From the NCBI RefSeq assembly GCF_022340605.1, contig NZ_JAJDNQ010000027.1:1-64000 (forward strand): a stretch of DNA of 64,000 nucleotides, given 5' to 3'. The position numbers and the translations under genes were made by a program. Shown here piece after piece: positions 1-64,000 of this stretch (position 1 is its first letter; the number at the start of each line of letters is the position of its first letter). Source of the DNA: Thiohalocapsa sp. (GTDB taxonomy: Bacteria > Pseudomonadota > Gammaproteobacteria > Chromatiales > Chromatiaceae). The notes beneath the pieces are model-generated. The model saw nothing but the letters and a program-made list of their open reading frames with translations. It was not told the origin of the DNA and did not search any database.

Positions 1-162
1 CGCTTTGGTTACCCCGTCGACTCCGGGCGCCTTGCGTCCGTCCTGGCGCCCGAAGCTCGCGCGCAGCCCATCCAGGTCCCACAGGAGCCCCATCAGGGCG
101 GTGAACCGTGTCTGCGGCTCCTCGCGCGCCTTCAGTGTGAAACGCTCAAGTTTGGTTGTCAC
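1..162 (-). CDS. Group II intron reverse transcriptase/maturase, N-terminal fragment
   Basis: A GTG start at 162-160 opens a frame that continues to the window edge (54 codons). The segment ends with KAPGVDGV, the typical N-terminal motif of group II intron-encoded proteins, in which a short helical stretch with RFTALM precedes the APGVDGVT element of the reverse transcriptase domain. AGAGGA lies about 8 nt before the GTG. The protein would splice its own intron RNA as maturase and copy it at the target site. Only the extreme N-terminus is visible, so whether the catalytic YADD motif and any endonuclease domain are intact cannot be judged. Confidence 0.85.
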   Translation of the reverse strand, partial: MTTKLERFTLKAREEPQTRFTALMGLLWDLDGLRASFGRQDGRKAPGVDGVTKA

Positions 163-675
163 GGTCAGAGTCCTCTCAGCGTAGGGCCGTGTATCACTCT
201 CACGTTCTCTCAGACCGCCACCCCCTGGCTCCACCAGCATTACCCGGCTTCACGGCTACTATGGATGGCTCCGACTTCCACGCACCACCGCCTGCGTCTT
301 CGCTCTTACACTTGTTCGCAGGTGCCCGCCTCCAGCGGACCGGTACGCGGATCTCCCTGGTTACCACGCGCTCTCGATGTCAGGCTCGACACGGCCTCGG
401 ACCCCGGGGAGTAACCCGTGCCACTCGCCAGAGCGCGACACGGATTGTTGCCCGCCGGAGGGACAAGCCCGTCGGCACTCCCGACCGTTCTTTTCGGGGC
501 TCCACACCTTCAAGGTCGGCATCACCCGTTACCTTTGCACCTCGCCTGCTTTCGTGCCTACGCATCGACGCGGCTGTTACCACCCGCGCCGCAAGGCTCG
601 ATACTGGACTCGCGGCTCACGATTACCCAGGCGGGACTCTCACCCGCTAGAACACGCGGCCTTGCCAGGCCGCAC
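1..675 (-). mobile_element. Group II intron, 5' part (cut by window edge)
   Basis: Read on the minus strand from 675, the sequence opens with GTGCGG, the usual 5' end of bacterial group II introns. About 30 nt later comes the domain I signature GCGGGTGAGAGTCCCGCC (630-647). Several hundred bases of structured RNA follow, and then the start of a reverse transcriptase gene running off the left edge. Domains V and VI and the 3' splice site are outside the window. The 5' boundary at 675 is set by the consensus only. The 5' exon side (676 onward) carries a palindrome, CCGG-N7-CCGG, close to the junction, but no gene interrupted by the intron was recognised. Confidence 0.85.
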
Positions 676-1065
676 TGCCCCCGGAATTAACCCGGTTCAA
701 GGTTGGCCTGCGCACGACCATCACCTTCGAGCCCACATCCACGAGAATGCGCCGGCGAAGACGGCGACCTGCCCGACCGCGCGGAGGGCGCTCGGGTTAC
801 CCCGCGCCCAACGCGCCGACGCAGAGTGCGAGCGCGCCCGATCCAACGGCCACCGGCTGGACAAGCCCGTGACCGATCGCGTTAGAATGCTGCGCCACGG
901 TGACGCCGGCGCTGCGCCAGTTTGTCGATCCCGACCGGGCGCTCCGCCATCGTCTTCGCCCGCCGGCGCTCCAACCGCTTGTGCGGCCAGAGCCGTTCTC
1001 GGCCAGTGTCCGCCTGCCGCGTGCACGAGGCCGGATCGAGCACATCGTCCAGCTTGCCTACCCCC
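676..1065. other. Intergenic stretch between intron and riboswitch
   Basis: No gene is supported here; the open frames show no recognisable domain. A TAGAAT hexamer at 883-888, with TGGACA 19 bp before it, is a weak candidate promoter for the riboswitch-ahcY transcript. The spacing is too long to be convincing. Confidence 0.4.
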
Positions 1066-1150
1066 GTCCCGAGGAGCGCTGCAACAGGGCCTGTCGCCCT
1101 GCCAGGCTCGGTCGCGGGTACAAACCGTTTCAACGGCGCTCACTCACGAT
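1066..1150 (+). promoter_or_regulatory. SAH riboswitch
   Basis: The stretch matches the S-adenosylhomocysteine riboswitch element by element: CCCGAGGAGCGCTGCAAC (1068-1085), a short hairpin GGGC..GCCC, GCCAGGCTCGG closing the first helix, and CGGCGCTCAC (1133-1142) for the pseudoknot pairing with GAGCGCTG. It sits 27 nt before ahcY, the classic target. In this family SAH binding raises expression, so the cell makes more SAH hydrolase when SAH builds up. The ahcY ribosome site AAGGAG (1162-1167) lies just after it, compatible with control of translation. The identification rests on the sequence pattern and context. Confidence 0.92.
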
Positions 1151-1176
1151 GCTCAGAGCTTAAGGAGCTGACTACC

Positions 1177-2589
1177 ATGAGTGAGCAAGACTTCACCGAC
1201 TACAAGGTTGCCGACATTTCCCAGGCCGACTTCGGCCGCAAGGAGATGGACATCGCCGAGACCGAGATGCCCGGCCTGATGGCCATCCGCAAGAAGTACG
1301 GCCCGGACAAGCCGCTCAAGGGCGCGCGCATCACCGGCAGCCTGCACATGACCATCCAGACGGCGGTGCTGATCGAGACCCTGGTGGAGCTCGGCGCCGA
1401 GGTGCGCTGGTGCTCGTGCAACATCTTCAGCACCCAGGACCACGCCGCCGCCGCCATTGCCGCCCGCGGCATTCCGGTCTACGCCTGGAAGGGTGAGACG
1501 CTGGAAGAGTACTGGTGGTGCACCGAGCAGGTGCTGAACTGGCCGGACGGCCAGGGCCCGAACATGATCCTCGACGACGGCGGCGACGCGACGCTGCTGG
1601 TGCACAAGGGCGTCGAGTACGAGAAGGCCGGAGCCGTGCCCGCGCCCACCGCCGACGACAACGAGGAGTGGACCGCCGTGCTCGGCGTGCTGGGGCGCAC
1701 CTTCGAGCGCGACAACCGCCACTGGCACCGCACGGCCGAGGGCATCAAGGGCGTCACCGAGGAGACCACCACCGGCGTGCATCGCCTGTATGAGATGCAC
1801 AAGAAGGGCACCCTGCTCTTCCCGGCCATGAACGTGAACGACTCGGTCACCAAGTCCAAGTTCGACAACCTGTACGGCTGCCGCGAGTCGCTGGTGGACG
1901 CCATCAAGCGCGCCACCGACGTGATGATCGCGGGTAAGGTCGCCGTGGTCTGCGGCTACGGCGACGTGGGCAAGGGCTCGGCGGCGTCGCTGCGGGGCTT
2001 AGGCGCCAACGTCTGGGTGACCGAGATCGACCCCATCTGCGCGCTCCAGGCCGCGATGGAGGGCTACCGCGTCGTGCGCCTCGATGACGTCTGCGACCAG
2101 GCGGACATCTTCGTCACCTGCACCGGCAACAAGGACATCATCACCGAAGCGCACATGCTCAAGATGAAGGACCAGGCCATCGTCTGCAACATCGGCCACT
2201 TCGACAACGAGATCCAGGTCCACACGCTGGCCAAGTACGAGTGGATCGAGATCAAGCCGCAGGTGGATCAGATCGTATTCCCGGACGGCCACCGCATCAC
2301 CCTGCTCGCCAAGGGCCGGCTGGTGAACCTGGGCTGCGCGACGGGCCACCCGAGCTTCGTCATGTCCAACTCCTTCACCAACCAGGTGCTGGCGCAGATC
2401 GAGCTGTTCACCAAGCCGGAGGCCTACCCCATCGGCGTCTACGTGCTGCCGAAGCACCTCGATGAGGAGGTCGCGCGGCTGCACCTGGAGAAGATCGGCG
2501 TCAAGCTCACCACGCTGCGCCCGGACCAGGCCGAGTACATCGGCGTCACCGTCGAGGGGCCGTTCAAGACGGATCATTACCGGTACTGA
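1177..2589 (+). CDS. ahcY: S-adenosylhomocysteine hydrolase
   Basis: A cytosolic NAD-dependent enzyme that splits SAH into adenosine and homocysteine, relieving product inhibition of methyltransferases. The 470-residue product has the family length and the NAD-binding loop [10 protein letters not shown] at about residues 260-269. The C-terminus ends in FKTDHYRY, as in family members. The ATG at 1177 is chosen because AAGGAG lies 9 nt upstream and the protein then begins [15 protein letters not shown], a normal family N-terminus. The frame is open far upstream, but that part runs through the riboswitch. metF follows 133 bp later on the same strand, so homocysteine formation and methyl-folate supply may be co-transcribed. 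Confidence 0.98.
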
Positions 2590-2603
2590 TGAGGGGCTAG
2601 GGC

Positions 2604-2629
2604 CTAGGTTCTAGGTTCTAGGTTCTAGG
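2604..2629. repeat. 7-bp tandem repeat
   Basis: CTAGGTT is repeated about 3.7 times directly after ahcY. It is non-coding, and a number of copies that varies between strains would be typical for such a tract. Confidence 0.8.
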
Positions 2630-2640
2630 CACATCGCGAC

Positions 2641-2679
2641 GAAGGCCGGCATCGGGTTCCGCATCCGATGCCGGCCTTC
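2641..2679 (+). terminator. Perfect 15-bp hairpin between ahcY and metF
   Basis: GAAGGCCGGCATCGG (2641-2655) and CCGATGCCGGCCTTC (2665-2679) form an uninterrupted 15-bp stem with a 9-nt loop. There is no T-run after it, so it is not a classical Rho-independent terminator. It may attenuate read-through into metF or protect the 3' end of the ahcY mRNA. Confidence 0.5.
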
Positions 2680-2722
2680 GGCTATTGGCAACCCCATCGA
2701 GCACGAAATACCGGTATCCGTC

Positions 2723-3580
2723 ATGAACACGCAAGACACCCGCACCTTCAGCTTCGAGCTCTTCCCACCCAAGACGCCCGAGGGCATGGAGAAGCTCAAA
2801 GGCACCGTGGCCGAGCTCAACGCCGCCGGCCCCGCCTATTTCTCCTGCACCTACGGCGCCGGCGGCTCCACCCGGGAGCGCACCTTCGAGACCGTCGACT
2901 GGCTTTGCTCCCAGGGCATCGAGACCGCACCGCACCTGGCCTGCATCGGCTCCGACGAGGCAGAGATCCGCGACATCGTCGATCATTACATCAGCCTCGG
3001 CATCCACCGCATCGTGGCGCTGCGTGGCGACATGCCCTCTGGCATGGGCCGCAGCGGACTCGGCACCTTTCGCTATGCCAACGAGCTGGTGAGCTTCCTG
3101 CGCCGCGAATACGGCGATCGCTTCCACATCGAAGTCGCCGCCTACCCCGAGTTCCACCCGCAGGCGCCCAACGCCAACGCCGACCTCGCCAACTTCAAGC
3201 GCAAGGTGGAGGCCGGCGCCGACGCGGCCATCACCCAATACTTCTACAACCCCGACGCCTACTTCGAGTTCGTCGAGCTCTGCGAGGAGCAAGACATTCA
3301 GATCCCCGTCGTCCCGGGCATCATGCCCATCACCAACTACACCCAGCTCGCCCGCTTTTCCGACGCCTGCGGTGCCGAGATTCCGCGCTATATCCGCAAG
3401 CGCCTGGAGGCGTACGGCGACGATAAGGCGTCCATCCGCGCCTTCGGCCACGAGGTGGCGCTCGACCTCTGCCGCCGCCTGCTCGAAGGCGGCGCCCCGG
3501 GGCTGCACTTCTACACCATGAACCAGGCCGAGGCGCCGCTTGCGCTCTGGCGCGAGCTGGAGCTGCCGTCCGCGGCGTAA
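2723..3580 (+). CDS. metF: 5,10-methylenetetrahydrofolate reductase
   Basis: A flavoprotein of one-carbon metabolism that reduces methylene-THF to methyl-THF, the methyl donor for methionine synthase. The product is 285 residues, the size of bacterial MetF, a single TIM-barrel. The N-terminal FSFELFPPKTPEG motif carries the conserved catalytic Glu. Other family segments seen are YGAGGS, HLACIG, RGDMP and QYFYNPDAY. The ATG at 2723 lacks a strong ribosome site, but the protein start MNTQDTRTFSFE is normal for the family. Its position after ahcY behind the SAH riboswitch links it to the methyl cycle. Confidence 0.97.
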   Translation: MNTQDTRTFSFELFPPKTPEGMEKLKGTVAELNAAGPAYFSCTYGAGGSTRERTFETVDWLCSQGIETAPHLACIGSDEAEIRDIVDHYISLGIHRIVALRGDMPSGMGRSGLGTFRYANELVSFLRREYGDRFHIEVAAYPEFHPQAPNANADLANFKRKVEAGADAAITQYFYNPDAYFEFVELCEEQDIQIPVVPGIMPITNYTQLARFSDACGAEIPRYIRKRLEAYGDDKASIRAFGHEVALDLCRRLLEGGAPGLHFYTMNQAEAPLALWRELELPSAA

Positions 3581-3600
3581 TCCCACCGGCGTCGCCCGGA

Positions 3601-3622
3601 GTGTCGCCCTCCAGGGCGACAC
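3601..3622. repeat. Dispersed palindrome, GTGTCGCC family, copy 1
   Basis: GTGTCGCCCT and AGGGCGACAC are separated by only 2 nt, giving a 10-bp perfect dyad 20 nt after the metF stop. The same palindrome recurs at 5634-5655 and 40963-40984, with a near copy at 40925-40945. Confidence 0.85.
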
Positions 3623-3726
3623 TCGATACACCGTCGGCGCCACCACAGCCCGGAAGCCCCCCGCACGCCCCCCACCCGAAGCCTCCCTCGGCGTCACAAT
3701 TTCAAACGGCGGAATCGGCAACTATC

Positions 3727-4498
3727 ATGGGCAGTAGACGGAAGCGCTCCGATCCAGAAGATCTAGTCGGCAAGCTGGACGCGGACCTGGTGCTGCCGAT
3801 AATCAAGCTCAGCGAGCGCGACGGCGCGCCCTGCGACGCCGGGTTGCGGGCGGTGCAGGACATCCTGCTGCGTGGAGCCTGGCGACAACTAGTGCCCCGT
3901 TTCACCTATCTTTGCCTTCGTTGTCGTTGTCGTGGTCTTTGTCGAGTATCCGATTACGACCACGACCACGACCTGAGACGGTCTCGGGACTTGTGCACTG
4001 GTGCACTAGCCTGACACTGCTGCGGTACAGCGACGGCGCCTGGCGCCGCAGCCATCCGGTGGTGCGGACCTTGGATGGCTATCGGCGGGCCGTCGAGGCC
4101 GGCGCGGGAGCAGGCGCCGAGTCATGCCTGTCTCCCACGCCGTCGGCGTCTCGCCGGCCGGTCGGGACGGGGAAGCAGCCGTGCACTTCACCATCAACGC
4201 CCGCGGCGTTGACCTGCAGGCGGCAGCACCACCACTCGGATACCCCGTGATCGACAACGACCACGGCTTCCACCTCCCACGCCACCGAGCTGGCGCCGAA
4301 GCACAGCCCGGCTTCCAGCGGCTGCTGAAGGACCTCTGCTACGACAGCCGCTTTCAGCCCCTGATCGTCGAGTGCCGCGACGAGCGCCTGCGCGCGAAGC
4401 TGATCCCGCGCAGGCGAGTCCCGGGTGGAACGAATCGCGAGCTACCATATCAGCGGAACCGACCGAGTCCTGACCGCCGCAACCCCGAGGTGCGCCCC
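3727..4498 (+). pseudogene. Decayed coding stretch, not recognised
   Basis: Between metF and the propeller gene the plus strand holds protein-like pieces in different frames. One, from 3727, starts MGSRRKRSDPEDLVGKL and is well composed for about 55 codons before running into a simple-sequence repeat. Another near 4310-4430 contains RLLKDLCYDSRFQPLIVEC. No single frame joins them and no family was recognised. Either this is a gene broken by the repeat inserted at 3890-3976, or one or two very short genes. Support is only the amino-acid-like composition. Confidence 0.25.
3890..3976 (+). repeat. GTCGTT/CGACCA element, copy 1
   Basis: AGTGCCCCGTTTCACC, then CGTTGTCGTTGTCG, AGTATCCG, and a run of CGACCA units. 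It matches the elements at 43615-43703 and, reversed, 54975-55055. The two arms can form an imperfect hairpin around AGTATCCG. Confidence 0.75.
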
Positions 4499-5590
4499 AT
4501 GTCCACCCACACGATCGAAGAGCCCGGCCTGCTGCTCCACCCCGGCCCGCCGGGGAACTGGGACGACGAGCGCGTGTCCGGACCGCGCGTGCTGCGGCAG
4601 GCGGACGGGATCTGGCTGCTCTGGTACTACGGCCGTGACCGCAGCTTCGACCGGCAGGTCGGCCTGCCCACCGGCCGCATCGGGCTGGCACGCTCGGAGG
4701 ACGGGCTGAACTGGCAGCGGGTGGCCGGCCCCGGCACGCGGGGCGCGGTGCTCGATCCGCATCCGGACCCGCGTCGGTTCGACTCCACCCATGTTGGCGT
4801 CGGCTCCGTCACCCGGGACGAAACGGGCTTCCGGCTCTGGTACTTCGGCGGTGATGAGGAGCGCTTTCGGTTCGGCCGCTTCGAGGTGAAGGGGCTCCGA
4901 CTGCGCATCGGCTGCGCCCGCTCGACGGACGGCATCCAGTGGCAGCGGATCGATGGACCGCATCGCGGTGCCCTGCTCGACGTCGGCCCGCCCGGCGCAT
5001 TCGACCAGGCCACCTGCGGCTGGCCGCGGGTGCTGCGGCTGCCGGACGGGCGCTGGCGAATGTACTACCACGGCCTGGACCCGGAGCGGATGCAGTTCGC
5101 CATCGGCGCCGCCGAGTCCGACGACGGGCTGGCGTGGCAGCGCCTGGGCGAGATCTTCGGCTCCGGCGAACCCGGCGCCTTCGACGAGACCGGCGTCACC
5201 CTGCCGGAACTCCTGCCGCCCGGGCAGCACGGCGGCTCGGACTGGCGGATGCTCTACCAGGGTGTGTGCCGGGATGGCCACCGCTCCATTGGGCTCGCGG
5301 CGTCGCCCGACGGTCTCTACTGGTCGCGTGTGCCGGGAGCTGAGCCGGGCGGTGCCGTCTTCGCGCATGCGCCGTCGGGCTCCGGACGCTGGGACGCCTT
5401 CGCGGTCGGCACGCCCTGCGTCGTGCCGATGCCCGACGGCCGCTTTCGGCTCTACTACTCCGGCGCCGACGAGGTGCCGTCCGGCTTTGCCGACGAGCTC
5501 GCGATGGTGCAGCAGATCGGGCTGGCCATCAGCGACGGGGCCGATCTGACGCGCTGGCGCCGGTGGGAGCGCGGTGGCGACGGCGACTAG
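4499..5590 (+). CDS. Five-bladed beta-propeller protein, glycosidase-like
   Basis: The product (363 residues, no signal peptide seen) carries five spaced copies of a blade motif of the type IGLARSEDGLNWQRV: near residues 60, 140, 200, 265 and 340, as IGCARSTDGIQWQRI, IGAAESDDGLAWQRL, IGLAASPDGLYWSRV and IGLAISDG. Each is preceded by a W/Y-Y-G strand such as LWYYGRD or LWYFGGD. This arrangement is typical of the five-bladed propellers related to glycoside hydrolase families 43, 32 and 68. The substrate cannot be told, and catalytic acids were not assigned. The ATG at 4499 is chosen because similarity-like sequence begins there (EEPGLLLHPGPPGNWDDERV). It stands alone, without sugar-transport or regulator neighbours. 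Confidence 0.75.
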   Translation: MSTHTIEEPGLLLHPGPPGNWDDERVSGPRVLRQADGIWLLWYYGRDRSFDRQVGLPTGRIGLARSEDGLNWQRVAGPGTRGAVLDPHPDPRRFDSTHVGVGSVTRDETGFRLWYFGGDEERFRFGRFEVKGLRLRIGCARSTDGIQWQRIDGPHRGALLDVGPPGAFDQATCGWPRVLRLPDGRWRMYYHGLDPERMQFAIGAAESDDGLAWQRLGEIFGSGEPGAFDETGVTLPELLPPGQHGGSDWRMLYQGVCRDGHRSIGLAASPDGLYWSRVPGAEPGGAVFAHAPSGSGRWDAFAVGTPCVVPMPDGRFRLYYSGADEVPSGFADELAMVQQIGLAISDGADLTRWRRWERGGDGD

Positions 5591-5613
5591 TGCGCCGGCG
5601 CGGAAATGACGAG

Positions 5614-5707
5614 GCCGCTCACAGTGCCTATCCGTGTCGCCCTGGAGGGCGACACGGAGAAACATCCGCCCAAGCACGGTATCGGAATGCTTCCATACCC
5701 GCACTGG
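5614..5707 (+). repeat. Dispersed palindromic element, GTGTCGCC family, copy 2
   Basis: A 94-bp copy runs from GCCGCTCACAGTGCC to CCGCACTGG with the palindrome at 5634-5655 in its middle. Flanks and core align with the longer copy at 40905-41036, so the repeated unit is larger than the palindrome. It fills most of the gap after the propeller gene. Confidence 0.8.
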
Positions 5708-5899
5708 GAACGCGCCGATCTCTTGGCGAAGACCGGCCGACGGCTGCGTCTCCCCGCCGCCACATCGTTCGAGCACCCGCCCAGCGCGACTTCTCGGATG
5801 CCCGAATCAGCGTCGAGCGGATATTGAGGCTGGCGGAAATCGCTCCACTATCCGGGTGCGGAGGCCATGAGCCTCACCACAAACCACCTGGAGGTTGCC

Positions 5900-6325
5900 A
5901 TGACCTGGAAAGAGCAGTTAGACAAGGCCATCGCATCGGTCAAGGACGCGGCCGACAGCGAGCGCGCCCGCGAGATCGCTGACAGGGCGAAGTCGACGGC
6001 GTCGTCGCTCATCGAGCAGGTCCGCACCGGCGCCGTCGGCGCGGCGTCTTCGTTCCTGGAGGCAAACCGCGACCCGTCGTCGCTGGAAGTCCACTTTCTC
6101 AACGCGCACCTGACCATCCTGTCCCCGTCCGAGGGGATTTCGATCAGCCGGCCCGACGCCGCAACACTGGTCATCTCCGACGGCAACGAGAACGGGCTCG
6201 TCATCAACGCCGCCGCCGATCCTGCGTTCGTCGTGGAGCAGATCGGCAGTGTCAGTCAGGCGAGCGGCAACACCTTCGACATCGGCGCCGAGGATGGCGT
6301 GAACGTCGTGGTGACCAAGTTCTGA
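5900..6325 (+). CDS. Small unknown protein
   Basis: Unrecognised, 141 residues. The first 50 residues are helical and charged (MTWKEQLDKAIASVKDAADSERAREIADRAK), followed by a part richer in strands ending VNVVVTKF. There is no signal peptide and no membrane segment, so a soluble cytoplasmic protein is likely. GGAGG at 5890-5894 lies 5 nt before the ATG at 5900, which decides the start over the in-frame ATG at 5867. It stands alone between repeat DNA and the SulP gene. Confidence 0.7.
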   Translation: MTWKEQLDKAIASVKDAADSERAREIADRAKSTASSLIEQVRTGAVGAASSFLEANRDPSSLEVHFLNAHLTILSPSEGISISRPDAATLVISDGNENGLVINAAADPAFVVEQIGSVSQASGNTFDIGAEDGVNVVVTKF

Positions 6326-6594
6326 CATCCCGCACAACGAGCTCCTGCGCACGGCACCGGCGGCCCGGATGCTGCCGGGCGCAGGTGTATAAGCACCTGG
6401 CTCTCCGCGGCGCTCGCGTCTTTTCTGAAGTCTGTGTTGCGGCGCTCGGCGCTGCCAACGACGAGGCATGGGGTCGCACACGCGCAACATAGCCTTCCGT
6501 CTATCACCAGCAAAACTATCATCAATGCAGCGCAAGGAATTGCTCGGCTAAGATGCGGTTTTTTTGAGCTGATCCCGCATCGCCGAGCATCCCC

Positions 6595-8736
6595 ATGCCT
6601 CCGAATCCACTGACGACGCTGTTCCCCTTCCTGCGCTGGTTTCCGATGTCGGGCGCGACGCTGCGCGGCGACCTCATCGCCGGCGTCACGGTTGCGCTGG
6701 TGCTGGTGCCGCAGAGCATGGCCTACGCGCAGCTCGCCGGACTGCCGGTGGTGTACGGGCTGTACGCCTCGACCATCCCAGTGATCGTCGCGTCGCTGTG
6801 GGGCTCGCTGCCGCAGCTGCACACTGGGCCGGTGGCGATGCTGTCGCTGATGTCCGCCGCCGCGGTGCTGCCGCTGGCGGCAATGGGGAGCCAGGATTTC
6901 ATCGCGCTGTCGGTGATGCTGGCGCTGATGGTGGGCGTGCTGCGGCTGGCGCTGGGCTTGCTGCGCATGGGCATCCTGGTGAACTTTCTCTCAAGCCCGG
7001 TGATCGTCGGCTTCACCAATGCGGCGGCACTGATCATCGGCCTGTCGCAGCTCAGCAAGCTGCTGAACGTGCCCTTCCCGCGCACCGACAACTTCGTGCT
7101 CGACCTCTGGCACGTCCTCGAGCAGTTGCCGCATACGCACCTGCCGACGCTGGCGTTCGCGGTGGCGACCTTCGCCATCATCATCGGTGCGCGCCGGGTT
7201 ATCCCGAAGATCCCGGGCGTGCTGCTGGCCGTGGTGCTGACGACAGTGGTGAGCTGGGCCATCGGCTACGAGCGCAACGCGTCCGTGCCGCTGATGGCCA
7301 TCCAGGACCAGGAGGCGCGCGATCTCGCCGCCGAGTACGGTGCCACCGTGCGCGCGCTGGACTGGCTCGGTACGCAGACCGCGAGCTTCAACCAGCAGAT
7401 CCGCGACATCGACGACCTGAAGGACCCGAACCGCTTCGCCGAGCGCACCCTGCTGGAGGCGGACCTTCGGGTGCTGACGCGGGAGATGGACCAGCGCAAG
7501 CGTGCCAACAACCAGCGCCAGGTGGCGCTGCACAGCATGCGCTTTCAGCGCGTCGAGACACCGGACGGGCAGCAGTTGTTCTTCCGCGAAGGCCGGGTGC
7601 CGAAATCCGTGACCGCCGGCGACGGGATCTGGCGCATCGGCAGCGTCAAGGGCGATGACCTCAAGCTGATGGCCGGCGGCGCCGTGGTGGGCGCGATCCC
7701 GGCCGGGCTGCCCAGCTTCCATGTGCCGGAGATGCGCATGGACTTCTTCTGGACCCTGCTGCCGTCCGCGCTGGTGATGGCGCTGATCGGCTTCATGGAG
7801 GCGACGTCTATCTCCAAGGCTATCGCCGCCCAGACGCGCGAGAAGGTGGACACCAGCAGGGAGCTAGTGGGCCAGGGGCTGGCGAACATCGCCGGCAGCT
7901 TCTTCAGCTCTTACACCGTGAGCGGCTCCTTCTCACGCTCGGCGGTGGCCGCCAAGAACGGCGCCAAGACCGGCATGTTCGCCATTCTCAGCGCGCTCGG
8001 CGTCATGCTGGTGCTGCTGTTCCTGACGCCGCTCTTGTATCACCTGCCGCAGGCGGTGCTGGCGCTGATCGTGATGATGGCCGTGTTCGGGCTCATCAAC
8101 GTCCGCTCCCTGGTGCGTGCGTGGCAGATCGAGCGCCAGGAGGCCATCGTCGGCGTCATCACCTTCCTCGCCACCCTGGCCATGGCGCCGCAGCTCGCCA
8201 ACGGCATCCTGCTGGGTGCCGGTCTCGCCATCCTGCTGTTCCTGCTGCGCACCATGAAACCGCGCACGGACATCCTCGGCCTCGACGCGGAGGGTAGGCT
8301 CGCCGGCATCAGCATGAACGACATCGAGCCCCTGGGGCGCAACTTCATTGTGGTGCGCTTCGACGGCTCGCTCAACTTCGTCAACGCCTCGCGCTTCGAA
8401 GACGTTCTGCTTGAGGCCCGCGCGAAGAACCCGCAGGCGCGCGCTGTGCTGGTGGAGGGCAGCGGCATCAACGACGTGGACGTCAGCGGCGAAGAGCGCC
8501 TGCGCGACGTGATCCAGACGTTCCGCGACAACGGCGTCGAGATCTATTTCTCGAGCCTCAAGGGACAGGTCTACGAGACGCTGCGGCGCGGCAGAATGTT
8601 CCATCTGCTCGACGAGTCGCACTTTATCCGCACCAAGGAGCGCGCCCTCCAGTTCATGCAGGAGACCTTCGACAGCGGCAAGCCGCTGGAGCCGGTGCGC
8701 CCCGCCGTGGGGCCGAGCACGCCGGTGCTGGGCTAG
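6595..8736 (+). CDS. SulP-family anion transporter with STAS domain and unusual insert
   Basis: An inner-membrane transporter of the sulfate permease/SLC26 family. The first 225 residues and residues about 380-560 are hydrophobic membrane segments with family motifs (GLYASTIPVIVASLWGS near residue 58; QGLANIAGSFFSSYTVSGSFSRSA near 428). Residues about 575-690 form the cytoplasmic STAS domain (FDGSLNFVNASRFEDVLLEAR). At 713 residues it is longer than most relatives, owing to a hydrophilic insert of about 150 residues (226-379) between membrane segments, rich in charged helices (LLEADLRVLTREMDQRKR). The transported ion (sulfate, bicarbonate or another) is not shown by sequence. Confidence 0.9.
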   Translation: MPPNPLTTLFPFLRWFPMSGATLRGDLIAGVTVALVLVPQSMAYAQLAGLPVVYGLYASTIPVIVASLWGSLPQLHTGPVAMLSLMSAAAVLPLAAMGSQDFIALSVMLALMVGVLRLALGLLRMGILVNFLSSPVIVGFTNAAALIIGLSQLSKLLNVPFPRTDNFVLDLWHVLEQLPHTHLPTLAFAVATFAIIIGARRVIPKIPGVLLAVVLTTVVSWAIGYERNASVPLMAIQDQEARDLAAEYGATVRALDWLGTQTASFNQQIRDIDDLKDPNRFAERTLLEADLRVLTREMDQRKRANNQRQVALHSMRFQRVETPDGQQLFFREGRVPKSVTAGDGIWRIGSVKGDDLKLMAGGAVVGAIPAGLPSFHVPEMRMDFFWTLLPSALVMALIGFMEATSISKAIAAQTREKVDTSRELVGQGLANIAGSFFSSYTVSGSFSRSAVAAKNGAKTGMFAILSALGVMLVLLFLTPLLYHLPQAVLALIVMMAVFGLINVRSLVRAWQIERQEAIVGVITFLATLAMAPQLANGILLGAGLAILLFLLRTMKPRTDILGLDAEGRLAGISMNDIEPLGRNFIVVRFDGSLNFVNASRFEDVLLEARAKNPQARAVLVEGSGINDVDVSGEERLRDVIQTFRDNGVEIYFSSLKGQVYETLRRGRMFHLLDESHFIRTKERALQFMQETFDSGKPLEPVRPAVGPSTPVLG

Positions 8737-8747
8737 CCGGCCCTGGA

Positions 8748-8768
8748 GCGCCGAGTTCCACTCGGCGC
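8748..8768. terminator. Hairpin between convergent genes
   Basis: GCGCCGAG (8748-8755) and CTCGGCGC (8761-8768) form an 8-bp stem with a 5-nt loop, 12 nt after the SulP stop and 11 nt before the stop of the opposing gene. There is no T-run. It probably serves as a bidirectional transcript end. Confidence 0.55.
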
Positions 8769-8778
8769 CCCTAGGGCG

Positions 8779-9813
8779 TCAGGGCAGCCGCAGCTCGACG
8801 GCGATGGGATGGTGATCCGACGGCTCGGCCCCGGGACCGTAGTCGAACGCCCGCCAGCTGCCGGGCACCAGCCAGTGCTTGGCGGCACCGCCGAGCACGA
8901 CGTGGTCGATGGCGTAGGGGTACTTGGGGTTGCGAGGGAACGGGAAAGGTCGACCGGCGCCGGCGAGCACGAGGTCCGCGTCCCGGTCCGGGCGCTCGCT
9001 GCCGGGCCGGCAGCGTCGGCCGAGGTCCGCGTCCGGCCGCCAGTCACAGACCATGCCGTCGTCGATGTCCGTCCAGAAGTGGTCGTTCGGCTGGTCGAGC
9101 TCGCGGTTGAAGTCGCCGATCACGACGAAGGGGATATCGGCCGCGGCGCGGGCGTCGATCCATTCCTCCAGCACGCCGCGCTGGCGGATCAGGGTCCGGC
9201 ACTGGTGGCGACGCACGTTGCGGTCGAGCCGGTTGTAGGCGCAGCCAGCCTTCAGGTGGATGGCCATCAGCTCAAACGCCGCGCCGTGACCATCGATGGG
9301 CTCCACCAGGATGCGTGTGCCCCAACGCAACCCGTCGGCACCCAGCTCCCGGAAGCCCTCGCGCACCCGGTAGTCCAGCCCTGCGTGCCGGAGCCCCTCG
9401 CGGTTGATGGCGAAGCCGGTGCGCTGGGCGGTGAAGCGCTGGCCGGGCATGCCGCGGCAGGTGTCACGGCCCGTCTCGCGGCGGGCCGAGACCACCAGAT
9501 CGTACACCTTTGGGTCGAATACCCGCGCCAACGCGTGGGCGTTCTGCACCTCCTGCACCGCAACGATGTCGGCGTCGAGCCGCTCCGCGACCCCGCGCAG
9601 CCGCGCGTAGTCCGCCGCGGTGCGCGGCCGGCAGCCGGCACCGTCGGCGGCGGCGAGGTGCTCGATGTTCCAGGTGGCGAGCCGCAGGGCCGGGCGCGCC
9701 GCCTGCGCGGGCGCGCAGACGACCAGCAGCCCGACGACGGCGGCGAGGATCACACCCCGGCCGCCGCGACTGCCCAGCGTTGCCGGCGGCCTTGCCGGCA
9801 ATCGAGCCCCCAT
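8779..9813 (-). CDS. Exported endonuclease/exonuclease/phosphatase-family protein
   Basis: The product (344 residues) has an N-terminal signal segment (VILAAVVGLLVVCAPAQA) followed by the EEP fold: LATWNIEHL (metal-binding Asn), IVAVQEVQ (metal-binding Glu), a central MAIHLKAGC, FVVIGDFNREL and the C-terminal SDHHPIAVEL with the catalytic Asp-His. All expected catalytic positions are present, so a metal-dependent phosphodiesterase acting in the periplasm or outside is likely; DNA, lipid or another phosphoester could be the substrate. Its ATG overlaps the stop of the upstream cytochrome b561 gene (TGATG), suggesting coupled translation. Confidence 0.85.
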   Translation of the reverse strand: MGARLPARPPATLGSRGGRGVILAAVVGLLVVCAPAQAARPALRLATWNIEHLAAADGAGCRPRTAADYARLRGVAERLDADIVAVQEVQNAHALARVFDPKVYDLVVSARRETGRDTCRGMPGQRFTAQRTGFAINREGLRHAGLDYRVREGFRELGADGLRWGTRILVEPIDGHGAAFELMAIHLKAGCAYNRLDRNVRRHQCRTLIRQRGVLEEWIDARAAADIPFVVIGDFNRELDQPNDHFWTDIDDGMVCDWRPDADLGRRCRPGSERPDRDADLVLAGAGRPFPFPRNPKYPYAIDHVVLGGAAKHWLVPGSWRAFDYGPGAEPSDHHPIAVELRLP

Positions 9814-10361
9814 CAGGGCAGGCTGATGCGCCGCATGATGCCGTCTTTCAGCTTCCAGTGCTTGATGCCGGCGGCGATGTGCAGCACCAGCAGCGCCGCC
9901 ACCGCGAGCGCGGCGTAGCCGTGGTAGGTGAAGAGCTGCTCGCTGAGGGCCTTGTTCTCGCCGACGAAGCCAGGCAGGGTCCAGTCGAAGAACTGCACCG
10001 GGTGGCCACCCGCGGCGGTCGCCAGCCAGCCGCCGATGGGCAGGCCGATCAGCAGGATGTACAGCAGCAGCAGAGTTCCCCCGGAGATGACCTTCTCCAG
10101 CCCCGTGAGCGGCTTCTCGTAGGCGGGCGGCGGTGACAGGCGCCGCAGCACCAGCCGCAGCACCATCAGGATCAGGAGCAGGACGCCGAAGCTCTTGTGG
10201 TACATGAAGAGCTGGCCGGTGGTTTCCTTCCCCAAGGTGTCCACGATGCCGTCGCCGAGGCGCCAGAAAACGAAGCCGATGGCCAACAGGCCGAAGACGA
10301 CAAGGGCAATGATCCAGTGCAGCAGGCGCTGGAGGAAGGTATAGCGATAGGCTGAAGCCAT
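9813..10361 (-). CDS. Cytochrome b561-type di-haem membrane protein
   Basis: The 182-residue product has four membrane spans with histidines placed as in bacterial cytochrome b561 (YTFLQRLLHWIIALVVFGLL near the start; YHKSFGVLLLILMVLRLVLRR; YILLIGLPIGGW; YHGYAALAVAALLVLHIAAGIKHW). Such proteins carry two b haems in the inner membrane and move electrons between quinol and periplasmic acceptors, including superoxide. The ATG at 10361 has AAGGAG 6 nt upstream; the frame extends further upstream without a ribosome site. It overlaps the downstream EEP gene by one base. Confidence 0.9.
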   Translation of the reverse strand: MASAYRYTFLQRLLHWIIALVVFGLLAIGFVFWRLGDGIVDTLGKETTGQLFMYHKSFGVLLLILMVLRLVLRRLSPPPAYEKPLTGLEKVISGGTLLLLYILLIGLPIGGWLATAAGGHPVQFFDWTLPGFVGENKALSEQLFTYHGYAALAVAALLVLHIAAGIKHWKLKDGIMRRISLP

Positions 10362-10612
10362 GTAGTGCTCCTTGGTTGAGGTGGACGGACGGAAGGCGGG
10401 AGATGGCGCATTACATTCGCGCAAACCCGCCGATGCAGGAGTTTGGCCCGGCATATAGGCGCAACCCGCAGACCAGTGCAAGCAGAATCGTACTCACAAG
10501 AACGACCATTTTCAGCGCCAGCCGCGCGACGGCGGCAATGCCGCCCACCCGCCTCGACCCGCCGCCACTGCGCCCCCACCTTGGCGGCAAATCCTCCGGA
10601 GTGTGATTCCCC

Positions 10613-11536
10613 GTGCCCGACACCATGCTGCCCAGCAACCGCCTGCGCGAGAGCCTCGGCTACCTGAACTGGCTCTACAACCCGTTTCACGGTCTCGATG
10701 CCGCCGGTATCTACGACCTGCTCGCCACCAGCGCCGCCACCGAGCGCGGGCTCTACCTGAACCTCGGCTACTGGCGCGAGGCGACCGACCTCGATGCCGC
10801 CAGCGATGCACTGGCCATGCTGGTCGGCGAGACCGCCCGGCTCGGCCCGGCGGACAGCGTGCTCGACTGCGGCTTCGGCTTCGGCGACCAGGACATCCTC
10901 TGGGCGCAGACACTGAAACCCGGTCGCATCGTCGGCCTCAACATCACCGCTTCGCAAGTCGAGCTGGCGCGCCGGCGGGTGGCGCAGCTCGGCCTGCACG
11001 AGCAGATCGACCTGCGCCAGGGCTCGGCCACGGACATGCCCATCGAGTCGGCCAGCGTGGACAAGGTCGTCGCGGTGGAGTGCGCCTTCCACTTCCGCAC
11101 CCGCGAGGCGTTCTTTCGCGAGGCCTGGCGGGTGCTGCGGCCGGGTGGCCGGCTGGTGCTGGCGGACATCATCCCGGCGCCGAGGATCGGCGGCTTTCCG
11201 GCGCGGCTGGAGCATCGCGTCTCCTGGCGACTAGTGGCGGGCAAGTTCGCCATTCCGCCCGAGAACGCCTACACCAAGCCTACCTATCACGCCAAGCTCG
11301 CCATGAGCGGGTTCGAGCAGATCCGCGTGGAGTCCATCCGCGAGCACGTCTATGCGCCGCTGCACCACTTCCTGGCCGAGCATCCGCAGACGCTGGACCG
11401 CCTGCACCCGATGGCGCGATTGCCGGCCAAACTGGCGCTGCGCCTCGAGGCCACCAGCGTCTACCGCGGGCTCGACTACGTGCTGGCCAGCGCCGTGAAG
11501 CCGCAGCAGTTGCCGGGCGCGAGCCGGCGGCCATGA
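10613..11536 (+). CDS. SAM-dependent class I methyltransferase
   Basis: The product (307 residues) has the Rossmann-type SAM site VLDCGFGFGDQD (about residues 83-94), a second acidic motif IVGLNITASQVELAR, and a post-core AWRVLRPGGRLVLADII. The layout with a long C-terminal part resembles the small-molecule or fatty-acyl methyltransferases of the tocopherol/sterol type. The acceptor is unknown. A GTG start at 10613 is preferred over the ATG at 10625 because GGAG (10598-10601) is 11 nt upstream. It overlaps the next gene by four bases (ATGA), so the two are co-translated. Confidence 0.85.
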   Translation: MPDTMLPSNRLRESLGYLNWLYNPFHGLDAAGIYDLLATSAATERGLYLNLGYWREATDLDAASDALAMLVGETARLGPADSVLDCGFGFGDQDILWAQTLKPGRIVGLNITASQVELARRRVAQLGLHEQIDLRQGSATDMPIESASVDKVVAVECAFHFRTREAFFREAWRVLRPGGRLVLADIIPAPRIGGFPARLEHRVSWRLVAGKFAIPPENAYTKPTYHAKLAMSGFEQIRVESIREHVYAPLHHFLAEHPQTLDRLHPMARLPAKLALRLEATSVYRGLDYVLASAVKPQQLPGASRRP

Positions 11537-12258
11537 CCGGCTTCGCGTTCGAGGCCATCGGCACCGCACGGACGCCGTTCACCGACAAGTTCGGCATCCC
11601 GCGCCAGCCGCGGCTGGTGGATGCGCCCGGGCGCATTCTTCTGCACCCACCCTATGACCGCATCGAGGCATTTTCCGGGCTGGAGGGCTTCAGCCACGTC
11701 TGGCTGCTCTGGGTCTTCCACGACGACTGCCTCACCGCCGGCTGGAAGCCCAGGGTACGCCCGCCGCGGCTCGGCGGGCGGCGCTCGGTGGGCGTGTTCG
11801 CCAGCCGGGCGCCCTACCGGCCGAACCCCATCGGACTGTCCGCGGTGGCCCACCACGGACTGGTGGAGGACGCCGATGGTCTCGCGCTTGCGGTCTCCGG
11901 GGTCGACCTGCTGGACGGCACGCCGGTGCTGGACATCAAGCCTTACGTCCCCTATGCCGACGCACTGCCGGAGGCCGCCGGCGGCTTCGCCCGTCCGGAG
12001 CCCGCAACGCGCCTTGTGGCGCGCTTCAGCGAGGCCGCGGCCGCCGCGGTGGCCGCGCGGGACCCGGACGGAGCGCTCGCCCTTGCCCGGCTCATCGAGC
12101 AGGTGATCGCCGAGGACCCGCGCCCCGGTTACATGGACCGCTACCCGGAGCGGCGCGAGTTCGCGCTCCGGCTCTACGATTGCGACATCCGCTGGCAACT
12201 CGACGGCGACACGGCCATCGTCGAGCAGTGCATACCCCAGCGCGACACGCCCCCATGA
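11533..12258 (+). CDS. trmO: TrmO/TsaA-family tRNA methyltransferase
   Basis: The N-terminal 150 residues match the TsaA (YaeB/VirR) fold: FEAIGTARTPFTDKFGIPRQP at the start, then FSHVWLLWVFH, RSVGVFASRAPYRPNPIGLS and LDIKPYVPYAD, the conserved SAM-binding barrel. Family members methylate N6 of threonylcarbamoyl-adenosine 37 in tRNAs that read ACY codons. The 241-residue length and the C-terminal tail (YMDRYPERREFALRLYDCDIRW) fit TrmO. The start overlaps the stop of the upstream methyltransferase (ATGA). Confidence 0.9.
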   Translation: MTGFAFEAIGTARTPFTDKFGIPRQPRLVDAPGRILLHPPYDRIEAFSGLEGFSHVWLLWVFHDDCLTAGWKPRVRPPRLGGRRSVGVFASRAPYRPNPIGLSAVAHHGLVEDADGLALAVSGVDLLDGTPVLDIKPYVPYADALPEAAGGFARPEPATRLVARFSEAAAAAVAARDPDGALALARLIEQVIAEDPRPGYMDRYPERREFALRLYDCDIRWQLDGDTAIVEQCIPQRDTPP

Positions 12259-12369
12259 GCGAGGTCCCCGTATGCACGCCGAGCCGCTACCCACCAGGCG
12301 CGAGCCCGAACGGCGGACGCGCTTCGAGACCGGGCAACGATTGCTCGCAACGCCGAAATCCGGCGCATC

Positions 12370-12455
12370 GTAGGTCGGGTTAGCGATCGCGTAACCCGAC
12401 TATCCAAGGATCACCGACGCCCATCGTCGGGTTACGCCGCGCTAACCCGACCTAC
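12370..12455. repeat. GTAGGTCGGGTTAGCG inverted-repeat element
   Basis: GTAGGTCGGGTTAGCG at the left end is matched by its reverse complement CGCTAACCCGACCTAC at the right end, and each arm also pairs internally with CGTAACCCGAC or GTCGGGTTACG. The element lies in a 422-bp gap with no other feature; 12259-12369 and 12456-12680 hold nothing recognisable. Confidence 0.85.
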
Positions 12456-12680
12456 ACCGAATACTTCCGCGGTCTCTTCGCTTCTGCATCCCACGCCTCA
12501 CTCGACGGGCTGCCGACGAGCCCGTGCTGCTTCGCCATCAAGCACGGGTCAGCTCCCGGCCCCTCTGCCCTCGGCCTCAGCAGTGAAAAGACCGCCCGCA
12601 TCGCTTATAGTTGTTGGTTTACGCTCATGCCCGTGCCGGCCGTTCGAGCAACTTCGGCACGCCCCCAACGGAGACCTCCG

Positions 12681-13373
12681 ATGGCCGCAGAAGACCTGAT
12701 CGCACCGTCCATTCTGTCCGCGGACTTCGCCAAGCTCGGCGAGGAAGTCGACAACGTCATCGCCGCCGGCGCCGACATCGTCCACTTCGACGTCATGGAC
12801 AATCACTATGTGCCGAACCTCACCATAGGCCCGCTGGTGTGCGAGGCGCTGCGTAAGCACGGCGTCACCGCCCCCATCGACGTGCACCTGATGGTGAAGC
12901 CCGTGGACCGCATCGTGCCGGACTTCGCCAAGGCCGGCGCCACCTACATCACCTTCCACCCAGAGGCCAGCGAGCACATCGACCGCACCCTGCAGGTGAT
13001 CCATGGCGAGGGCTGCAAGGCGGGCCTGGTGTTCAATCCGGCGACGCCGCTGTCCTACCTGGAGTACGTGATGGACAAGGTGGACATGGTGCTGATCATG
13101 TCGGTCAACCCCGGCTTCGGCGGGCAGAGCTTCATCCCCTCGGCGCTCACCAAGCTGCGCCAGGCCCGCGAGATGATCGACGCCTCCGGCCGCGAGATCC
13201 GCCTCGAGATCGACGGCGGCGTCAAGGCGGACAACATCGCCGAGATCAAGGCCGCCGGCGCCGACACCTTCGTGTCCGGCTCCGGCATCTTCAACAAGGG
13301 CCAGGACGGAGACCCGAACCGCTACGACAGCATCATCCGTGAGATGCGCGAGGCGCTTGCCAGCGTCGGCTGA
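12681..13373 (+). CDS. rpe: Ribulose-phosphate 3-epimerase
   Basis: Interconverts ribulose-5-phosphate and xylulose-5-phosphate in the pentose phosphate and Calvin cycles. The 230-residue TIM barrel has the family motifs [51 protein letters not shown] and [10 protein letters not shown], carrying the metal-binding His and Asp residues. The ATG at 12681 is supported by GGAG 7 nt upstream. gph and trpE follow, the order seen in many gammaproteobacteria. Confidence 0.98.
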
Positions 13374-13400
13374 CGGCAGCGTCCTCGAGCCCCGGGGGCC

Positions 13401-13582
13401 GTAGGTCGGGCCGACACAAGGAGGCCCGACGCGGTGCCCGCACGCAGTATAAGGCCAGTTTCGGTGCCGGTGTCGTGGTCGGGGTGTCGGGCTTCGCTAA
13501 CGCTCAGCCCGACCTACGCTCAGCCCGACCTACGCTCAGCCCGACCTACGCTCAGCCCGACCTACGCGCTCAGCCCGCCCCA
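13401..13582. repeat. GTAGGTCGGGCCGAC element with 16-bp tandem expansion
   Basis: Opens with GTAGGTCGGGCCGACACAAG and closes with several AGCCCGACCTAC ends. Inside it the 16-bp unit GCTCAGCCCGACCTAC is repeated four times (13502-13565), plus a partial copy. It belongs to the family also seen at 14539-14623, 22504-22587 and 25296-25380, and the right end has been amplified here. Confidence 0.85.
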
Positions 13583-13669
13583 CGGACAGGCGCCTCCTAG
13601 ATCCCGCACAGATCCCGCACACTTTCCGCCAACCGCCCGAGCAGCGACCGCACCCGGAGCCGATCCCGC

Positions 13670-14386
13670 ATGCCTGACAAGTCACGGCCGACGCCCTTCG
13701 ACCCGCGCCCCTTCGATCCGCAAATGGTCCTGATCGACCTCGACGGCACCCTGGTGGACAGCGTGCCGGATCTGACCCACAGCGTCGACGAGATGATGGC
13801 CGCGCTGGACCGCCCGCCGCACGGCGAGGCGGCGGTGCGCAACTGGGTCGGCAACGGCGTCGAGCGCCTGGTGCAGCGCGCCCTCACCGGCCAGCTCGAC
13901 GGCGAGCCGGACCCCGCCGACTACGAGCGCGCCTACCCGATCTTCCTGGAGCTCTACTCGGCGCACAACGGCGAGCATGCACGGCTCTATCCGGGCGTCG
14001 TCGAGGGCTTGAAGGCGTTACGGAAACGGGGGCTCAAGCTGGGCTGCGTCACCAACAAGGCGGCGCGGTTCACCGAGCCCTTGCTCGAAAACCTCGGCAT
14101 CGCCGACAACTTCGGCATCATCATCAGCGGCGACAGCCTGTCCGAGAAAAAACCGAGCCCGCTGCCGTTGCTGCACGCTGCGGAGCACTTCGGCGTGACG
14201 CCGCCGCAGTCGTTGATGCTGGGCGACTCCATCAGCGACGTGAAGGCGGCGCGCGCCGCGGGCTTCCCGGTGGTTTGCGTCAGCTACGGGTACAATCACG
14301 GCCACGACATCCGCGAGGCGGTTCCGGATGCCGTCATCGACTCGCTGACCGAGCTGGATGGATTATTGGTGGAGCAGAGGGCCTGA
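13670..14386 (+). CDS. gph: Phosphoglycolate phosphatase
   Basis: A HAD-superfamily hydrolase that removes phosphate from 2-phosphoglycolate, a product of RuBisCO oxygenation or DNA repair. The nucleophile motif is LIDLDGTLVDS (about residues 22-32); motif II is GCVTNK and motif III with the loop is SEKKPSPLPLL, followed by LMLGDSISDVKAARAAG. The length of 238 residues fits Gph. Identity as Gph rather than another HAD phosphatase is supported by its place between rpe and trpE. The ATG at 13670 gives a 17-residue lead before the fold; an in-frame ATG at 13724 is possible. Confidence 0.93.
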   Translation: MPDKSRPTPFDPRPFDPQMVLIDLDGTLVDSVPDLTHSVDEMMAALDRPPHGEAAVRNWVGNGVERLVQRALTGQLDGEPDPADYERAYPIFLELYSAHNGEHARLYPGVVEGLKALRKRGLKLGCVTNKAARFTEPLLENLGIADNFGIIISGDSLSEKKPSPLPLLHAAEHFGVTPPQSLMLGDSISDVKAARAAGFPVVCVSYGYNHGHDIREAVPDAVIDSLTELDGLLVEQRA

Positions 14387-14538
14387 GGCGCTACCGGTGC
14401 TTGCTGCGCACGTCGGCTGACGAGGCGCTGCCGCAGACGGGGGTAGCATGATCATCAGCTTCGACTTCGACAAAGACAACGACAACGAAGCGCTTGATTC
14501 ATTTCTGAAGATGTGGCGCGACCAAGGACGCTGACGTC

Positions 14539-14623
14539 GTAGGTCGGGCCGACGCAGGAGGCCCGACACGCAAACGGTAATGCCAACCGGCGCGTCGGGC
14601 TTCATTCCTCAGCCCGACCGACG
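14539..14623. repeat. GTAGGTCGGGCCGAC element, copy 2
   Basis: Begins GTAGGTCGGGCCGACGCAGG and ends CAGCCCGACCGACG, flanking an 18-nt centre. It lies in the 428-bp gap between gph and trpE. No trp leader peptide with adjacent Trp codons was seen in that gap. Confidence 0.85.
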
Positions 14624-14814
14624 CGAGCCCTCTTCACGAGCCCTGGGTCCTCAACGCGGCTTTTTCGCGCAACGACTGAAACGCAGCCATGCACCACGAC
14701 ACGCACTCCCACCGAGCGATGCGGCCCGGGCGCCGATGGCGGAGCTGACGCCCGACCGATCATCGCCCCGTTCCTGACTGCATCCACCGGAACTGCATCC
14801 ATCGGAGTGCCGAC

Positions 14815-16311
14815 ATGACCCCCGAGAACTTCGCCGCCCTGGTGCGCCAGGGACACAACCGCATCCCCTTCGTCTGCGAGGCCCTCGCCGACCTCGACAC
14901 GCCGCTGAGCTGTTATCTCAAGCTCGCCGCCGGCCCCTATTCCTACCTGTTCGAGTCCGTGCAGGGCGGCGAGAAGTGGGGCCGCTACTCCATCATCGGC
15001 CTACCGGCACGCACGGTGCTGAAGGTCTATGGCCACCGCGTCGTGGTGGAGCGCGACGGTGCGGTGGTGGAAGAGGCCGAGGCCGCGGACCCGCTCGCCT
15101 GGATCGAGCAGTTCCAGGCCCGCTACCGCGTCGCCGAGCACCCGGACATGCCCCGCTTCGCCGGCGGGCTGGTGGGCTACTTCGGCTACGACACGGTGCG
15201 CTACATCGAGCCGAAGCTGGCCCATTGCCAGAATCCGGACCAGATGGACACGCCGGACATCCTGCTGATGCTCTCCGAAGAGGTGGTCGTCTTCGACAAC
15301 CTGCGGGGGCGCATCTACATCATCGTCCACCTCGATCCCGAGGCCGGCGACACGCCCGCCACCGGCCAGGCGCGCATCGACGCGCTGGTGGCCAGGATGC
15401 AGCGCGGCGCTCCGCGCAACCCGGCGGGCGGCGGGCGCGCGGTGCAGGAGACGGACTTCGTGTCCGGCTTCAGCGAGGCCGGCTTCGAGCAGGCCGTCGA
15501 GCGCATCAAGGACTACATCCTCGCCGGCGACTGCATGCAGGTAGTACTCTCACAACGGCTGTCGATCCCTTTCCAGGCCCAGCCGCTGGACCTGTACCGG
15601 GCGCTGCGCGGCCTGAATCCGTCGCCGTACATGTATTTCCTGGATCTCGACGAGTTCCAGATCGTCGGTTCCTCGCCAGAGATCCTGACCCGGCTGGAGG
15701 ACGGCGTGGTGACCGTGCGCCCAATCGCCGGCACGCGGCGCCGCGGCTACACGGAGGAGGAGGACCAGGCCCTGGAAGCGGAGCTGCTGGCCGACCCGAA
15801 GGAACTCGCCGAGCACCTGATGCTCATCGACCTCGGGCGCAACGACTGCGGCCGCGTCGCCACCACCGGCAGTGTCAGGATGACGGATCGGATGATCGTC
15901 GAGCGCTACTCGCACGTCATGCACATCGTCAGCAACGTCATCGGCGAGCTGGCTCCCGGCATGAGCGCCATCGACGTGCTGCGGGCCACCTTCCCCGCCG
16001 GCACCGTGTCCGGTGCACCCAAGATCCGCGCGATGGAGATCATCGACGAGCTGGAGCCCGTCAAACGCGGCGTCTATTCGGGCGCGGTGGGCTACCTGGC
16101 CTTCAACGGCAACATGGACACGGCCATTGCCATCCGCACCGCCGTCATCAAGGACGGCACGCTGCACATCCAGGCCGGCGCCGGCGTGGTGGCGGACTCG
16201 GTGCCGGAGCTGGAATGGAAGGAGACCATGAACAAGGGCCGCGCCGTGTTCCGCGCCGTCGCCATGGCGGAGGCGGGCATCGAGCGCCATCCCTGCGTCG
16301 GTGGCGAATGA
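14815..16311 (+). CDS. trpE: Anthranilate synthase component I
   Basis: Converts chorismate to anthranilate with the glutaminase subunit TrpG, the first step of tryptophan synthesis. The 498-residue product shows the chorismate-binding core: [74 protein letters not shown] and the C-terminal IRTAVIKDG and [10 protein letters not shown]. The N-terminal [11 protein letters not shown] segment is the tryptophan feedback site. GGAG lies 8 nt before the ATG. trpG is not in the window; the next gene is on the other strand. Confidence 0.97.
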
Positions 16312-16338
16312 CCCGAGGCCACTGGGCTGCCAGGATTA

Positions 16339-17541
16339 TCAGGGACCGGTCGCGGAGTCGAGCTGCGAGGGCACCACTGAGAAGGCATGGCCCGAGGGCA
16401 ACGCCTCGGAGTCCGTTTCGTCTTCGTCATCGTGCAGCGCATCCACGGCCCGCGCGTTCGCGAGCGCGATGCCGATTTGCTCGGCAAGCTGCTCGATGAA
16501 CGCCATGTCGTCATCGCTGTAGGCCCCAGCGGCGGCCCAACTGACCAGATAAAGCGCGGCGTCTGCCGCCGCGTGCCCCAACGGCAGGCAGAGGTCCACC
16601 CGTACGCCGCCGCCGTCCGCGGCGTCGTCGACGACAAGCCCGAGCCCGCGCTTGGCAAACGCCGTCGCCACCAGTGCCGCCTGCCAGACAGGCTCATCCA
16701 AGCTCGGGGTGTCACCATCGCGCGCCCGGACGGCCAACACTCGCGGTGGTCGCCTTGTATCCCCCGGCGCCGGCACCTCGGCGCCGCCTGCATCCGCTGT
16801 CTCGCGCCCTGCATCGCCATCGCCCTGCGCCGGTGGCCGCTCCAGCACCGCGACACGGTCCACGTCGAGATAGCTTAGCGTGAGCTCCAACGCCTGCGCC
16901 ATGCGGGTGGCGACGCACGTGGGGGCGGATAGACGGTTGGCCACGTCCAGCAGGATCTGCAGCCGCGCCAGGTTGCGGTCGTTGGGCGCGCCATCTGGAA
17001 TGCGCAGCAGCGACGGCGTGCCCGCCGCGCCCGCTTCCGGCTCCGGAACCGGCATGTCCGCCGCCATGTCCTCGAGCTCCGCGCGCCGCGCGGGCGTCAC
17101 CCCCTCCTCGACGCGGCCCTTGGCGGCGATCTCGGCAGCCAACGCATCGGCACCATCGCGCTCGGCGTCGTCGCCCGCGGCTGCTTCACCCGTGGCTGTA
17201 CAGGCCGTGGCGGTGTCCCCCGTGGCATCCTCGCCAGTATGTGGCTGTGGCTCGAACGTGGCATGGAATGCAAGGCGCACGCTGCTGAAGCGCACTTCGT
17301 CACCGTCGCTGAGCTCGGTGATCTTGACCTTGCGACCGTTGACGAAGCTGTGGTTGCTGCTGCCGAGATCCTTCAGAATCACACGCTCCGGCGTCACCGC
17401 GATCTCGGCGTGGTTGCGGGAAATGTCCGCGCGTTTCAGACACACCCGATTGTCGCGGTTCCGGCCGACGCCGTTGAGCCCGACCCGGAGCGGAAAGACG
17501 CGCTCTTTTGGCGTTCCGGGCTTGTAGATGAGCGCGGGCAT
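16339..17541 (-). CDS. FHA-domain protein with GAF-like C-terminus
   Basis: Residues about 12-90 form a forkhead-associated domain that binds phosphothreonine: GRNRDNRVCL, the ISRNHAEI core and LKDLGSSNHSFVNGRKV are intact. A low-complexity acidic and alanine-rich linker follows. The last 200 residues (RNLARLQILLDVANRLSAPT ... YSDDDMAFIEQLAEQIGIALANARAV) read as a GAF-type sensor domain. It probably reads Ser/Thr phosphorylation, although no kinase is adjacent. The ATG at 17541 is preferred over the GTG at 17553 because GAGG is properly spaced only for the former. It faces trpE tail to tail. Confidence 0.85.
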   Translation of the reverse strand: MPALIYKPGTPKERVFPLRVGLNGVGRNRDNRVCLKRADISRNHAEIAVTPERVILKDLGSSNHSFVNGRKVKITELSDGDEVRFSSVRLAFHATFEPQPHTGEDATGDTATACTATGEAAAGDDAERDGADALAAEIAAKGRVEEGVTPARRAELEDMAADMPVPEPEAGAAGTPSLLRIPDGAPNDRNLARLQILLDVANRLSAPTCVATRMAQALELTLSYLDVDRVAVLERPPAQGDGDAGRETADAGGAEVPAPGDTRRPPRVLAVRARDGDTPSLDEPVWQAALVATAFAKRGLGLVVDDAADGGGVRVDLCLPLGHAAADAALYLVSWAAAGAYSDDDMAFIEQLAEQIGIALANARAVDALHDDEDETDSEALPSGHAFSVVPSQLDSATGP

Positions 17542-17613
17542 GGTCGTCGACACCTCAGTATAGGAGGCCGATCGCTTGCGCCCGACTCGGAGCCAATGCC
17601 GCGTGATCGGTGC

Positions 17614-18531
17614 TCACAGGCTCGCCGCCTCGAAGGTGTTGCAGTCGTTGAGATCCCCACGCTGGACACCGCGCGTGAACCAGCGCACGCGCTGCTCCGA
17701 GCTGCCATGGGTGAAGCTGTCTGGTACCACGAAGCCACGGGCGCGGCGCTGCATGCGGTCGTCGCCGATCTGAGCAGCGGCGTTCAGCCCCTCGCGCAGG
17801 TCGCCCTGTTCAAGGAGGTCGCGCGAGCGCTGCGCGTGGTGCGCCCAGACGCCGGCGAGGCAGTCCGCCTGCAGTTCCAGCATCACCGAAAGGCGATTGG
17901 CATCCGCCCTCCCGGCGGCACGCTGTGCGCGAGTCACCTGGTCGCTGATCCCGAGCAAATTTTGCACGTGGTGCCCCACCTCGTGCGCGATCACGTAGGC
18001 CTGGGCGAAATCGCCAGGTGCGTGGAAACGATTGCGCAGGTCGTCATAGAAGGCGAGATCGATGTAGACCCTCTCATCCGCAGGGCAGTAGAAAGGCCCC
18101 ACCGCGGCATCCGTGAAGCCGCAAGCGGAGCTGACCCGGTCCGTAAACAGCACCAGCTTCGGGTCGCGGTAGTGGGCATCTCCCGCGGCGAAGATGTCCC
18201 GCCAGGTGTCCTCCGTGTCCGCCAGCACGACAGACACGAAGTCGGCGAGCTCATCCTCGCGCGCCCGCCCCATGGCACCTGCGGGCGACTCGGAGACGGG
18301 TACCGACGGCCCGCCACCCATCTGGCCAGTGAGCCCCACCAGCAGGGCCGGGTCGATGCCGAATAGCAGCCCGAGCACCACCAGTATCAGCAGTCCGATG
18401 CCGCCGCCGGCAACGGTGCGTCTACCCACCGGCATCCGCACGCCATCGCCGGTGCCAGGACCTCTGCGCCCGAAGCGAACGCGCCGACGGTCTTCGACAT
18501 TGTCGCTGCGTCTACCCGTTCTCCAGCGCAT
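17614..18531 (-). CDS. Neutral zinc metallopeptidase, YpfJ family
   Basis: The product (305 residues) starts MRWRTGRRSDNVEDRR, the signature N-terminus of this family, followed by one membrane span (GGGIGLLILVVLGLLFGI). The peptidase part contains the zinc motif HEVGHHVQ at about residues 183-190, the downstream ELQADCLAG with the third ligand, and conserved cysteines (ACGF, YCPADERVYIDL, NDCNTF). It is expected to be anchored in the inner membrane with the catalytic part outside. Its physiological substrate is unknown. The start at 18531 follows family alignment; an upstream ATG at 18549 is possible. Confidence 0.92.
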   Translation of the reverse strand: MRWRTGRRSDNVEDRRRVRFGRRGPGTGDGVRMPVGRRTVAGGGIGLLILVVLGLLFGIDPALLVGLTGQMGGGPSVPVSESPAGAMGRAREDELADFVSVVLADTEDTWRDIFAAGDAHYRDPKLVLFTDRVSSACGFTDAAVGPFYCPADERVYIDLAFYDDLRNRFHAPGDFAQAYVIAHEVGHHVQNLLGISDQVTRAQRAAGRADANRLSVMLELQADCLAGVWAHHAQRSRDLLEQGDLREGLNAAAQIGDDRMQRRARGFVVPDSFTHGSSEQRVRWFTRGVQRGDLNDCNTFEAASL

Positions 18532-19134
18532 CTCGCCGTGCTCGACCATTCCGCTACCCCGGTCACAGAATCTTAGCACCGCATCGGCCAACCGCCGTCC
18601 GGCCAGCAACGCCCCGAGCGATGAACGCGCCCCCGGCCGCCAAGTCGCCGAACCGATGTGAGACTTTCGCTGACAAAACTGTCTGAGTTGTTGGCCCGGC
18701 ATGACAGCGCCGCTCAGCGGAAGGGGTGCCGCCGGGCGGCGGAATTGCCAGTCATCGCACCGGGAAGGCCGTTGCCGAATCCCACGAACTCCGCCGCGAT
18801 GCCCCAGAAACGGCAGCGTGGACGACGTGCCGCCGAGTCCATGCCGTGTGGATGGCGGCAGGGACGACTAAGTCCGAGGCGGACGTACCCGCGAATGTGC
18901 TGGCCGATGTTCATGTTTTTACTTATATTTCGGCAACTTACGCTAGGCCACCGGGGTCCCGATAGCACCGGGCGCGGTGCCGCAACGACCATCCGTCGGA
19001 TGACGCGGCGGAGAGCTGCCACAAGGCGTTGCGTCGCGGCGGTCTTTGACTACCATGGAGACAAGTCGGAAATGTCCAGCTTTTGCCCCAGGAACTTTCG
19101 GTTCAAAAGCTGCTCGAAAACCCGGTCGGCAACG
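18532..19134. other. Gene-free stretch before rpoH
   Basis: The plus-strand open frame across it has arginine-rich, shadow-like composition and no ribosome site. The stretch around 18900-18945 is clearly more A+T-rich than its surroundings. No gene is supported. Confidence 0.4.
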
Positions 19135-19163
19135 TTGTCAAAGCCAACTTCGCCTGCTAGCAT
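19135..19163 (+). promoter_or_regulatory. Candidate sigma-70 promoter of rpoH
   Basis: TTGTCA (19135-19140), exactly 17 bp, then TAGCAT (19158-19163) preceded by TG in the extended -10 position. Transcription would start about 25 nt before the rpoH ATG. The match is by eye. Confidence 0.5.
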
Positions 19164-19196
19164 GATTTCCGAGAAGATTACTCAGGTATAGCGACT

Positions 19197-20057
19197 ATGA
19201 CTGAAGCACCGACTAAAGACATCGCCCAGATCGGCTCGCTGTCGACGGGAACGATCGACGCCTACATCGCGAGCGCCTACCAAATTCCGGTGCTGACGCA
19301 GGAAGAAGAGCGCAGCCTGGCCCTGCGCCTGCGCGACCACGGCGACATGATGGCGGCACGCCGGCTGGTTCTCTCGCATTTGCGCTTCGTCATCCGCATC
19401 GCCCGCGGCTATCTCGGCTACGGGCTGCCGCTGCCGGATCTGATCCAGGAGGGCACCGTCGGCCTGATGAAGGCGGTGCGCCGGTTCGAGCCGGACGTCG
19501 GTGTGCGCTTGGTGTCGTTCGCGGTGCACTGGATTCGGGCCGAGATCCACGAGTACATCCTGCGCAACTGGCGCATCGTGAAGGTGGCCACCACCAAGGC
19601 CCAGCGCAAGCTGTTCTTCAACCTGCGCAGCGCCAAGAAGCGCCTGGGCTGGTTCTCCAAGCAGGAAGTCGAAGAGGTGGCGGCCGACCTCGGCGTGAAG
19701 CCCGAGACCGTGCTCGAAATGGAATCCCGCCTAGCGAGCCATGACATGGCCTTCGACGGGCACGACGACGACGACGACGATGGCCCCTCCGCGCCGTCCA
19801 CCTACCTGCCGGACATGCGCATGGAGCCCGCCTCGCAACTGGAGCGCGAGGACAACGACGCGCACCAGCGCGAGCGCCTCTTCGCCGCGCTGGAGGGTCT
19901 CGACGAGCGCAGCAAGACCATTCTGCGCGAGCGCTGGCTGACCGAGAAGAAGCAGACGCTGCACGAGTTGGCGCAGCAGTTCGGCGTCTCCGCCGAGCGC
20001 ATCCGTCAGATCGAGAAGAACGCCATGAACAAGCTCCGCGTGCAGCTCGAGATGTAA
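19197..20057 (+). CDS. rpoH: Heat-shock sigma factor RpoH (sigma-32)
   Basis: Directs RNA polymerase to heat-shock promoters for chaperones and proteases. The 286-residue product has regions 2.1-2.4 ([60 protein letters not shown]), the RpoH box QRKLFFNLR near residue 138 that distinguishes it from other sigma factors, and region 4.2 ([23 protein letters not shown]). A run of six aspartates near residue 188 lies in the variable linker. Translation starts at the ATG at 19197 with only a weak ribosome site, which may suit the temperature-controlled translation known for rpoH. Confidence 0.97.
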
Positions 20058-20130
20058 TCCGACGGGCGCGTGCGCCCATCTGCCCGCGGCCCTCGCCCAT
20101 CCGACTGGGTGGGCCAATCTGTTTGACGCC

Positions 20131-20156
20131 GCCCGCCGCAAGGTGGGCTTTTTTTT
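20131..20156 (+). terminator. Rho-independent terminator after rpoH
   Basis: GCCCGCC (20131-20137), loop GCAA, GGTGGGC (20142-20148), then eight T. The stem contains one G-T pair. It ends the rpoH transcript 74 nt after its stop. Confidence 0.88.
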
Positions 20157-20302
20157 GCGTCCAGTCAGGCCCCGAACGGCTGTTCATCCGGAGGGTATCC
20201 AGCGCGCCGCGGTGGGATCCCCGGCCTGCAACCGGAATGTGCCATCATCCCCGCCGCATGCTCGTTCCATCGACCAGCCCATCGGGATCATCAGCAATCA
20301 CC

Positions 20303-21838
20303 ATGCACGCCAGAGTCAGATCCGCCCTCGCCGGCCTCGCTTTGCTCGCCCCCGCCACCCTGCTGTCGTCCGCCGCGCAGGCCGCCATACCCGCTGCGCC
20401 GGTGATGACCCTGTACAAGTTCAACGGCCCGGTGACGATCCCCACCTACCGCATCGGTGCCAGCGGACCGGGACCTCAGGCCGGCAGCCTGACCCAGGGG
20501 AGCGCGGTGATCCCATGCCTGGTGGTGCGGAACGGCCGCGCGCTGACCGACGCGAGCGGCACGCCGTATGTCGGCTTCGAGATCGTCGTGGACGCCGCGC
20601 GGGCATCGGACCAGTCCGCCACCCGCGCCTTCGAGCGCGCCGTGGCGGCACAGAAGTCCAAGCGGGTACGCAATCACCACTGCGGACCGGGCGTGAACCG
20701 CGTCATCAACGTTCGCGACCTGTATCAACTGGAAAAGCCGCCCTTCTTCGACCCGCCCGGTCGTGGCGACCAGAAGGCAGCGGAGCGCGAGGGTCAGAGC
20801 ACGTTGGACAAGATCGTGCGCAGCTTCCACAACTCGCCACAGTGCGCATCGGTCAACGACCGCATGACCGGTCGCCGCGATAGGCTGGCGGCCGCCTGGG
20901 ACAGCTTCATGGCCCGCAACCGCCGCAAGTGGGACGAGACCACGCTGGCACGCGCCAAGCACCTGGACTACGCCATGCGCACCGCCCTCTACGAGGGTCA
21001 CCTCGATCGCGGTTGCTCCGCTTATGGCGCCTGCGAGCGCAACACCGTAGTGCTGTCCATCCGCAACCGCGCCGTGGGCCAGTGCGTGCGCCGGCAGGGT
21101 TGCCGCTTCCCGGGGGACTTCCAGGGCGTCGCATCGGACCCATCCCAGTACAACATCTGGGACAACTATCTGACGATGATCTCCGGGCTCACCGCGTGCT
21201 ACCTGCGCACGGACCTGGCGCACAAGGACTTCTACGACCGCATCCAGGCCATGTACACCCAGAACGTTGGCGATGCCGAGCGCATCCTCTACGGCGGTGA
21301 CAGCGCCCTGCAGCAGGTCTTCCCGGGCAACGCCGTGTCCGAGCTCACCTCGCTGCGCCACTACTACCATCCGCCGGCCATGGGCAAGTGCTTCCCGCAA
21401 TACAGCCGCATCGAGTACATGTCGGGCGCCATCGCCGAGAACGGACCGGACCACGCGCTCATCGCCAACACCCGCATCCAGGTGGGCGAGCGGGTCGGCA
21501 GCGGCTACCGCTTCAAGGAGTTTCGCTTCGAGCCCGAGGACTGGGGCGACGACGTGCGCATCGAGGACAATTACTCCGGCTTCATCGTCGACGGCCGCAA
21601 GGTGAGGCTCAGCGGTGGCGGCGGCTGCACCGCCTACGGGGTCTCGCCGGGGTGCCGCTTCTCGAAGGTGGGTCGCTACCGCACAACACCGAGCTGGCTC
21701 AGCGACGGCCGGCCCGTGGGGCTGCATTGTCGGGTGCAGGACTTGGGCGCATCCTGCCGCGGCGGCGGCGGCACCCGCACGATCACCGTCGGCGGCTCCT
21801 GCGACGTAGACATGATGCCCGTCGGCGGGGTGCGCTGA
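20303..21838 (+). CDS. Large exported protein of unknown function
   Basis: Unrecognised. The product (511 residues from the ATG at 20303) begins with a clear signal peptide (RSALAGLALLAPATLLSSAAQAA), so it is periplasmic or secreted. The mature part has many spaced cysteines (HHCGPG, RGCSAYGACER, QCVRRQGCRFPG, GGGGCTAYGVSPGCRF, LHCRVQDLGASC, GGSCDVDM) that could form disulfides. The last 90 residues are glycine- and cysteine-rich and look like a separate small domain. Longer open frame upstream runs through the rpoH terminator and is not used. No membrane segment beyond the signal was seen. Confidence 0.75.
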   Translation: MHARVRSALAGLALLAPATLLSSAAQAAIPAAPVMTLYKFNGPVTIPTYRIGASGPGPQAGSLTQGSAVIPCLVVRNGRALTDASGTPYVGFEIVVDAARASDQSATRAFERAVAAQKSKRVRNHHCGPGVNRVINVRDLYQLEKPPFFDPPGRGDQKAAEREGQSTLDKIVRSFHNSPQCASVNDRMTGRRDRLAAAWDSFMARNRRKWDETTLARAKHLDYAMRTALYEGHLDRGCSAYGACERNTVVLSIRNRAVGQCVRRQGCRFPGDFQGVASDPSQYNIWDNYLTMISGLTACYLRTDLAHKDFYDRIQAMYTQNVGDAERILYGGDSALQQVFPGNAVSELTSLRHYYHPPAMGKCFPQYSRIEYMSGAIAENGPDHALIANTRIQVGERVGSGYRFKEFRFEPEDWGDDVRIEDNYSGFIVDGRKVRLSGGGGCTAYGVSPGCRFSKVGRYRTTPSWLSDGRPVGLHCRVQDLGASCRGGGGTRTITVGGSCDVDMMPVGGVR

Positions 21839-21980
21839 ACGGATGGCCGGCCCCCGGGCGGCGCAGCATCAGCCGTGGAGGCCGCATACCATCGCTGGCA
21901 GTCGCCGCTACGCCAGGACCGGAACTGCGACGACATTCGGGCGGCTCACGTCGCCCCAGACGAATGCGGGCAGATACTGA

Positions 21981-22460
21981 ATGCGAAAGGCTAGCTTGCA
22001 CGGCTTGCGGTGGCGTTGGGCTCCGGTCGGGAGCGCGGCCGTTCTGATGATTGCGGGCTGGTTTTGCGACAGCGACGCCGTCGCCGCCGAGCCCGCCCCG
22101 CACACGGCGGCGGTGACGCTGGACGTCACGGCACCGGCGGCACTTCCCGACATCCACCTGCACGACCTCGAGGTACGGCTCTACAGCTACGAGCCCTTCG
22201 TCGCCGACATGCCGGCGACGTTGATGGACATGGCGAGTGTCCCCTTCGATCACATCACTGGCGCGGCCGAGACCACCAGCATCACCCTGGGCGAGGATGC
22301 CGCGTTGGCGCAGCGCCTCCAGTACTACGTCACCGTGTTCGTGCTGCACGACGGCGCGCGCACCCACATTGGCGAGCGGGACGGCCGGCCCGGCCTGATG
22401 CACGTGCTCACCGACGGCCACCCCGCGCAGCTCGACGTGATATTGCGGCCAGTGCACTGA
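21981..22460 (+). CDS. Exported small protein, possibly YscW/YbaY-like
   Basis: The product has 159 residues with an N-terminal hydrophobic signal (VGSAAVLMIAGWFCDSDAVAAE). The mature part VTLDVTAPAALPDIHLHDLEVRLY ... LQYYVTVFVLHDG ... VLTDGHPAQLDVILRP alternates strands in the way of the small beta-barrel lipoproteins of the YbaY/YscW type, but the resemblance is weak and not certain. No lipobox cysteine followed by a clean cleavage site was confirmed, though Cys29 is near the end of the hydrophobic part. It stands 142 bp after the previous exported protein. Confidence 0.6.
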   Translation: MRKASLHGLRWRWAPVGSAAVLMIAGWFCDSDAVAAEPAPHTAAVTLDVTAPAALPDIHLHDLEVRLYSYEPFVADMPATLMDMASVPFDHITGAAETTSITLGEDAALAQRLQYYVTVFVLHDGARTHIGERDGRPGLMHVLTDGHPAQLDVILRPVH

Positions 22461-22503
22461 AGGGATGTGACTCAGGCCCGCTGCGACCTTGTGTCAGCGG
22501 GCG

Positions 22504-22587
22504 GTCGTCGGTTGGGCCGACGTTAGGAGGCCCAACAATCAGGGGATTACAGTGGGAGCCTTGCCGGGCTTCATTCCACAGCCCGAG
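22504..22587. repeat. GTAGGTCGGGCCGAC family, diverged copy 3
   Basis: GTCGTCGGTTGGGCCGACGTTAGG at the left and GGGCTTCATTCCACAGCCCGAG at the right. The left arm carries matched changes (GGGCC and CCCAAC), so it still pairs. Confidence 0.75.
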
Positions 22588-22712
22588 CTATCCAGGTTTT
22601 CTTCGGGAGGTCTGAGCGCCCGGCGCCGCCCACCGCGCCCCGACGCACGCCGACAATTCCCGCCCAGATCCCAAGCAGCAACGTCGGGCTTACGACCCTG
22701 AAAGCGCTGACC

Positions 22713-22728
22713 TGTCGCATGTACGACA
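22713..22728 (+). promoter_or_regulatory. NifA-type upstream activator site
   Basis: TGTCGCATGTACGACA has the TGT-N10-ACA form of NifA binding sites and is itself a TGTCG/CGACA palindrome. It lies about 70 bp upstream of the -24/-12 promoter of nifU, the usual NifA distance. Confidence 0.65.
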
Positions 22729-22795
22729 AGGCCGAAGGCTTGCGCCAGCGAGAACAATACACTCTCGATCAGCGGCTTACGCACGCTCCCCGCGC

Positions 22796-22811
22796 TGGCT
22801 CAAATGTTGCT
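22796..22811 (+). promoter_or_regulatory. Sigma-54 promoter of nifU
   Basis: TGGCTCAAATGTTGCT has GG at -24 and GC at -12 with exactly 10 nt between and the TTGC element intact. Transcription would start about 115 nt before nifU. Together with the NifA-type site it marks nifU as nitrogen-fixation regulated. Confidence 0.7.
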
Positions 22812-22937
22812 TGCCAGTCTTTCCATGAGGTTTGTCAATCGGATCGCTCCAAGCGCGTAGCAACGCCGCAGAGCGCTCCGGCAGTCGAGCCAGCCAACCC
22901 AATTCAGCGACCGCAATCCAGCGACCGGAGTCGAGCC

Positions 22938-23852
22938 ATGTGGGATTATTCCGAGACTGTCAAAGAACATTTCTTCAACCCGCGCAACGCCGGCGCCGTC
23001 ACCGACGCCAACGCCATCGGCGAGGTGGGTTCGCTCTCCTGCGGCGACGCGCTGCGCCTGACTCTCAAGGTCGACCCCAGCACCGAGACCATCCTGGAGG
23101 CCGGCTTCCAGACCTTCGGCTGCGGCTCGGCGATTGCGTCCAGCTCGGCGCTGACTGAGATCATCAAGGGCATGACCCTGGATGACGCGCTCAACGTCAG
23201 CAACCAGGACATCGCCGACTACTTGGAAGGCCTGCCGCCCGAGAAGATGCACTGCTCGGTGATGGGCCGCGAGGCGCTGCAAGCGGCAGTGGCCAACTAT
23301 CGCGGCGAGGAGTGGAAGGACGACCACGAGGAAGGCGCTCTGGTGTGCAAGTGCTTCGCCGTGGACGCCGTGCTCATCGAGGACACCATCCGCGCGAACA
23401 GCCTCAGCACCGTCGAAGAGGTGACCAACTACACCAAGGCCGGCGGCGGCTGCTCCGCTTGCCATGAGGGCATCGAGGAAATCCTCACCCGCGTGCTCGC
23501 GGAGCAGGGCAAGACCTTCGACCCCAACGCCGCGCCCCCGCCGCCGGTGGGCAAGCCGAAGCTCGGCACCCTGGCGCGCATCCGCCGCATCGAGAGCGCC
23601 ATCGAGGCCATCCGGCCGAACCTGCAGCGCGATCACGGCGACGTGGAGCTGGTGGACGTCGATGGCAAGAACGTCTACGTGAACATGACCGGCGCCTGTG
23701 CCGGCTGCCAGATGGCATCGACGACACTGGAAGGCATCCAGCAGCGCATCGTCGAGGATCTCGGGGAGTTCGTGCGGGTGCTGCCTGCGCCAAAGGGCCC
23801 ACTAGGGCAGGGCCAAGCGCCGAGCGCCCAAGGCCAACACGCCCCGGCCTGA
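22938..23852 (+). CDS. nifU: NifU Fe-S cluster assembly scaffold (three-domain)
   Basis: Builds Fe-S clusters on its cysteines from sulfur delivered by NifS and passes them to nitrogenase proteins. All three domains are present: an IscU-like part with Cys35, Cys62 and Cys106; a central ferredoxin-like [2Fe-2S] part with Cys137, Cys139, Cys172 and Cys175; and a C-terminal Nfu part with Cys254 and Cys257. In the first two domains, numbering and spacing agree with the well-studied NifU of Azotobacter. The 304-residue length is normal. GGAG lies 7 nt before the ATG. nifS follows 107 bp downstream. The tail is rich in Gly, Gln and Pro, without known function. Confidence 0.96.
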
Positions 23853-23959
23853 GCCACGCGCGAGCCCGCCGGCGCTCGGCCCTCCGGCCCTTAGCCCTGC
23901 CGGCGCCGCATTGATTCCCGACACCGCAGCCCAGCAGCCACCAGCAAGAGAGAATCCCC

Positions 23960-25198
23960 ATGTCGCCCCATCCGCAAGCGCCGGCCCCAGGCATCTATCT
24001 GGACAACAACGCCACCACCATGGTCGACCCGGCCGTGGTGGAAGCGATGCTGCCCTACTTCACCGAGCAGTTCGGCAACCCGTCGTCCATGCACCAGTTC
24101 GGCGACCGCGTCGGCCGGGCGCTGAAGACCGCCCGGCAGCAGGTGCAGGCGCTGCTCGGCGCCGAGTTGGACTCGGAGATCGTGTTCACCTCCTGCGGCA
24201 CCGAGTCCGATTCCACCGCCATCCTGTCCGCGCTCAAGGCGCAGCCCGAGCGCAAGGAGATCATCACCACGGTCGTCGAGCACCCGGCCGTGCTCGCGCT
24301 CTGCGAGCACCTGGAGAAAGAAGGCTATAAGGTCCACTACCTGACGGTGGACAAGAAGGGCCGACTCGACATGCGTCAGTACGAGGACCTGCTGTCGAAC
24401 AAGGTCGCCATCGTTTCGGTGATGTGGGCCAACAACGAGACCGGCACCCTGTTCCCGGTGGAGGAAATGGCCGAGCTCGCACGCTCCGCCGGCATCATGT
24501 TCCACACCGATGCGGTGCAGGCGGTCGGCAAGGTGCCCATCGACCTCAAGAACACCGCCATCGACATGCTCTCGCTGTCCGGCCACAAGCTGCACGCCCC
24601 GAAAGGCGTCGGCGTGTTGTATCTGCGCCGTGGCACCCGCTTCCGCCCGCTGCTGCGCGGCGGCCACCAGGAGCGCGGGCGGCGCGCCGGCACCGAGAAC
24701 AGCGCCTCCATCGTCGGCCTCGGCAAGGCCTGCGAGCTGGCCCTGGCACACATGGAGGACGAGAAGACCACCGTCCGCACCCTGCGTGACCGGCTGGAAA
24801 AGGGCATCCTCGCCGCCGTGCCCAACTGCTTCGTCACCGGCGACCCGTCCAGCCGTCTGCCCAACACCGCCAACATCGCCTTCGAGTACATCGAGGGCGA
24901 GGCCATCCTGCTGCTGCTGAACAAGCTCGGCATCGCGGCGTCCAGCGGCTCCGCCTGCACCTCCGGCTCGCTGGAGCCGAGCCACGTCATGCGCGCCATG
25001 GACATCCCCTTCACCGCGGCGCACGGCACCACGCGCTTCTCCCTGTCGCGCTACAACACGATGGAGGAGATCGACCGCGTCATCGAGGCGGTGCCACCCA
25101 TCGTCGCGCAACTGCGCAAGCTCTCGCCCTACTGGGACGCCGCCGCGAACGCGCCGGTGGCCGAGCCCGAGCAGGCGTTCCAGCCCGCGTACGCTTGA
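23960..25198 (+). CDS. nifS: Cysteine desulfurase NifS
   Basis: A PLP enzyme that takes sulfur from cysteine as a persulfide for NifU. Residues 12-20 read IYLDNNATT, the NifS/IscS start. The PLP-binding lysine is Lys210 in SGHKLHAPKG. The persulfide cysteine is Cys333 in SSGSACTSGSLEPSHVM, the short loop typical of group I enzymes. The 412-residue length fits NifS. Its position right after three-domain NifU and the nif-type promoter makes NifS more likely than housekeeping IscS. Confidence 0.96.
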   Translation: MSPHPQAPAPGIYLDNNATTMVDPAVVEAMLPYFTEQFGNPSSMHQFGDRVGRALKTARQQVQALLGAELDSEIVFTSCGTESDSTAILSALKAQPERKEIITTVVEHPAVLALCEHLEKEGYKVHYLTVDKKGRLDMRQYEDLLSNKVAIVSVMWANNETGTLFPVEEMAELARSAGIMFHTDAVQAVGKVPIDLKNTAIDMLSLSGHKLHAPKGVGVLYLRRGTRFRPLLRGGHQERGRRAGTENSASIVGLGKACELALAHMEDEKTTVRTLRDRLEKGILAAVPNCFVTGDPSSRLPNTANIAFEYIEGEAILLLLNKLGIAASSGSACTSGSLEPSHVMRAMDIPFTAAHGTTRFSLSRYNTMEEIDRVIEAVPPIVAQLRKLSPYWDAAANAPVAEPEQAFQPAYA

Positions 25199-25295
25199 GC
25201 CGCCCGGCTTCTGCCGGATTTCACGCGACGACGGCAACGGACGACGGGCGCAACGGCAAAGACGTTGCGCTCGCCGCCACCCCAGCCGCGCCCCT

Positions 25296-25380
25296 GTAGG
25301 GCGGGCCGACGAAGGAGGCCCGACAATCAGGCGCTTGCGACGCGCACGCTGTCGGGCCTCGTGCCTCGGCCCGACCTACG
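25296..25380. repeat. GTAGGTCGGGCCGAC family, copy 4
   Basis: Starts GTAGGGCGGGCCGACGAAGG and ends TCGGCCCGACCTACG. It occupies part of the 523-bp gap after nifS. The left and right ends are near-perfect inverted complements. Confidence 0.85.
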
Positions 25381-25646
25381 ACGGATTCTTGCCCGATCTC
25401 TCCGCGCCACGACTGGAGACCACGGACCCGCCGCCCGCAAATACGCGTCGCACCGTGCAAACGGTATGCACCAGAATCGCGCAAAACCAACCGTTTTTGT
25501 CGAAACAGCGCACCGCAGGTGCCCCGCCGGTGCTCTGCGCAGAACCGCTCCGCGCTTGCCAGAACCAAGGAAAGCCATTTTTTATCAACGGTTTCCGCGC
25601 ACACGGCAGCGCCGGACGCGGAATCTCAGCCGCACCGACCACCGGC

Positions 25647-25662
25647 TGGCACGCGCTTCGCA
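25647..25662 (+). promoter_or_regulatory. Sigma-54-like promoter before the small-gene pair
   Basis: TGGCACGCGCTTCGCA has a perfect -24 element (TGGCACG) and GC at -12 with exactly 10 nt between GG and GC. The -12 side reads TCGCA instead of TTGCA. It lies 60 bp before the first small gene. No TGT-N10-ACA site was found in the 200 bp upstream; a GTGCA-N7-TGCAC palindrome near 25455-25471 is the nearest dyad. Confidence 0.6.
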
Positions 25663-25721
25663 TAACATCCAGCAGGCCCTCGGCCCCCGAGTTGCGACCT
25701 TTCCACGCGGAGGAAACGACC

Positions 25722-25922
25722 ATGCGCAACCCCTACGACCCGACCCTGGACCCTGCCGGTTACGCTGACTGCGTGCTCGACTCCAGCGACGACTACGAGC
25801 CCTATGGCTACGCGCCTCCGGAACTACAGTTGGTCGACATCGCGCAGCAGCCACGGAACCGGGCGTTCGACCACGTCATCGAGGCGCAACTCCTCGCGCA
25901 CAGCGGCATGGTGGGGTGCTAA
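25722..25922 (+). CDS. Small acidic protein, unknown
   Basis: Unrecognised, 66 residues. It begins MRNPYDPTLDPAGYADCVLD, is acidic and tyrosine-rich in the middle (SSDDYEPYGYAPPE) and ends in a helix-like stretch (RAFDHVIEAQLLAHSG). GGAGG lies 8 nt before the ATG, a strong start. Two cysteines are at residues 17 and 66. The next small gene begins 2 nt after its stop, so the two are surely translated together. The upstream sigma-54-like promoter and the nearby nifUS genes suggest a role under nitrogen limitation; this is inference only. Confidence 0.7.
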   Translation: MRNPYDPTLDPAGYADCVLDSSDDYEPYGYAPPELQLVDIAQQPRNRAFDHVIEAQLLAHSGMVGC

Positions 25923-25924
25923 GC

Positions 25925-26065
25925 ATGAACCGTTACCGCAATCCGCCCGCCCCGCGGGCCTTGGCCGTCGCGCTGCCGCGCCAATCGTCGGACCACGCCG
26001 CACGGGCCGCCATTACCCTCGCCGCGACGCTGCTCGTCGCGAGCGTGCTGCCCATGTTCCTCTGA
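25925..26065 (+). CDS. Tiny single-span membrane protein, unknown
   Basis: Unrecognised, 46 residues. A basic N-terminal half (MNRYRNPPAPRALAVALPRQ) is followed by one hydrophobic segment (AAITLAATLLVASVLPMFL), so it should sit in the inner membrane. It starts 2 nt after the stop of the preceding small gene. A hairpin, CGGGGTGG (26071-26078) with CCGCCCCG (26082-26089), follows 5 nt after its stop without a T-run and may end the transcript. Confidence 0.6.
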   Translation: MNRYRNPPAPRALAVALPRQSSDHAARAAITLAATLLVASVLPMFL

Positions 26066-26395
26066 CCAGCCGGGGTGGCAGCCGCCCCGCCCGATCGGGG
26101 GGACTGTCCGCCCCAGATTGCGCCGCATGTTGCGTCCAAACCTGCGCCTCAATCCGCGCATCGACCGGCGCCGACTTCCGCGGGACACGTTCCCACCCGG
26201 TCTTGATCCACCAATCTCAATCCACCGAATCGAGGCGGCGCCCGATTCCAGCCACGCGCATCGTCAGGCAGCACTCATGGCCCCGCCTCCTGTGTTGGCT
26301 CCAGGATTCTCTATACGAGAATGCGGGAGGCGACTTTCGGCCATGGGAGCGGCTTGTAGCGGAGCGCCGAGATTCGACGCCCGGCGCAAGACTCG
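26066..26395. other. Gene-free stretch
   Basis: It contains the hairpin noted above and a REP-like CATGGGAGCGGCTTG at about 26340. No gene is supported. Confidence 0.4.
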
Positions 26396-26857
26396 TCAGC
26401 CAGCCAAACCGCTCGCAAGACTGGCGTGGAAGATCGCTTTGTGGACATCACCGAGGCTCAGCATGCCGACCAGCTTGCCGCCCTCTGCCACCGGGATGCG
26501 GCGGAAATTGTGGCGCACCATGACCGTGGCTGCGCGCAGCACGTGCATGTCCGGGTCGACGGTGAACGGGTTGGGCGTCATCAGATCGGCAACGGTGAGC
26601 CCGAGGACTTCCTTGTAGCGGCCCATCTCCTTGTCGTAGTCCACCGAGCGCATGCCCTCGGCCATGACGCTCTCCAGCTTCGGGAATAAGCTGTGCAGCA
26701 AATCCCGCTCTGCGATGATCCCGACCAGCGCCCCGGATTCGTCCACCACGGGTAGCCCCTGAAACCGATACAGCGTCATCAGCGACGCGACTTCCATGAT
26801 CTTCGTACCCGGAGTGACGGTGCGCACGAATGTGTTCATCGCGTCTCTGACTTTCAT
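26396..26857 (-). CDS. Two-CBS-domain protein
   Basis: The 153-residue product consists of two CBS domains: residues about 5-60 (VRDAMNTFVRTVTPGTKIMEVASLMTLYRFQGLPVVD, GIIAERDLL) and about 90-145 (VADLMTPNPFTVDPDMHVLRAATVMVRHNFRRIPV, GMLSLGDVHKAI). Such stand-alone pairs bind adenine nucleotides and report energy state to partners that are not evident here. The ATG at 26857 is fixed by GAGGAGG 8 nt upstream; the longer frame lacks a start signal. Confidence 0.93.
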   Translation of the reverse strand: MKVRDAMNTFVRTVTPGTKIMEVASLMTLYRFQGLPVVDESGALVGIIAERDLLHSLFPKLESVMAEGMRSVDYDKEMGRYKEVLGLTVADLMTPNPFTVDPDMHVLRAATVMVRHNFRRIPVAEGGKLVGMLSLGDVHKAIFHASLASGLAG

Positions 26858-26977
26858 TGGGAGAGCCTCCTCAAGGTCCTGAAATTGCCGCAATGGATCC
26901 GTCAGTATAGCTCCTGCGCGGCCAACGTACGCCGTCGACGGCAAGTCGACGGCGGCGTCCCGCCGCCGATCGCGCGG

Positions 26978-27230
26978 TCACTGACGCCACGACTGCTCAG
27001 CAGTGACGATGCCGCCGTTTCCGATCCCACTCGGCATGCCGATCGCCACAAAGCCCTTTTTGACATCGCGATCGCCCGCAGACAGGTCATATGCGGTCAT
27101 TGTCGATCTAAGCTATGGCCGATGATCATGACCCGTTCCGCGCCCCGCTCCTTCAGAAAGGCGATGCCCGCAGCAAAGCGCGGGACACTTCGTCAATAAG
27201 CGCGGCATATTCATCGGGCTTGGCGTTATT
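26978..27230 (-). pseudogene. Remnant of an alpha/beta-hydrolase gene
   Basis: On the minus strand three frames together give a protein-like path: KPDEYAALIDEVSRALL, then after a frame change GIAFLKERGAERVMIIGHSL (a nucleophile elbow of the GHS type), then after another change DVKKGFVAIGMPSGIGN and a stop at 26980-26978. The order and spacing fit an alpha/beta hydrolase C-terminal half, broken by frameshifts and a stop. A second protein-like fragment upstream (27312-27477, ending GKVAANIARGVGVHPN) has no recognised family. The rest of the 856-bp gap to 27713 shows no gene. Confidence 0.5.
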
Positions 27231-27713
27231 TCAGGAGGATCGCATCTGCAACGACAACCTACGCCATCCGCGGGGCGGGAGGCTTGTTCGCAGCGAATAC
27301 ACGACTTGCTGTCAGTTGGGATGCACGCCGACGCCGCGCGCGATGTTTGCGGCCACTTTGCCCTCCGGGTCTTCCGCTTCAGTGAAAATGCCATGGAACG
27401 CGTGGTCGGCGTAGCCTATCGGTCGGCACCAGATGCCTCGGACCACGTTGCCGGCGGCGTCTTTGGCAGCCCCGCTGCGCGCTGTTGGGCGTGGACCAAC
27501 TGCTCGATACTGCCTTGGCCTTCGGTCGTTCTTGGCCGTTGCCGAGGTTGCCGCTGCCGGTGGTGATCGGTCCCGATAGGTCGGACGGGGCGCACCGACA
27601 ATGAATGCGGGAACGCCCGAACCTCTGCCGATGCTACCATGGCGGGTTATCCGGAATGCTGCCGCCGCCCCGACGGCAGACCGTCGACTGCGCAGAGACG
27701 AAGAAGCAAACTC

Positions 27714-28904
27714 ATGATCTCCACCAGACCAGATCGACTGCCGCCCGCGGCCCGATCGCCGCGGGGTCTGTTGCTGCCGGTGATCCTCGCCGGCCTAATC
27801 CTCGCGACCTCCGCGGCCCAATCCCAAACCTCGCTGCCAAGCCTGCCGAGCCAGGCCGACAGCGCCAAGGTCCAGACCGTGCTCGGCGAGCAGCGACCGC
27901 GCTGGGCGGTCGTTGAGCGCCGCTCCGTCGGCGGCAACACCACCGTCGGCGGGACCGTGGTGCCGATGCGGGAGATTACCTTCACGGCGCAGATGCCGGG
28001 CAACGTGGAGCAGATCGCCGGCAACGAGGGCGACTTCTTCAAGCGGGGCGCGGTACTGGTGACGCTCGACCCGTCCGCGCTGCGCGCCAAGCGCCAGGCG
28101 GCTATTGCGCAGATCACCAACGCCCAGGCGGCCTACCGCAACGCCGAGGTCCAGTTCCAGCGTGAGCGCCGGGACCCGACCCCGACCCAGGGCAACATGA
28201 TGAGCCAGATCATGCCGATGCCGTTCTTCGGCGACAACGAAGACAGCGACATCACTCGTGAGGCGAACCTGCACCAGTACGGCACCCAGATCGAGCAGGC
28301 ACGTGGCGCGCTCGTGGCGGCCCAGGCCCAGCTGCGCGAGATCGACGCCCAACTCGATGACGTGAACAGCATCGCCCCGTTCGATGGCTACATCACCGAG
28401 AAGCACGCCAACGCCGGCGACACGGTGCAGCCGGGCCAGCCGCTGCTGAGCTTCGCCGATGTCGGCCGGCTGCAAGTCCAGGCCGACGTGCCGACGCGGC
28501 TGTCGGCGCCGCTGAATCCGGGCTTTATGACCCGCGTCAAGCTCGATGATTCGGCCGGCACCATCGTCGCCGCCCGCGTCGCGCAGGTCTTCCCGATGGC
28601 GGACCCCACCCGCCACACGGTCCGCGTCAAGCTCGACCTGCAGCCCAACGCCCCGGCCAAGGCCGGCATGTACGCCGAGGTGCTGATCCCGCAGCCGGGC
28701 AGCGACCAGGGCGCCCTACCCGTGATCCCGGTCTCGGCCATCGTCCGACGCGGCGGGCTGCCAATGGTCTATGTCCTCGACGAAGAAGACCAGCCCCGAC
28801 TGCACCTGCTGCGCCTCGGCGAGCAGTGGGGCGACACCGTCAGCGTGCTGACCGGCCTGCAGGGCGGCGAGCGCATCCTGCTCGAGCCACCGGCCGCTCG
28901 CTAA
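27714..28904 (+). CDS. RND efflux periplasmic adaptor (HlyD/MFP family)
   Basis: The membrane-fusion protein links the inner-membrane RND pump to an outer-membrane channel. The product (396 residues) has a signal or anchor (GLLLPVILAGLILATSAAQ), a first biotinyl-lipoyl half (GNVEQIAGNEGDFFKRGAVLVTLD), a helical hairpin (residues about 125-210) and the second lipoyl half (SIAPFDGYITEKHANAGDTVQPGQPLLSFAD). A beta-barrel part follows (RVAQVFPMADPTRHTVRVKLDL). The ATG at 27714 begins just before the signal. Its pump follows 313 bp downstream. Confidence 0.93.
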   Translation: MISTRPDRLPPAARSPRGLLLPVILAGLILATSAAQSQTSLPSLPSQADSAKVQTVLGEQRPRWAVVERRSVGGNTTVGGTVVPMREITFTAQMPGNVEQIAGNEGDFFKRGAVLVTLDPSALRAKRQAAIAQITNAQAAYRNAEVQFQRERRDPTPTQGNMMSQIMPMPFFGDNEDSDITREANLHQYGTQIEQARGALVAAQAQLREIDAQLDDVNSIAPFDGYITEKHANAGDTVQPGQPLLSFADVGRLQVQADVPTRLSAPLNPGFMTRVKLDDSAGTIVAARVAQVFPMADPTRHTVRVKLDLQPNAPAKAGMYAEVLIPQPGSDQGALPVIPVSAIVRRGGLPMVYVLDEEDQPRLHLLRLGEQWGDTVSVLTGLQGGERILLEPPAAR

Positions 28905-28964
28905 CACGAGTCGCAGCTATCGCTATCGCTATCGAAGCGATGCGCGAGTGCTTCGACGACGATC

Positions 28965-29215
28965 CCGATTTAGATCCCGATTCCGATCGGGATGTCTCCT
29001 GGTTCCCAGGCCCCGCTTGGAACCCTTGTGCGGGAAGCGCTGCTTCCCGAACCGACTCGCAGCGCGGGGCTAGCCCGGGTCGTGCTCCCGGGCAACGCTC
29101 GGGCGTAAGGACACCCGGTAGCGGCAGCCCTGCCTCTCATGTCGCTTCGCAAAGCAGCGCTTTGCAAGCCGCGTTCCCGCGCGGAGCTCGGGAACGAGGA
29201 CAACCGGAACACACG
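28965..29215. repeat. Repeat-rich spacer between adaptor and pump genes
   Basis: It holds several short dyads: GATTTAGATCCCGATTCC and GATCGGGATG; GGAAGCGCTGCTTCCC; and GTTCCCGCGCGGAGCTCGGGAAC close to the pump start. They look like REP-type hairpins. No third pump gene fits in the gap. Confidence 0.5.
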
Positions 29216-29217
29216 CG

Positions 29218-32200
29218 ATGTCCGATGCCACCAAGTCTGATGCCACCAACCGCAGCGAGCGCCTCGGCCTCGCCGGCCTGATTGCCAAGTCGTTCATCCA
29301 CTCCCCGCTATCGCCGCTGCTGTTCGTCGCCATGGTCGGCATGGGCATCCTCGGCCTGATCATGACGCCGCGGCAGGAGGACCCGCAGATCTCGGTGCCG
29401 ATGATCGACGTCTTCGTACAGTACCCGGGCGCCTCCACCGAGCAGGTCGAGAGCCTCGCCGTGGAGCCGCTGGAGCGGCTGCTGTCGGAGATCCCCGGTG
29501 TCAAGCACGTCTACTCCGCGAGCGAGCGCGAGCAGGGCATCATCACCGTCCGCTTCAAGGTGGGCGAGCAGATGGGGCCGTCGCTGGTCAAGGTGCACGA
29601 CAAGCTCCAGGCCAACCGGCAGGTGCTGCCGCCGGGTGCGATGGAGCCGTTGGTGCGGCCCAAAGGCATCGATGACGTGCCGGTGGTCACGTTGACGCTC
29701 TGGTCCGAGGCGCTGGACGACGCCGCGCTGCGCGCGCTGGGCTCGAAGCTGCTGCAGAGCCTGGCGCAGATCCCGGACGTCGGCCAGAGCTTCGTCGTCG
29801 GCGGGCGGCAGGAGCAGATCCGCGTCGAGGTGGAGCCCCAGCGACTGGCCGGCTTCGGCGTCACGCTGGAGCAGATCGCCCGCACCATCCAGACCGCAAA
29901 CGCCGAGCGCCGCACCGGCGATGCGGAGGCCGCCGACCGCCACCTGACCGTCTACACCGGCTCCTTCCTGCGCGGGCCGTCGGACGTGAAGCGGCTGATG
30001 CTCGGTACCTACAACGGCAAGCCCATCTACGTCCGCGATGTGGCTCAGGTCTCGCTGGCACCCGAGGAATACGAGCAGCAGGTCAGCTACTATACCGGCC
30101 CCAGCTATCCCGGTGACGCCAAGGCGGACGGCATGCCGGCGGTGACCATCGCGCTGGCCAAGAAGGAAGCCAGCAACGGCGTCACCGTGGCCAACGCCAT
30201 CCTCGACAAGGCCGAGGCGCTCAAGGGCCAGCTGATCCCGGACAACGTCCATCTGGAGGTCACGCGAAACTACGGCCAGACCGCCAACGACAAGGTCAAT
30301 GAGCTGCTCTTCAAGCTGTTCGTCGCCACCGGCGCCGTCACGCTGCTGGTGCTGCTGGCGCTCGGCATCAGGCCCGCCATCGTGGTCACGCTGGTGATCC
30401 CGGTGGTGCTGTTGATGACGGTGTTCTCGGCCTGGGTCATGGGCTACACCATAGACCGCGTCAGCCTGTTCGCGCTGATCTTCTCCATCGGCATCCTGGT
30501 GGATGACGCCATCGTCGTGGTGGAGAACATCTACCGGCGCTGGCTCATCAAAGGGGACAGCGACACCGAGACCGCCGTGGCCGCCGTCGCGGAGGTTGGC
30601 AACCCGACCATCATCGCCACCTTCACGGTGGTCGCCGCGCTGCTGCCGATGGGCTTCGTCTCCGGCCTGATGGGGCCGTACATGGAGCCGATCCCGGCGC
30701 TGGGCTCGGTGGCCATGCTGTTCTCGCTATTTGCGGCGTTCGCGTTCACGCCCTGGCTCGCCATGCGCATCAAGCCGAGCATGCAGGCGCTGGCGAAGGC
30801 CGAGGCCCGTGAGCATCGCACCAGCGCGCGCCTCGACGGTCTGTTCCGCGGCCTGCTGTTGCCACTGATCGAGCGCAAGGCCCTGGGCTGGGGCTTCCTG
30901 ATCCTGCTGGTGACGGCCTTCTTCGCCTCCTGCGGGCTGTTCTACGCCAAGGCGGTGGCGTTCAAGATGCTGCCGTTCGACAACAAACCGGAGTTCAGCG
31001 TCGTGCTCGACATGCCCGAGGGCACGGCGCTCGGCAAGACAGTCAACACCGCGCGAGATCTCGCCGAGCGGGTGGCCAAGATCCCCGAGGTGGTCGCTGT
31101 GCAGACCTATGCCGGCACCGCCAAGCCGTTCGACTTCAACGGCATGGTCCGCCATTACTACTTGCGCCAGAAGCCCTGGCAGGGCGAGATCCAGGTGCAG
31201 CTCACCGACAAGCACGAGCGCGATCGCAGCAGCCACGAGATCGCGCTCCAAGCCCGCGAGTTGCTGACGCCGCTGGCCCACGACGCCGGCGCCCGCATCA
31301 CCGTGGTCGAAATGCCGCCGGGACCGCCGGTGCTGCAGGCCGTCGTCGCCGAGGTCTATGGCCCCAACGGCAAGATCCGCCGCCAGGTCGCCACCGACCT
31401 GACCGCGATGTTCGAGCAGGTGGACAGCCTGGCCGATGTCGACAACTACATGCAGCAGCCCTACAAGGTGCTGCGCTTCGACGTCGACGCAGAGAAGGCC
31501 GTGCGCCTCGGCATCTCGGTGGATACCGTCATCCGCAACCTCGACATGGCCCTGGGCGGCTTCAAGGCCGGCGATGTGAAGCGCGGCAGCCTGCTGGAGC
31601 CGACCTTCATCAGCATTGAGGTGCCGCTCGCGGTGCGCGCCAACCTGAGCCGGCTCGCCGATCTGCCGATCCCCACCGACGACGGCCAGCGCACCGTGCC
31701 GCTGGCGGAGGTGGGCCGGTTCATCGAGATCGAACAGGACCCGATCGCCTATCACAAGGACCTGCGGCCGATGGAATACGTCGTCGGCGATGCCGTCGGC
31801 AAGCTCGGCGCGCCGCTGTACCCGATGCTCGAGGTCGAGAAGAAGCTCGACGGCTACAAGACCCCCGATGGCGTCGCCTTGTCCGGCACCTTCTTCACCG
31901 GTGCGCCGCCGGACAACGGCAAGTCCGGCTTCGAGTGGGGCGGCGAGTGGACCGTCACCTATGAGACCTTCCGCGACATGGGCCTCGCCTTCGGTGTCGC
32001 GCTGGTGCTGATCTACATGCTCGTGGTCGCCGAGTTCGGCAACTTCGTCACCCCCGCCGTCATCATGGCGCCGATCCCGCTGACGCTGCTCGGCATCGTC
32101 CCCGGCCACTGGCTGCTTGGCGCCGACTTCACCGCCACGTCGATGATCGGCTTCATCGCGCTGGCCGGCATCATCGTGCGCAACTCGATCCTGCTGGTGG

Positions 32201-32454
32201 ACTTCTCCATCGACGAGGTCGCCCGTGGCAATTCAGTCACCGAGGCCGTCATCAACGCTTGCAAGGCCAGAACCCGGCCTATCCTGATCACCGCGCTCGC
32301 GCTGGTCGCCGGCTCCAGCGTCATCCTCACCGACCCCATCTTCCAGGGCATGGCCATCTCGCTCTTGTTCGGCGTGCTGGTCTCGACCCTGCTGACCCTG
32401 GTCGTCATCCCGCTCGGCTGCGTCAGTGCCGGCCGCTACCTGGTCCGCCGCTAG
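29218..32454 (+). CDS. RND-family efflux pump, inner-membrane subunit
   Basis: A proton-driven exporter of the AcrB type, 1078 residues. The first span follows SFIHSPLSPLLFVAMVGMGILGLIM; the porter domain carries PGASTEQVESLAVEPLE; the membrane core has the second-half start at about residue 560. The proton-relay stretch FALIFSIGILVDDAIVVVENIYR, with the paired aspartates, lies near residue 420, and IGFIALAGIIVRNSILLVDF is its counterpart near 980. Substrates cannot be told; the short porter motifs resemble the acriflavin/hydrophobic family rather than heavy-metal pumps. The outer-membrane factor is not in the window. Confidence 0.95.
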   Translation: MSDATKSDATNRSERLGLAGLIAKSFIHSPLSPLLFVAMVGMGILGLIMTPRQEDPQISVPMIDVFVQYPGASTEQVESLAVEPLERLLSEIPGVKHVYSASEREQGIITVRFKVGEQMGPSLVKVHDKLQANRQVLPPGAMEPLVRPKGIDDVPVVTLTLWSEALDDAALRALGSKLLQSLAQIPDVGQSFVVGGRQEQIRVEVEPQRLAGFGVTLEQIARTIQTANAERRTGDAEAADRHLTVYTGSFLRGPSDVKRLMLGTYNGKPIYVRDVAQVSLAPEEYEQQVSYYTGPSYPGDAKADGMPAVTIALAKKEASNGVTVANAILDKAEALKGQLIPDNVHLEVTRNYGQTANDKVNELLFKLFVATGAVTLLVLLALGIRPAIVVTLVIPVVLLMTVFSAWVMGYTIDRVSLFALIFSIGILVDDAIVVVENIYRRWLIKGDSDTETAVAAVAEVGNPTIIATFTVVAALLPMGFVSGLMGPYMEPIPALGSVAMLFSLFAAFAFTPWLAMRIKPSMQALAKAEAREHRTSARLDGLFRGLLLPLIERKALGWGFLILLVTAFFASCGLFYAKAVAFKMLPFDNKPEFSVVLDMPEGTALGKTVNTARDLAERVAKIPEVVAVQTYAGTAKPFDFNGMVRHYYLRQKPWQGEIQVQLTDKHERDRSSHEIALQARELLTPLAHDAGARITVVEMPPGPPVLQAVVAEVYGPNGKIRRQVATDLTAMFEQVDSLADVDNYMQQPYKVLRFDVDAEKAVRLGISVDTVIRNLDMALGGFKAGDVKRGSLLEPTFISIEVPLAVRANLSRLADLPIPTDDGQRTVPLAEVGRFIEIEQDPIAYHKDLRPMEYVVGDAVGKLGAPLYPMLEVEKKLDGYKTPDGVALSGTFFTGAPPDNGKSGFEWGGEWTVTYETFRDMGLAFGVALVLIYMLVVAEFGNFVTPAVIMAPIPLTLLGIVPGHWLLGADFTATSMIGFIALAGIIVRNSILLVDFSIDEVARGNSVTEAVINACKARTRPILITALALVAGSSVILTDPIFQGMAISLLFGVLVSTLLTLVVIPLGCVSAGRYLVRR

Positions 32455-33209
32455 CGCCAGCGAAATGCCACGCGCACACGTCATTGGCACGCTCAGGCGT
32501 CATTGCCCTTTGGGTTGGCGGTGCCGCGCTCGTGTGCTGCTGACGGTCGCGAGCCCAGTGGCGTGTTGCCTTGTGCTCAGCCCGAAATGCCACCGTCAAC
32601 CGGCGCCTCCGTGTTGGACTGGTTCGGCTCCTGGCCATGGTATTGGCTGGGGTTGTCGGGCCCGGTTTGGCAGCATCGCTGGCGCGCTATGCGCCGTTCA
32701 TCGTGTCGGTTCCGCTGCGCGGCAGGTTGATAGCCGGTCGGGAGCACGCCGTGGTGCCCGGCAGCCCGGCGCCCGCTGAGGCCGGCCGGCGTTTCCGGCA
32801 GGGGGGCCGACGTGACGGCTGCGGCGGCTTTCCGCCAGCCGGAGTGCCACGACCGGCCGTCATGCGTTTCCCGGCGCTCGCACCAACCGTCGCAGGCCAT
32901 GCCCGGCGCGGCAGACGTTCGTGGGCTAGCATCCAACGCGTGTGATTGGTTGACCATCCTGGCCAAGAAAAAGCAGGAAAGTGGACGATGCGATCCCCCG
33001 CTTCCTTCATTGTCTTGTGCTTGGGCGCTTGACAGTGGCGCGTGACCCTAGCAAGCGAGCAAGCTAAGCACTGACTATATGAATGCTTCCTTTGGCTTTT
33101 GTTTCGGAACTGCTTCGGCAGCCTTCGCAGGAATGCGCACACGGAGTCCACCCGGTGAAGCGTCCCCGCCTGGAACTCGCTGCACAATGCATGCGGAACT
33201 GAGATCCCG
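32455..33209. other. Gene-free stretch after the pump gene
   Basis: No gene is supported over 755 bases. Open frames are present on both strands but have shadow-like composition. The kinase that follows begins in what looks like the middle of a PAS-linker, so part of this stretch may be the remains of its 5' end. Confidence 0.4.
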
Positions 33210-34856
33210 ATGAGAGAGCGCCCGAGCGGCGACGACATCAGCGAGCGCAAGCGGGCGGAGGCTGCCTTGCGCGAGAGCGAGGAGCGCCTGCGCATCGCCC
33301 TGGAGGGGGCCAGGTTCGGAACCTTTGATTACTACCCGCAAACCGACAAGATGGACTGGGACGACCAGCTGCGTCGAATTTGGGGGGTCGGGCCTGGCGA
33401 GGCGCTAAGCTACGCCGAGGTCGTCGCGCGCCTGCACCCCGACGACCGCCCGAGGATGCTGGCCGCGGTGGCCGACGCCTACGACCCGCGCAGTGGCGAC
33501 GACTACCGGGCAGAGTACCGTGTCATCCGGCCCGACGGCAGCTGGCGCTGGCACGACACCAGGGGCCGCGTGCAATTTGAACGATGTGCCGATGGTAGCA
33601 ACCGGCCCGTACGCGTGATCGGCGTCGTCCGCGACGTCACTGAGCACAAGACCGCCGAGGCGGCGCTGGTGGAGCTCAACCGGGCCCTGAAGGCGCAGGT
33701 GGCCGAGGTCAGCCGCCAGGCCGACCAGCTGCGCGCACTCGCCAGCCGGCTGAGCCGGGTGGAGCAGCACGAGCGCCAGCGTCTGGCAAAGATTCTTCAC
33801 GACCATCTCCAGCAGCTCCTCGTCGCGGCGCAGATGCAGTCCTCGACGCTGCTGCGCGAGGCCGCCAACGAACGCCAGCGTGCGGCGGCATGCGCCGTGC
33901 GCGACGTTCTCAAGGAGGCGCTTTCCGTCTCGCGCTCGCTCACCGTGGAGCTGAGCCCGCCGGTGCTCCGGGAGGCGGGCCTGATCGCAGCGTTGGAGTG
34001 GCTGGCCGAGCGCATGCAGGAGCAGCACGGCTTGACGTTACGCCTGCACACAGAGACTCGCGCGGAGCCAGGTGGCGATGAGCTGCGCTTCCTGCTCTTC
34101 GAGTGCGCGCGTGAGCTGATGCTGAACGTCGTCAAGCACGCTGACGTCGATACCGCGGTTCTGGTGCTCGTGCGCTCGCGCGGCGGCGCTCTGGAACTCA
34201 GCGTCAGTGACGAGGGCAGCGGCTTCGACCCGGACGTGGTGACTCGGCGCCGCCCGGACGAAACGAGTTTCGGGCTCTTCAGCATCAAGGAGCGCTTAGC
34301 GCACCTCGGCGGGCGCATGAGCATCTTGAGTGCGCCGGGACGCGGCACGCAAGTGACGCTGAGCGTGCCGACGGCCGCGCTGCGGCCGCAAGGCAGTGCG
34401 GCCGAGGCCGCCGAGCCCGCGGCGCGCGTCGGGGAGCTGAGGCTCTACCCGATGCCCGAGAGCCGGCGCGTGCTTCTCGTCGACGACCATCGGATCGTGC
34501 GCCAGGGGCTGGCCGGGTTGTTTCGTTTCGAGGCCGACATCGAGGTGGTGGGCGAGGCCGACGCGGGCGAGCAGGCGGTGACCATGGCCGCGGAGCTGCA
34601 ACCGGACGTGATCATCATGGACGTGAAGCTCGGTGCCGACATGGACGGCATCGAGGCGACCCGCCGTGTGCTCGCCTGCAATCCCCAGGTGCGGGTCATC
34701 GGCCTCTCCATGCACGCGGATGTCGCGGTGGCGACCGCCATGCGCGACGCAGGCGCCGCCGCCTACCTGACCAAGGACGGCCCCTGCGAGGAGTTGCTGG
34801 CGGCCATTCGCGCCAAGCGAGGGCCTGAGCTGCGGCCCAGCGCAGCGCCAGTATAG
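33210..34856 (+). CDS. PAS hybrid histidine kinase with C-terminal receiver
   Basis: The 548-residue product has a PAS/PAC sensor (residues about 20-150; ends in GVVRDVTEHKTAEAAL), a HisKA_3-type dimer domain with the phospho-acceptor His near 197 (KILHDHLQQLL), an HATPase domain (FECARELMLNVVKHAD, SDEGSGFD, GLFSIKERLAHLGGRM) and a receiver (VLLVDDHRIVRQGL near 419, phospho-Asp in IIMDVKLG near 470, LTKDG). It lacks a helix-turn-helix, so it may pass phosphate on. The beginning SERKRAEAALRESEERLR is the usual end of a preceding PAC domain, so an N-terminal PAS may have been lost. No membrane span was seen; it is cytoplasmic. Confidence 0.9.
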   Translation: MRERPSGDDISERKRAEAALRESEERLRIALEGARFGTFDYYPQTDKMDWDDQLRRIWGVGPGEALSYAEVVARLHPDDRPRMLAAVADAYDPRSGDDYRAEYRVIRPDGSWRWHDTRGRVQFERCADGSNRPVRVIGVVRDVTEHKTAEAALVELNRALKAQVAEVSRQADQLRALASRLSRVEQHERQRLAKILHDHLQQLLVAAQMQSSTLLREAANERQRAAACAVRDVLKEALSVSRSLTVELSPPVLREAGLIAALEWLAERMQEQHGLTLRLHTETRAEPGGDELRFLLFECARELMLNVVKHADVDTAVLVLVRSRGGALELSVSDEGSGFDPDVVTRRRPDETSFGLFSIKERLAHLGGRMSILSAPGRGTQVTLSVPTAALRPQGSAAEAAEPAARVGELRLYPMPESRRVLLVDDHRIVRQGLAGLFRFEADIEVVGEADAGEQAVTMAAELQPDVIIMDVKLGADMDGIEATRRVLACNPQVRVIGLSMHADVAVATAMRDAGAAAYLTKDGPCEELLAAIRAKRGPELRPSAAPV

Positions 34857-35208
34857 CCCCAGTAGGCGGGAACGACCGGGTACCCTCTGTATCGCGTGTC
34901 GACTCCACGAAGTACACGCGCGCGCCGTTGGCACAGCGGTGCGCGACCGTGGTCGCATGGTATCGTCGATCGCTGCCAAGGTGTTGCTGTCGAGCGGACG
35001 CTGACCGCTCCCGGCATCAGGGGCAGCAGACGGCCAGCGGCCCTCTCCACGTCAGTGACAGCTACATGATTGCGGACTTCGACATTCACTGTCCGTCTAT
35101 TGCGCGCAGTATCCGGCCCCAGGTTGGCGAGAGGGTTCCTGCCTGACATCTGTGGGTTGGATCGCAGTCCTTCGTGCGCCTGACCGATACAGATGCCCGT
35201 CTGTAGGA
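34857..35208. other. Gene-free stretch between convergent genes
   Basis: No gene is seen. A 7-bp perfect dyad CCGTCTG-N6-CAGACGG (35197-35216) overlaps the urtE stop and might end transcription; there is no T-run. Confidence 0.4.
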
Positions 35209-35904
35209 TCAGACGGTGAGATATTGCTTCACCAGCTCGTCGCTCAGCTCCGGCATGGCGCCGGTGGCCATGAGCCGACCGCGGTCGAGGATGACGAAGC
35301 GGTCCGCGACGCGGCGTGCGAAGGGCAGCTTCTGCTCAACCAGCAGCACGGTGAGGCCGAACTCGTCGATGAGGCGGCGGATGATGTCGCCGATTTCGTG
35401 GACGATGTTGGGCTGGATGCCCTCGGTGGGCTCGTCCAGGATCAGGAGCTTGGGGTCGAGGACCAGCGCGCGGCCGATGGCGAGCTGCTGCTGTTGGCCC
35501 CCGGAGAGGTCGCCACCGCGCCGGCGCAGCATGTCGCCGAGCACCGGAAACAGCTCGAAGATGAAGTCCGGCACACGTTGCTTACCGTCTGGGCGCGAAG
35601 GCAGGCCGATTTCCAGGTTCTCCTGCACCGTGAGCAGCGGGAAGATCTGCCGGCCCTGGGGGACGTAGCCGATGCCGAGGCTCGCGCGGCGCTCCGCGGG
35701 CAGGCGGGCGATGTCTTGTCCCAGGAAGTCCATACTGCCGCCGCGCAGTGGCAAGAGGCCCATGATGCATTGCATCAGCGTGGTCTTGCCGACGCCGTTG
35801 CGGCCCATGACGCAGGTGCACTGCCCCACCGGGATCTCGACGTCGAGGTCCCAGAGGGTGTGGCTTTCGCCGTAGTACTGGTTGAGGTGGGCGATGGTGA
35901 GCAC
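35209..35904 (-). CDS. urtE: Urea ABC transporter ATPase UrtE
   Basis: One of the two nucleotide-binding subunits of the high-affinity urea importer. The 231-residue protein has Walker A GRNGVGKTT, the Q-loop, the signature LSGGQQQQLAIGRAL, Walker B LLILDEPTEGIQP and an H-loop region; the IQPN stretch is typical of the UrtE/LivF group. The N-terminal LNQYYGESHTLWDL fits UrtE. The GTG at 35904 is chosen because the family starts there (VLTIAHLNQYYG). It is separated from urtD by a DUF29 gene and repeats, an unusual break in this operon. Confidence 0.95.
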   Translation of the reverse strand: MLTIAHLNQYYGESHTLWDLDVEIPVGQCTCVMGRNGVGKTTLMQCIMGLLPLRGGSMDFLGQDIARLPAERRASLGIGYVPQGRQIFPLLTVQENLEIGLPSRPDGKQRVPDFIFELFPVLGDMLRRRGGDLSGGQQQQLAIGRALVLDPKLLILDEPTEGIQPNIVHEIGDIIRRLIDEFGLTVLLVEQKLPFARRVADRFVILDRGRLMATGAMPELSDELVKQYLTV

Positions 35905-36116
35905 GTTAAAGGGGCTTTGGTTTGATCTCAGGGCCGGGGACCGATCGGCGGATACGCTTCGCTGACTTGCCCTCGCATCAGGGCTGTTCCCCACAAAGGC
36001 TACTGCAAGCGCGCCGGCTCCGCGGGAGCGCCACTGCCCTTTGTGGCGCGACAAGGGCCGTGCGGCTACCCGCAGCTCGGCGGCAACTCGAACCGTCGTC
36101 TATCACCTCACCGCCG

Positions 36117-36182
36117 GTCGCGGCACCAAGCATGCCGCTCCCATAAGGCAGCTGCGTCGCGGCACCAAGCGTGCCACTCCCA
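36117..36182. repeat. Direct repeat of a REP-like unit
   Basis: Two copies of a 27-bp unit, GTCGCGGCACCAAGC followed by RTGCCRCTCCCA, lie 39 bp apart (36117-36143 and 36156-36182), just before the DUF29 stop. On the other strand they read TGGGAGCGGCATGCTTGGTGCCGCGAC, a REP-type GTGGGAGCGGC..GCCGCGAC pattern. Confidence 0.8.
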
Positions 36183-36188
36183 CCACGA

Positions 36189-36632
36189 TCAGCGCGCGAT
36201 GGCTTCGGGCCAGTAATCGCCCAGGACTTCATGCAGCGCCCAGGGACACTGCTGCGGAAAGGCGCCGGAGTCGAACGGGGTCTCAGAGATAGCGAGGTCC
36301 ACACCGTCTGCGTATGCCTTCGCCAGCAGGGTGGGAAGCTGTGCTTTCAGGCTCGGGTTCTCTTCCAACAGCTCGGCAAGCGCACGACGTTGTGTGTTGA
36401 TGGTGGCACGCCAGGACTTGCGGTTCGGGTAATCCGGTTGCACTTGCCACTTCAACATGTGGCCGAGCAGGACGCCCAATCGGCTCTTCAGTGCGCGTCG
36501 TTCCCGCTTGCCCAAGTCTTCGATCTCCTCGGCCAAGTGCTGGATGTCCAGCATGCTGTAACGCCCGCTGCGCAACAGGTTGGCTTGTTCCATGGACCAA
36601 GCGTAGAAGTCAGTGTCGTATTCCGCGCTCAT
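36189..36632 (-). CDS. DUF29-family protein
   Basis: The 147-residue product matches DUF29 across its length: YDTDFYAWSMEQANLLRSGRYSMLD at the start, IEDLGKRERRALKSRLGVLLGHMLKW in the middle, and the C-terminal YADGVDLAISET. These small proteins are common in cyanobacteria and purple bacteria, often in many copies per genome; their function is not known, and links to toxin-antitoxin-like mobile units are only suspected. It lies between urtD and urtE on the same strand and is flanked by REP-like repeats, so it has probably been inserted into the operon. Confidence 0.9.
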   Translation of the reverse strand: MSAEYDTDFYAWSMEQANLLRSGRYSMLDIQHLAEEIEDLGKRERRALKSRLGVLLGHMLKWQVQPDYPNRKSWRATINTQRRALAELLEENPSLKAQLPTLLAKAYADGVDLAISETPFDSGAFPQQCPWALHEVLGDYWPEAIAR

Positions 36633-36665
36633 GGCTGCTTCGCCGTCGGTGATCTCTGCCGAAGT

Positions 36666-37561
<896 letters not shown>

Positions 37562-37565
<4 letters not shown>

Positions 37566-38683
37566 GCGCGGGCCTCCCGGACCGCGGGCGCCTCGGTGCG
37601 GCGGCGCAGGCGCAGCCGGAACAGCCCGGCGATACCCCGTGGCAGCAGCAGGGTCACCAGCACGAAGAGCCCGCCGAGGGCGAATAGCCACGCCTCCGGG
37701 AAGGCGCCGGTGAAGTAGGTCTTGCCGTAGTTCACCAGCACGGCGCCGACGACGGCACCGTAGAGCGTCGCGCGCCCGCCCACGGCCACCCACACCACCA
37801 GTTCGATGCTGTTGAGCGGCGCGAACTCGCCGGGATTGATGATGCCCACCTGTGGCACGTAGAGCGCACCGGCGACACCCGCGAGCATGGCAGAGAAGGT
37901 CCAGATGGCGAGCTTGACCCGGTCCACCCGGTAGCCGATGAAGCGGGTGCGGGCCTCGGCGTCGCGGATCGCGACGGCAACGCGGCCGAGCCTGGAGGTG
38001 ACGATCCAGCGGCAGGCGATGTAGCCGACTGCCAGGGCCAGCGCCGAGGCCAGGAAGAGCGCCACGCGGGTGCTGTCCGCCTGAAGGTTGAAGCCGAGGA
38101 TATCCTTGAAGTCCGTCAACCCATTGTTGCCGCCGAAGCCCATCTCGTTGCGGAAGAAGGCGAGCATCAGCGCATAGGTCAGCGCTTGGGTGATGATGGA
38201 GAGATACACGCCGGTGACCCGGGAGCGAAACGCGAGCCAGCCGAACACGAAGGCGAGCAGCCCCGGCAGCAGTACCACCATCAGCGCCGCGAGCCAGAAC
38301 ATGTCGAAGCCGTGCCAGAACCAGGGCAGTTCCTTCCAGTTCAGGAACACCATGAAGTCCGGCAGCACCGGGTCGCCGTAGACGCCGCGGTCGCCGATCT
38401 GGCGCATCAGGTACATGCCCATGGCGTAGCCGCCGAGCGCGAAAAAGGCGCCATGGCCCAGGCTGAGGATGCCGAGGTAGCCCCAGACCAGATCCACGGT
38501 CACCGCCAGCAGCGCATAGCTGAGGTACTTGCCGAGCAGGGTCACCGTGTAGGTGCTCACATGCCAGGGATTGCCGTCGGGCACCGCCAGGTTCAGCACC
38601 GGCACCGCGATGGCCACCAGCAGCACCACGGCCAGCATCACCTGGCCGCCGGTGTCACCTCTCAGTGGCGTCAATGGACCCAT
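37562..38683 (-). CDS. urtC: Urea ABC transporter permease UrtC
   Basis: One of the two membrane permeases of the LivM type. The 373-residue protein has about ten hydrophobic segments and the family motifs DLVWGYLGILSLGHGAFFALGGY, LAFRSRVTGVYLSIITQAL, GFGGNNGLTDFKDI and VVWVAVGGRATLYGAVVGAVLVN. GGAAG lies shortly before the ATG at 38683. The gap to urtB (38684-38885) contains a 7-bp tandem tract, GGGCCGA, from 38728. Confidence 0.96.
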
Positions 38684-38885
38684 TTGGCTCACTTCCAAAA
38701 AATGGTCTGCATAGTCACATGCAACAAGGGCCGAGGGCCGAGGGCCGAGGCCCAAAACGCGACCGCACAGCTCCGCCCGACTGCCGTTCCAACCCTTGGC
38801 CCTGTCTGATCGGTGCTGCGGTGCGCACAACACTTGACGCACACGCAAAGATTCCGGCCCTTCAAGCAATCTAGCCCCTGGTTCC

Positions 38886-40814
38886 TCATTGTTCCGCCGC
38901 TCGACCGCGCTGCGGGAACAACCCGCGCGGGCGCCACTGGATAAACAGGATGATGAACACGAGCACCAGGATCTTGGCTAGCACGGCGCCGGTTGAGGGC
39001 TCCATGAATTTGTTGGCGACGCCGAGCGTCAGGCCGCCCACCAGGGTGCCCCAGAGGTTGCCGACGCCGCCGAAGACGACAACCATGAAGGAGTCGATGA
39101 TGTAGGCCCGCCCCATGTTGGGGCCAACGTTGGTGAGCTGCGACAGCGCCACGCCGGCGACCCCCGCGATACCGGCACCGAGCCCGAAGGTGAGCGCGTC
39201 GACGCGCGCGGAGCGCACGCCCATGGCCCGCGCCATGGCCCGGTTCTGGGACACCGCGCGCACCTGGAGACCCAGCGCGGTGCGCTTCAGGACCAGCAGC
39301 AGCGCGACGAACACCAACAGCGCGAAGATGAAGATGTACAGCCGGTTGTAGGTGAGCGATAGCGCCGGGTTGAGCGCGAGCGAGCCGCTCATCCAGCTCG
39401 GGTTCTCCACGACGACGTTCTGCGCCGAGATGGTCGTGCGCACGAACTGCTGCAAGATCAAACTGATACCGAAGGTGGCGAGCAGGGTCTCCAACGGCCG
39501 GCCGTATAGGAACCGAATCACGCCCCGCTCGATGGCGACGCCGAACAGCCCGGATACCAGGAACGCCGCCGGGATGGCCACGAATAGCGAATAGTCAATG
39601 GCGTTCGGCATCGCGAGCTGCACCAGGTAGGTGGTGTAGGCGCCGAGCATGATGAGCTCGCCGTGGGCCATGTTGATAACCCCCATGACGCCGAAGGTGA
39701 TGGCCAGGCCGATCGCCGCCAGCACCAGCACCGAGCCCAGGCTGAGCCCGAAGAACAGCGTCTCCAGGCGGCGGTTGTTCTCGAGCCGCCGCTCGATGTC
39801 GGCGCGGGCCGCTTGCGCCGCCGCGAGCACCGTCTGATCCGGCTCGGTGCGAATCAGCTTGTCCAGGGCATTGCGCGCCTCCGGGTAGAGGCTGCCCTTG
39901 AGATCGTTCACCGCCGCCAACCGCTCCTCGGGCGTGTCCGCCCGGAGGCCGGCGATGGCGAGCCCCAGCCCGATGGCATCGCGGACCTGCGGATTCTCCT
40001 CCACGACGAACTGGGTCTTGAGTGCCTGGATATTCGCCGCATCCTTGGTGTCAATCATTCGCTTGGCCGCCGACAGGCGCACAGACGCATCCGGGCTCGC
40101 CAACGTCAGCGCGGCGATGTCGCCGCGCAGCCGGCTACGCATGCGGTTGTTGATAATGATCTTCTTCGCATCCCGGCGGCCGGCGCTGCCGAGATCCTCG
40201 CCGCTCAGGGCATCGGTGAGCGTGTAGCCGTCGCCGCTACGCCGGGCGAGGACGATACGCTTATCGTCCGTGCGGTAGTAAAGCTTGCCGCCCAGCAGGG
40301 CCTCGAGCAGGTCCGCGGCGCGGGGATCACCGCTCGCCGCCACGTCCTGCGCGGCCTGCTCCTTGACCTTGAAGGAGCGCTCGGCGAGTTGGGGCAGCGC
40401 GGTTTCGAGGCTCGGCGGTTGCGTTGGTGCCGTCTGCACAGGCGGTGCTGGCGCCTTTTGGGCGGCGGCCGGCCGCTGTTCGACGGGTGGCTGCGCTGGC
40501 AGGCCTTCCGCCTCGGCCGCCGTCGGCTGCACGACGGCGTCGATCGTGACGCCGTCCGCGCGCGTGGTGGGAGCGCCGTCCTCGGCGCGAGCTGCGCCCT
40601 GTCCTGCGCCCAGTCGCGGCGAGGACGCCGCTCCCACAGGCGCAAGCCCCTGCCCGGAATCATGATCAAGGCCCGCGTCAACGCCCGCCTGCGCCCATGC
40701 CGTACCGCCGATGGCGGCCATGGCCAGAATCAGCAGGGCGGTGATGCCGGTACGTACCGCGGTGCGCACGGGTGCTGGCGGGAGACGGAAACTGGGCTGG
40801 CGCAGATGGCGCAT
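38886..40814 (-). CDS. urtB: Urea ABC transporter permease UrtB with enlarged N-terminus
   Basis: The permease of the LivH type occupies residues about 340-642 (FFGLSLGSVLVLAAIGLAITFGVMGVINMAHGELIMLGAYTTYL, GRPLETLLATFGISLILQQ, VVFGGVGNLWGTLVGGL). Before it is the periplasmic domain that UrtB proteins carry, with repeated helices (LLEALLGGKLYYRTDDKRIV). Here there is also a Pro/Ala/Gln-rich stretch (about residues 45-135) that makes the protein 642 residues, much longer than typical. Part of that stretch is encoded by a REP-like repeat at 40567-40637. The N-terminal signal is TGITALLILAMAAIGGTAWAQA. The ATG at 40814 is the start just before it. Confidence 0.95.
   Translation of the reverse strand: MRHLRQPSFRLPPAPVRTAVRTGITALLILAMAAIGGTAWAQAGVDAGLDHDSGQGLAPVGAASSPRLGAGQGAARAEDGAPTTRADGVTIDAVVQPTAAEAEGLPAQPPVEQRPAAAQKAPAPPVQTAPTQPPSLETALPQLAERSFKVKEQAAQDVAASGDPRAADLLEALLGGKLYYRTDDKRIVLARRSGDGYTLTDALSGEDLGSAGRRDAKKIIINNRMRSRLRGDIAALTLASPDASVRLSAAKRMIDTKDAANIQALKTQFVVEENPQVRDAIGLGLAIAGLRADTPEERLAAVNDLKGSLYPEARNALDKLIRTEPDQTVLAAAQAARADIERRLENNRRLETLFFGLSLGSVLVLAAIGLAITFGVMGVINMAHGELIMLGAYTTYLVQLAMPNAIDYSLFVAIPAAFLVSGLFGVAIERGVIRFLYGRPLETLLATFGISLILQQFVRTTISAQNVVVENPSWMSGSLALNPALSLTYNRLYIFIFALLVFVALLLVLKRTALGLQVRAVSQNRAMARAMGVRSARVDALTFGLGAGIAGVAGVALSQLTNVGPNMGRAYIIDSFMVVVFGGVGNLWGTLVGGLTLGVANKFMEPSTGAVLAKILVLVFIILFIQWRPRGLFPQRGRAAEQ
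40567..40637. repeat. REP-like repeat inside urtB
   Basis: GTGGGAGCGCCGTCCTCG on the left and GAGGACGCCGCTCCCAC on the right form the same inverted structure as the intergenic copy at 42904-42965. The urtB frame translates it as VGAASSPRL...RAEDGAPTT. Confidence 0.85.
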
Positions 40815-40904
40815 GGGCGCAGAGGTCCTGGGGGCTGGCGTCTCGGGTCTAGGTGAACTGACACGGAGAGCATTGGCGCGGAACATTGGCGCAGAAACGT
40901 CGAA

Positions 40905-41036
40905 ACCGCTCGCAGTGCCCATCCGTGTCGCCCTGGAGGCGACACTCCCGGGCGCGGACGGAGTGTCGCCCTCCAGGGCGACACGGACAACCATCGGGCC
41001 AAAACCGGTTTCGGAACCTTCACATTGCTGCACTGG
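40905..41036. repeat. Dispersed palindromic element, GTGTCGCC family, copy 3 (double core)
   Basis: Flanks match copy 2 (ACCGCTCGCAGTGCCCATCC at one end, TTGCTGCACTGG at the other). The core is doubled: one palindrome at 40925-40945 and a second at 40963-40984, with 17 nt between. It lies in the 355-bp gap between urtA and urtB, which has no other feature. Confidence 0.85.
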
Positions 41037-41169
41037 TCCGTCAGGCGGGAATCAGCCGGAGTCGCCGGGGGCCGCGGCGACAACGCCACCACCACCCGCC
41101 CTTCACTGCCCGCGTGAAGCGTCCGCCGGCGCGCGCCGGCGGGGCCGACCGATAGTCGGCGCTGCCGGA

Positions 41170-42534
41170 TCAGTCCGCGGCCTCGGCGCCGAGGCACTCC
41201 TTGGTCTTGGTGTTGTAGTTGCCGCACTTGATGGGTGCGGTCCAGTCGCCGATCAGATCCTTGGAGCCCGGCAGGTAGTCGGACCAGGCATCGCCCGGAA
41301 CCTCGCCGTCGGTCTCCCAGACGACCGCGAACTGGCCGTCGTCCTGGATCTCGCCGATGAGCACCGGCTTCGTGATGTGGTGGTTGGGCAGCATCTTCGC
41401 GGTGCCGCCGGTGAGGTTGTTGGTCTCCAACCCGACGATGGCGTCGATGACCTTGTCCGGGTCCGTGGTACCGGCCTTCTCGACGGCCTTGACCCAGAGG
41501 TCGAAGCCGATCTTGTGCGCCTCCATCGGGTCGTTGGTGACGCGCTTGTCGTCCTTGATGAATTCATGCCAGGTCTGGATGAATGCCTCGTTCTCCGGCG
41601 TATCCACACTCTCGAAGTAGTTCCACGCGGCGAGGTGGCCCACCAGCGGCTTGGTATCGATGCCGGAGAGCTCTTCTTCACCCACCGAGAAGGCGACGAC
41701 GGGGATGTCCTCGGCAGAGATGCCCTGGTTGGCCAGCTCCTTATAAAAGGGCACGTTGGCGTCGCCGTTGATGGTGGAGACCACGGCGGTCTTCTTGCCC
41801 TCGGAGCCGAACTTCTTGATGTCGGCGACGATGGACTGCCAGTCGGAGTGACCGAAGGGCGTGTAGTTGATCATGATGTCCTCGTCGGCGACGCCGTTCT
41901 GCTTCAGATAGGCCTCGAGGATCTTGTTGGTGGTGCGCGGATAGACGTAGTCGGTGCCCGCCAGCACCCAGCGCTCGACGCCGAGCTCGTCCTTCAGGTA
42001 GTCCACTGCCGGAATCGCCTGCTGATTCGGCGCCGCGCCGGTGTAGAAGACGTTGCGCGAGGACTCCTCGCCCTCGTACTGCACCGGGTAGAACAGGATG
42101 CCGTCCAGTTCCTCGAACACCGGCAGCACGGACTTGCGCGAGACGGAGGTCCAGCAGCCGAACACCGCGGCCACCTTGTCCTTCTCCAGAAGCTCGCGGG
42201 CCTTCTCGGCGAACAGCGGCCAGTCCGAGGCCGGGTCCACCACGACCGCTTCGAGCTTCTTGCCGAGCAGGCCGCCCTTCTTGTTCTGCTCGTCCACGAG
42301 CATCAGCATGGTGTCCTTCAACGTCGTCTCGCTGATGGCCATGGTGCCGGACAGGGAGTGCAGCACGCCGATCTTGATGGTGTCGTCGCTGGCGGCCGCG
42401 GGGGCCTCGTCGCCCTCGGCCGATGCAGGGGCCTCATCCTCGGCCAGCAGGGGTCCTGCGCCGAGGCCCAGGGCCAGGGCGCCGGCGAGCGCGAAGGTCT
42501 TCAGCAGGGATGCTCCGGGGGATGTCATCCGCAT
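41170..42534 (-). CDS. urtA: Urea ABC transporter substrate-binding protein UrtA
   Basis: Periplasmic binding protein of the urea importer, 454 residues. A signal peptide (LLKTFALAGALALGLGAGPLLA) is followed by an acidic linker and the Leu/Ile/Val-binding-like fold with UrtA-specific pieces: IKIGVLHSLSGTMAISETTLKDT, FGCWTSVSRKSVLPVFEELDGILFYPVQYEGEESSRNVFYTG, YVYPRTTNKILEAYLK. The tail GAEAAD follows a cysteine-bearing loop (CGNYNTKTKECLG). It heads the transporter genes and has a sigma-54 promoter upstream. Confidence 0.97.
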   Translation of the reverse strand: MRMTSPGASLLKTFALAGALALGLGAGPLLAEDEAPASAEGDEAPAAASDDTIKIGVLHSLSGTMAISETTLKDTMLMLVDEQNKKGGLLGKKLEAVVVDPASDWPLFAEKARELLEKDKVAAVFGCWTSVSRKSVLPVFEELDGILFYPVQYEGEESSRNVFYTGAAPNQQAIPAVDYLKDELGVERWVLAGTDYVYPRTTNKILEAYLKQNGVADEDIMINYTPFGHSDWQSIVADIKKFGSEGKKTAVVSTINGDANVPFYKELANQGISAEDIPVVAFSVGEEELSGIDTKPLVGHLAAWNYFESVDTPENEAFIQTWHEFIKDDKRVTNDPMEAHKIGFDLWVKAVEKAGTTDPDKVIDAIVGLETNNLTGGTAKMLPNHHITKPVLIGEIQDDGQFAVVWETDGEVPGDAWSDYLPGSKDLIGDWTAPIKCGNYNTKTKECLGAEAAD

Positions 42535-42603
42535 AGTCTCGATGCTCCGGGTCAGTTGATATCGCAGGCGGCGGCGCTCGTATCGCCATCGCGCGGCAAC
42601 TGA

Positions 42604-42620
42604 AGCAAAGGGCGGGCCAA
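42604..42620 (-). promoter_or_regulatory. Sigma-54 promoter of urtA
   Basis: On the minus strand TTGGCCCGCCCTTTGCT has GG and GC separated by exactly 10 nt (-24/-12) and a TTTGC end. The predicted start lies about 60 nt before urtA. Only the central A of TGGCAC is changed (to C). Confidence 0.65.
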
Positions 42621-42692
42621 TCCGCCAAGGGCTTCAGCGAACCGGCAAATTGGCAGGCGTCGAACGCAGGTGCTGCAACCGGAGGCCGGTGA

Positions 42693-42712
42693 TGCGCACC
42701 GGCACGGTGCAT
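42693..42712. promoter_or_regulatory. NtrC-type binding site
   Basis: TGCGCACCGGCACGGTGCAT contains GCAC-N7-GTGC, the spacing of NtrC half-sites. It lies about 100 bp upstream of the predicted urtA transcription start, the normal enhancer distance. Confidence 0.6.
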
Positions 42713-42903
42713 CGAGCGCACCATCGCGGCTCGGCGCGAGCCAAAATCGTGCACAGCGCGGCACGCCAATGAATCACCGACGGTTTCCGAGCAGCCGAAG
42801 GAATTGCCCGTGGTGACGCGATCCGCAAGAATCGGCCGCTATCCAGATCGGGTTCCCGGGCTCGCGGCGGTCTTGATCATCATTCGGCCAAAAGCCTTCC
42901 AGC

Positions 42904-42965
42904 CGTGGGAGCGGCGTCCCCGCCGCGACTGGACGCCCGTCGCGCCGAGGACGGCGCTCCCACGT
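42904..42965. repeat. REP-like inverted repeat
   Basis: CGTGGGAGCGGCGTCCCCGC on the left and GAGGACGGCGCTCCCACG on the right, with a centre ACTGGACGCCCGTCGCG. This is the GTGGGAGCG family also present inside urtB. The rest of the 515-bp gap 42535-43049, apart from the promoter sites, shows no gene. Confidence 0.85.
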
Positions 42966-43049
42966 GGGAGGGCGGAGTTATGATCAATGCCCTCGCGGAC
43001 AGACCGAGTATCCGCACGAGGCTCCAGCGGGGGCCGGGGAGGCAACGCC

Positions 43050-43614
43050 TTGGAAGCCAGGAAACTCAAAACGGTCGAAGACTTGCTCCAATCCGAGGAG
43101 GAGCGCGTCGAGCTGATCGACGGCGAGATCGTCAAGCGGCCGATGGCACGCTCGGATCACGCCCTGGTCCAGTCGGGCATTTCCGACGAGGTCGCCCGGC
43201 TCAAGCGACGCAACGGCCCCGGCGGCTGGTGGATCATGCCGGAAATCAGCGTCAAGTACAGTGAGACCCAGTGCCCAAGCCACGACCTTGCCGGCTGGCG
43301 GCGGGAGCGCGTGCCGCGGAGGCGCACCGGGATCATGGACGTGCTCCCGAATTGGGTCTGCGAGATCACATCTCCCGGACATGAGCGGAAGGACCTTTTT
43401 CATCACTTCATGCTCCTTCAGCGCAACGCCGTGCCGTACTACTGGGTCATCTCGCCGGAAGACGAGACCTTGATCGCCTACCGACTCGTGGATGGCAAGT
43501 ATCACGTCGTGTTTTCCATGGAGCGCCGGGTCGAAGCGGTGTCCGAGCCGGTGCGGATACCGCCGTTCGAGGACATCGAGATCGATCTGAATTATGTCTT
43601 CGGTGAGGAGGGCT

Positions 43615-43616
<2 letters not shown>
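43050..43616 (+). CDS. Uma2-family (DUF820) putative endonuclease
   Basis: A restriction-endonuclease-like fold of 188 residues. Family features seen: LKTVEDLLQSEEERVELIDGEIVKRP at the start, PEISVKYSE, the catalytic-region HDLAGWRRERVP and VCEITSPGHERKDLFHHFMLLQRNAVPYYWVIS, with the Glu and Lys placed as in PD-(D/E)xK enzymes. The family is abundant in cyanobacteria and purple bacteria, and its role is unresolved. The TTG at 43050 is chosen because GGGGAGG (43036-43042) is 7 nt before it and there is no ATG at a suitable place. Confidence 0.85.
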
Positions 43617-43703
<87 letters not shown>

Positions 43704-43761
43704 AGCACAACCAAAACGAGCAGGGAAACCGCAACGGCAAACTTGACCACGCGGACGCAGG

Positions 43762-44736
43762 TCAGGCGCGCTCCACCGGAAAGGCCAGCACCTGGTCGAT
43801 GTGGTCGTGGCCGCACAAGCAGAGCAACAGGCGGTCCAGCCCGAGGGCGACCCCGGAGCAGGCCGGCAGGCCGTGGCCGAGGGCGGCGAGCAGGTGCCCA
43901 TCCGGCGGCAGCGGTGCCTGGCCGCGCCCCGCGCGCACCGCGAGATCCTGCTCGAAGCGCAGGCGTTGCTGGTCGGCGTCGGCCAGCTCGTCGAAGCCGT
44001 TGGCGAGCTCCATGCCCCGCCAGTAGAGCTCGAAGCGCCGTGCCACCGGCCGCTCGCCAGGCACGATGCGGGCCAGCGCCGCCTGGCTCGGCGGATAGTC
44101 GTGCAGGAAGGTCAGCCCGCCCTGGCCGAGGTGCGGCTCCAGACAGTGGCTGAGCAACAGGTCGAGCCAGCCGTCGCGGTCCAGGTCCAGCGCCCTGGCG
44201 CTAGCGATGCCTTGCTCCACCGCCGTGGACTGAAGCGTCTGCAACTGGCTCGACGAGGGATCGACGCCGAGGCGGTCGCGAAACAGATCGCGGTAGGTGA
44301 TGCGCTCTTCCGCCAGTCCGGCGTCCGCCGCCAGACAGCGCACCAGCGCCGCCATTTCGTCCATCAGGTCATCGAGTGAGAACCCCGGCCGATACCACTC
44401 CAGCATGGTGAACTCGGGGTGGTGGCGCCGGCCGCGCTCGTCGGCGCGGAACACCTTGCAGACCTGGTAGATTGGCCCGCTGCCGGCAGCGAGCAGGCGC
44501 TTCATCGGGAGCTCGGGGGAGGTCTGGAGATACCAGCGCCCGGGGCCGGCGCCGGTCAGGTCCGCGTCCAGGTGCAGCGGCTCGATGGCCGGATCGGGAT
44601 TGGCCGCCGCGGAGAGGATGGGCGTCTCTACCTCCAGCACGCACCGCTCGGCGAAGAAGCCGCGCAGGCCGGCGAGCAGACGCGCGCGTGCACGGACCGC
44701 TGCCAGGCTGGCGCGCGGGCGCCAGTGGTCGGCCAT
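43762..44736 (-). CDS. epmA: EF-P--(R)-beta-lysine ligase EpmA
   Basis: A class II lysyl-tRNA synthetase paralogue that attaches beta-lysine to Lys34 of elongation factor P. The 324 residues cover only the catalytic core, without the anticodon domain: motif 1 ERCVLEVETPILS, motif 2 YQVCKVFRADERGRRHHPEFTMLEWYRP, motif 3 GVALGLDRLLLCLCG. The gene encoding its target, efp, lies 174 bp away on the same strand. The gap between them has GATAGC tandem units near 44858-44870 and no gene. Confidence 0.96.
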   Translation of the reverse strand: MADHWRPRASLAAVRARARLLAGLRGFFAERCVLEVETPILSAAANPDPAIEPLHLDADLTGAGPGRWYLQTSPELPMKRLLAAGSGPIYQVCKVFRADERGRRHHPEFTMLEWYRPGFSLDDLMDEMAALVRCLAADAGLAEERITYRDLFRDRLGVDPSSSQLQTLQSTAVEQGIASARALDLDRDGWLDLLLSHCLEPHLGQGGLTFLHDYPPSQAALARIVPGERPVARRFELYWRGMELANGFDELADADQQRLRFEQDLAVRAGRGQAPLPPDGHLLAALGHGLPACSGVALGLDRLLLCLCGHDHIDQVLAFPVERA

Positions 44737-44910
44737 GCTAGATCTCGTCGAGGGCGTCAGATGTTTCGAGAAGCATCAGATGCTTGCGGTGCAGCATGAT
44801 CGCAGCCCGGGCGAATCGGGATCGTTGTCGAAGCGCCCGCGGATTGCTGCAATTTCGATAGCGATAGCGATGATGCCGATGCGTTGGTCTGAGGCATGGC
44901 CTCGGTGAGG

Positions 44911-45483
44911 TCACTCTTCCTTGGCGCGGGACAGGTAGACGCCGGTGCGGGTATCCACGCGGATGGATTCGCCCTCCTCCAGGAACAGCGGCACGTTGAC
45001 CACGGCGCCGGTCTCGAGCGTGGCCGGCTTGGTTCCGCCGGTGGCAGTGTCACCGCGGAGCCCCGGGTCGGTCTGGGTGATGGTGAGCACGACAAAGTTC
45101 GGCGGCTCCACCGACAGCGGTGCACCATTGTAGAGCGTCACCCGGCACATGTCCTGCTCCTTCAGCCACTTGGCGGCATCGCCGACGGCACTGGCATCGG
45201 CACCGAGCTGCTCGAAGGTCTCGGTGTCCATGAAGTGCCAGCTTTCGCCGTCGTTGTAGAGGTATTGCAGGTCGGTCTCATGCACGTCGGCGGCCTCCAC
45301 CGAGTCGCCGGACTTGAAGGTCTTCTCGACTACGCGGCCGGTCTTCAGGTTGCGCACCTTGACGCGGCTGAACGCCTGCCCCTTGCCGGGCTTGACGAAC
45401 TCGTTCTCAACGATCGTGTATGGATCGCCGTCCAGCATGATCTTGAGTCCGCCCTTGAATTCGTTGGTCTTGTAGCTCGCCAT
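44911..45483 (-). CDS. efp: Elongation factor P
   Basis: Relieves ribosomes stalled at polyproline stretches. The 190-residue product has the KOW-like N-terminal domain with Lys34 in VKPGKGQAF, the residue modified by EpmA, and the C-terminal OB domains ([67 protein letters not shown]). The ATG at 45483 gives the standard start [12 protein letters not shown]. EpmA is the neighbour; EpmB is not in the window. Confidence 0.98.
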
Positions 45484-45603
45484 GCGACGCACTCCCCAGT
45501 GTTGGTACAACAATTGTTCGGAAGGCAATCGACCATGATACAGCGAAGCGCGCCTGCCGCGCCGACGCTTAGCGGCGCTATCGGCGCGGCAGCCGGCCCC
45601 CGT

Positions 45604-45633
45604 GTCAGTAGCCGTCAGTAGCCGTCAGTAGCC
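45604..45633. repeat. 10-bp tandem repeat at a gene end
   Basis: GTCAGTAGCC occurs three times; the third copy contains the stop of the DUF2845 gene (45625). Tract growth here would not change the protein. Confidence 0.85.
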
Positions 45634-45948
45634 GTAGCCCGCGCTCTCGATCTGCTTGATCTTTCCATCCTCGATGGTGATGCGCTGCACGAAGCGCCGC
45701 GGACCGAAGTTGTAGGTCCAGATCTCGGAGGGAACAGTCACGTAGTCGTCGACGTAAATGCCGCGGACGGCATCATAGCTGCGGGTCAGGATGCGCCGGT
45801 CCTGCCGCTCCTTCATCGTGGGCTGGCCGCAAAAGCGCAGCAGATTCATGGTGCTGTCGCCTTCGCTGACGACGGCAGTGCCGCAGCGCAGCGCGTACGC
45901 GGGATTGGTGAGGGCAAGGCAGCAGCAGAGCAGCAGGATTTGGCGCAT
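45625..45948 (-). CDS. DUF2845-family exported protein
   Basis: The 107-residue product has a signal peptide (ILLLCCCLALTNPAYA) and a mature domain with LRCGTAVVSEGDSTMNLLRFCGQPTMKE followed by WTYNFGPRRFVQRITIEDGKIKQIESAGYG, the DUF2845 pattern with two conserved cysteines. Function unknown; expected in the periplasm. GGAGG lies 6 nt before the ATG at 45948, which fixes the start. Confidence 0.88.
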   Translation of the reverse strand: MRQILLLCCCLALTNPAYALRCGTAVVSEGDSTMNLLRFCGQPTMKERQDRRILTRSYDAVRGIYVDDYVTVPSEIWTYNFGPRRFVQRITIEDGKIKQIESAGYGY

Positions 45949-46052
45949 CGTATCCTCCATCGGCGGGTTATCCTGCGCCGCCACCGTCGGCAGCGGCACC
46001 GTGCAAAGTCTAGCCGCTGCCGGAGAGAGTACGCCGCGACCGCGCAATGCGG

Positions 46053-46529
46053 CTATTCGTAGCGCACTTCCAGCACCTCGAATTCGCGCTTGCCGCCGGG
46101 CGCATCCACCAGGGCCACATCGCCCTCGGTCTTGCCGATCAGGCCGCGGGCGATGGGCGAGCTGATGCTGATCTTGCCCTGCTTGATGTCCGCCTCGTCG
46201 TCACCGACGATGATGAAGGTATGCTCCTCGTCCTTGTCCACGTCGAGCACGTCCACCGTGACGCCGAAGACCACCTTACCGTTGCGCGGCAGGCTGGCGA
46301 CATCGATGATCTGGGCGTGGGAGAGCTTGCCCTCGAGCTCCTTGATGCGACCCTCGACGAAGCCCTGTTGCTCGCGCGCGGCGTGGTACTCGGCGTTTTC
46401 CTTGAGGTCGCCGTGGGCGCGCGCCTCGGCGATGGCCTCGATGATGCGCGGACGCTCAACCTTCTTGAGCTGCTCCAGCTCGGCGCGCAACTGCTCAGCG
46501 CCTCTGGCGGTCAGAGGTACCTGGGTCAT
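46053..46529 (-). CDS. greA: Transcription elongation factor GreA
   Basis: Reactivates backtracked RNA polymerase by stimulating transcript cleavage. Exactly 158 residues, as in Escherichia coli. The N-terminal coiled coil ([40 protein letters not shown]) contains the two tip acidic residues D and E of the DLKENAEY motif; the C-terminal domain ends [18 protein letters not shown] ... [12 protein letters not shown] lies before the ATG at 46529. The gap to carB has an 11-bp tandem unit (ATCCGGGGATG) from 46592. Confidence 0.98.
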
Positions 46530-46766
46530 CTGTGAAATCCTCGTTGGAATCCGGCCGCGGCGGGCCGCGGCCGGCAAGCTGTCTCGGAATAATCCGGGGA
46601 TGATCCGGGGATGATCCGGCGCGGCTGGGGGAAGCGCCGATCGATGGGCGTTTCCGCAAGCCGCCGGATGGCGGCCGGGCGGCCATGTGTCGAGCCCGCC
46701 CGACCGGACGACCGCGCGGCAAAGGCGGTCATCGACTCGCAAAAGAGCCTAACGCCGCGGCCGGCC

Positions 46767-49976
<3,210 letters not shown>

Positions 49977-50123
49977 GGCCGCTGGATCGCTTATCTCTTC
50001 GCCGGCTCAGCCGCCCGCAATGGCGCCGGCGACTGGCGGCTTGGTCTTGTCTGTTGCTGTTTGTTTTCGATGCTGCCGGCCGGCGCCGGTTCGCGACCCC
50101 GACCGGTACTTAAGGCCTGTTCT

Positions 50124-51281
50124 TCAGGCCCGCTCGGCCATCATCGCGATGAAACCGTCGAACAGCGGGGCTACATCGTGCGGCCCCGGGCTCGCCTCCG
50201 GATGACCCTGGAAGCTGAACGCGGGCCGCTCGCGGTGGCGAATGCCCTGCAGGGAGCCGTCGAACAGGGAGCGGTGCGTCGCCACCACGTCCGGCGGCAG
50301 CGTGGCCTCGTCCACCGCGAAGCCGTGATTCTGGCTGGAGATCATCACCATACCCGTGGCGAGATCCTGCACGGGATGATTGGCGCCATGGTGGCCGAAT
50401 TTCATTTTCACCGTGCGCGCACCGCAGGCGAGCCCGAGCAACTGATGACCGAGGCAGATGCCGAACAGCGGCATGTGCGCGTCCAGCAGGCTGCGGATGG
50501 CGTCGATGGCATAGTCGCAAGGCTCGGGGTCACCCGGGCCGTTGCTCAGGAAGACACCGTCCGGGCGCAGCGCCAGCACCTCGGCCACCGGCGTCTCGGC
50601 CGGCACCACGGTGATACGGCAGCCGCGGGCGACCAGCATGCGCAGGATATTGCGCTTGATGCCGTAGTCGTAGGCGACGACGTGGTAGCGGAGCGCCGGG
50701 TCATCGGCGGCCAGCGGCGCGCCCTGCCCTTGCTCCGGCGATCCCTTTTCCCGAGACCAGACCCCCGCCGTCCAGGTGTACGGCTCGGCGGTGGTTACCT
50801 CACGCGCGAGGTCCATGCCGGCCAGCCCCGGAAAGGCGCGCGCGGCCGCCAGCGCCGCCGCCTCATCGAGGCCCGCGCCCGCCATCAGGCAGCCGTTCTG
50901 GGCGCCCTGCTCGCGCAGGATACGGGTCAGGCGCCGGGTGTCGATGCCGGCGATGCCGGGCACACCCTGCGCGCGCAGGTAGGCGCCGAGGTCCTGTTGC
51001 CGGCGCCAATTGCTGGCGAGCGGCGGTAGATCCCGGATCACCAGGCCAGCCGCGTGCACGGCGGCGGACTCCGCGTCCTCGTCGTTGACGCCGGTGTTAC
51101 CGATGTGCGGGCAGGTCAGGGTCACCAGCTGACGGCTGTAGGAGGGGTCCGTCAGAATCTCCTGGTAGCCGGTCATGGCCGTGTTGAACACGACCTCGCC
51201 GACGCTCTGCGCGGCGGCACCGATGGAGACACCGCGAAAGGTGGAGCCATCCTCCAGGACCAAGATGGCGGGCTCGTGCAA
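50124..51281 (-). CDS. carA: Carbamoyl-phosphate synthase small subunit
   Basis: Glutaminase subunit that feeds ammonia to CarB. The 385-residue product has the N-terminal CPSase domain ([29 protein letters not shown]) and a class I glutamine amidotransferase domain with nucleophile Cys in [27 protein letters not shown], and the His-Glu pair in [13 protein letters not shown]. It is the first gene of the carAB pair; greA follows carB. dapB, often upstream in relatives, is absent here. Confidence 0.98.
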
Positions 51282-51450
51282 GTTGGCCTCCGGAACGGGG
51301 GATTGCGACAGGGGGCTGCGCGGCGCAGGCTATCCTGCCTGCAGCCGTGTCGAACCGCGGGGTTTCATGGGTGCGCGCCGCCGCGTCGCTCGCGCGCGGC
51401 GCGTGGAGCGAGATACTACAAGGATGCCCCCAGGGCTGTCCACGCGCATG

Positions 51451-51576
51451 CCAGCCGCCGGCAGCGCATTGCCAGCCGCCGGCAGCGCATTGCCAGCCGC
51501 CGGCAGCGCATTGCCAGCCGCCGGCAGCGCATTGCCAGCCGCCGGCAGCACATTGCCAGCCGCCGGCAGCGCATGG
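51451..51576. repeat. 21-bp tandem repeat, six copies
   Basis: Six head-to-tail copies of a 21-bp unit that begins CCAGCCGCCGGCAGC; only the last two units carry a base change. The unit length is a multiple of three, so every frame stays open through it, but no gene is supported. The surrounding gap 51282-51610 has nothing else. Confidence 0.92.
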
Positions 51577-51610
51577 GCGCCGGCGGCGGCGCTCGGACGC
51601 GCGGCCCGAA

Positions 51611-52045
51611 TCAGAGATAGGGCCGCACCCAGTCTACCAGCCTCGCGGTGTCCATCGCGCCGGCCTGCCGGGCCAGCTCGCGCCCGGCCCTGAACACCGC
51701 AAGGGTCGGGATAGAGCGGATGCCGTAACGCATGGCGATGCCCTGCGCTTCCTCGGTGTTCAACTTCGCCAGCCGGGCATGCGGCTCCAGGCGTGCCGCC
51801 GCCGCCTCGAAGGCGGGCGCCATCATCCGGCACGGCCCGCACCAGGGTGCCCAGAAGTCCACCAGCACCGGCAGGTCGCTGCGGCCGACATGGCGCTCGA
51901 AGCGCGCCTCGTCCAGCGCCACCGGATGCCCGTCGAACAAGGGCCGGTGACACTTGCCGCAGGATGGCCCCTGCGCGAGCTTCGCGGCGGGCACCCGATT
52001 GACGGCATCGCAGTGCGGACAGACGAGATGCAACGGATCGGCCAT
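51611..52045 (-). CDS. trxC: Thioredoxin 2 (TrxC type)
   Basis: A cytoplasmic disulfide reductase with a zinc finger. The 144-residue product begins with HLVCPHCDAVNRVP and GPSCGKCHRPLF, the paired Cys-x2-Cys zinc site of TrxC, followed by the thioredoxin fold with active site FWAPWCGPCRMM and the cis-proline loop IRSIPTLAVF. The ATG at 52045 is supported by GGGAGA upstream. It is divergent from a second thioredoxin-fold gene with 115 bp between the starts. Confidence 0.95.
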   Translation of the reverse strand: MADPLHLVCPHCDAVNRVPAAKLAQGPSCGKCHRPLFDGHPVALDEARFERHVGRSDLPVLVDFWAPWCGPCRMMAPAFEAAAARLEPHARLAKLNTEEAQGIAMRYGIRSIPTLAVFRAGRELARQAGAMDTARLVDWVRPYL

Positions 52046-52160
52046 GACAGTCTCCCATCCCAGCGCCCCCCCGAAGGCCAGGCGCCGGCTTGAATCACCA
52101 CGACTCGCCAATTATTTATCCAACCCCGATCTCGTTTCCAGCAGTCTTGGAGAGTCCCGC

Positions 52161-53021
52161 ATGGCCGATTCGCCCCACGTCGTCAACGTCACCGAGGCCA
52201 CCTTCCAACAGGTGGTCATCGCCGGCTCCGCGCAGCGGCCGGTGCTCGTGGACTTCTGGGCCGACTGGTGTGCGCCCTGCCGGCAGCTGATGCCGATGCT
52301 CGCCAAGCTGGCGGACGAGTATCGCGGCGCTTTCCTGGTCGCGAAGGTGGACACCGAGGCGGAGCAGGCGCTGGCGGCGACCTTCGGCATCCGCAGTCTG
52401 CCGACGGTGCAGCTGTTCAAGAACGGCCGGCCGGTGGATCAGTTCATGGGCGCGCTGCCGGAGGGACAGATCCGCGAGTTCCTCGCACGTCACGTCGAGA
52501 ACGAGAGCGACCGCCGCCTCGCCGCGGCCGCGGAGCGGATCGCCCGCGGTGAGCTGGACGCCGCCGCCGCGCTCATCGCCGAGGTACGGGCCACGGACCC
52601 GGAGAGCAGCAAGCTGTTTACCGCCGAGGTGCAATTGGCACTGGCTCAGGGCGATCGGCAGGCGGCCGCCGATCTCATGGAGCGCACCCCCATCGAACTC
52701 GCCAAAGACCCGGAAATCGCACGGCTGCGCGGCCGTCTCGCCTTCGCCGACGCGGCCAGCGACGCGCCGCCCGCCGCCGAGTGCGAGTCACGGCTCGCCG
52801 CGGACCCCGCGGACAGCGAGGCGCGTTATGGCCTCGCCGCGCGCCAGGTGCTCGCCGGGGACTACCGCGCCGCCCTGGACAACCTGCTGGCGCTGATGCA
52901 GCGCGACCGTGCCTACGGCGACGATGCGGCGCGCAAGGGCATGCTGATGATCTTCGATCTGCTCGGTGACGACCCGCTGGTCCCCGGCTACCGCGGCAAG
53001 CTCTCGCGTCTGCTGTACTGA
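52161..53021 (+). CDS. Thioredoxin-fold/TPR chaperedoxin, CnoX (YbbN) type
   Basis: The 286-residue product joins an N-terminal thioredoxin domain (LVDFWADWCAPCRQLMPMLAKLADEY) and a C-terminal helical part with TPR-like repeats. In E. coli YbbN the active site lacks the first Cys, whereas here CAPC is complete, so redox activity is likely. The protein class holds unfolding proteins during oxidative stress and hands them to chaperones. The ATG at 52161 follows GGAGAG. Its partner in the divergent pair is trxC. Confidence 0.92.
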   Translation: MADSPHVVNVTEATFQQVVIAGSAQRPVLVDFWADWCAPCRQLMPMLAKLADEYRGAFLVAKVDTEAEQALAATFGIRSLPTVQLFKNGRPVDQFMGALPEGQIREFLARHVENESDRRLAAAAERIARGELDAAAALIAEVRATDPESSKLFTAEVQLALAQGDRQAAADLMERTPIELAKDPEIARLRGRLAFADAASDAPPAAECESRLAADPADSEARYGLAARQVLAGDYRAALDNLLALMQRDRAYGDDAARKGMLMIFDLLGDDPLVPGYRGKLSRLLY

Positions 53022-53181
53022 CGCCCGGCGCCGATTCCGAGCCGTGCCGCCGGCCGCCGGCGCCGGGGTGCCAGCGCGAAGCGTCGCCGGCCCGTCGGAA
53101 ATCCACTACACTTTGCGCGGTTCCGCGGCCCCTGCCCAAGGTGCCGCAACGCGGTGATTCCCCAGGAACGGAGTTGCTCCG

Positions 53182-53766
53182 ATGACACGCCTGACACGCC
53201 CGACGATGCTCGCCTTGTCTTTGCTGTGCGCCGCCACCTCGGCGCTTGCCGATCCGGTTACCGACCAGATCGACGCCGCCAAGCGCGCTTACGCGTCGGG
53301 CGACGAGCGCGTTGCGATCCAGGCGCTGGAGTTCGCCGCGGCGCAGATCCGTGACAAGCTGAAGGCCCAAGAGCTGGAGCTGCTGCCGGCGCCACTGCCC
53401 GGCTGGACCGCCGAGGAGGCCGTTTCGGACGCCGGCGGCATCGCGGCGATGTTCACCGGCACCAACCTGACCCGCACCTACCGCAGGCAGGACGGTGCCA
53501 GCGTCACCATCAGCATCACCGCCGATTCGCCCCTGCTGTCGCTGGTGACCTCGCTGATGCAGGCGAACCCGGCCGCCACACCCTATATCCACGCCGGCTA
53601 CCGCGGCGTGTTCGAACAGCACGCGGACGGTACCAGCCGCATCCTGTTGCTGGTGGGCACCCGCATTCAGGTGCAATTGGAGGGGAGCGGCGTCGACCAG
53701 CAGACGCTAGAGGCCTACCTGGATGCCATCAAGCTCGACCAGCTCGAAAAGGCATTGTTGGGTTGA
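53182..53766 (+). CDS. Exported protein of unknown function
   Basis: Unrecognised, 194 residues, with a signal peptide (TRPTMLALSLLCAATSALA). The mature part opens with a helical charged stretch (DQIDAAKRAYASGDERVAIQALEFAAAQIRDKL) followed by LLPAPLPGWTAEEAVSDAGG and a mixed strand/helix region to the end. There are no cysteines in the mature part. It lies 160 bp after the cnoX-like gene and before a diguanylate cyclase, on the same strand, but no joint role is evident. Confidence 0.75.
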   Translation: MTRLTRPTMLALSLLCAATSALADPVTDQIDAAKRAYASGDERVAIQALEFAAAQIRDKLKAQELELLPAPLPGWTAEEAVSDAGGIAAMFTGTNLTRTYRRQDGASVTISITADSPLLSLVTSLMQANPAATPYIHAGYRGVFEQHADGTSRILLLVGTRIQVQLEGSGVDQQTLEAYLDAIKLDQLEKALLG

Positions 53767-53823
53767 GCGCGCGCCCCGGTTCGCCGGGACCAACCACTCC
53801 GGACCAACGGACGCCACACCACC

Positions 53824-54891
53824 ATGATGTCGCTGCGTGGTAGCAAAGAGGGCGCCGGCACCATCGAGCTCAAGGGGTTCAACCGGACCCTGGCCGAGAT
53901 CGAGTGGCTCCTATTGGTGCTCATCCTGGTCTACATGACCCTGCCGGACGAGCCCATCGACCGACCGCTCTATATCCTGACGGCGGGCGCACTCTTCGCC
54001 GCCTTCGTCGTGGGCTTTCGCTACGCGAACTTGTTCACGCTGCCGACACGCTGGAAGCTCACCATCGAGACCTGGGCCATGCTCGGGCTGACGGCGGTGG
54101 CGGTCTGGAATACCGGCAAGGTGGACAGTCCGCTGATGAACCTGTTCCTGCTGGTGGTCATTTTCAGTGCCCTGACGCTCGGCAAGGTCATCACCCTGCT
54201 GGAGTTGGGGCTCGTCACCAGCTTCTACCTGCTCGCCGCGCACGCCGTGAGCGGCAACGAGATCTTCAACTACGAGATCTTCAGCTCGCTGATGCTGCGC
54301 TTTGCGCCCTTCGTGCTGGTGGCCTACGTCACATCGCTGCTGGCGGCGGATTTGGGCTTTGCCCGCGCCTATGTCGAGCAACTCGCCGACACCGACGAGC
54401 TCACCGGGCTCAGGAACATGCGCGCCTTCAACGAGGCCCTCGTGCAGCAGGAGCAGCGGGCGCGCCGCCACGACGAGCCGCTGTCGGTGCTGATGATCGA
54501 CATCGACAACCTGAAGACGGTCAACGACCACCACGGGCATGACACCGGCAACCTCGCCATTCGCAACGTCGCCGCGGCCATCAAGGCATCGGTGCGGGCG
54601 AACGACGTCGTAGCGCGCTACGGCGGCGACGAGTTCATCGTGCTGCTGCCATCGGTGCCGGAGCTGGCCGCCCGCAACGCCGGCGAGCGCATCCTGCACC
54701 GCATTGCCGAGCACCCCATCCAAGGCCCCAAAGGGTCAGTGGGACTCAGCGTCAGCATCGGGCTGGCCACCTTCCCGGTGATGGCGGGCGAGGTCGAGGA
54801 ACTCCTGCACCAGGCCGACCAGGCGCTCTATGAGAGCAAGCGGACTGGCCGCAACCGGCTGTCCATCTATGGTTCGCGGCAGGCTGCCTGA
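53824..54891 (+). CDS. Membrane diguanylate cyclase (GGDEF)
   Basis: Makes cyclic di-GMP. The first 185 residues are mostly hydrophobic (about six spans: EWLLLVLILVYMTLPD, YILTAGALFAAFVVGF, MLGLTAVAVWN, LLVVIFSALTL, SFYLLAAHAV, FVLVAYVTSLLAAD) and probably sense an unknown signal. The GGDEF domain from about residue 190 has an intact active site RYGGDEF and, five residues upstream, the RxxD inhibitory site (RAND), so feedback by the product is possible. No EAL domain. Confidence 0.95.
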   Translation: MMSLRGSKEGAGTIELKGFNRTLAEIEWLLLVLILVYMTLPDEPIDRPLYILTAGALFAAFVVGFRYANLFTLPTRWKLTIETWAMLGLTAVAVWNTGKVDSPLMNLFLLVVIFSALTLGKVITLLELGLVTSFYLLAAHAVSGNEIFNYEIFSSLMLRFAPFVLVAYVTSLLAADLGFARAYVEQLADTDELTGLRNMRAFNEALVQQEQRARRHDEPLSVLMIDIDNLKTVNDHHGHDTGNLAIRNVAAAIKASVRANDVVARYGGDEFIVLLPSVPELAARNAGERILHRIAEHPIQGPKGSVGLSVSIGLATFPVMAGEVEELLHQADQALYESKRTGRNRLSIYGSRQAA

Positions 54892-54974
54892 GCAGAGCCT
54901 GTACCCAAGCGGGCGTGGCGGCATTCCAGCCGGATGCTGCCTGCCACGGGAGCGGCGTCGGCGCAGCGACGGGC

Positions 54975-55055
54975 TCGTGGTCGTGGTCGGATACTCGACC
55001 ACAACAACGACAACGACAACGACAACGACAGCGGAATCAGGAGAAACGCTGCACT
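54975..55055 (-). repeat. GTCGTT/CGACCA element, copy 3
   Basis: On the minus strand it reads AGTGCAGCGTTTCTCCTGATTC, then GTCGTT units, AGTATCCG and GACCACGA. Like copy 2 it begins on the stop codon of a gene, here galU. Confidence 0.8.
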
Positions 55056-55929
55056 AAAGCGCCAGTCCCTTCAGATAGGCCCGGAAGCTCGCCCCGAGCT
55101 CGGGGTGCGCAAGCGCGTACTCAACGGTCGCCTCGAGATAGCCCTGCTTGCTGCCGCAGTCGTAGCGCTTGCCGGCGAACGGGTAGGCAATCACCGGCTC
55201 TTCCTTGAGCAGCGCGGCGATGGCGTCAGTGAGCTGGATCTCACCACCGGCACCTGGCGTGGTCTGCTCCAGCTTGTCGAAGATCGTCGGCGTCAGCAGG
55301 TAGCGGCCCACCACGGCGAGGTTGGACGGCGCATCCGCGGGCTTCGGCTTCTCGACAATGGACACGACCCGCAACGTGCCGTCCGGCTGCTCCTCGGTGG
55401 CGACGATGCCGTACTTGTCGGTCTCCTCGGGTGGTACCTCCTGCACGCTCAGCACGCTGGCGCCGGTGCGCTCGTACACCGCGGCCATCTGCGCCACCAC
55501 GCCCGGACCATCGTCGTTGCGGATGAGGTCGTCGGCCAGGATGATCGCAAACGGCTCATTGCCCACCACGGGCTTCGCGCACAGCACCGCGTGCCCGAGT
55601 CCGAGCGCCTCGGCCTGGCGCAGGAAGATGCAGTCCACCCGCTCCGGCAGCACGTTCTGCACCATCTTCAGGAGCTTGTCCTTGCCGGCTTCCTTCAGCT
55701 CCATCTCCAACTCGTAGGCCTTGTCGAAGTGGTCCTCGATGGAGCGCTTGTGCCGCCCGGTGATGAAGATGAGATGCTCGGCGCCGCCGGCCTCTGCCTC
55801 TTCCGCCGCGTATTGGATCAGCGGCTTGTCAACCACCGGCAGCATCTCCTTGGGACTCGCCTTGGTGGCCGGCAGGAAGCGCGTGCCCAGCCCTGCGACC
55901 GGAAATACCGCCTTGCGGATTTTCGCCAT
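55054..55929 (-). CDS. galU: UTP--glucose-1-phosphate uridylyltransferase
   Basis: Makes UDP-glucose for polysaccharide and lipopolysaccharide synthesis. The 291-residue product starts [40 protein letters not shown], the nucleotidyl-transferase signature. The ILADDLI motif near residue 130 and the VEKPKP loop near 195 are conserved. The gene ends within a dispersed repeat. No other sugar-nucleotide gene is adjacent. Confidence 0.97.
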
Positions 55930-56080
55930 GTCGACTCCTGTATCGCTGTTGGAAATAGTAAGAGATCGGTGCCGGGACCAGTCCCGACAGCGGCGCGGGG
56001 ACGATACCTTATCCCGTGCTCGGATGTCCGCACGGCCGGCATGATCCGGGCACGTTCGCGCCCGGACTGCTGACCGATGG

Positions 56081-56791
56081 TCAGGCCATGATCTCCGCCT
56101 CGATGGCCGCCAGGGCCGCCAATGGGTCCACCACGGCGGTGATGGGCCGGCCGATGACCAAGTGGTCCGCGCCGGCGGCAACGGCCGCGGCCGGCGTCAG
56201 CACCCGCTTCTGATCCTGGCGGGGTGCGCTCGCCGGTCGCACCCCGGGCGTCACCAGCCGAAAGTCCGCCCCGAACCGCCGGCGCATGGCGGCCGCCTCC
56301 AGCGGCGAGCAGACGACGCCGTCGAGACCCGCATCCCGCGCCAGCGCGGCGAGCTGCAGCGCGCGCTCGCCGGGCTCGCCCGGACAGCCGACGGCGGCAA
56401 GGTCCGCCGCCTCCAGGCTGGTGAGCACGGTGACTGCGATCAGCAGGGGCCGTGTGGTGCGGCGCGCGAGCCGCTCGCGCGCCGCCGCCAGCATCGCCGG
56501 ACCGCCTTGGGCATGGACGTTTAGCATCCACACGCCGAGGTCTGCGGCCGCCTCGCAGGCGCCGGCGACGGTGTTCGGGATGTCGTGGAACTTGAGGTCC
56601 AGAAAGACCGGGAAGCCCGCATCCACCGCCCGCGTGACCAGCGCGGGTCCAGCTCGGGTGAACAGCTCCTTACCGATCTTGACACCGCAGCGCGCCGGGT
56701 CCAGCCGCGCCAGCAGCGCCAGCGCGGCGGCGGAGTCCGCGAAATCCAGTGCCACGAGAACGCGTGGGCCGGCGTCTTCGGTCATGGTCAT
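56081..56791 (-). CDS. pyrF: Orotidine-5'-phosphate decarboxylase
   Basis: Last step of UMP synthesis. The product (236 residues) is a TIM barrel with the catalytic [16 protein letters not shown] motif, a substrate loop VCSPLEA, and [15 protein letters not shown] ... [11 protein letters not shown] at the phosphate site. MTMTED offers two ATGs, at 56791 and 56785; the second has a better-placed GAG. The upstream gene is lapB, a neighbour pair seen in many gammaproteobacteria. Confidence 0.96.
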
Positions 56792-56921
56792 CTCACTGCC
56801 ATCGGGATGCGCGGCGGCTGCTTGCAGGCCGTCTCGGTCATGATATCCGGACGTGACTCCGGCAAAGCCTTTGAATGCAATGGGTGGTGTCAGGGCTGCG
56901 CCGGCCGTCCACGCACCGCGG

Positions 56922-58100
56922 TCAGGCGCTCTGGCGCTGGCGCAGCATCGGCGGCTCGGCAATGTGCTCGGGCTCGACGGCCTTGATGGTGCCCCAACTC
57001 TTGCAACTCGGGCATTGCCAATGCAACTCGCGCGCCTCGAAGCCGCAATGCTCGCACTGATACGCCGGTTGCGCCGCGCGCTGGCGGGCGACGACCTCCA
57101 GCAGCACACGATCCTCCGCGGATGCCGGCTCCTGCACCTGACGCAGCGCCAGCAGGCGCTCCGCCCCGGAGAGGTCGGCGCGCCGGCTCAGGTAGCGCAC
57201 CAGAAACTCGCGTGCTGCGGCCACGCCCCGCTCGGCCTCGATGGCATCGCAGAGCCTGAGCATCAGGGGCGGCGACGGGTGCTGCTGGAACAGGGCCTCC
57301 AATTCGGCGGTGAGGGACTCCCGCCCCAGACGCTGCCAGCACGCCAGCAGGCCGGGCAGCATCGCGGGCAGATAGCGCGCACCGTGCTGGGCGACACGTT
57401 GATACAGCAGCGCCGCGGTTTCCGGGTCGCCGGCCGTCATTTCCATGTGTGCCTGCAGCAGGCTGGCGCGGATGCAGCCCGGGTCCACCGATTGCGCGTC
57501 CAACAGGTGCGAGCGGGCACATTCGGTGCGGCCCTCGCGCAGACACTGCTCGGCGAGCTCGCAGTGGAACTGGGCGATCTCCGTACTCATGGGCTCCTCG
57601 GAGATGCGCTGCAACGCCTGGGCCGTTTCCAAGCACTTGTGCCACTCCTTCTCGGCCTGGTAGATCTCGATCAGCGCGCGCAGGGCTCGCGCCTGCTGCA
57701 ACTGCCGCTCCACCAGTTCCTTAAACAGGCTCTCGGCGCGATCGAACAGGCCGGCAAGCATGTAGTCGCGCCCCAACTCGTAGAGCGCGAAGCCCCGTTG
57801 GCTGGCGCCGAGCGTGGGACGCGCCACGAGATTCTGATGGACGCGGATGGCGCGGTCCACTTCGCCGCGGCGGCGGAACAGTGCCCCCAACGCCAGGTGC
57901 GTCTCGACGGTCTCGCTGTCCACCTCCGCGAGCTTCAGGAAGACGTCGATGGCCTTGTCCGGCTGTTCGTTCAGGAGGTAATTGAGGCCGCGGAAGAAGT
58001 TCGGCTCCCCCTCGTCGTTGCGGCGCGGCTGCGCCGTGCGCTGCCCGATCCACCAGCCGCTGGCCGCCGCCACCGGCAGGAGCAGGAACAACCATTCCAT
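56922..58100 (-). CDS. lapB: Lipopolysaccharide assembly protein B
   Basis: The regulator that hands LpxC to FtsH. The 392-residue product has an N-terminal membrane anchor ([19 protein letters not shown]), TPR repeats over residues about 45-330 and a C-terminal rubredoxin-like metal knuckle ([26 protein letters not shown]) with four cysteines. The ATG at 58100 is the start just before the anchor. LapA, usually encoded just upstream, was not found; only a short frame of unlikely composition fills that place. Confidence 0.95.
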
Positions 58101-58389
58101 CAGGCCACCCCCGCGCGCCCGGTGTCGTCGTCGGGCACGACGGCGCACCCGCCTTGCTGCGGCGCACGGGCGCGCGCGGCGCGGCGGGCGCCGGCGCGCG
58201 CGGCGACCGGTTCGGACATCTGGGCGACCATCATGGGGTTATCATACAAGCTGTGATTGGCCGCCGCATGGCACCGCCGCCAGCGCGCCCGCGGGAGGCT
58301 AAGGCAGGGGCGGCACACTGTTTACGGACGCGCATCGAGCCCTCAATTCCGGCACCGAACGCCATGCAAAGCCACACCAGGAGTGCATC

Positions 58390-59103
58390 ATGAGCGAATT
58401 CCAAGGCCAAGTCGCCGTGGTCACCGGCGCCGCCGGCAACGTCGGCACCGCGCTGTGCAACAAGCTCGCCGCCGCCGCAGCCAGCATCGCCCTGCTCGAC
58501 CGCGACCCCGACGCCATGGCGCGTGTGCTGAATGGGCTCCCGGCGGGCGCCAATGCCGCGAGCTTCGCCGTGGACCTGCTGGACGCGGATTCCGTCAGTG
58601 GCTGCATCGCCGACGTGCAGAAGCGCTTCGGGCGCATCGATATCCTCGCCAATGTCGCCGGCGGCTTCGCCATGGGCCCGACACTGGACGAGACCGACGA
58701 CGCCACCTGGAACCTGATGCTGGACCTCAACGCCCGCTCCGTGTTCCACACCGCCCGCGCCGTGTTGCCGCTGATGCGCGCGGGCGGCTACGGGCGCATC
58801 GTCAACGTCGCCGCACGCGCCGCACTCAAGGGCCAGGGCCACATGGGTCCCTACTGCGCATCCAAGGCGGCGGTCATGTCTCTCACCGAGAGCATGGCCG
58901 CGGAGACCAAGCACCTGGACATCAACGTCAACTGCATCCTGCCTGGCACCGTCGACACGCCCCAGAATCGCGCCGCAATGCCGGACGCGGACCACGATAC
59001 CTGGGTGCCCCCGGAGGCACTCGCGGACGTGATGCTGTTCCTCGCCTCCAACGCCGCACGCTGCGTCAGCGGTGCCGCAGTGCCTGTCTACGGCCGCAGT
59101 TGA
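58390..59103 (+). CDS. Short-chain dehydrogenase/reductase with altered active site
   Basis: The 237-residue Rossmann fold has the NAD(P) loop VVTGAAGNVGTALC, the NVAGG motif and Tyr-x3-Lys in YCASK. The catalytic Ser that normally sits 13 residues before the Tyr is an Ala here (NVAARAALKGQGHMGPY), a change seen in a subgroup of the family whose reaction is not established. The acidic residue after strand 2 (LLDRDPD) points to NAD rather than NADP. Confidence 0.9.
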   Translation: MSEFQGQVAVVTGAAGNVGTALCNKLAAAAASIALLDRDPDAMARVLNGLPAGANAASFAVDLLDADSVSGCIADVQKRFGRIDILANVAGGFAMGPTLDETDDATWNLMLDLNARSVFHTARAVLPLMRAGGYGRIVNVAARAALKGQGHMGPYCASKAAVMSLTESMAAETKHLDINVNCILPGTVDTPQNRAAMPDADHDTWVPPEALADVMLFLASNAARCVSGAAVPVYGRS

Positions 59104-59168
59104 CGCCCGTGCACAGCCAAAGTACCGCTCCGGCCCGGCCCCGACAAGCGCCGAACACCGTCCGACCA

Positions 59169-59612
59169 ATGGCCCAGAACCGCAACCTGCGACCGCGCGC
59201 CGCGCTGCAAGCCTGCATGCTGGCGCTGGTGCTGGGCTGCGTGGCTCCGGTTGCCTGCGCAATCGACGAGGAACTGCTCACCGACGCCGACCGGGCGCTG
59301 CTGGTGGAGGCGGTGGAGTCCGCCTTCGAGCTCGACCTCTACAACACCCGCTGCCGCAACGACCAGTCCGGGCGCCACACCGAGAACCTCAACAAGGAAC
59401 TGGTGAGCCGCTTCCAGATGACGGTGCTGGACGTGCTCGACGACCTCTTCCCGGAAGGCTACTATCGCGACGCCCAGGACCGCATGCAAGAGAAGTTCCT
59501 GACGCGCCTGCGCGACATGGGGGGCTGCGCCGGCGCCAAGGCCGCGGGCCTGCGCGACAGCCTCGGCGCGCGTTACGACGCCGCCATGGACGCGGTGGCG
59601 GCGCGGCCCTGA
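59169..59612 (+). CDS. Exported protein of unknown function
   Basis: Unrecognised, 147 residues. The start at 59169 (MAQNRNLRPRAAL) begins a signal peptide (ACMLALVLGCVAPVACA) after which the mature protein is acidic and helical (LLTDADRALLVEAVESAFELDLYNTRC ... LRDMGGCAGAKAAGLRDSLGARYDAAMDA). Two mature cysteines may pair. The preceding frame upstream is a shadow of the SDR gene. Confidence 0.7.
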   Translation: MAQNRNLRPRAALQACMLALVLGCVAPVACAIDEELLTDADRALLVEAVESAFELDLYNTRCRNDQSGRHTENLNKELVSRFQMTVLDVLDDLFPEGYYRDAQDRMQEKFLTRLRDMGGCAGAKAAGLRDSLGARYDAAMDAVAARP

Positions 59613-59725
59613 TCCGCCTCCATCGCCGCAATGACGATTCAGTCACGGTCGTCCGCGAACTACCTCGGCAATCGCCTTGACGCACTCGGGCTCGGAAGCG
59701 GGATCGAGTCGGTCTGACGACGGCG

Positions 59726-60568
59726 TCAACCAGCGCCGGCCGCCGGCACCGCAGCTACAAGCGCAACGGCGAGCAACGCCAGGGTCTCGGTGAGCTCCAC
59801 CAGGGCGCCGATACCGTCGCCCGTGTAGCCGCCGAGGCGCCGCAGCAGCGAGCCTCGCCACGCGAACAGCACCAGCAGGGTAGTCCCCGCTGCGGCAGCC
59901 GCCGCCGGCACCGACGCCACACCGATGCCGGCCAGCGCGGCGGCGCTGCCCAACGCGGCGGCGAGCCAGGCCGCCCGGCGCGGCAGGTGGGCACCGAGCG
60001 CCGCGCCGAGTCCCTCGGGCCGGGCGGCCGGCGTGGTGAGCGCGAGCCAGAGGATCTGCGCCCGCCCAAGCACCGGCACCCACAGCAGCGCGGCGAGCCA
60101 CGCTCCGCTCACCGCGGGCGCCGGCAGCGTGGCCGTGACACCGCCGAGCAGCGTGACCAGTGCGCCGAGCTTCGCAAGCAGGTTCAGCACCAGGGTCGCC
60201 ACGCCCATGGCGCCGATGTGGGGGTCCTTGAGGATGGCGAAGGTCCGCTCCCGGCTGCCGAGGCCGCCCACCCACGCATCGGCACAGTCGGCGAGCCCAT
60301 CCAGATGCAGCGCGCCCGTGGACCAGACCCAGAGCACTAGCAGCAGCACGGCGAGCGCTGGCGCACCGGCCGGCAGGACGCCGAGCGCCTGCGCGGCCAG
60401 ACCGAGGCCGGACAGCACAGCTCCAATCAGGAGCCCGATGACGGGATAAAACGGCGCCGCATGCCCGTACAGCGCTGGCGGCGCGTCCGCGGATGCCGGA
60501 AAGGGCCAGCGCGTCAGGAATCGCCCCGCCAGCAGCAGCGCCCGCCAGCCATCCACCAGCGCCCCCAT
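59726..60568 (-). CDS. cobS: Adenosylcobinamide-GDP ribazoletransferase
   Basis: The inner-membrane enzyme that joins activated cobinamide and alpha-ribazole, the last assembly step of cobalamin. The 280-residue product is strongly hydrophobic with the family motifs FLTRWPFP at the start, the conserved acidic GALHLDGLADCADAWVGG, and the DPHIGAMG motif. An ATG at 60568 is used; a TTG 36 bases upstream could add 12 residues. Together with the CobC-like gene at the right edge this fits a cobalamin region. Confidence 0.95.
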   Translation of the reverse strand: MGALVDGWRALLLAGRFLTRWPFPASADAPPALYGHAAPFYPVIGLLIGAVLSGLGLAAQALGVLPAGAPALAVLLLVLWVWSTGALHLDGLADCADAWVGGLGSRERTFAILKDPHIGAMGVATLVLNLLAKLGALVTLLGGVTATLPAPAVSGAWLAALLWVPVLGRAQILWLALTTPAARPEGLGAALGAHLPRRAAWLAAALGSAAALAGIGVASVPAAAAAAGTTLLVLFAWRGSLLRRLGGYTGDGIGALVELTETLALLAVALVAAVPAAGAG

Positions 60569-60596
60569 AGATGCCCCGGACCAGGCGGCGGAACGC

Positions 60597-61526
60597 TCAG
60601 GCAAAGCTGGCTCGCAGCCGACCGGCGAGCAGCACCGCGCTCAACACGGCGGCACCGGCAACGACACCGATGAGCCCATTGACGACAGGTGCCAGGAGCC
60701 CGTTCAGCAGTGGCAGGCCGTACAGCGCCTCGGCGAGGTACTCGACGCCGTGATGCAGCGCCGGGATGCCATGCACCAGGATGCCGCCGCCCACCAAGAA
60801 CATGGCGATCATGCCCAGCAGCGACAGCGTCTTCATCAGGTAGGGGGCGGCGCTCAGGATGGCACGGCCGAGCCGGTGCCGAAGCTCCGTCCACAGGCCC
60901 TCGCCCTGGCGCTTGCTGAGGTAAAGCCCCAGGTCGTCCAGCTTGACGATGCCGGCGACGAGGCCATAGACACCGACGGTCATCAAGACGGCCACCCCCG
61001 CGAGCACGGCGATGCGCGCCGGCAGGGCTGCAGTGGCGACGATGCCCAGCGTAATGACCACAATTTCCGCCGACAGCACGAAATCCGTGCGGATTGCGCC
61101 CCTGACCTTCTGCCGCTCCAGGGCGGCGATGTCCGTCTTCGGGTCCGTCAGCGCATCGGCGAGCTCCTGGTGGCGGTCCGTATCGTCCTGTGGATGCAGG
61201 TAGTTGCGCGAGAGCTTCTCGAACCCCTCGTAGCTCAGGAACAAGCCACCTGCCATCAGCAGCGGCGTCAGCACCCAAGGAGCGACCACACTCAGCACCA
61301 GCGCCACCGGCACCAGAATCAGCTTGTTCAACAGTGAGCCCTTGAACACCGCCCACACCACCGGGATCTCGCGCTCGGCACGCACACCGGTGACCTGTTC
61401 CGCGTTCACCGCCAGGTCATCGCCCAGCACACCGGCCGTCTTGCGCGCGGCCACCTTGGTGAGCAGCGCCACATCGTCGAGAACGGTGGCGATATCGTCG
61501 AACAGCGCGAGCAGACTGGTGGCCAT
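60597..61526 (-). CDS. DUF808/YedI-family membrane protein
   Basis: The product has 309 residues, with at least seven hydrophobic segments (for example NKLILVPVALVLSVVAPWVLTPLLMAGGLFLSYEG and SAEIVVITLGIVATAALPARIAVLAGVAVLM). It starts MATSLLALFDDIATVLDDVALLTKVAARKTAGVLGDDLAVNAEQ, a typical DUF808 N-terminus. Function unknown; inner membrane. AAGGA lies 7 nt before the ATG. Confidence 0.93.
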   Translation of the reverse strand: MATSLLALFDDIATVLDDVALLTKVAARKTAGVLGDDLAVNAEQVTGVRAEREIPVVWAVFKGSLLNKLILVPVALVLSVVAPWVLTPLLMAGGLFLSYEGFEKLSRNYLHPQDDTDRHQELADALTDPKTDIAALERQKVRGAIRTDFVLSAEIVVITLGIVATAALPARIAVLAGVAVLMTVGVYGLVAGIVKLDDLGLYLSKRQGEGLWTELRHRLGRAILSAAPYLMKTLSLLGMIAMFLVGGGILVHGIPALHHGVEYLAEALYGLPLLNGLLAPVVNGLIGVVAGAAVLSAVLLAGRLRASFA

Positions 61527-61617
61527 CGAGAATCCTTGGTCAACGGGCGGCGGGCGCCGGCACGTTAGCAGTGCCCGGCGCCCGCGGCAACATCGCCCAC
61601 CGCCCGCTGACCGCGGC

Positions 61618-62646
61618 TCAGCCCCGCTCCAGCCGATGCAGCGTGATCTCCGGCGGACAGAAGTAGCGCAGCGGCACACCGCAGGCGCCGGTGCCCACGG
61701 AGGTATAGCCGTGCAGTTCCTGATAGCGCCATGCGCCCGCCTGCATCGGCTTGGGCGCGTCGCAGACCCGCACCAGCGCATGCCCGCCCGGCAGACAGCA
61801 CTGCCCGCCATGGGTGTGACCCGAGAGCATCACGTCGAAGCCGTGTCCGGCCGCCTCGCGATAGGTCTCCGGCGAATGGCAGAGCAGCACGGAGAAGGCG
61901 CCGTCCGGAATCGCATCGCGCACCCCGGCGAGATCGTGGGTGCGGTAGAAGTTCGGATCATCCACGCCGGCGAGGTAGAGCTCGGCGCCGCCGAAGCGGA
62001 TGCGGTCCACCTCGTTCAGCAGGAAGCGCATGCCCGCACGCTCCAGCGGCGGCACGATCTCGATGAAGTCGTGATTGCCGAGCACGCCGTAGACCGGTCC
62101 CCGCAACGCCGCCAGCAGCGTCACGGTCTCCATCACCGACGGCTCTTGATCGGCGCAGGTCTTGTTGCGGAAGTCGCCGGTGATGACGGCGACATCGTAG
62201 TCAACGCCGCGCAAGCGGTCGCGGATGACAGCCCCCAGCGCCGGGTCCAGGTCCAGGTGCAGGTCGCTCAGTTGCAGCAGCGTGAGCCCCTCCAGACCGG
62301 CCGGCAGCCGCGGATGGCGAATGCGGTGCTCGACCAATCTGAGGCCGAGAAAGTTGTTACGACCCCAACGGTAGATCCCGAGCAGCCGGGCGAGGCGTTC
62401 CACCAGCGCATCAATTTCCACCACCCGCCCGAGCCCGAACAGGATCTCTTCCTGGTGGGCCTCGCCGGCGGCATGGTAGACCTGGGTATTGAGCCGCTGG
62501 CGCAACCGTGACTTGCCCAGGCGCCGGCCGAGTTGCTCGTAGTCGCCGGGCGCAAGTGACGTCTCGCCAAGCGCCGCGGTGTTCGGGAGCGGCGCGGCAG
62601 GCCGTGCCGAGCCGTCCGCCCCTCCCGCCTCGGACATCTTTGACAT
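61618..62646 (-). CDS. Metallophosphoesterase
   Basis: The product (342 residues) has the calcineurin-like phosphoesterase motifs in order: LQLSDLHLDL, VAVITGDFRN, VYGVLGNHDF, and the later LLCHSPETY and SGHTHGGQ with metal-binding histidines. The N-terminal 100 residues form a helical part typical of the UDP-diacylglucosamine-hydrolase-like or YkuE-type enzymes; the substrate is uncertain. The ATG at 62646 has GGGAGG 8 nt before it and is preferred over ATGs at 62664 and 62637. Confidence 0.88.
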   Translation of the reverse strand: MSKMSEAGGADGSARPAAPLPNTAALGETSLAPGDYEQLGRRLGKSRLRQRLNTQVYHAAGEAHQEEILFGLGRVVEIDALVERLARLLGIYRWGRNNFLGLRLVEHRIRHPRLPAGLEGLTLLQLSDLHLDLDPALGAVIRDRLRGVDYDVAVITGDFRNKTCADQEPSVMETVTLLAALRGPVYGVLGNHDFIEIVPPLERAGMRFLLNEVDRIRFGGAELYLAGVDDPNFYRTHDLAGVRDAIPDGAFSVLLCHSPETYREAAGHGFDVMLSGHTHGGQCCLPGGHALVRVCDAPKPMQAGAWRYQELHGYTSVGTGACGVPLRYFCPPEITLHRLERG

Positions 62647-62904
62647 GCGCAGATCCTCCCGCATATCTCTGAGTTTGGTGCTGGGGATAATAGCGCCGCC
62701 GGGGTCGCGTGCTTCGGAGGTTGCGCCCCATCGCCCCGGAGCCGGAAGGAGGCCGCCTGTCAACCCGTCCGGCACGGGCATCGGGCATCAGCCATCGAGG
62801 AAGTGCGGGACCTGGCGCTGGTATGCCGCGGGACCAACGGATTTGCATTATCTTTTTCTGGTGAGACCTAGCGGCGTCTCGGGGTGTTGGACCGGATACA
62901 AGAC

Positions 62905-63513
62905 ATGCGGCTGTTCCAGCAAATCGACCCCCGAACTTTTGTGTACCGCGTCGACGCACGCGGTCGCCTGATTGCTGTCAACGACGCGTGGCTCGCCTTT
63001 GCGGCCGAGAACGACTGGCCCATCGCCGTGGGCGATATCATCGGCCGGCCTCTGATGGATTTCATTGCCGATGAGCACCTGCGCTATCTGTACGGCCTGC
63101 TGATGGGCCGGCTGCGCGCGGGCCGGGGTCCGCTGCGCTTCCGCTACCGCTGCGACGCACCGGACGCACGCAGGCACATGGAGATGTTGATGCTTTACGA
63201 CAAGACGGAGCGGGAGATCGAGTTCCAGAGCCGCGTGGTGCGCATCGAGCGACGCTCGCCACAGGACCTGCTGCGCATCGATCACCCTGCCGACGAGCGC
63301 CGCCTGGACATTTGCAGCTCCTGCAAGCGCGTGGACCTGGGCCAACAATGGGTCGAAGTGGAGGACGCGGTGATCCGCCTGCGACTGTTCGAGAGCGAAC
63401 TGCTGCCGCGCACCCGGCACTCTATCTGCCCCGACTGCGCGAAGGACTTGGCGGGGCTCGCCAAGTCCGGGCCGGCGTCGTCGTCCCGCCCGGCGGCGTC
63501 CCGGCGCGCCTGA
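62905..63513 (+). CDS. PAS-like protein with zinc-finger tail
   Basis: The 202-residue product begins with a PAS-like domain (YRVDARGRLIAVNDAWLAFAAENDW, IIGRPLMDFIADEHLRYLY, LRFRYRCDAPDARRHMEM), followed by a part with two Cys-x2-Cys pairs (ICSSCKRVD near residue 140 and SICPDCAKD near 180) that could bind zinc. There is no kinase or output domain, so it may act as a small sensor or adaptor. The ATG at 62905 is used; a GTG at 62884 is an alternative. Function unknown. Confidence 0.75.
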   Translation: MRLFQQIDPRTFVYRVDARGRLIAVNDAWLAFAAENDWPIAVGDIIGRPLMDFIADEHLRYLYGLLMGRLRAGRGPLRFRYRCDAPDARRHMEMLMLYDKTEREIEFQSRVVRIERRSPQDLLRIDHPADERRLDICSSCKRVDLGQQWVEVEDAVIRLRLFESELLPRTRHSICPDCAKDLAGLAKSGPASSSRPAASRRA

Positions 63514-63557
63514 TCAGGTCGGCCCGCGCCCACCAGTTTCTGCCCACCAGTTCCCGC

Positions 63558-64000
63558 TCAGCGGTCTGCGCGCGGCGGTCCCCCGTCACAGCCGTGCGCC
63601 ACCAGGCTCGGCAAGCCGGCGCCATCCGGCAGCCGCACGCGGCTGCGGCAGGCATGCGGCACCTCCAGCAGCAACAGCGACGCGTCCGCCATCCCCAGCA
63701 CCTCGCCGAGGATCACCCGCAGCACGCCGCCGTGGGTCAGCACCAGCTGCCGCTGCGCCGGTGCCGCCAGGATGCCCCGCCAGGCCGTCGCCACGCGCTG
63801 CCGGAAGGCCGCGAACGGCTCGGCGCCGGGCGGCGTGTAACCGCCCGGGTCGCGCCAGAAGGCATCCAGCTCCGGCGCCGGGATCGCCGCGGCCGTACAT
63901 CCCTCCCAGGTGCCGAAGTGGCGCTCGCGCAACCCGGGCAGCTCGCGCACCGGTCGTTCCAGCCGCTGGCCCAGTTCCCGTGCGAATTCCGCACAGCGCC
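63558..64000 (-). CDS. Histidine phosphatase, CobC-like, C-terminal part
   Basis: The frame is open to the right edge, so the start lies outside the window, including the RHG motif expected at its N-terminus. Visible are RCAEFARELGQRLERPVRELPGLRERHFGTWEG (CobC-type), the late catalytic region LVLTHGGVLRVILGEVLGM, and a stop at 63558. CobC removes phosphate from alpha-ribazole phosphate in cobalamin assembly; CobS in the window supports that reading over general phosphoglycerate-mutase types. Confidence 0.8.
   Translation of the reverse strand, partial: RCAEFARELGQRLERPVRELPGLRERHFGTWEGCTAAAIPAPELDAFWRDPGGYTPPGAEPFAAFRQRVATAWRGILAAPAQRQLVLTHGGVLRVILGEVLGMADASLLLLEVPHACRSRVRLPDGAGLPSLVAHGCDGGPPRADR

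Follow-up and report, generated by a model that had tools for sequence, protein, structure and literature searches.

Downstream of nifU and nifS in a 64,000-nt stretch of Thiohalocapsa sp. DNA (the window), two small reading frames, ORF1 and ORF2, follow a sigma-54-like promoter sequence. We wanted to know whether ORF1 is a gene, whether it belongs with the nif genes beside it, and what its product might do. The original prediction described a TGGCACG promoter element, a GGAGG ribosome-binding site, an acidic 66-aa protein and, 2 bases past its stop codon, a 46-aa ORF2 with a single hydrophobic segment, and it stated that neither peptide was recognized. All of these elements are present (Table 1); ORF2 does contain one hydrophobic segment, and neither peptide has a match in Pfam. 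The TGGCACG sequence (25647-25653) bears out this part of the predicted -24/-12 promoter, but the -12 element does not conform, reading TTCGC and not TTGC. The ORF1 product has a pI of 4.1 and a net charge of -8. The NtrC-like box at 25467-25483 was absent from the earlier description.

Table 1. Features of the ORF1 locus and its context (positions in the window).
Feature	Positions	Strand	Support
ORF1, 66-aa acidic small protein, DYEPYG family (P0001)	25722..25922	+	Conserved protein sequence
Shine-Dalgarno GGAGG, 8 nt 5' of the ATG	25709..25713	+	Adjacent leader kept in G141
-24/-12 sigma-54-type promoter TGGCACG-CGCT-TCGCA	25647..25662	+	Like element in 16/16 loci
NtrC-type upstream activating box TGCACCAGAATCGCGCA	25467..25483	+	12/14 consensus positions
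ORF2, 46 aa, basic/hydrophobic, possible single-span peptide, doubtful gene	25925..26065	+	Same-length ORF in G140
G+C-rich hairpin 3' of ORF2, possible terminator	26067..26116	+	Best 50-nt MFE -32.2
NifA-type box (22713) and sigma-54 promoter (22796) of nifU; context	22713..22810	+	Counterparts in G140 and G141
nifU (start re-assigned, probably ATG 22938) and nifS (23960-25198); context, outside the ORF1 unit	22938..25198	+	

Relatives of ORF1 were found in 16 genomes, the window's own counted (window, G141, G140, L014, L015, L016, G191, G341, G278, G479, G270, G523, G525, G529, G551 and G552); the members with a G number all belong to the window's class. A single-sequence search of 147 genomes of the order matched G141 (79% identity) and G140 (63% identity, residues 19-66), five genomes with E values of 0.05-0.1 being left out. 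Four loci came from a pattern-based scan of a genome collection, namely that of G141, which is a Thiohalocapsa MAG, and those of three remoter MAGs (L014-L016) labelled Thiotrichales or Gammaproteobacteria. Profile searching of 369 genomes of the class added G191, G341, G278 and G479; matches in G397 and G414 (E about 0.003), which lie within frames of 623 and 523 aa, were left out. A profile search of 369 class genomes centred on G479 added G270, whose match (E 0.0047, degraded core) was retained because its gene matches, in the corresponding position, that of its congener G551. In family f125, 7 of 40 genomes contain a relative according to the profile search, and G523, G525, G529, G551 and G552 were added from there, while a profile search of 398 genomes of the phylum returned the window's genome only. 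The DYEPYG family is thus sparse (5 of 369 class genomes in the G479-centred search, the weak G270 match included, and 3 of 147 in the order), which would be unexpected if its members regulate a core enzyme.

The absence of a synonymous-site bias had been named beforehand as the observation that would speak against these frames. For ORF1 the bias is present: the window and G141 copies differ at 10, 7 and 22 first, second and third codon positions, with a dN of 0.146, a dS of 0.611 and a dN/dS of about 0.24. As far as sequence comparison goes, this shows that the pair is under purifying selection as a protein, and ORF1 is almost certainly a real gene. The relatives are 48-67 aa long. In alignment A3, M1, S21 and E26 are invariant and Y28 is nearly so; the core is an S-x-DDYEPYG segment, and the C-terminal half is variable. 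The N-terminal segment of most members reads NYSxF-[VI]-x-[LM]...S-[DE]-[DE]-[YF]-E-P-Y-G. G140 was left out of this alignment and kept in the genome and promoter counts; its ORF1 (L017, about 9914-10110, reverse strand) has a one-base frameshift relative to the window copy, for which assembly error and decay cannot be told apart. G529 has two diverged tandem copies (L053 6470-6904), one of which lacks the full DYEPYG core; the first copy was used for the promoter counts. An AlphaFold2 model based on 16 sequences (pLDDT 62.9, pTM 0.18) is mostly unstructured, with a short helix near residues 11-15 and another at the C-terminus; being of low confidence, it is weak evidence for disorder.

None of the 16 members has a match in Pfam or the PDB, and the NCBIfam matches are at chance level. 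Three spellings of the DYEPYG motif occur in none of the openly licensed papers searched, and no such small-protein family is named among the matches listed, as excerpts, from the openly licensed literature on NtrC, nitrogen starvation, RpoN or Thiohalocapsa. ORF1 is apparently a member of an undescribed small-protein family that is spread over several bacterial lineages. Several other relations were considered and rejected. The PHROGs family phrog_4484 matched 4 of the 16 members with a best E of 0.011, and in the two members inspected singly the match spans 12-15 residues; two more PHROGs families matched one member each (E 0.2-0.3). All were taken as chance. A phage or plasmid origin was dismissed, P0001 having no match in phages or plasmids; eight stretches of viral contigs fit the search pattern, none of them encoding a relative. 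An RNA gene was likewise discarded, positions 24000-28000 of the window giving only two Rfam matches, both to miRNA families and under their gathering scores.

The case of ORF2 is different. It was found in the window and in G140 alone, and G141 has no such ORF. The 46-aa ORF at the equivalent place in G140 shares 16 of 46 residues with ORF2, compared with 6.7 +/- 2.1 for shuffled residues, and has its hydrophobic stretch where ORF2 has one, but identities in the other five frames already reach 11-14, so that the excess over shuffled residues hardly holds against other frames. The differences between the two copies are spread evenly over the codon positions (23/20/23). From these comparisons, ORF2 is doubtful as a gene, and the idea of a two-gene, membrane-attached unit is not supported, since ORF2 rests on one relative and lacks clear selection at the protein level. 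The hairpin after ORF2 has a z value of -2.1 against 40 mononucleotide shuffles and no T run. Strong hairpins (z <= -2 against 40 mononucleotide shuffles) are present 3' of the small gene in 9 of the 15 loci scored, G141, G191, G479, G552, G525 and G529 being below this threshold; a hairpin is also present in G140, which was not scored. This is consistent with a short transcript that ends just past ORF1 or, in the window and G140, past ORF2.

Taken alone, the promoter of the window is not beyond chance. With one mismatch allowed, TGGCAY-N5-TTGC has 7 matches in the window, compared with 8.9 expected from shuffles, and the exact TGGCACG-N4-TTGC occurs three times in the whole genome, never at ORF1, as often as its reversed control. 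What lifts the promoter above chance is its conservation across loci. In all 16, an element TGGCAY-N5-[TA][TC]G, a pattern drawn up after the sites had been viewed, is located 52-104 nt 5' of the start codon, and it has been kept though the genes occupy unrelated genomic places. The summed best match to TGGCACGNNNNTTGCW, the textbook sigma-54 consensus, is 159, against 116 +/- 3.1 in dinucleotide shuffles (maximum of 500 shuffles, 126), and it is 81 against 57.5 +/- 2.2 when one locus per lineage is taken. These results support the predicted promoter as probably of sigma-54 type. Singly, three of the 16 loci remain over 0.05 (P = 0.12 for G523, 0.14 for G552 and 0.16 for G525). Of the GG and GC, ten bases apart, that mark a -24/-12 promoter, the GG is present in all 16 elements, and the -12 dinucleotide is GC in the window, G141, G140 and G341 and GT or GA in the other 12. 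The G141 site included in the 16-locus count is TGGCACAGCCTTCGCT, the automatic best -24/-12 match falling on a neighbouring site, and for G525 the best-scoring site against the textbook consensus lies at a different place from the site counted.

The box upstream of this promoter resembles the NtrC box, for which passages of PMC8743547 give the consensus TGCACCAnnnTGGTGCA and those of PMC4987338 a similar one; in NtrC regulon genes, the same passages place the box upstream of a -24/-12 promoter. In the window it lies 180 nt 5' of the -24 element, and the 21-nt run around it, GCACCAGAATCGCGCAAAACC, is identical in G141. When up to 230 nt 5' of the promoter were searched at the 16 loci, the best matches summed to 175 of 224, compared with 134 +/- 3.3 in shuffles (maximum of 300 shuffles, 143); with one locus per lineage (8 loci), the score was 91 against 66.8 +/- 2.2. 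The true half-site ranks first among 400 permutations, itself included (175, with 148 for the next), and without any motif being supplied, GGTGCA/TGCACC is the most enriched 6-mer, present at 11 of 16 loci where 1.9 were expected. Singly, the box is over 0.05 at four of the 16 loci (P = 0.12 for G140, 0.06 for G341, 0.51 for G552 and 0.23 for G529). A joint filter (promoter score of at least 9, box of at least 11, 60-260 nt apart), run over the 16 locus stretches, marks the small gene in 10 of them and, in the 64-kb window, the ORF1 gene alone; it also marks the gpmI side in G278, two genes in G523 and one spot within an RND gene of G191. ntrC is above the NCBI cut-off in 14 of the 16 member genomes, that of the window included, and G525 and G552, which are incomplete assemblies, have ntrC fragments at contig edges. 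As a positive control, the glnA genes of the window genome and G141, the two among 12 fetched ntrC stretches in which the motif search found glnA, have a TGGCACGGAAACTGC promoter with an NtrC-type box some 200-220 nt upstream of it. We conclude that the ORF1 gene is very probably under NtrC/sigma-54 control. The claim that nitrogen limitation governs this locus is thereby probably right, through a conserved NtrC-type box; the nif neighbourhood, on which it had partly been based, does not bear it.

A small protein activated by NifA and serving nitrogenase or Fe-S cluster assembly would account for the position of ORF1 directly after nifUS in all three member genomes of the window's genus, each of which also has nifH. 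However, NifU/NifS matches flank only 3 of the 16 loci, all from this one genus (some flanks are short), and no match reaches the nifH cut-off in 11 of the 16 member genomes. nifH does not follow the small gene: 5 of the 16 members have it over the cut-off, as do 10 of 41 non-members. Within family f125, it is over the cut-off in none of the 7 members but in 7 of the 33 non-members, and in the window's genus it is also present in three of the four genomes that lack the small gene. The NifA box motif, TGT-N10-ACA, occurs before none of the 16 small genes, where 1.06 occurrences were expected by chance, so that this count alone argues weakly. nifU in turn has its own NifA-type box, TGTCGCATGTACGACA, and its own sigma-54 promoter, TGGCTCAAATGTTGC; G140 and G141 both have equivalents of the two, similarly spaced, so that the nifU unit and the small-gene unit bear different activator boxes. 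Both nifU elements overlap or sit within the longest nifU ORF, which probably begins too early. The nif neighbourhood is incidental and ORF1 is not a nif gene; a place in the nif regulon is very unlikely. It is about as unlikely that a different sigma-54 activator, for example PrsR from the PEP-CTERM/exosortase system, controls ORF1, which would remove it from the nitrogen genes. Member genomes do contain many sigma-54 activator-like genes, and PrsR is over the cut-off in 6 of the 10 tested, that of the window included, but no match passes the cut-off in the other four, of which two are single-contig assemblies, and 7 of 16 non-members have PrsR too, for which reasons a PrsR/PEP-CTERM regulon was rejected; moreover, the upstream box is the NtrC palindrome. 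It is also improbable that ORF1 encodes the precursor of a ribosomally made, modified peptide (RiPP) produced under nitrogen shortage, with a conserved leader and a variable core. The conserved N-terminus and hypervariable C-terminus, the tandem copies in G529 and a KamA-like radical SAM gene (below cut-offs) close to the copy in G552 would suit such a precursor, but the strongest motif, DYEPYG, falls in the conserved and not the variable part, and in the flanks examined no maturase or exporter is kept beside the gene across lineages.

Inverted GTAGGTCGGGC repeats, which are REP/MITE-like, are present in the window at 25296-25379 (as 25296/25369), 12370-12455, 13401-13565 and 14539-14622, one pair being located between nifS and the small gene. 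With one mismatch allowed, the repeat has 12 matches in the window, compared with 1.5 expected.

We favour the reading, at a probability of about 0.6, that ORF1 encodes an NtrC/sigma-54-induced, mostly disordered regulator of carbon/nitrogen flux that acts by binding a partner. Phosphorylated NtrC and sigma-54 RNA polymerase would switch on the transcription unit of ORF1 when nitrogen is scarce. The product would be a small, acidic, mostly disordered protein of the cytosol, in which the conserved N-terminal segment may serve as a binding motif for a conserved housekeeping partner, the variable C-terminus being a tail. Much as the cyanobacterial regulators PirC, PirA and the glutamine synthetase (GS) inactivating factors do, the protein would by this binding tune some enzyme or regulator where carbon and nitrogen metabolism meet. 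Induction under nitrogen limitation, disorder and partner binding are what we infer; that the protein is a small intracellular protein-binding regulator seems somewhat better than an even bet. If it is a regulator induced by starvation, a carbon/nitrogen switch would become testable in Gammaproteobacteria outside the enterics, with a member list, a 25-residue motif to mutate and GpmI as first candidate partner ready to hand. NtrC is a textbook regulator, yet the members of this family belong to no Pfam family and have only chance-level NCBIfam matches.

PirC is small in size. According to passages of PMC12077085, it acts in the nitrogen-starvation response by inhibiting cyanobacterial iPGAM, an enzyme whose gene lies beside the small gene in two orders. 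The two systems appear to differ in their control: 2-oxoglutarate releases PirC from PII (same passages), whereas control of the small gene, judging by its upstream sequences, would be transcriptional. PirA and the GS inactivating factors are likewise small proteins under a global nitrogen regulator; passages of PMC8092223 describe PirA as binding PII, the inactivating factors as regulating glutamine synthetase, and both as accumulating on ammonium upshift when NtcA repression is relieved. The small gene, in contrast, carries activator boxes, from which a rise in its expression would be predicted when ammonium is short. For none of PirC, PirA and the GS inactivating factors is a relation seen in the family searches, in which the 16 members had no Pfam and only chance-level NCBIfam matches, the libraries' models of these proteins being unchecked. 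glnA and glnK-amtB share with ORF1 the NtrC box 5' of a -24/-12 promoter, a layout equal to that before glnA of the window genome; these genes encode enzymes, transporters and PII, whereas ORF1 encodes a small protein without a Pfam match.

No neighbour is common to all lineages in the flanking stretches examined. In G278, the small gene is divergent from gpmI (TIGR01307, over the cut-off), and sigma-54-like sites face the two genes, with a single NtrC box between these sites at 10255; in G552, a genome of a different order, it stands tail to tail with gpmI, which has TGGCATGTTCTTTGAA 69 nt 5' of its start and two 10-of-14 NtrC-like boxes further upstream. GpmI is our best single lead to a partner, since gpmI lies next to the small gene in two orders, where it has sigma-54/NtrC-like elements of its own. 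The small gene is also tail to tail with glgB-glgA in G551 and, judged by protein starts, in the same order in G270. From these neighbours, one could suppose a specific, PirC-like inhibitor or modulator of GpmI that diverts carbon to glycogen under nitrogen shortage, a reading for which the inhibition of iPGAM by PirC gives a precedent. We consider it unlikely: gpmI is adjacent in only 2 of 16 genomes, its co-activation under nitrogen limitation is ill-suited to simple inhibition, and the small protein matches no known family beyond chance level. In addition, cyanobacterial iPGAM carries a 17-aa loop (passages of PMC12077085), whereas the G278 GpmI, compared by eye with two solved bacterial enzymes in an alignment holding no cyanobacterial one, shows no sign of an insertion at that place; the GpmI proteins of G278 and G552 have a short C-terminal tail. 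GpmI is accordingly no better than a doubtful target, and the same small chance applies to the wider idea of an NtrC-driven family, PirC-like in several proteobacterial lineages, made on starvation and binding phosphoglycerate mutase or another step of glycolysis or glycogen metabolism so that carbon goes to storage; if so, a small-protein carbon/nitrogen switch would have arisen convergently outside cyanobacteria.

Other neighbours deserve mention, and the gpmI, glg and nitrogen-gene neighbours could all be chance among many contexts. The small gene of G523 precedes a formate/nitrite-transporter-like gene (below NCBI cut-offs) and is near a cyanase gene (over the cut-off), each of which has its own sigma-54 site and NtrC-like box (L049 10500-10582 and 13794-13887); this locus may be a small nitrogen-assimilation island. 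The RND efflux and membrane-fusion genes that neighbour the small gene at five loci were rejected as a link, being paralogues with about 21-29% identity between lineages. Near the small gene in G341 and G529, which belong to two families, stand a gene for an unrecognised 371-aa protein and, after it, an Asparaginase_2/beta-aspartyl-peptidase-like gene (L046 3662-5782 and L053 7201-9348); neither copy of the 371-aa protein has an NCBIfam match, the L053 copy has no Pfam match either, and we attach no functional meaning to the pair, nor to a 173-aa protein encoded near the small gene in both G278 and G479. In the three related MAGs L014-L016, a divergent gene for a small Cys-rich protein is located beside the small gene (L014 4341-4856, L015 4338-4715 and L016 4347-4790) and stands ahead of RND-efflux-like genes.
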